Assembly (NCBI GenBank): GCA_003488465.1
Contig: DNLN01000106.1
Coordinates: forward strand, 1 to 15,548
Reading direction: 5' to 3'
DNA from: Sutterella sp.
GTDB taxonomy: Bacteria > Pseudomonadota > Gammaproteobacteria > Burkholderiales > Burkholderiaceae_F
Length of the DNA stretch: 15,548 nt
Positions 1 to 15,548 of this stretch are shown here, piece after piece. Positions within the stretch are counted from its first letter, which is position 1, and every line of letters starts with the position of its first letter. Made by a program: the position numbers and the translations under genes. The notes beneath the pieces are model-generated. The model was given only the letters and a program-made list of their open reading frames with translations. It made no database searches and was not told the origin of the DNA.

Positions 1-276
1 CCCTTCAAAGAAACGCCCGTAACTCCTGTACAGTCTCTCAACCACTTCCTGAAGCGCCTGAGAGCCAAACTCGGAAAGATAGCCGTATGGTTGGCGCTTC
101 TTGAGTTTGGCGAGGTGTTTTTGCAGATCGAACTTCGACACCGACTTGCCGAACAACTTGTAGTACCTTCGTGTCAATGCCACGCAATGATTCCAGGCAA
201 GACCTGCCGCGCTGATCTGGCGATGCAGCTTGCGGTTGCGTCTGGATTGCATGAGTTTGAACTTGAAGGTCTGCAT
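1..276 (-). CDS. tnpB: TnpB (OrfB) RNA-guided nuclease / IS605-type accessory protein, N-terminal part
   Basis: Ninety-two codons, open to the window edge, start at the ATG at 276-274. The protein begins MQTFKFKLMQSRRN and continues with an HRQISAAGLAWNHCVALTRRYY stretch and an LQKHLAKLKK stretch. This is the N-terminal helix-turn-helix/OrfB_IS605 region typical of TnpB: a beta strand, then the AWNHC-type helix, then a Lys-rich helix. The catalytic RuvC-like DED residues and the zinc ribbon would lie beyond the left edge, so activity cannot be judged. TnpB proteins are compact RNA-guided DNA nucleases that favour retention of the transposon; their guide RNA usually comes from the 3' end of the gene, which is not present here. 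An in-frame TTG lies 12 bases further upstream, but the ATG fits the family start. Family assignment is confident; intactness is unknown. Confidence 0.85.
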   Translation of the reverse strand, partial: MQTFKFKLMQSRRNRKLHRQISAAGLAWNHCVALTRRYYKLFGKSVSKFDLQKHLAKLKKRQPYGYLSEFGSQALQEVVERLYRSYGRFFEG

Positions 277-318
277 GATGGACTGCAAATGTGATCCCGA
301 CTGCTATATTACAGAACA

Positions 319-335
319 AAGAGCCTGCGGCTCTT
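319..335. repeat. Perfect hairpin in the IS left end (AAGAGCC-TGC-GGCTCTT)
   Basis: A 7-bp perfect stem with a 3-base TGC loop sits about 45 bases upstream of the tnpB start. IS200/IS605 transposases act on single-stranded DNA and recognise imperfect subterminal hairpins, so this is a plausible part of the recognition end. It abuts the larger palindrome at 333-378, with the two sharing the CTT at 333-335. Confidence 0.6.
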
Positions 336-378
336 GCCCTTATATCCATCGGTTAAAACCGACGGCTTTACGGGCAAG
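333..378. repeat. Nested imperfect palindrome at the IS end
   Basis: The outer arms CTTGCCC (333-339) and GGGCAAG (372-378) are exact inverted repeats. Inside them, 346-365 forms a second stem, TCGGTT (349-354) with AACCGA (357-362), extended by CC/GG and one position that is a G-U pair when read on the minus strand. The 46-base unit could fold as a long stem with one internal loop. This resembles a subterminal transposase-recognition structure. It also supplies the TAA that ends the interrupted permease reading frame. Confidence 0.6.
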
Positions 379-628
379 ATCTGTAAAGAAGCGCAACTCC
401 CAGGAAAAAGAAGTTTGTCGCCAAACCGAAGATCGCAAGCCAGAGCATGTCCCCGACGATTTGGATTCCGTTCAGGTTGGCAAAGATGACGCACGGAATC
501 GTCATGTAGACCACAAGACCGCTCACGGCATGGAAAGCCTCAGGCCGCAGGACATTCCAGCGCCTGAGCATGTGGCCCAGCAAGATGAAGAAAACAAAGG
601 CCAGGACCTTGGCAATGCTTTGTTCCAT
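368..628 (-). pseudogene. AEC-family (auxin efflux carrier) permease, truncated by the IS
   Basis: The reading frame starts at ATG 628-626 (MEQSIAKVLAFVFFILLG) and runs 86 codons to a TAA at 370-368 that lies in the IS palindrome. The native part is about 83 residues. It shows three hydrophobic segments (roughly residues 5-20, 36-53 and 62-84) and the LGHMLRRWNVLRPEAF ... VVYMTIPCVIFANL pattern typical of the N-terminus of AEC permeases, including the conserved IPC/P turn in helix 2. Full-length family members have about 300 residues and ten helices, so this copy keeps under a third and should not transport anything. The last codons (S-C-P) come from the junction. A TTG at 643 is in frame but adds only five residues. 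It follows nikR on the same strand after about 45 bases. The remaining part, if it exists, lies left of the window. Confidence 0.75.
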
Positions 629-673
629 ATGATTTAACGCCAAACTGCCTCTGCGTCAGACGACACCGGCTCC

Positions 674-1114
674 TTAATGGTGCTCGTGATCGTGGCCATG
701 GTCATGGCCGTCATGCCCGTCGCTTGGGATCACGTTGATCTGCCCGTGCTCGATGCCGGTCTGCGCGACGGTCTCGCGCGCCAGGTCAAGCACCCGGGCA
801 ACCGGCCCCTTCATGACCACGGCTTCAACGCACTTGTCATGCGTAACATGCACGTGCATCGTGCTGATCACCGTGGAGGTATGGTCGTGCTGACGCTCGA
901 CCATCTTGGAAGAGAGCTGCCGCTTGTGGTGATCGTAGGCGTAGCTCACGACGGCGACGCACTCGCCCTCGCCCTCGCCGATTCTCTCCTGGGCGAGGCG
1001 CTCGCGCAGGAGGTCACGGAAGGCCTCCGAGCGATTTCTGTAGCCCTGCTTTTCAATGAGCTTGTCAAATGCAGTTGCAATGTCGTCGTCAAGCGAAATC
1101 GTGAGCCTTTGCAT
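674..1114 (-). CDS. nikR: Nickel-responsive transcriptional regulator NikR
   Basis: A 146-residue protein, close to the family's usual 130-150. Residues 1-45 form a ribbon-helix-helix DNA-binding domain (MQRLTISLDDDIATAFDKLI ... NRSEAFRDLLRERL). The rest is the ACT-like tetramerisation and nickel-sensing domain. The high-affinity nickel ligands of E. coli NikR (His76, His87, His89, Cys95) are all found at exactly the same positions: QHDH at 75-78, MHVH at 86-89 and DKC at 93-95. The C-terminus carries an added histidine-rich tail (HDGHDHGHDHEHH), which may hold extra metal. In known systems Ni-NikR represses nickel uptake genes. None lies next to it here; downstream is only the broken permease. 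No convincing Shine-Dalgarno was seen before the ATG. Divergent from birA across a 109-base gap. Confidence 0.95.
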   Translation of the reverse strand: MQRLTISLDDDIATAFDKLIEKQGYRNRSEAFRDLLRERLAQERIGEGEGECVAVVSYAYDHHKRQLSSKMVERQHDHTSTVISTMHVHVTHDKCVEAVVMKGPVARVLDLARETVAQTGIEHGQINVIPSDGHDGHDHGHDHEHH

Positions 1115-1151
1115 GATTGATGCGAGTGTCCGGTACAGTTGAAGCTTTTGT

Positions 1152-1179
1152 ATTTTAGCTGATCACAATCTTCTCAAAA
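1152..1179 (-). promoter_or_regulatory. Possible nikR promoter
   Basis: On the minus strand TTTTGA (1179-1174) and TAAAAT (1157-1152) are separated by 16 bases in the AT-rich part of the nikR-birA gap. The -10 matches the consensus at five of six positions; the -35 is weak. A TGATCA palindrome lies in the spacer. No GTATGA-N16-TCATAC NikR operator was found. This is a sequence-pattern guess. Confidence 0.3.
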
Positions 1180-1223
1180 GTGGCATACTCGAGGGCGATT
1201 TTCTGAGGACCCCGGAGGCTCTC

Positions 1224-1976
1224 GTGACAATCTGGACATACGACAGGCTGGACAGCACCCTTGATGAGGCGAGACGCCTTTACAAGGCGGGCAAGCTTGC
1301 CTGCTGGGACAGCATTCTTGCCGCCGAGCAAAGCGCGGGGCGCGGTCAGAACGGCCGCTCCTGGGTGAGCGAGCGGGGCAACCTGTTTTCCGCTGTACGC
1401 CTTCCCGTCACAGCTCCGTTCTGCCTGCCCTGCGCCCCGCTCGCTCTCTCCCTTGTCTACTGCGAGACCCTCATCGGCCTTGGCTTTGACTGCCGCCTGA
1501 AGTGGCCGAACGACCTCGTCGTACGATCGGCCCGAGGATTCGGGAAGTGCTCCGGAACGCTCCTAGAGCGAAAGGGCGAACTGCTTGTCGCCGGCACCGG
1601 CATCAACATTGCGAGCGCCCCGAGCGCCGAGCAGATGCGCCAGAGCGCCGTGCTTGCCGCCGTCAGCCTCAGGGAGGCGAATCCTCAGGCCGCCGCGTCT
1701 CTCACGCCGCGCATTCTCTGGGAACTCATCATGGAGCGGCTCACCGCCCTTGATCTTGAGGCGTTCGTGCACAGCTGGCATGAGCGAGCCTCGCAGCACC
1801 TGCTCTGGCAGGGCGAGCGCGTGCGGCTTGACGACGGCCGCATCCTGCATGAGGGCACGCTCCGCGGCCTCGGCCCCCAGGGCGAGCTGATCCTGGGGCA
1901 GGGCGGATCCACGATCCGTCTTGTGAGCGGAACGCTGCTGCCGCCCGTCCCCGAAGCAGCACCCAAGACTCCCTAA
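1224..1976 (+). CDS. birA: Biotin--[acetyl-CoA carboxylase] ligase, BirA without DNA-binding domain
   Basis: A 250-residue cytoplasmic enzyme that makes biotinyl-5'-AMP and transfers biotin to the lysine of biotin carboxyl carrier protein. The biotin-binding loop is visible as GRGQNGRSWVSERGNLFSAV (about residues 39-58). KWPNDLVV follows, then GKCSGTLLE with the biotin/ATP-contacting lysine, then GTGINI. A small C-terminal SH3-like domain is suggested by GLGPQGELILGQGG ... IRLVSGTLLP. There is no N-terminal winged helix, so this is a group I ligase that should not repress the biotin operon. The start is a GTG preceded by GGAGG (1214-1218) at 5 bases, a good ribosome binding site. The next gene begins 11 bases after its stop, suggesting one transcript. 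Confidence 0.93.
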   Translation: MTIWTYDRLDSTLDEARRLYKAGKLACWDSILAAEQSAGRGQNGRSWVSERGNLFSAVRLPVTAPFCLPCAPLALSLVYCETLIGLGFDCRLKWPNDLVVRSARGFGKCSGTLLERKGELLVAGTGINIASAPSAEQMRQSAVLAAVSLREANPQAAASLTPRILWELIMERLTALDLEAFVHSWHERASQHLLWQGERVRLDDGRILHEGTLRGLGPQGELILGQGGSTIRLVSGTLLPPVPEAAPKTP

Positions 1977-1987
1977 AGGCTTTACCC

Positions 1988-2875
1988 ATGTCCTTCTCCG
2001 CACTGCTTCTCGTTCTTGCCGCGGCTCTCATCCACGCCACCTGGAACTATCAGCTCAAAAAAGCCAATGCGGGCCGTGCGCTCTGGCTTCTCGTCTACAC
2101 CATCACGGCGCTCGTCTCGATTCCGGCGCTGCTCATCGCCGACCCCGAATGCTTCTCGCGCATCACGCCCGTCGGCTGGCTCGTGATCTGCATTTCGGCG
2201 CCCGTGCACACGCTCTACGCCATCACGCTTCAGACCGGATACCGCAAGGCCGACTACAGCATCGTGTATCCGACCGCGCGCGGCTCTGGGCCGATGATTT
2301 CCGTGCTTGCCGCCGTGCTGATCCTCGGAAACTCCCCGAGCTTTCTGGGTGCGCTCGGCATCGCCGCCATTCTTGCGGGCATCGTTCTTCTCTCGCTCAA
2401 AGGCAGCAGCACGGAAAGCGGCGCCAGCCGCATACGCACGGGCCTCATCTGGGGCACGCTCACGGGACTTTGCATCGCGGGCTACACGTTCTGCGACGCC
2501 TGGGCGGTGCAGCAGAACACGGGACTGACGCCGTCAAGCTTTTACTTCCCCTCGATCGCACTTCGCGTCTTGTGCCTTGCGCCCTTCGTGCTCTTTTCCC
2601 CCGAGGGCATCGCTCAGATGAAGGATGTCTTTGCCGATCCCGTGAAGCGCAAGGCGCTTGCCGTCGTGACGGTGGGCTCGCCCGGCGCCTACATTCTCGT
2701 ACTCTACGCAATGACCATGGCGCCACTGGCCTATGTCGCCCCGACCCGCGAGGTCGGAATGATGGTGGGCGTGATCTTCGGCGCGATCCTTCTCAAAGAA
2801 AAGCTCTCCGCAGTGCGCCTTTGCGGCATCGCCGCCATGGTGCTCGGCGTGCTGCTGATTGCGCTCTCGAAATAA
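1988..2875 (+). CDS. EamA/DMT-superfamily permease
   Basis: A 295-residue, very hydrophobic protein with about ten predicted membrane helices in two similar halves, the standard drug/metabolite transporter architecture (two EamA repeats of about 140 residues). The N-terminal half includes LIHATWNYQLKKA and GYRKADYSIVYPTARGSGP; the second half ends PLAYVAPTREVGMMVGVIFG ... LKEKLS, typical of the last EamA helices with a charged end. Family members export amino acids, nucleosides or other small molecules; nothing in the sequence fixes the substrate. It begins 11 bases after birA with only a weak ribosome binding site, so it may depend on translation from birA. A functional link to biotin is not shown. 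Confidence 0.85.
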   Translation: MSFSALLLVLAAALIHATWNYQLKKANAGRALWLLVYTITALVSIPALLIADPECFSRITPVGWLVICISAPVHTLYAITLQTGYRKADYSIVYPTARGSGPMISVLAAVLILGNSPSFLGALGIAAILAGIVLLSLKGSSTESGASRIRTGLIWGTLTGLCIAGYTFCDAWAVQQNTGLTPSSFYFPSIALRVLCLAPFVLFSPEGIAQMKDVFADPVKRKALAVVTVGSPGAYILVLYAMTMAPLAYVAPTREVGMMVGVIFGAILLKEKLSAVRLCGIAAMVLGVLLIALSK

Positions 2876-2894
2876 TCGAATTAAGGACAGGAAA

Positions 2895-3989
2895 ATGATG
2901 CGCCCCTCCCCGTTCAAACCGCTTGATGCGCCGCTTTTCGCGCTGTTTCTCCTTGCCCTGTGCGGCATCTTCTTTCCAAAGATGGTGCACATTCTCATCG
3001 GCGCCGCGTTTCTTGCGGGCACGGCCCTGCACCTGAAGGCAAAACTGCCGATCCGAGGACGCGCCTCGGGCATGCGGCGCGCAGGGCTTCTTGCCACAGA
3101 GCTCCTCGGACTTGCCCTGGCCGGCATTTTGCTTTCGGGCGTGTTCCTTTCCCTGCAGGCCTTCACCGGCTGGCAGTGGGCGGACCGCGTCGACTGGCGC
3201 TTCTGGCACATCCTGTCTTCGCTTGTCGCGATGTTTGCGCTCTTTGCGCATTTGCTCACGCAGGCCTCGCGCGCGTGGCAGGGATGGAGGTTCTATGGCG
3301 CCGCGCTCCTTGCCTTCGTTCTGATCGGCTCGGCGATCTTCGGCATTCCTTACGCCGACAGGTGGCTGCGGCACGTGGAGACGGACGTTGCCTCAGTCAC
3401 AGGCGGCGAGCCGATCGCCGCCTCCGGCAGACTGCTCACCGTCTGGTTCAGCCGCAGCGGCAACACGGCGGGCCTTGAGCAGGTCGATACGGTTTCCGGC
3501 GCCTCCTTCATGCTGGACAAGAAAAGCCAAAAGCTCTTTGGCAACGCCGAGGTTCTTGCACTCATGGCGCAGGACATGACCAAATCGGATCTTGCCGCCA
3601 TCCGGGTGCGCACCCCCTATCCGCCCGCCTATTCGGACACCGTGCGCATTGCGAAGGATGAACTGCACGCAACTGCCGATGTCGAACTTGCCGAACCAGC
3701 CCCGGATCTGTCCCGGTATGACGCCGTGATCGTTGTCTTCCCCCTCTGGTGGGGCACGGTGCCGAAGGCTGTCGAGAAGTACCTCGCAAGTTCCTCCAAT
3801 CCGCCGAGCAAGCTGATCGCCATCGTCACGCACGGAAGCAGCGGCGCAGGCGAGAGCGAGGCAAAACTCAAGTCGCTCTTTCCGGGTGCGGCCGTCGCCA
3901 AGCCCCTTGCCGTGTACAGCAGTTCCGTGCCCCATTCCCGGGCTGATGTCGCCAGATACCTCGAAGAGGCGCTTGGAGCGTCCAAATAG
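2895..3989 (+). CDS. Membrane cytochrome b (DUF4405-like) fused to a flavodoxin domain with a flavinylation-like motif
   Basis: A 364-residue fusion, started at ATG 2895 behind AAGGACAGGAAA (an in-frame ATG at 2859 overlaps the previous gene and lacks such a site). Residues 12-151 contain about five helices (12-27, 31-47, 64-89, 103-123, 133-151). His32/His46 and His105/His119 lie on helices 2 and 4, each pair 14 apart, the pattern of bis-His diheme b cytochromes. Residues 180-360 are flavodoxin-like: LLTVWFSRSGNT phosphate loop (181-191), FPLWWGTVPKAVEKYL (282-297) and THGSSGAGES. Positive loops after helices 2 and 4 predict a cytoplasmic N-terminus and an extracytoplasmic flavodoxin. An insertion after the phosphate loop carries DTVSGAS (198-204), which fits the ApbE flavinylation consensus. 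Likely role: passing electrons from the membrane to an external flavin; the partner is unknown. Fold assignment is strong; topology and flavinylation are inferred. Confidence 0.85.
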   Translation: MMRPSPFKPLDAPLFALFLLALCGIFFPKMVHILIGAAFLAGTALHLKAKLPIRGRASGMRRAGLLATELLGLALAGILLSGVFLSLQAFTGWQWADRVDWRFWHILSSLVAMFALFAHLLTQASRAWQGWRFYGAALLAFVLIGSAIFGIPYADRWLRHVETDVASVTGGEPIAASGRLLTVWFSRSGNTAGLEQVDTVSGASFMLDKKSQKLFGNAEVLALMAQDMTKSDLAAIRVRTPYPPAYSDTVRIAKDELHATADVELAEPAPDLSRYDAVIVVFPLWWGTVPKAVEKYLASSSNPPSKLIAIVTHGSSGAGESEAKLKSLFPGAAVAKPLAVYSSSVPHSRADVARYLEEALGASK

Positions 3990-4011
3990 CAGTCAACGAG
4001 GGGCTTTGCGG

Positions 4012-4062
4012 GCGAATGACAAAAAACGTCTTCGCAATGTCGAAAAATGTACAAATTTCGAC
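4012..4062. repeat. Two adjacent hairpins between convergent genes
   Basis: In the 148-base gap between the flavodoxin fusion and ccmI there are two inverted repeats. The first is GCGAA-T-GAC / GTC-TTCGC (4012-4035, one bulged base, A-rich loop). The second is GTCGAAA / TTTCGAC (4039-4045 and 4056-4062, perfect 7-bp stem, 10-base loop containing GTAC). Neither is followed by a clear U-tract on the plus strand. They may help end plus-strand transcription or form a protein-binding palindrome. Confidence 0.4.
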
Positions 4063-4071
4063 CTTACGTTG

Positions 4072-4108
4072 GCAAAAACAGCCCGCGAACACTTTCATGC
4101 GCGCGGGC
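4072..4108 (-). terminator. Intrinsic terminator of the ccm operon
   Basis: Read on the minus strand, a GC-rich stem GCCCGCG ... CGCGGGC (4108-4102 with 4087-4081, perfect 7 bp, 14-base loop) is followed at once by TGTTTTTGC. Stem plus U-tract, 30 bases beyond the ccmI stop codon, is what is expected at the end of this operon. Confidence 0.7.
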
Positions 4109-4137
4109 CGATCGATTTCGGATTTGAGTGCTGAAGA

Positions 4138-5403
4138 TCAGTCAAGCACTCTGCTGATCTCGACCCTGACGTTCTTGGCACCGACGGCAACCGCCTCGGG
4201 GGCCGTCCCCTCCAGGTCGCCCTGGCGCGGCATGAAATTGCCCGAGCGCGACACGCGCGCTTCGATCACAACCTCGGAGACGTCGGCAAGCGTCTTCACG
4301 CCCATCGCCATCTGGCTCGAGCTGTCAAGACGGAAGGCCCGGGGCAATTCAGAAGCCGTAAAGCGCAGGAACGCCACGGGCATCTTGCTGCCCGTCACGG
4401 GGCGGGCGAACACAAAGACGACGTCATCGGGCTGCACGCGGGAGGCAAGCTCCGCAGAGAGCGACACCTCGCCCTCAACCGCGGCCTCGCGCGCAGCTGC
4501 GGCGGCGTGCTTGGCGGCCTGCCTGAGCTTGGCCTCCTCAGCCGGCGCCTTGATGCCGCCGAGGTTCCTCGCCTGCTCGATGTTATCGGTGACCGAGTTC
4601 CACTCTTCACTGCCCGGCTCAAGACCCTCGCGCATCTTGCTCCAGTGTCTGACGGCTCCGGCATAGTCCTTCGTGTCGTAGCAGTACGTACCCATGAGCG
4701 CGAGCGCCTTCCAGTACGCGGGATCGGCCTTGAGGGCCCGTTCGATGAGTTCAAGAGGCCTGCCGCCCAAGCTGCCGCTTGCCGCAGCAAGCATGTCGGC
4801 CCAGTCCGAAAGAATCACGGCGTTTCCGGGCATCAGCCGATCGACCTGCTCGTAGGCCTCGGAACTCTTGGCGTAGTTCTTGAACGCGCCATGCGTGCGT
4901 GCGAGCATCAGCCACCCGTCCACGTTGTCGGGATTCTCGCGCAGGCGCTGCTCGAGCCTTTCGATCTGAGCCATCATGTCGGCGTCGGAATGCCCGCCCT
5001 GGTGGCTTGCCGCTTGCTGCGCCCGCAGGAACTCCGGATCGAAGGCCTGGGGAGAACCGAACTGCAGGTACAGCATGAAGGAGCAGACCGGAATCAGCAC
5101 GGCGCTTGCAAAGGCCGCATACAGGCCCAGGCGGCTTGACGACGCGGTCTCGCCCTCGGCCGTATCGGCTTCTTCAAGCACGCGGCGCTCAAGCTCGGCC
5201 TTGGTCTCGGCGTACTCCAGCTTGCCCACCCTGCCCGCGGCATAGTCGCGTTCGAGCTCGGCAAACTGCTCGCGCAGCAGCTTCAGGCTCTCGCCATTGG
5301 CGGGCTCTTCGCCCTTCTTTGCCCTTCCGATGAGCGTCCAGCAGAGCGCTCCGACGACAGCCGCGGCGATCAGGCAGGCGGCAGCAATGAATGTCAGCAG
5401 CAT
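4138..5403 (-). CDS. ccmI: Cytochrome c maturation protein CcmI (apocytochrome chaperone)
   Basis: A 421-residue membrane protein that holds apocytochrome c and delivers it to the CcmF/CcmH heme ligation complex. The order of parts matches CcmI/CycH: helix 1 (residues 2-25), a cytoplasmic loop with a Leu/Glu-rich coiled-coil pattern (about 38-75), helix 2 (93-113), then a periplasmic tetratricopeptide-repeat region (about 145-280, with RLRENPDNVDGWLMLAR and ALKADPAYWKALALMG as clear repeats). A C-terminal beta-rich domain (about 325-421) starts with VFVFARPVTGSKMPVAFLR. It is the last gene of the operon, starting 4 bases after the ccmH stop. A 7-bp inverted repeat (AGATCAG / CTGATCT, 4135-4160) spans its stop codon. 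Confidence 0.92.
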   Translation of the reverse strand: MLLTFIAAACLIAAAVVGALCWTLIGRAKKGEEPANGESLKLLREQFAELERDYAAGRVGKLEYAETKAELERRVLEEADTAEGETASSSRLGLYAAFASAVLIPVCSFMLYLQFGSPQAFDPEFLRAQQAASHQGGHSDADMMAQIERLEQRLRENPDNVDGWLMLARTHGAFKNYAKSSEAYEQVDRLMPGNAVILSDWADMLAAASGSLGGRPLELIERALKADPAYWKALALMGTYCYDTKDYAGAVRHWSKMREGLEPGSEEWNSVTDNIEQARNLGGIKAPAEEAKLRQAAKHAAAAAREAAVEGEVSLSAELASRVQPDDVVFVFARPVTGSKMPVAFLRFTASELPRAFRLDSSSQMAMGVKTLADVSEVVIEARVSRSGNFMPRQGDLEGTAPEAVAVGAKNVRVEISRVLD

Positions 5404-5407
5404 CTGG

Positions 5408-5893
5408 CTACTCCTTGATTCCGCGAAGCAGCTCTTCGGCCCGCTTCTTCTCTTCGGCGGTCAGGCGCCGCTCGGTTGCGCTCACGACGCTCTTGCGGCG
5501 GCGCAGCGCGACATATCCCCAGATGAACGCGGCAAAAAAGAGCACCACGGGTCCGAGCCAGAGAATCACGGTCGAAGCCTTGAGCGGCGGGTTGTAGAGC
5601 ACGAAGTCCCCGTAGCGCTCGACCATGTAGTCGATGATCTGCTTGTCCGTGCGGCCCTGCTTGATCTGGGCGACAACCTGGTTGCGCAGGTCAACGGCAA
5701 GCTCGGCATTGGAATCGGCGATCGACTGGTTCTGGCACACAAGGCAGCGCAGCTGCTGGCTGATGCCGAGCACGCGCTTGTGGGTGCCCGGGTCAAACTC
5801 GGTGGGCGCGGCCTCGCCCGCGCGGCAGTTCTCATGGACGGCCGGCACGGCGGCAATGCAAAACGCGAGCAGGCAGAAAAGGATCCTTCTCAT
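5408..5893 (-). CDS. ccmH: Cytochrome c maturation protein CcmH (CcmL type)
   Basis: A 161-residue thioredox-linked subunit of the heme ligation complex. It has an N-terminal signal sequence (MRRILFCLLAFCIAAVPAV), a periplasmic three-helix domain with the active-site motif LRCLVCQNQSIADSNA (Cys50 and Cys53), a membrane helix (about 108-129) and a short Arg/Lys-rich cytoplasmic tail. CcmH keeps the heme-binding cysteines of apocytochrome c reduced together with CcmG. The ATG at 5893 was chosen because it overlaps the ccmG stop as TGATG and begins the signal peptide directly; a longer in-frame extension would lie inside ccmG. Extra cysteines at 7, 12 and 23 fall in or next to the signal peptide. 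The protein corresponds to the short CcmL/CcmH form, with CcmI encoded separately. Confidence 0.93.
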   Translation of the reverse strand: MRRILFCLLAFCIAAVPAVHENCRAGEAAPTEFDPGTHKRVLGISQQLRCLVCQNQSIADSNAELAVDLRNQVVAQIKQGRTDKQIIDYMVERYGDFVLYNPPLKASTVILWLGPVVLFFAAFIWGYVALRRRKSVVSATERRLTAEEKKRAEELLRGIKE

Positions 5894-6429
5894 CACATGG
5901 CCTCCAGCTTGCGCACGAGCGGCTCGACTTCGTTCTTCCAAACCTTCTCGCTCATCGGGCCGATCACCTTGTGGCGGATCACGCCCTTCTTGTCGATGAC
6001 GAACGTCTCGGGCGCTCCGTAGACGCCGAAGTTGATGGCCTCCTTGCCGCTCCTGTCGAAAATGCAGTAGTCGTAGGGGTTGCCGAGAACGGCAAGCCAG
6101 CGCCTGGCGTCGGTGCGCTCGTCGCGGTAGTTGTAGCCCACGATGGTCACCTTCTCGCCGCGCCGCTTGAGCTCGTTCAGGAACGGATGCTCATAGCGGC
6201 AGGACTCGCACCAGGAGGCCCAGACGTTGAGCAGATAGACCCTGCCGATGAGGTCGGCCTTGGTGATCTGCGGCGCCGACTCATCGAGCTGCGGGAGCAC
6301 GAACTCGGGCGCGGGCTTGTCGATGAGCGCCGAAGGCACCTTTCTCGGATCAAGGTACAGACCCTTGAAGAGAAAGCCGCAGAGCACGAGAAACACCGCG
6401 AGCGGCACCAGATACTTCCATCTCATCAT
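5893..6429 (-). CDS. ccmG: Thiol:disulfide interchange protein CcmG (DsbE)
   Basis: A 178-residue membrane-anchored periplasmic thioredoxin. One N-terminal helix (about 5-22) anchors it; the thioredoxin fold follows with FVLPQLDE, LLNVWASWCESC (active site Cys74-Glu-Ser-Cys77), the acidic-loop GYNYRDERTDARRWL and the cis-proline motif GVYGAPETFVID (Pro140), all typical of CcmG. It reduces the CXXCH cysteines of apocytochromes (or CcmH) using electrons from DsbD/CcdA, neither of which is in the window. The start overlaps the ccmF stop by four bases (ATGA), a sign of translational coupling. A second ATG directly follows and could equally serve. Confidence 0.95.
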   Translation of the reverse strand: MMRWKYLVPLAVFLVLCGFLFKGLYLDPRKVPSALIDKPAPEFVLPQLDESAPQITKADLIGRVYLLNVWASWCESCRYEHPFLNELKRRGEKVTIVGYNYRDERTDARRWLAVLGNPYDYCIFDRSGKEAINFGVYGAPETFVIDKKGVIRHKVIGPMSEKVWKNEVEPLVRKLEAM

Positions 6430-8384
6430 TCTTCTCCCTCAGCCTTCCGAGCCTTGCCGGAGCGGTAACGGCGGTCCAGCATGGCAAGCACGCCGCCCAG
6501 CGCCATAAGCAGCGTCCCCCACCAGATCCAGGTGACAAAGGGCTTGCTGTACACGCGCACGATCCAGCCGTTGTCCTTGGCGGGCTCACCGAGGCTCACA
6601 TACACGTCGCCCGTGATCGAGTGGCGGATCGCCGATTCGGTCATCGGCATCGAGCGGGTCGAGTAGTAGCTGCGCTTTTCCGGGTGCAGCAGCCCGAGCT
6701 CCCTGCCGTTCTTGCTCAGCATGAATTCACCCATGCTCGACATATAGTTCGCACCGCGCTCATTTCTCACGCCGTCAAAGCGGAACGTGTAGTCGGCCAC
6801 GGTCACGGTGTCGCCGGGATACATGCGCACGTCGCGCTCGGCCTCATAGCCCTTCACAAGCGCTACGCCCACCACGAACACCGCAATGCCGATGTGCGCG
6901 ATGTGCATGCCGTAGAACGCTCTCGGATGACTGGCGAGCCTTGCGAGCACCGAGCCCTTCATGTTGCGGCCCCGCTCGCGAATGTTCTCAAGCGCCGTAA
7001 AGACGATCCAGAGCGCCAGGATGATGCCGATGAACACCCAGTGGCTCCAGCGGCCCATGAGAAGCGGCACGGGAATCGCAAGCACGACCGAGAGGGCGAA
7101 GACCGCGGCAAGGCGCTTTGCAAGAAGCGCGGGATCGGCCTCCTTCCAGCGGGCAAAGGGCGCGATGCCGATCAAAAAGAGCGTGGGCAGCATGATCGGC
7201 CCGAAGACCGAGTCAAAGTACGGCGGGCCCACCGAGATCTTTCCTGCGCCAAGCGCATCCAGAAAGAGCGGGTACATCGTGCCAAGCAGCACCGCGCTCA
7301 TCGCAACCACAAGGAGCACGTTGTTCACAAGCAGCATCGACTCGCGGCTCACCATCGAGAAGTTCCCGCCCAGTCCCACCGTGGGGGCGCGCCAGGCAAA
7401 AAGCAGGAACGAGAGCCCGATCACGATGATGAGGAAGGCCAGGATGAAGATGCCCCGCTCGGGATCGGTCGCAAACGCGTGCACCGAAGTGAGAATGCCC
7501 GAGCGCACGAGGAACGTTCCGAGCAGCGACAGGCTGAACGTGATGATCGCAAGCAGCACGGTCCAGATCTTGAAGCAGCCGCGCTTTTCCGTGACGGCCA
7601 GGCTGTGCATCAGCGCCGTGCCGGTAAGCCAGGGCATGAAGGAGGAATTCTCAACCGGATCCCAGAACCACCAGCCGCCCCATCCGAGCTCGTAGTACGA
7701 CCAGTACGAACCGAGCGAGATGCCGAGCGTGAGCAGCACCCAGGCGCCCGTCGTCCAGGGCCGCATCCAGCGTGCCCAGGCCACGTCGAGCCTGCCGCCG
7801 ATGAGCGCCGCAATCGAAAAGGCGAACGGCACGGAAAAGCCGACGTATCCCATGTAAAGAAGCGGCGGATGGAACACCATGCCGGGGTCCTGCAGGAGCG
7901 GATTGAGATCGCTCCCCTCGGCGGCGGGCGGGAAGATCCTGAGGAACGGATTGGAGGTCATCTCCATGAAGGCGACGATGCCAAAGAGCACGAGCCCCAT
8001 CACGGAGAGCACGCGCGCCATCGTTTCCTCGGGCAGCCTCCTGCCGAGCACGGCCACCATGCCGCCCCACCAGGAGAGCGTGAGCGCCCAGAAAAGGATC
8101 GAGCCCTCGTGGCTGCCCCAGCTCGCCGCAACCTTGTAGTACCAGGGAAGGAGCGAATTGCTGTTTCTGGCGACGTTGAGCATCGAGAAGTCGCTCACGT
8201 AGAACGACCAGGCAAGCGCGGCAAAGGCGCCCGTGAGCAGCAGCGCGTTGAGCACCGCTAGCGTGCGGCCCGCCGCCATCCAGGAGCGCACGCCGCGGGA
8301 CGCGCCGACCATCGGGAGCACGCCCTGAAAAACTGTGAGCACCAGCGCAAGAACGAGTGCGTAATGACCGAGTTCACCAATCAC
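6426..8384 (-). CDS. ccmF: Cytochrome c heme lyase subunit CcmF
   Basis: A 652-residue polytopic membrane protein, the usual family length, which joins heme from holo-CcmE to apocytochrome c. The heme-handling tryptophan-rich WWD motif is clear ([19 protein letters not shown], residues 235-253). Family histidines are seen in SHEGS (about 91-95), [12 protein letters not shown] (171-182), near His260 and in the C-terminal half. A large periplasmic segment is followed by a final helix ([16 protein letters not shown]). It overlaps ccmE by four bases upstream and ccmG by four bases downstream. The opposite strand carries a long open frame across this gene, which is a by-product of its GC-rich codon use and not a gene. 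Confidence 0.97.
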
Positions 8385-8848
8385 TTGCGACCTCCCTCGG
8401 CCCGTTTCTTCTCGGCCATTTCCTTGTGAGCCTGCTTGACGGCCGCCTCGGCTTCGGGCGGCATGTAGTTCTCGTCATGCTTGGCAAGGACTTCCCTGGC
8501 GACAAACACGCCGCTCGCGTCAAGCTTGCCCTGCGCGACAACGCCCTTGCCCTCCTTGAAGAGGTCGGGCAGAACGCCCCGGTAGCGCGTATCGATCGAG
8601 GCGCCCGTGTCCGTGATCCGGAACGTGACGGTGACGCCGTCCTCAAGACGCTTCACCGAGCCCTCCTCGACCATGCCGCCCATGCGGAAGGTGCGACCCT
8701 GGGGAGCCTCTCCGCGCTCAACCTGCAGGGGCGAGTAGAAAAAGACGAGATTCTCGTTGAAGGCCGAGAGTACAAGGTAAAGCCCCGCACCAAAAACAGC
8801 CGTGGCGGCGACGATCAGAGCGAGACGTTTGGTTCCTGCGCTTGCCAT
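8381..8848 (-). CDS. ccmE: Heme chaperone CcmE
   Basis: A 155-residue periplasmic heme carrier anchored by one N-terminal helix (about residues 8-27). The beta-barrel domain runs from [10 protein letters not shown] to the heme-attachment site [12 protein letters not shown]. His124 should bind heme covalently and Tyr128 be the axial ligand, as in the E. coli protein. A charged Ala/Lys/Glu-rich tail follows. It receives heme from the CcmABCD complex and hands it to CcmF. The start has a strong site, AGGAG five bases upstream, needed because a 43-base gap separates it from ccmD, the longest gap in this operon. Its stop overlaps the ccmF start (ATGA). Confidence 0.95.
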
Positions 8849-8891
8849 GAATACTCCTGAAAACTGTTTTTCTTGCTGTCATGAATGGGGG

Positions 8892-9077
8892 TCAGAGCGA
8901 AAGCGTGTCGCGCACGGCGCGCGCTTCGCGGATCAATCGGTTGATGATCTTCACGCGGCGCTTTCTGAGCGTCAGGATTTCGCAGAGCACGAGAAAGACA
9001 AGCATTCCGTAGGCGCTCCAGACATAAAACCCGTGTCCGTTCATGTGAAAGAATTCGGCGATTGAGGAAAAGTCCAT
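8892..9077 (-). CDS. ccmD: Heme exporter accessory protein CcmD
   Basis: A 61-residue single-helix protein with the pattern of CcmD: a short N-terminus ending in FFHMNGHGFYVWSAYG, one membrane helix (LVFLVLCEILTL) and a basic cytoplasmic tail (RKRRVKIINRLIREAR). CcmD stabilises the CcmABC-CcmE complex and helps release holo-CcmE. The ATG at 9077 overlaps the ccmC stop as TGATG and is preceded by GGGAG; a GTG one codon upstream is also in frame. Position between ccmC and ccmE is the standard order. Confidence 0.9.
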   Translation of the reverse strand: MDFSSIAEFFHMNGHGFYVWSAYGMLVFLVLCEILTLRKRRVKIINRLIREARAVRDTLSL

Positions 9078-9808
9078 CACAGTTCTCCCTTGATAGCGGC
9101 CTTTCGGGCCCAGGTCTCGCGCCGTTCGCGCTCAAGAATGACCGAGCGCGAGCGCGCAAGCACCGTGCCGAGCCCGTAGCACGTGAACGACGCCACCATG
9201 ACGAGCAGCGTGTAGAGCATGACCTCGGCCATCGACGAGCCCTTCACGCTCACCGAAGCGCCCTGGTGCAGCGTGTTCCACCAGCGCACGGAAAAATAGA
9301 TGATGGGCACGTTCACCACGCCCACGACGGCGATCACGGCGCCTGCGTAGTCGGCGCGACGCCGGTCGGAGATCGAGCTCTGCAGCGCAAGGAACCCCAG
9401 ATAGAGGAACAGCAGTATGAGTTCGCTCGTCAGCCTTGCATCCCACACCCAGTACGCACCCCACGTGGGCCGCCCCCAGAAGGCGCCAGAAAAGAGCGCC
9501 ATGAAGCACATCATGGCGCCGGTGGGCGCAAGCGCGCGGGTCATGACGGCGCTCATCGGGCTGCCGTATGCAAGCGTCAGGAGCGAAAAGACCGCCATCA
9601 GCACGTAGATCACCATGCTCATCCATGCTGCGGGCACGTGAATGAAGATGATCCGGTAGGAATTGCCCTGCGTTGCATCAACGGGGCAGATGAAAAACGC
9701 CATGTAAAGGCCCACTAAGGCGAGCGCCGCGGCCGCCACAAGGAGCGGTTTCACGGCGCTTCCCGCGAAGCGGTAGAACAGCCTTGGATCGTTGAATGTC
9801 TTGAGCAT
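9077..9808 (-). CDS. ccmC: Heme-handling membrane protein CcmC
   Basis: A 243-residue protein with about six membrane helices that presents heme to CcmE. The tryptophan-rich periplasmic motif is WGRPTWGAYWVWDARLT (111-127), flanked by the two conserved heme-ligand histidines, His57 in IIFIHVPAAW and His181 in WNTLHQGAS. This is an exact match to the family plan. It lies 23 bases after ccmB with AGGA just before the ATG and overlaps ccmD by one base. Confidence 0.97.
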   Translation of the reverse strand: MLKTFNDPRLFYRFAGSAVKPLLVAAAALALVGLYMAFFICPVDATQGNSYRIIFIHVPAAWMSMVIYVLMAVFSLLTLAYGSPMSAVMTRALAPTGAMMCFMALFSGAFWGRPTWGAYWVWDARLTSELILLFLYLGFLALQSSISDRRRADYAGAVIAVVGVVNVPIIYFSVRWWNTLHQGASVSVKGSSMAEVMLYTLLVMVASFTCYGLGTVLARSRSVILERERRETWARKAAIKGEL

Positions 9809-9831
9809 CGTCCTGACTTCCTAAAAGATCC

Positions 9832-10500
9832 CTACTGCACCGAAATGCGCAGGGACGCCGTCACCGCGGCCGGAGCCGCGGCAAGAGCAAAAAGCGACAG
9901 AGCGCCCGTCACCATGAGGTACGCCGTCGGGCTCACGCTCACCGCAACCTGCACGGTCGCGCCCGAGCCGAACACGAGTACCGGAATGTATAGCGGCAGC
10001 ACGAGAAGGCTCGTGAGCACGCTGCCCGCCCGCAGCCCCAGCGTGAGCGCCGCGCCGATCGCACCCACCAGGCTCAGCACGGGCGTGCCGATCAAAAGCG
10101 AGAACACGAGCACCGCCGTCTGCTCGGCCGGCAGATCGAACATCACTCCGAAGAGCGCGGCAAAAAGCGTGATCGGAAGCCCCGTCACCAGCCAGTGCGC
10201 GGCAATCTTCGCAAGCACGATCACCGGGAGCGGCTCGGCGCTCACCATCATCTGCTCGAGCGTGCCGTCGGCCCAGTCGTGGGCAAAAAGGCGCGGCAGC
10301 GACAGGAGCGCCGCAAGGAGCGCCGCGACCCACACGACGCCGGGGGCCATGCTGCGCAGGAGCTCCGGCTCGGCGCCCACGCCGAGCGGCACGAGCGTCA
10401 CGACGACGGCAAAAAAGAAAATCGTCTGGATGATGTCGCTCTTTTGCAGCAGAGCAAGCATCAGATCGCGCCTCACGACGGCGGCAAAGAGGTTGAGCAT
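9832..10500 (-). CDS. ccmB: Heme exporter permease subunit CcmB
   Basis: A 222-residue integral membrane protein with about six helices, the membrane partner of CcmA. Family features include the N-terminal VVRRDLMLALLQKSD, the LFAHDWADGTLEQMM segment after the second helix that probably contacts the ATPase, and LPLYIPVLVFGSGA late in the protein. The start lies 3 bases after the ccmA stop, with its GGGGGGAGGAA ribosome binding site built into the last codons of ccmA. CcmA and CcmB act with CcmC and CcmD to release heme-loaded CcmE at the cost of ATP. Confidence 0.95.
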   Translation of the reverse strand: MLNLFAAVVRRDLMLALLQKSDIIQTIFFFAVVVTLVPLGVGAEPELLRSMAPGVVWVAALLAALLSLPRLFAHDWADGTLEQMMVSAEPLPVIVLAKIAAHWLVTGLPITLFAALFGVMFDLPAEQTAVLVFSLLIGTPVLSLVGAIGAALTLGLRAGSVLTSLLVLPLYIPVLVFGSGATVQVAVSVSPTAYLMVTGALSLFALAAAPAAVTASLRISVQ

Positions 10501-10503
10501 GGT

Positions 10504-11178
10504 CTATTCCTCCCCCCTGCCAGGGCGCGGCGCAAAGTCCGACACCGTCACGGTGACCTGACTCTCGGCCGGCACGTCGATCGCGTATTCCTGATGCGTG
10601 GTGTAGATCACGATGCCCCCCGAGCGCACATGGCGCGCGATGAGCGCGGCAAGGTTTGCAACCGAGGCGGCGTCAAGCGCAACGAACGGCTCGTCAAGGA
10701 TCCACACGGGCTTGCACTCGCTCACAAAGAGCCTTGCAAGCGCCACGCGGCGCCGCTGCCCCTGGCTGAGCTCGCCGGTCGTGTTGCGGGCGAAGTCCGC
10801 AAGGCCCACCTTGCCGAGCGCGGCAAGCAGCTCCTGCTCGGGCACATTGAGGTTGCCCATCCGGGCTGCGATCCGCACGTTCTCAAGCGCACTGAGGTCA
10901 TCCTTGACGCCGTTCAGGTGGCCGATGTAGACGAGATCGCGGAAGTACTCCTCGCGCAGCTTCCCGATCGGGCGGCCCTTGTAGAGAATCTCCCCTTCGG
11001 TCGGGCGCATGAGTCCCGTGAGCAGCCGCAAGAGCGAAGTCTTGCCCGTGCCGTTGGCGCCCGCAAGACGCACGAGCGTCCCTGCCGGAGCATCAAAGTG
11101 AAGCCCAGAGAAAAGAAGCCTTTCGCCCCTTTCGAGCTCAAGCCCCTTTGCCTGCAGACCGAGGTTTTGTTCGACCAT
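10504..11178 (-). CDS. ccmA: Heme exporter ATP-binding subunit CcmA
   Basis: A 224-residue ABC ATPase, the first gene of the ccm operon. Walker A is GANGTGKT (40-47), the signature is LSQGQ (137-141), Walker B is VWILDE (158-163) and the H-loop is TTHQE. RGERLLFSGLHF at the N-terminus and LDEPFVALDAASVA are typical of CcmA. The start at ATG 11178 fits the family, since the first beta strand follows almost at once; an in-frame ATG at 11226 would add 16 residues without known counterpart and lacks a well-spaced ribosome binding site. ATP hydrolysis powers release of holo-CcmE from CcmC rather than bulk heme transport. Confidence 0.95.
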   Translation of the reverse strand: MVEQNLGLQAKGLELERGERLLFSGLHFDAPAGTLVRLAGANGTGKTSLLRLLTGLMRPTEGEILYKGRPIGKLREEYFRDLVYIGHLNGVKDDLSALENVRIAARMGNLNVPEQELLAALGKVGLADFARNTTGELSQGQRRRVALARLFVSECKPVWILDEPFVALDAASVANLAALIARHVRSGGIVIYTTHQEYAIDVPAESQVTVTVSDFAPRPGRGEE

Positions 11179-11356
11179 GTTCTCTTGCCGACATCGGGAC
11201 GGCGCAGCCTGGTCAGCCGCGCCCATGAGGTCATCCCGACTCCTGTTGAAACGTTCGGGGCAGTTTAGTGAGAGGGCATTAACGCTTTCTTATTCCGAAG
11301 CGGTCCGATCGGCTAAGATCGGGGCTTAACAAAGTGCTTTGCAGAGCGAGAACACC
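11179..11356. promoter_or_regulatory. Divergent ccmA / frnE-like intergenic region
   Basis: About 180 bases separate the ccmA and oxidoreductase start codons, so both promoters should lie here. Visible structure includes an inverted repeat CCGATC / GATCGG (11305-11310 and 11317-11322) and a short CAAAG-TG-CTTTG palindrome (11330-11341) near the oxidoreductase start. No -35/-10 pair with good spacing could be chosen with confidence on either strand. Confidence 0.35.
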
Positions 11357-12091
11357 ATGCCTGAAAAAATCCTCATCACCTACTGGTCGGACTACTGCTG
11401 CCCCTACTGCCATTTCGTCACGCACGAGCTCAAGGAAAAGCTCCGCGCGCTCGGCGTTCTCGAGCGCGTCTCTTTCAGGATGCTCGCCTTTGAGCTTGAG
11501 CCGAACGCGCCGCTTGAGAGCCGGGGAACGTTCTACGACAAGATGGTCGCGCGCTGGGGCCTTTCAGAGGAGCACGCCCGGCGAAAGTGCGACAAGATGA
11601 CGCGCCTGGCACACGCGGCAGGGCTCCCCGACATGGAGGTCGCAGGCACGCCCGACATCAACTCCTTCAACCTGCATCGGCTCACGAAATACGCCGCCGG
11701 CAAGGGGCTTGCCGACGTCCTGCACGAAAAGCTCATGCGGGCGCTCTACGAAGAGCACAGGGATGTCTCCAAGCCCGTCGAGATGATGACGATCGCCTCC
11801 GAATGCGGCCTTGATCCGGAGATGAGCATCAAGGTGCTCGCAACCGACGCCTACGCGGCCGAAGTTCGCTCTGACGAAGATACTGCGGCAAAGCTCGGCA
11901 TCACCTCCATCCCGCACTACCTGATCGGGGGCGAGGTCTTCCCGGACGGCGGCAACGTGCCGGAAATGGTTGCCAAGGTGCTCGAGCTCCTTGGCGAGCA
12001 GGCCCGGCCCGCCGCACCCGAAAAGCCAGAGGAGGTCGCTTCCGGCGCCGCCTGCACGCTCGGGCCTGACGGCAAGTACCACTGCGCCTGA
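11357..12091 (+). CDS. DsbA-family (FrnE-type) thiol oxidoreductase
   Basis: A 244-residue protein of the DsbA-like thioredoxin class. The active site is Cys15-Pro-Tyr-Cys18 in YWSDYCCPYCHF near the N-terminus. The long helical insertion (LPDMEVAGTPDINSFNLHRL and YEEHRDVSKPVEMM) and the cis-proline motif GITSIPHYLIGGE complete the FrnE/2-hydroxychromene-isomerase-like fold. There is no signal peptide, so it should act in the cytoplasm, unlike true DsbA. A second cysteine pair sits in the tail (Cys233 and Cys243, ACTLGPDGKYHC), and Cys14 adjoins the active site. ATG 11357 is preceded by GAGCGAG; an in-frame TTG at 11339 is less likely. Divergent from ccmA; a shared redox role is inference only. 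Confidence 0.87.
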   Translation: MPEKILITYWSDYCCPYCHFVTHELKEKLRALGVLERVSFRMLAFELEPNAPLESRGTFYDKMVARWGLSEEHARRKCDKMTRLAHAAGLPDMEVAGTPDINSFNLHRLTKYAAGKGLADVLHEKLMRALYEEHRDVSKPVEMMTIASECGLDPEMSIKVLATDAYAAEVRSDEDTAAKLGITSIPHYLIGGEVFPDGGNVPEMVAKVLELLGEQARPAAPEKPEEVASGAACTLGPDGKYHCA

Positions 12092-12108
12092 GAAGACGCT
12101 TAGGGCGC
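12084..12108. terminator. Possible shared terminator at convergent gene ends
   Basis: The oxidoreductase and LysR stop codons are only 8 bases apart and both lie within an imperfect stem: GCGCC (12084-12088) with GGCGC (12104-12108), then TGAG with CTTA after a one-base bulge. There is no U-tract, so this is weak evidence for bidirectional termination. Confidence 0.3.
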
Positions 12109-13032
12109 AATACCCCGCCGCACGCCTGCGAGAAACTCGCGGGCGGCTGCGGTGAGCAGTGTTCCCTTTCGGTACACCGCAAGATACCGCCCCTGCGGAA
12201 CGGTTTTCCTCGTCTTCACCTCGAACACATCGCCGCCGGGCTCGGCCGCCTTTTCGGGAACGTCGAGCATCACGGCGCCGATCCCGAATCCGGCCCGCAC
12301 AAATTCGTCGGTCTCGGCCATGGTCTTGGTCTCGACCTGAACGTTGAGCTTCAGGCCCGCATCGGCAAACGCTCTCTCCAGCCAGTCCCTCGTGTTGTTT
12401 CCGGGCCGCAGAATGATGATGGGATGGCGGTTGATGTCTTCGAGCGTGAGCCGCCTCCCCTGAAGCCGCCCGTAATGCGCCCGGCTCGCCACAAAGCCGT
12501 ATCGGTACGCACCGACCTGACAGTGCTCAAGGCCCTCGTCGACGGGCCCGGGCCGGGGCGTTGCAAGAAACAGCAGGTCGACCTTGTCCTCCCGCACCAG
12601 ATCGAGCATGGGCTCCATGCGATTTTCGATCTCGAGCTGGATCTTGACGTTGCCGTGATTCTGGTGAAACGCCGAAAGAAACGGCGTGAGGAACTTGTGC
12701 AGGATGAGAAACGGACAGCCGATCCGCAGGACAGTGCTTCGCTCGTCCAGGAACCAGCGCAATTCCCGCGTTCCGCTCTCGAGCACCTTGAACATGCGCG
12801 ACGTGATGCCAAAGAGCAGCTCCCCCTCCGGCGTGAGCGAAATCCTCTTGGTGGACCGGTCGAAAAGCCGCATGCCCAGCCTGTCCTCGAGCTGGGCGAC
12901 GGCATGGGAGACGGCCGGCTGCGTGATGCACAGCGAGCGGGCGGCGGCAGTCATTGCGCCAGTCTGCGCGACGCGCTGGAACACGCGCAGCCATTCCAGA
13001 TTGAGATCGGCAAGCGGTTTCATGGCATCCAT
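12100..13032 (-). CDS. LysR-family transcriptional regulator
   Basis: A 310-residue regulator of normal family length. The winged helix-turn-helix occupies about residues 10-70 (VAQTGAMTAAARSLCITQPAVSHAVAQLE, then LGMRLFDRSTKRISLTPEG). The rest is a periplasmic-binding-protein-like effector domain with LRIGCPFLILHKF at its start and the usual GFGIGAVMLDVP strand near the end. The gene is divergent from the Tat-exported flavin reductase, across 114 bases. LysR proteins often control the neighbouring divergent gene in response to its substrate, so this one probably senses the reductase's electron acceptor or a related compound. An alternative in-frame ATG lies 9 bases inside. The effector cannot be read from the sequence. 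Confidence 0.9.
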   Translation of the reverse strand: MDAMKPLADLNLEWLRVFQRVAQTGAMTAAARSLCITQPAVSHAVAQLEDRLGMRLFDRSTKRISLTPEGELLFGITSRMFKVLESGTRELRWFLDERSTVLRIGCPFLILHKFLTPFLSAFHQNHGNVKIQLEIENRMEPMLDLVREDKVDLLFLATPRPGPVDEGLEHCQVGAYRYGFVASRAHYGRLQGRRLTLEDINRHPIIILRPGNNTRDWLERAFADAGLKLNVQVETKTMAETDEFVRAGFGIGAVMLDVPEKAAEPGGDVFEVKTRKTVPQGRYLAVYRKGTLLTAAAREFLAGVRRGIAP

Positions 13033-13105
13033 TATTTTAATTAATTGAATTATAAAAAATCATCATTTTATTTTCTGCGTCAAGGCTCACATAATCTCAC
13101 CCAAC
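13033..13105. promoter_or_regulatory. AT-rich divergent promoter/operator region between lysR and the reductase
   Basis: This is the most AT-rich stretch in the window. It contains a TAATTGAATTA palindrome (13042-13052) with LysR-like T-rich/A-rich flanks. On the minus strand TATAAT (13054-13049) is a perfect -10 just before lysR but without a well-spaced -35. On the plus strand TTGAAT (13045-13050) stands 17 bases before TTATTT (13068-13073). The overlap of both promoters with a palindrome fits LysR-type divergent control; the exact sites are guesses. Confidence 0.4.
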
Positions 13106-13121
13106 CAGCGCTCTGGCGCTG
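13106..13121 (+). repeat. Leader hairpin upstream of the reductase ribosome binding site
   Basis: CAGCGC-TCTG-GCGCTG forms a perfect 6-bp stem with a 4-base loop, 14 bases before the GGAG (13136-13139) of the reductase gene. It lies in the probable 5' leader and could affect mRNA stability or initiation. Confidence 0.45.
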
Positions 13122-13146
13122 CCCTCATCTCAAAAGGAGTCAACTC

Positions 13147-14619
13147 ATGCTCAAGCTCAATCGCCGTCATTTCCTCGGTCTGTCCGCAGTGAGCGCCATT
13201 TCTGCCGCAGCACCCGCATTTGCCATGTCCGACATGTCCCTGCCCCGCAAGTGGGACAAGACCGTTGACGTTCTCGTCGTCGGCGCCGGCGGAGCCGGTC
13301 TCTCGGCAGCCATCACCGCCAAGGAAGCCGGTGTGAAGAATGTTCTCATCGTTGAAAAGATGGCCTTCCCGGGCGGCAACACCGTTCGCGCCGGCGGCGG
13401 ATTCAACGCAGCCATCAAGGCCGACTACGAGAAGGCCGGCATCAAGGACTCCCCCGAACTGCATGCCAAGCAGACCCTGGCGGCCGGCGACTATCGCGGC
13501 AATCCCGCCATCGTCAACAAGCTCACGCGTCTGGCTCCTGAAAGCGTGCAGTGGCTCAAGGACCACGGCGTCAAGTTCCAGGACCGCATCTATCAGATCT
13601 ACGGCGGCCTGTATCCGCGCGCCCGCAATCCGCTCGGCCCCCGCGGCTCGGCCTACATTCAGATCCTGACCGCCGTGTGCAAGGAACAGGGCATTCCCAT
13701 TCAGACCAAGACCCGCGTCGTCGCCTTCGTGCGTCAGAAGCCCCTCGGCGGCCGCGTGCTCGGCGTCAAGGTCGAAAGCAAGGACGGCAAGACGAGCTAC
13801 ATCCGCGCCCGCAGCGGCGTCGTGGTGTGCGCTGGCGGCTTCTCGGCGAACGCCAAGCTCTGCGGCCTGCATGATCCGCGTCTGCAGATCCTCGGCACGA
13901 CGAACCATCCGGGCGCCACGGGCGACGCTCTGAACTCCATGATCGACGCCGGCGCGGCCGTGACCGACCTCGACTACGTGCAGTGCATCCCGGGCGGCCT
14001 GCCCGATGGCAAGAAGTACCCGAACCTGTTCACGCACGTTGACCGCTTCATCTTCACGAACCTCGACGGCAAGCGCTTCATCAACGAAGACGCCCGCCGT
14101 GACGTGCTGCGCGACGCGATGCTCAACGAGCGCGACGCCGTGGCCTGGAGCATCGTCGACGCTGACGGCTTTGAACTGCAGAAGAACTCCAAGGGCCCCG
14201 AGAACGAAGCCGCCCGCAAGGAAGGCACGCTCATCATCGGCAACTCCGTGGCTGAACTTGCCAGGAACATGGGAGTCGATCCGGCAGTTCTGCAGGCCAC
14301 GCTTGACGAGTACAACAAGGCCGTCGACACCAAGAAGGATCCGCGCGGCCGCGCTCCGGGCGTGCTCGTGCACAAGATCATCAAGGCTCCGTTCTACGCC
14401 GGCAAGCTCACGATGAAGCGCCACCACACGATGGGCGGCGTGGTGATCGACACCGATGCCCGCGTCATCGACCGCGACGGCAACGTGATTCCGGGTCTGT
14501 ACGCAGCCGGTGAAATCACGGGCGTCGTGCACGGCACGAACCGAGTGGGCGGCAACGCCATGGCCGACATCTTCACGTACGGCCGCGTCGCCGGCAAGTC
14601 CGCGGCAGCCAGACTCTAA
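13147..14619 (+). CDS. Tat-exported FAD-dependent reductase of the fumarate/urocanate reductase (FccA/UrdA) fold
   Basis: A 490-residue protein started at ATG 13147, which has GGAG 7 bases upstream and begins a twin-arginine signal (NRRHFLGLSAV ... APAFA, residues 5-26). The mature protein is an FAD_binding_2 domain: VDVLVVGAGGAGLSAA (40-55), E70 for the FAD ribose, PGGNTVRAGGGFNAA. Motifs of the catalytic core are NEDARRD (313-319, proton-shuttling Arg), HHTMGGVVID (426-435) and HGTNRVGGNA (462-471), matching the Arg402, His504 and Arg544 regions of Shewanella FccA. It has neither a cytochrome c domain nor an FMN_bind domain, so a separate partner must supply electrons. Where FccA has QAHP and VTEAVRG, this protein has QCIP (Cys280) and FTHVDRF (His297), so a substrate other than fumarate is likely. 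Probable role: terminal reductase for an unsaturated acid in anaerobic respiration. Confidence 0.88.
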   Translation: MLKLNRRHFLGLSAVSAISAAAPAFAMSDMSLPRKWDKTVDVLVVGAGGAGLSAAITAKEAGVKNVLIVEKMAFPGGNTVRAGGGFNAAIKADYEKAGIKDSPELHAKQTLAAGDYRGNPAIVNKLTRLAPESVQWLKDHGVKFQDRIYQIYGGLYPRARNPLGPRGSAYIQILTAVCKEQGIPIQTKTRVVAFVRQKPLGGRVLGVKVESKDGKTSYIRARSGVVVCAGGFSANAKLCGLHDPRLQILGTTNHPGATGDALNSMIDAGAAVTDLDYVQCIPGGLPDGKKYPNLFTHVDRFIFTNLDGKRFINEDARRDVLRDAMLNERDAVAWSIVDADGFELQKNSKGPENEAARKEGTLIIGNSVAELARNMGVDPAVLQATLDEYNKAVDTKKDPRGRAPGVLVHKIIKAPFYAGKLTMKRHHTMGGVVIDTDARVIDRDGNVIPGLYAAGEITGVVHGTNRVGGNAMADIFTYGRVAGKSAAARL

Positions 14620-14627
14620 TGGCAGTG

Positions 14628-14657
14628 GTCAGTGAGGCGCTTATGGGCTTCACTGAC
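14628..14657 (+). terminator. Hairpin just after the reductase gene
   Basis: GTCAGTGA (14628-14635) pairs exactly with TCACTGAC (14650-14657), and the stem continues three more pairs including one G-T. It begins 8 bases after the reductase stop codon. The U-tract is lacking, so it may be a 3'-end stabilising stem or a rho-assisted terminator. Confidence 0.45.
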
Positions 14658-14670
14658 TTGATGCCCAAGT

Positions 14671-14716
14671 GGGGGTGTTGCCTCATCCGCGCCATAGCGA
14701 ATGAGGCAGCACCCTC
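14671..14716. terminator. Long stem-loop between the reductase and the minus-strand remnant
   Basis: GGGTGTTGCCTCATCCGC (14673-14690) and GCGAATGAGGCAGCACCC (14697-14714) form an 18-bp stem with one wobble and one mismatch, extendable by two pairs to 14671-14716, around a 6-base GCCATA loop. It lies one base from the stop codon of the minus-strand remnant and 51 bases after the reductase stop. It may be a bidirectional terminator, although neither side has a clear U-tract. Confidence 0.5.
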
Positions 14717-14717
14717 T

Positions 14718-15029
14718 CTAATCTATGATCGTACGCACCCTATCGGTCCTAAGGCATTGATTTTCGGAAAAAGAAAAACCGCCCGAATGCGTTTCGTGCT
14801 GGTGCTTGGCGTAGTTCCAGGGCAGCCATGGCTTGTAGTCGAATCCCTCAGAGGCTCCAGGGTTGAATTTCATCAGCTTGGAGTTCAGGCTGCGCCCGTT
14901 GTCAGTCACTTCCTTGGTCAACGTTTTCTCGGCGCAATACCGATACCAGGCCCAGCCATACTTGGTCAGCCACTTAATGGGGGCGTCGATGCCGTTTGCT
15001 TCGGCCGTCTCCTTCAGCGAGATTCCTTA
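14718..15029 (-). pseudogene. Coding remnant of unknown identity
   Basis: An open frame reads from just after a TAA (15029-15027) to a TAG (14720-14718), with no ATG start; the first possible start inside it is a TTG. Its first ~80 codons have strongly biased G/C third positions, as in the real genes nearby. They translate to a plausible aromatic-rich peptide: KETAEANGIDAPIKWL, KYGWAWYRYCAEKT, LNSKLMKFNPGASEGFDYK and PWLPWNYAKHQHE. The last ~20 codons (after HSGGFSF) look like read-through of non-coding DNA, with GGCGGTTTTTCTTTTT at the switch resembling an old terminator. I do not recognise the family. The best reading is a fragment of a former gene that has lost its 5' part and possibly its natural stop. 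Confidence 0.4.
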
Positions 15030-15032
15030 ACT

Positions 15033-15044
15033 GTCATATATGAC
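15033..15044. repeat. GTCATATATGAC palindrome
   Basis: A perfect 12-bp palindrome in the AT-rich region about 115 bases upstream of the hydrolase gene and next to the remnant's upstream stop. It could be an operator for the hydrolase, or a chance occurrence. Confidence 0.3.
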
Positions 15045-15159
15045 TTTCTAGTGACACAAACCAATCATTTGCCATTATTTTGTAGAAAAATTCTGCGGCT
15101 GTCAGCCACTGCATCACGGACACCTCCCCCGGTGATGCGCAGCCCGGCGACTTTGTACA

Positions 15160-15548
15160 ATGGCGTTGAATTTGTTTACGAAAAATCGCCTTCCCATGTG
15201 CATCAACTTCTCCCAAGCCCTGAGCTCGCTGAAAAAGGCCAGGTCAGCAGGAAGGGCCTCCCAAGAGCTTCGCTACTTCATGCAGCCCGAGGGGGTTGCG
15301 GGCAGCCGCGTTCCCTACGGCGCCAACACAACCGTAGGAAATTTTGCAGTTTCCTCAGATGCGTCTATTTACTACGAAACCTACGGCAAGGGAGAGCCGC
15401 TTGTCGTACTCCATGGCGGCGCAGTCGGCTCGGCCTATGAACTTGGCACGCTCATCGACAGGCTGCGCGAGACCTTCACGGTCATCGTCGTCTCCACGCG
15501 CGGTCACGGACGCTCGGAAATCGGCACGGAACCCCTGAGTATCGAGCA
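15160..15548 (+). CDS. Alpha/beta-fold hydrolase, N-terminal part
   Basis: The frame is open to the window edge. From about residue 70 it shows the start of an alpha/beta hydrolase: SIYYETYGKGEPLVVLHGGAVGSAYELG, with HGG as the oxyanion-hole loop, followed by LIDRLRETFTVIVVSTRGHGRSEIG, the usual beta4/helix B/beta5 region. The catalytic Ser, Asp and His lie beyond the edge, so substrate class is undetermined. ATGs at 15160, 15196 and 15280 are all in frame and none has a good ribosome binding site. The first ~40 residues (MALNLFTKNRLPMCINF ...) do not look like a signal peptide or a known domain, so the true start may be 15280 (MQPEGVAGSRVPYG) or the 5' end may be altered. Fold assignment is firm; the start is not. 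Confidence 0.7.
   Translation, partial: MALNLFTKNRLPMCINFSQALSSLKKARSAGRASQELRYFMQPEGVAGSRVPYGANTTVGNFAVSSDASIYYETYGKGEPLVVLHGGAVGSAYELGTLIDRLRETFTVIVVSTRGHGRSEIGTEPLSIE

Follow-up and report, generated by a model that had tools for sequence, protein, structure and literature searches.

A putative flavinylated flavodoxin fused to a predicted di-haem membrane domain in a Sutterella-like lineage

The window, which is the whole stretch of 15548 bases analysed here (contig C212 of an 84.89% complete genome assembly with 227 contigs and 1631185 bases), encodes a protein that joins a DUF4405-like membrane domain to a Flavodoxin_4 domain with an ApbE-type flavinylation motif. The protein is probably a single-chain transmembrane electron carrier with two b haems and a covalent FMN facing the periplasm. 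A sequence-only reading of this DNA had proposed the covalent FMN. The predicted attachment at Ser204 is now well supported by the exact consensus, the conserved site, the co-occurrence of ApbE, the predicted extracytoplasmic placement, and the published gels of two other Flavodoxin_4 proteins. The positions of the features are collected in Table 1.

Table 1. Positions in the window of the fusion gene, its domains and predicted sites, and the upstream transporter gene.
Feature	Residues	Window position	Strand	Remark
EamA-family transporter gene		1988..2875	+	19 bp upstream of fusion gene
Fusion gene (DUF4405-like membrane domain and flavinylation-type Flavodoxin_4 domain)	364 aa	2895..3989	+	frame read, ATG at 2895
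Five-helix membrane domain	1-158	2895..3368	+	AlphaFold2 model, mean pLDDT 86.6, pTM 0.76
First predicted haem-ligand pair, helix 2	H32, H46	2988..3032	+	each His in 40/40 rows
Second predicted haem-ligand pair, helix 4	H105, H119	3207..3251	+	each His in 40/40 rows
Flavodoxin domain	177-363	3423..3983	+	
FSRSGNT, phosphate-loop-like segment after strand 1	185-191	3447..3467	+	N190 in 40/40 rows, G189 in 37/40
24-residue insert between loop and helix 1	192-215	3468..3539	+	alignment and model
Flavinylation motif DTVSGAS	198-204	3486..3506	+	Ser204 codon 3504-3506, predicted FMN-bearing

The frame and residue numbers that the sequence-only reading gave for FSRSGNT and DTVSGAS are correct for the listed ATG, which is preceded by AAGGA at 2883. 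The window protein matched PF12682 (Flavodoxin_4) with 40.1 bits against a cut-off of 24. In the AlphaFold2 model, a strand (residues 180-184) and a helix (217-229) flank the insert, placing it between strand 1 and helix 1, and G216 (3540), the start of GNAEVLALMAQDM, is the first residue after it. An insert of about 25 residues had been noticed after FSRSGNT; it is present, with an exact length of 24. The assignment of DTVSGAS as an ApbE-type motif holds exactly against the consensus D-x-x-[S/T]-G-A-[S/T], in which FMN goes to the last residue as described in PMC12052999. According to that account, changing Asp to Ala has a minor effect, changing Gly to Ala roughly halves flavinylation, and Ser is less effective than Thr as the last residue (PMC12052999). 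The strict motif appeared by chance in 39 of 20000 shuffles of the window protein, and none was found among 14 other window genes checked. Its conservation at 26-76% identity is a stronger argument than this chance estimate. The Pfam scan, which covered six window proteins, gave no match of the window protein to PF04205 (FMN_bind) at E 0.1.

A protein search found four relatives besides the query and an alignment-based search gave 14 rows in all, in each case among the best 7998 candidates scored. A reference-genome scan with two peptide patterns, one of which was the motif itself, yielded 65 loci, and circularity was avoided by counting the ORFs of these loci with at least 100 bits and the non-motif pattern. 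The motif is carried by 44 of the 46 ORFs so selected, and in the other two (L102 and L104) the insert is truncated or unreadable. The lack of conservation that would have spoken against a flavinylation site was thus not observed. Three further ORFs without either pattern had DTSSSAS (L103), a motif-less insert (L044), or no motif (L074). Compact fused proteins were aligned in 40 rows, and V200, S201, G202, A203, and S204 are invariant among them, as are H32, H46, H105, and H119. The sequence-only reading had asked whether D198, G202, A203, and S204 are invariant; the last three are (40/40), and D198 is kept in 39 of 40, an invariance that is partly due to selection because only fused, motif-bearing proteins were admitted as rows. 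Among 189 genomes of one order, a profile search found 30 loci with full-length or nearly full-length fusions, all 30 with VSGAS, where the first motif residue is D in 29 and N in one. Motif variants were SAVSGAS (P0004), AAVSSAS (L095), NAVSSAS (L097), DAVASAS (L080), and DAVTSAS (L101), while DAVSSAS, with S for G at position 5, occurs in many long and split relatives. The insert of L145 reads DAVTHATAS and was classed as motif-less.

L103:5782-7208 holds two neighbouring flavodoxin genes, both motif-bearing (DTSSSAS and DAVSGAS). A split form is found in the window's own family (L135:3093-3599 and L023:2393-3470), where a four-His membrane gene overlaps a DATTSAS flavodoxin. The fusion gene is interrupted in L004 and L077 (Mesosutterella porci), and it may be decaying in this species or may contain a sequencing error.

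FMN could also be bound non-covalently, as in ordinary flavodoxins, with the insert acting as a structural loop and the motif being incidental or a relic. FSRSGNT does resemble an ordinary phosphate loop, the insert of four flavodoxins (L018, L009, L124, and L044:12145-12867) occupies the same place and is motif-less, and the window's own genome gave no ApbE match. By eye, the N-termini of these four are twin-arginine-like in three and lipoprotein-like in one. We nevertheless regard non-covalent binding as improbable, given that the site is kept down to 26% identity, that ApbE co-occurs with it, and that covalent flavinylation is published for two Flavodoxin_4 proteins whose insert bears the motif. 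Moreover, L003 (1489-2550, - strand), L004/L077 (one gene), L081, and L093 keep DAVSGAS intact although their loop, FTWPENA or FTYAENA, departs from FSRxGNT. Altered loops with an intact motif fit a covalent bond that replaces phosphate binding. A resemblance to FSMPET of the motif-less group is also seen in these loops, which could represent another old loop form.

The occurrence of ApbE is consistent with covalent attachment. Of the 50 genomes given for the 65 carrier loci, 48 have ApbE, and it was not detected in the genomes of L092 and L095. Across the 189 genomes of the order, ApbE was found in 93, comprising 29 of the 30 with the fusion and 64 of the 159 others (one-sided Fisher p 1.6e-9, uncorrected for kinship). 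Partial fusions in G080, G086, and G217 were counted within the 159, and all three genomes have ApbE; none was detected in the fusion genome G224. In genus g2, ApbE occurs in 0 of 9 genomes, and L018 and L009, the two flavodoxins with the insert that were read in it, are without the motif. In the DNA available for the 65 loci, many of which are cut by contig ends, apbE was seen to adjoin the fusion only in L042. Only part of the ApbE queries in this comparison were genuine ApbE ORFs, the rest being wrongly picked frames; weak ApbE matches in L072 and L074 came from one such ORF and were left uncounted. In G154, a stand-alone flavodoxin match adjoins apbE.

The sequence-only reading had listed a genome without apbE among the findings that would speak against its proposal, and the window's own genome (84.89% complete) indeed gave no ApbE match. 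ApbE was found in 8 of 10 genomes of the genus and 47 of 67 of the family. We considered the absence as a possible refutation and set it aside after synteny pointed to an assembly gap. Seven apbE regions of genus-mates were compared: apbE and an FMN_bind gene are about 0.3-2.1 kb apart in L107, L108, L109, L111, and L112 and about 8 kb apart in L110, and the piece of L106 has no FMN_bind gene. The other side of apbE holds what we take to be an amidohydrolase-like gene and then pyrE. Counterparts of the glnS-like, flavoprotein, and FMN_bind genes of these regions were found in the window's own genome on contig C156, which runs out past FMN_bind in a group II intron (L117:1-151). On contig C219, pyrE is truncated by the contig edge at base 1. 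Because C156 ends in the intron and pyrE is cut at C219, the stretch expected to hold apbE appears to be missing from the assembly, and we infer that apbE probably sits in this gap. The amidohydrolase-like gene was not found in the own genome in a search without a positive control, which carries little weight; the cut pyrE weighs more. Two FMN_bind matches in the own genome are likely further ApbE substrates.

The membrane helices in the AlphaFold2 model are at residues 8-22, 29-50, 59-91, 101-126, and 130-158. Two H-x13-H pairs lie within this N-terminal five-helix domain, a feature absent from the sequence-only reading, and their two-pair spacing is that of transmembrane di-haem b proteins. 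The N-terminal half of the window protein scored 22.6 bits against DUF4405 (PF14358), below the Pfam cut-off of 26.7, and PF14358 was matched at E 1e-3 or better by 22 of the 40 sequences in the alignment, the window's own included. Odd single-row matches in the domain scan (poxvirus A14, TauE, and 7TMR-DISM) were taken as chance, as were TAL-effector rows among the search matches. The five helices and the loop charges predict that the flavodoxin is outside the cytoplasm. Matches to the membrane half alone were seen in three genomes of the family (G044:C5:326180-326539, G045:C1:871069-871428, and G047:C7:20239-20577) and are perhaps free-standing DUF4405-like genes.

The membrane part of a flavinylated protein might also be a mere anchor, with the flavodoxin trading electrons with soluble partners and not via haems. 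Many motif-bearing relatives lack the fused four-His domain and resemble one-helix or lipoprotein forms, as such a role would suggest. A simple anchor is quite improbable for the fusion, where the four His residues are invariant in 40/40 rows with the spacing of di-haem b proteins. Haem b binding has also been published for one DUF4405 protein (PMC11334425).

For the single-chain electron carrier, we propose that the five helices would hold two b-type haems, one ligated by H32 and H105 near the outer face and the other by H46 and H119 nearer the inner face. ApbE would move FMN from FAD onto Ser204, within the insert that adjoins the phosphate site of the C-terminal flavodoxin; the flavodoxin would lie outside the cytoplasm. 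The tethered FMN would sit in the flavodoxin pocket and be prevented from diffusing away. Electrons would most likely pass from the quinol pool through the two haems to FMN and on to a soluble periplasmic acceptor. Several observations count against this proposal. ApbE was not found in the own genome or detected in G224 and the genomes of L092 and L095, and apbE is seldom near the fusion. The last motif residue is Ser, and position 5 is S instead of G in many of the long or split relatives. The DUF4405 score is below the cut-off, five helices are modelled against six, no constant partner gene was found, and the 40-row alignment was drawn from motif-bearing fused proteins.

The EamA transporter gene and the fusion gene perhaps share a transcript, and their order recurs in L002 (L041 is the same gene as that of L002) and not at L003. 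The transporter was weighed as a flavin exporter and is only noted here, as the linkage is limited to the window and L002. The window also contains, on the + strand, a gene that we take to be birA-like, and the convergent genes downstream of the fusion are presumably for cytochrome c maturation. At 13045-14619 of the window lies a FAD_binding_2 flavoprotein that has a signal-like stretch, LNRRHFLGLSAVSA, and is a possible periplasmic reductase; a LysR gene is on the opposite strand. Four neighbours per side were inspected at 61 loci, and no constant partner gene of the fusion was found. The commonest neighbour groups, presumably a small FMN-reductase-like protein (11 loci) and an aldo/keto-reductase-like protein (10 loci), are not constant either.

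A tree was built by a quick method, with insert columns dropped and three rows left out, and serves for placement only, as it has weak deep forks and long branches that join. The window protein and its Sutterella-like relatives fall inside a Selenomonadales/Sporomusa group, apart from the other flavodoxins of the window protein's own family. This placement suggests horizontal transfer. The tree puts the motif-bearing second copies of L103, L101, and L092 within the PRK06934-like group, which is motif-less, and L135 at another place. Repeated gain of the tether site is a suggestion only, given the long branches and the short pieces (L101:10820-11338 and L092:973-1500). We tentatively consider a broader picture, which as a whole is somewhat doubtful. 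A one-polypeptide wire of two b haems and a tethered-FMN flavodoxin would occur in two or more phyla, and apbE would usually lie at another place in the genome. The tether would have replaced the phosphate loop in some lineages, where the loop is off consensus and Ser is kept, and its site would possibly have been gained more than once, as in the motif-bearing rows of the PRK06934-like group and the DATTSAS lineage.

A flavinylation site within a flavodoxin fold had been called unusual, a view that is out of date as the class was published in 2024 (PMC11334425). That account describes Flavodoxin_4 proteins with the motif in a strand 1-helix 1 insert, covalent FMN seen by UV gel, and a required Ser/Thr, as well as gene clusters of apbE, DUF4405, and flavinylated Flavodoxin_4, which are separate genes according to its main text (PMC11334425, mSystems 2024). 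Tethers of this type have also been engineered into other FMN proteins, as described in PMC10722498. The fused form was not found among the open-licence PubMed Central papers searched, and the main text of PMC11334425 does not mention a fusion. The class is already known, and what is new is mainly the fusion of two known modules in one chain; its spread, conservation, and ApbE association are added here. The 2024 class now takes in a self-contained membrane protein that occurs in Sutterella-like Burkholderiales, Negativicutes, and Clostridia and that a search of genes beside apbE would largely miss. A single chain with a predicted haem-to-flavin path would be a convenient object for testing electron delivery to extracytosolic flavins, and lineages with Ser and an unusual phosphate loop are a natural test case for the purpose of the covalent bond.

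The window protein can be placed among four known systems. The FMN_bind proteins (PF04205) are likewise modified by ApbE at this kind of motif, but their fold is unrelated and the window protein does not match PF04205. PRK06934-type flavodoxins (NF005389) share Flavodoxin_4, the insert at the same place, and export-like N-termini, and unlike the window protein have no flavinylation motif in the four of four rows read (L018, L009, L124, and L044). The DUF4405 cytochromes (PF14358) have membrane helices and four conserved central His residues in common with the fusion, and haem b is known for one member; the fusion differs in its five modelled helices instead of the six described (PMC11334425), its score under the Pfam cut-off, and the flavodoxin on the same chain. 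By their published description, Anaerocolumna xylanovorans SHO45324.1 and Desulfosporosinus lacus WP_073032509.1 share Flavodoxin_4 and a motif-bearing strand 1-helix 1 insert with the window protein. Those proteins were found via a co-localised apbE, whereas here a membrane domain is on the same chain as the flavodoxin, and apbE is seldom near.
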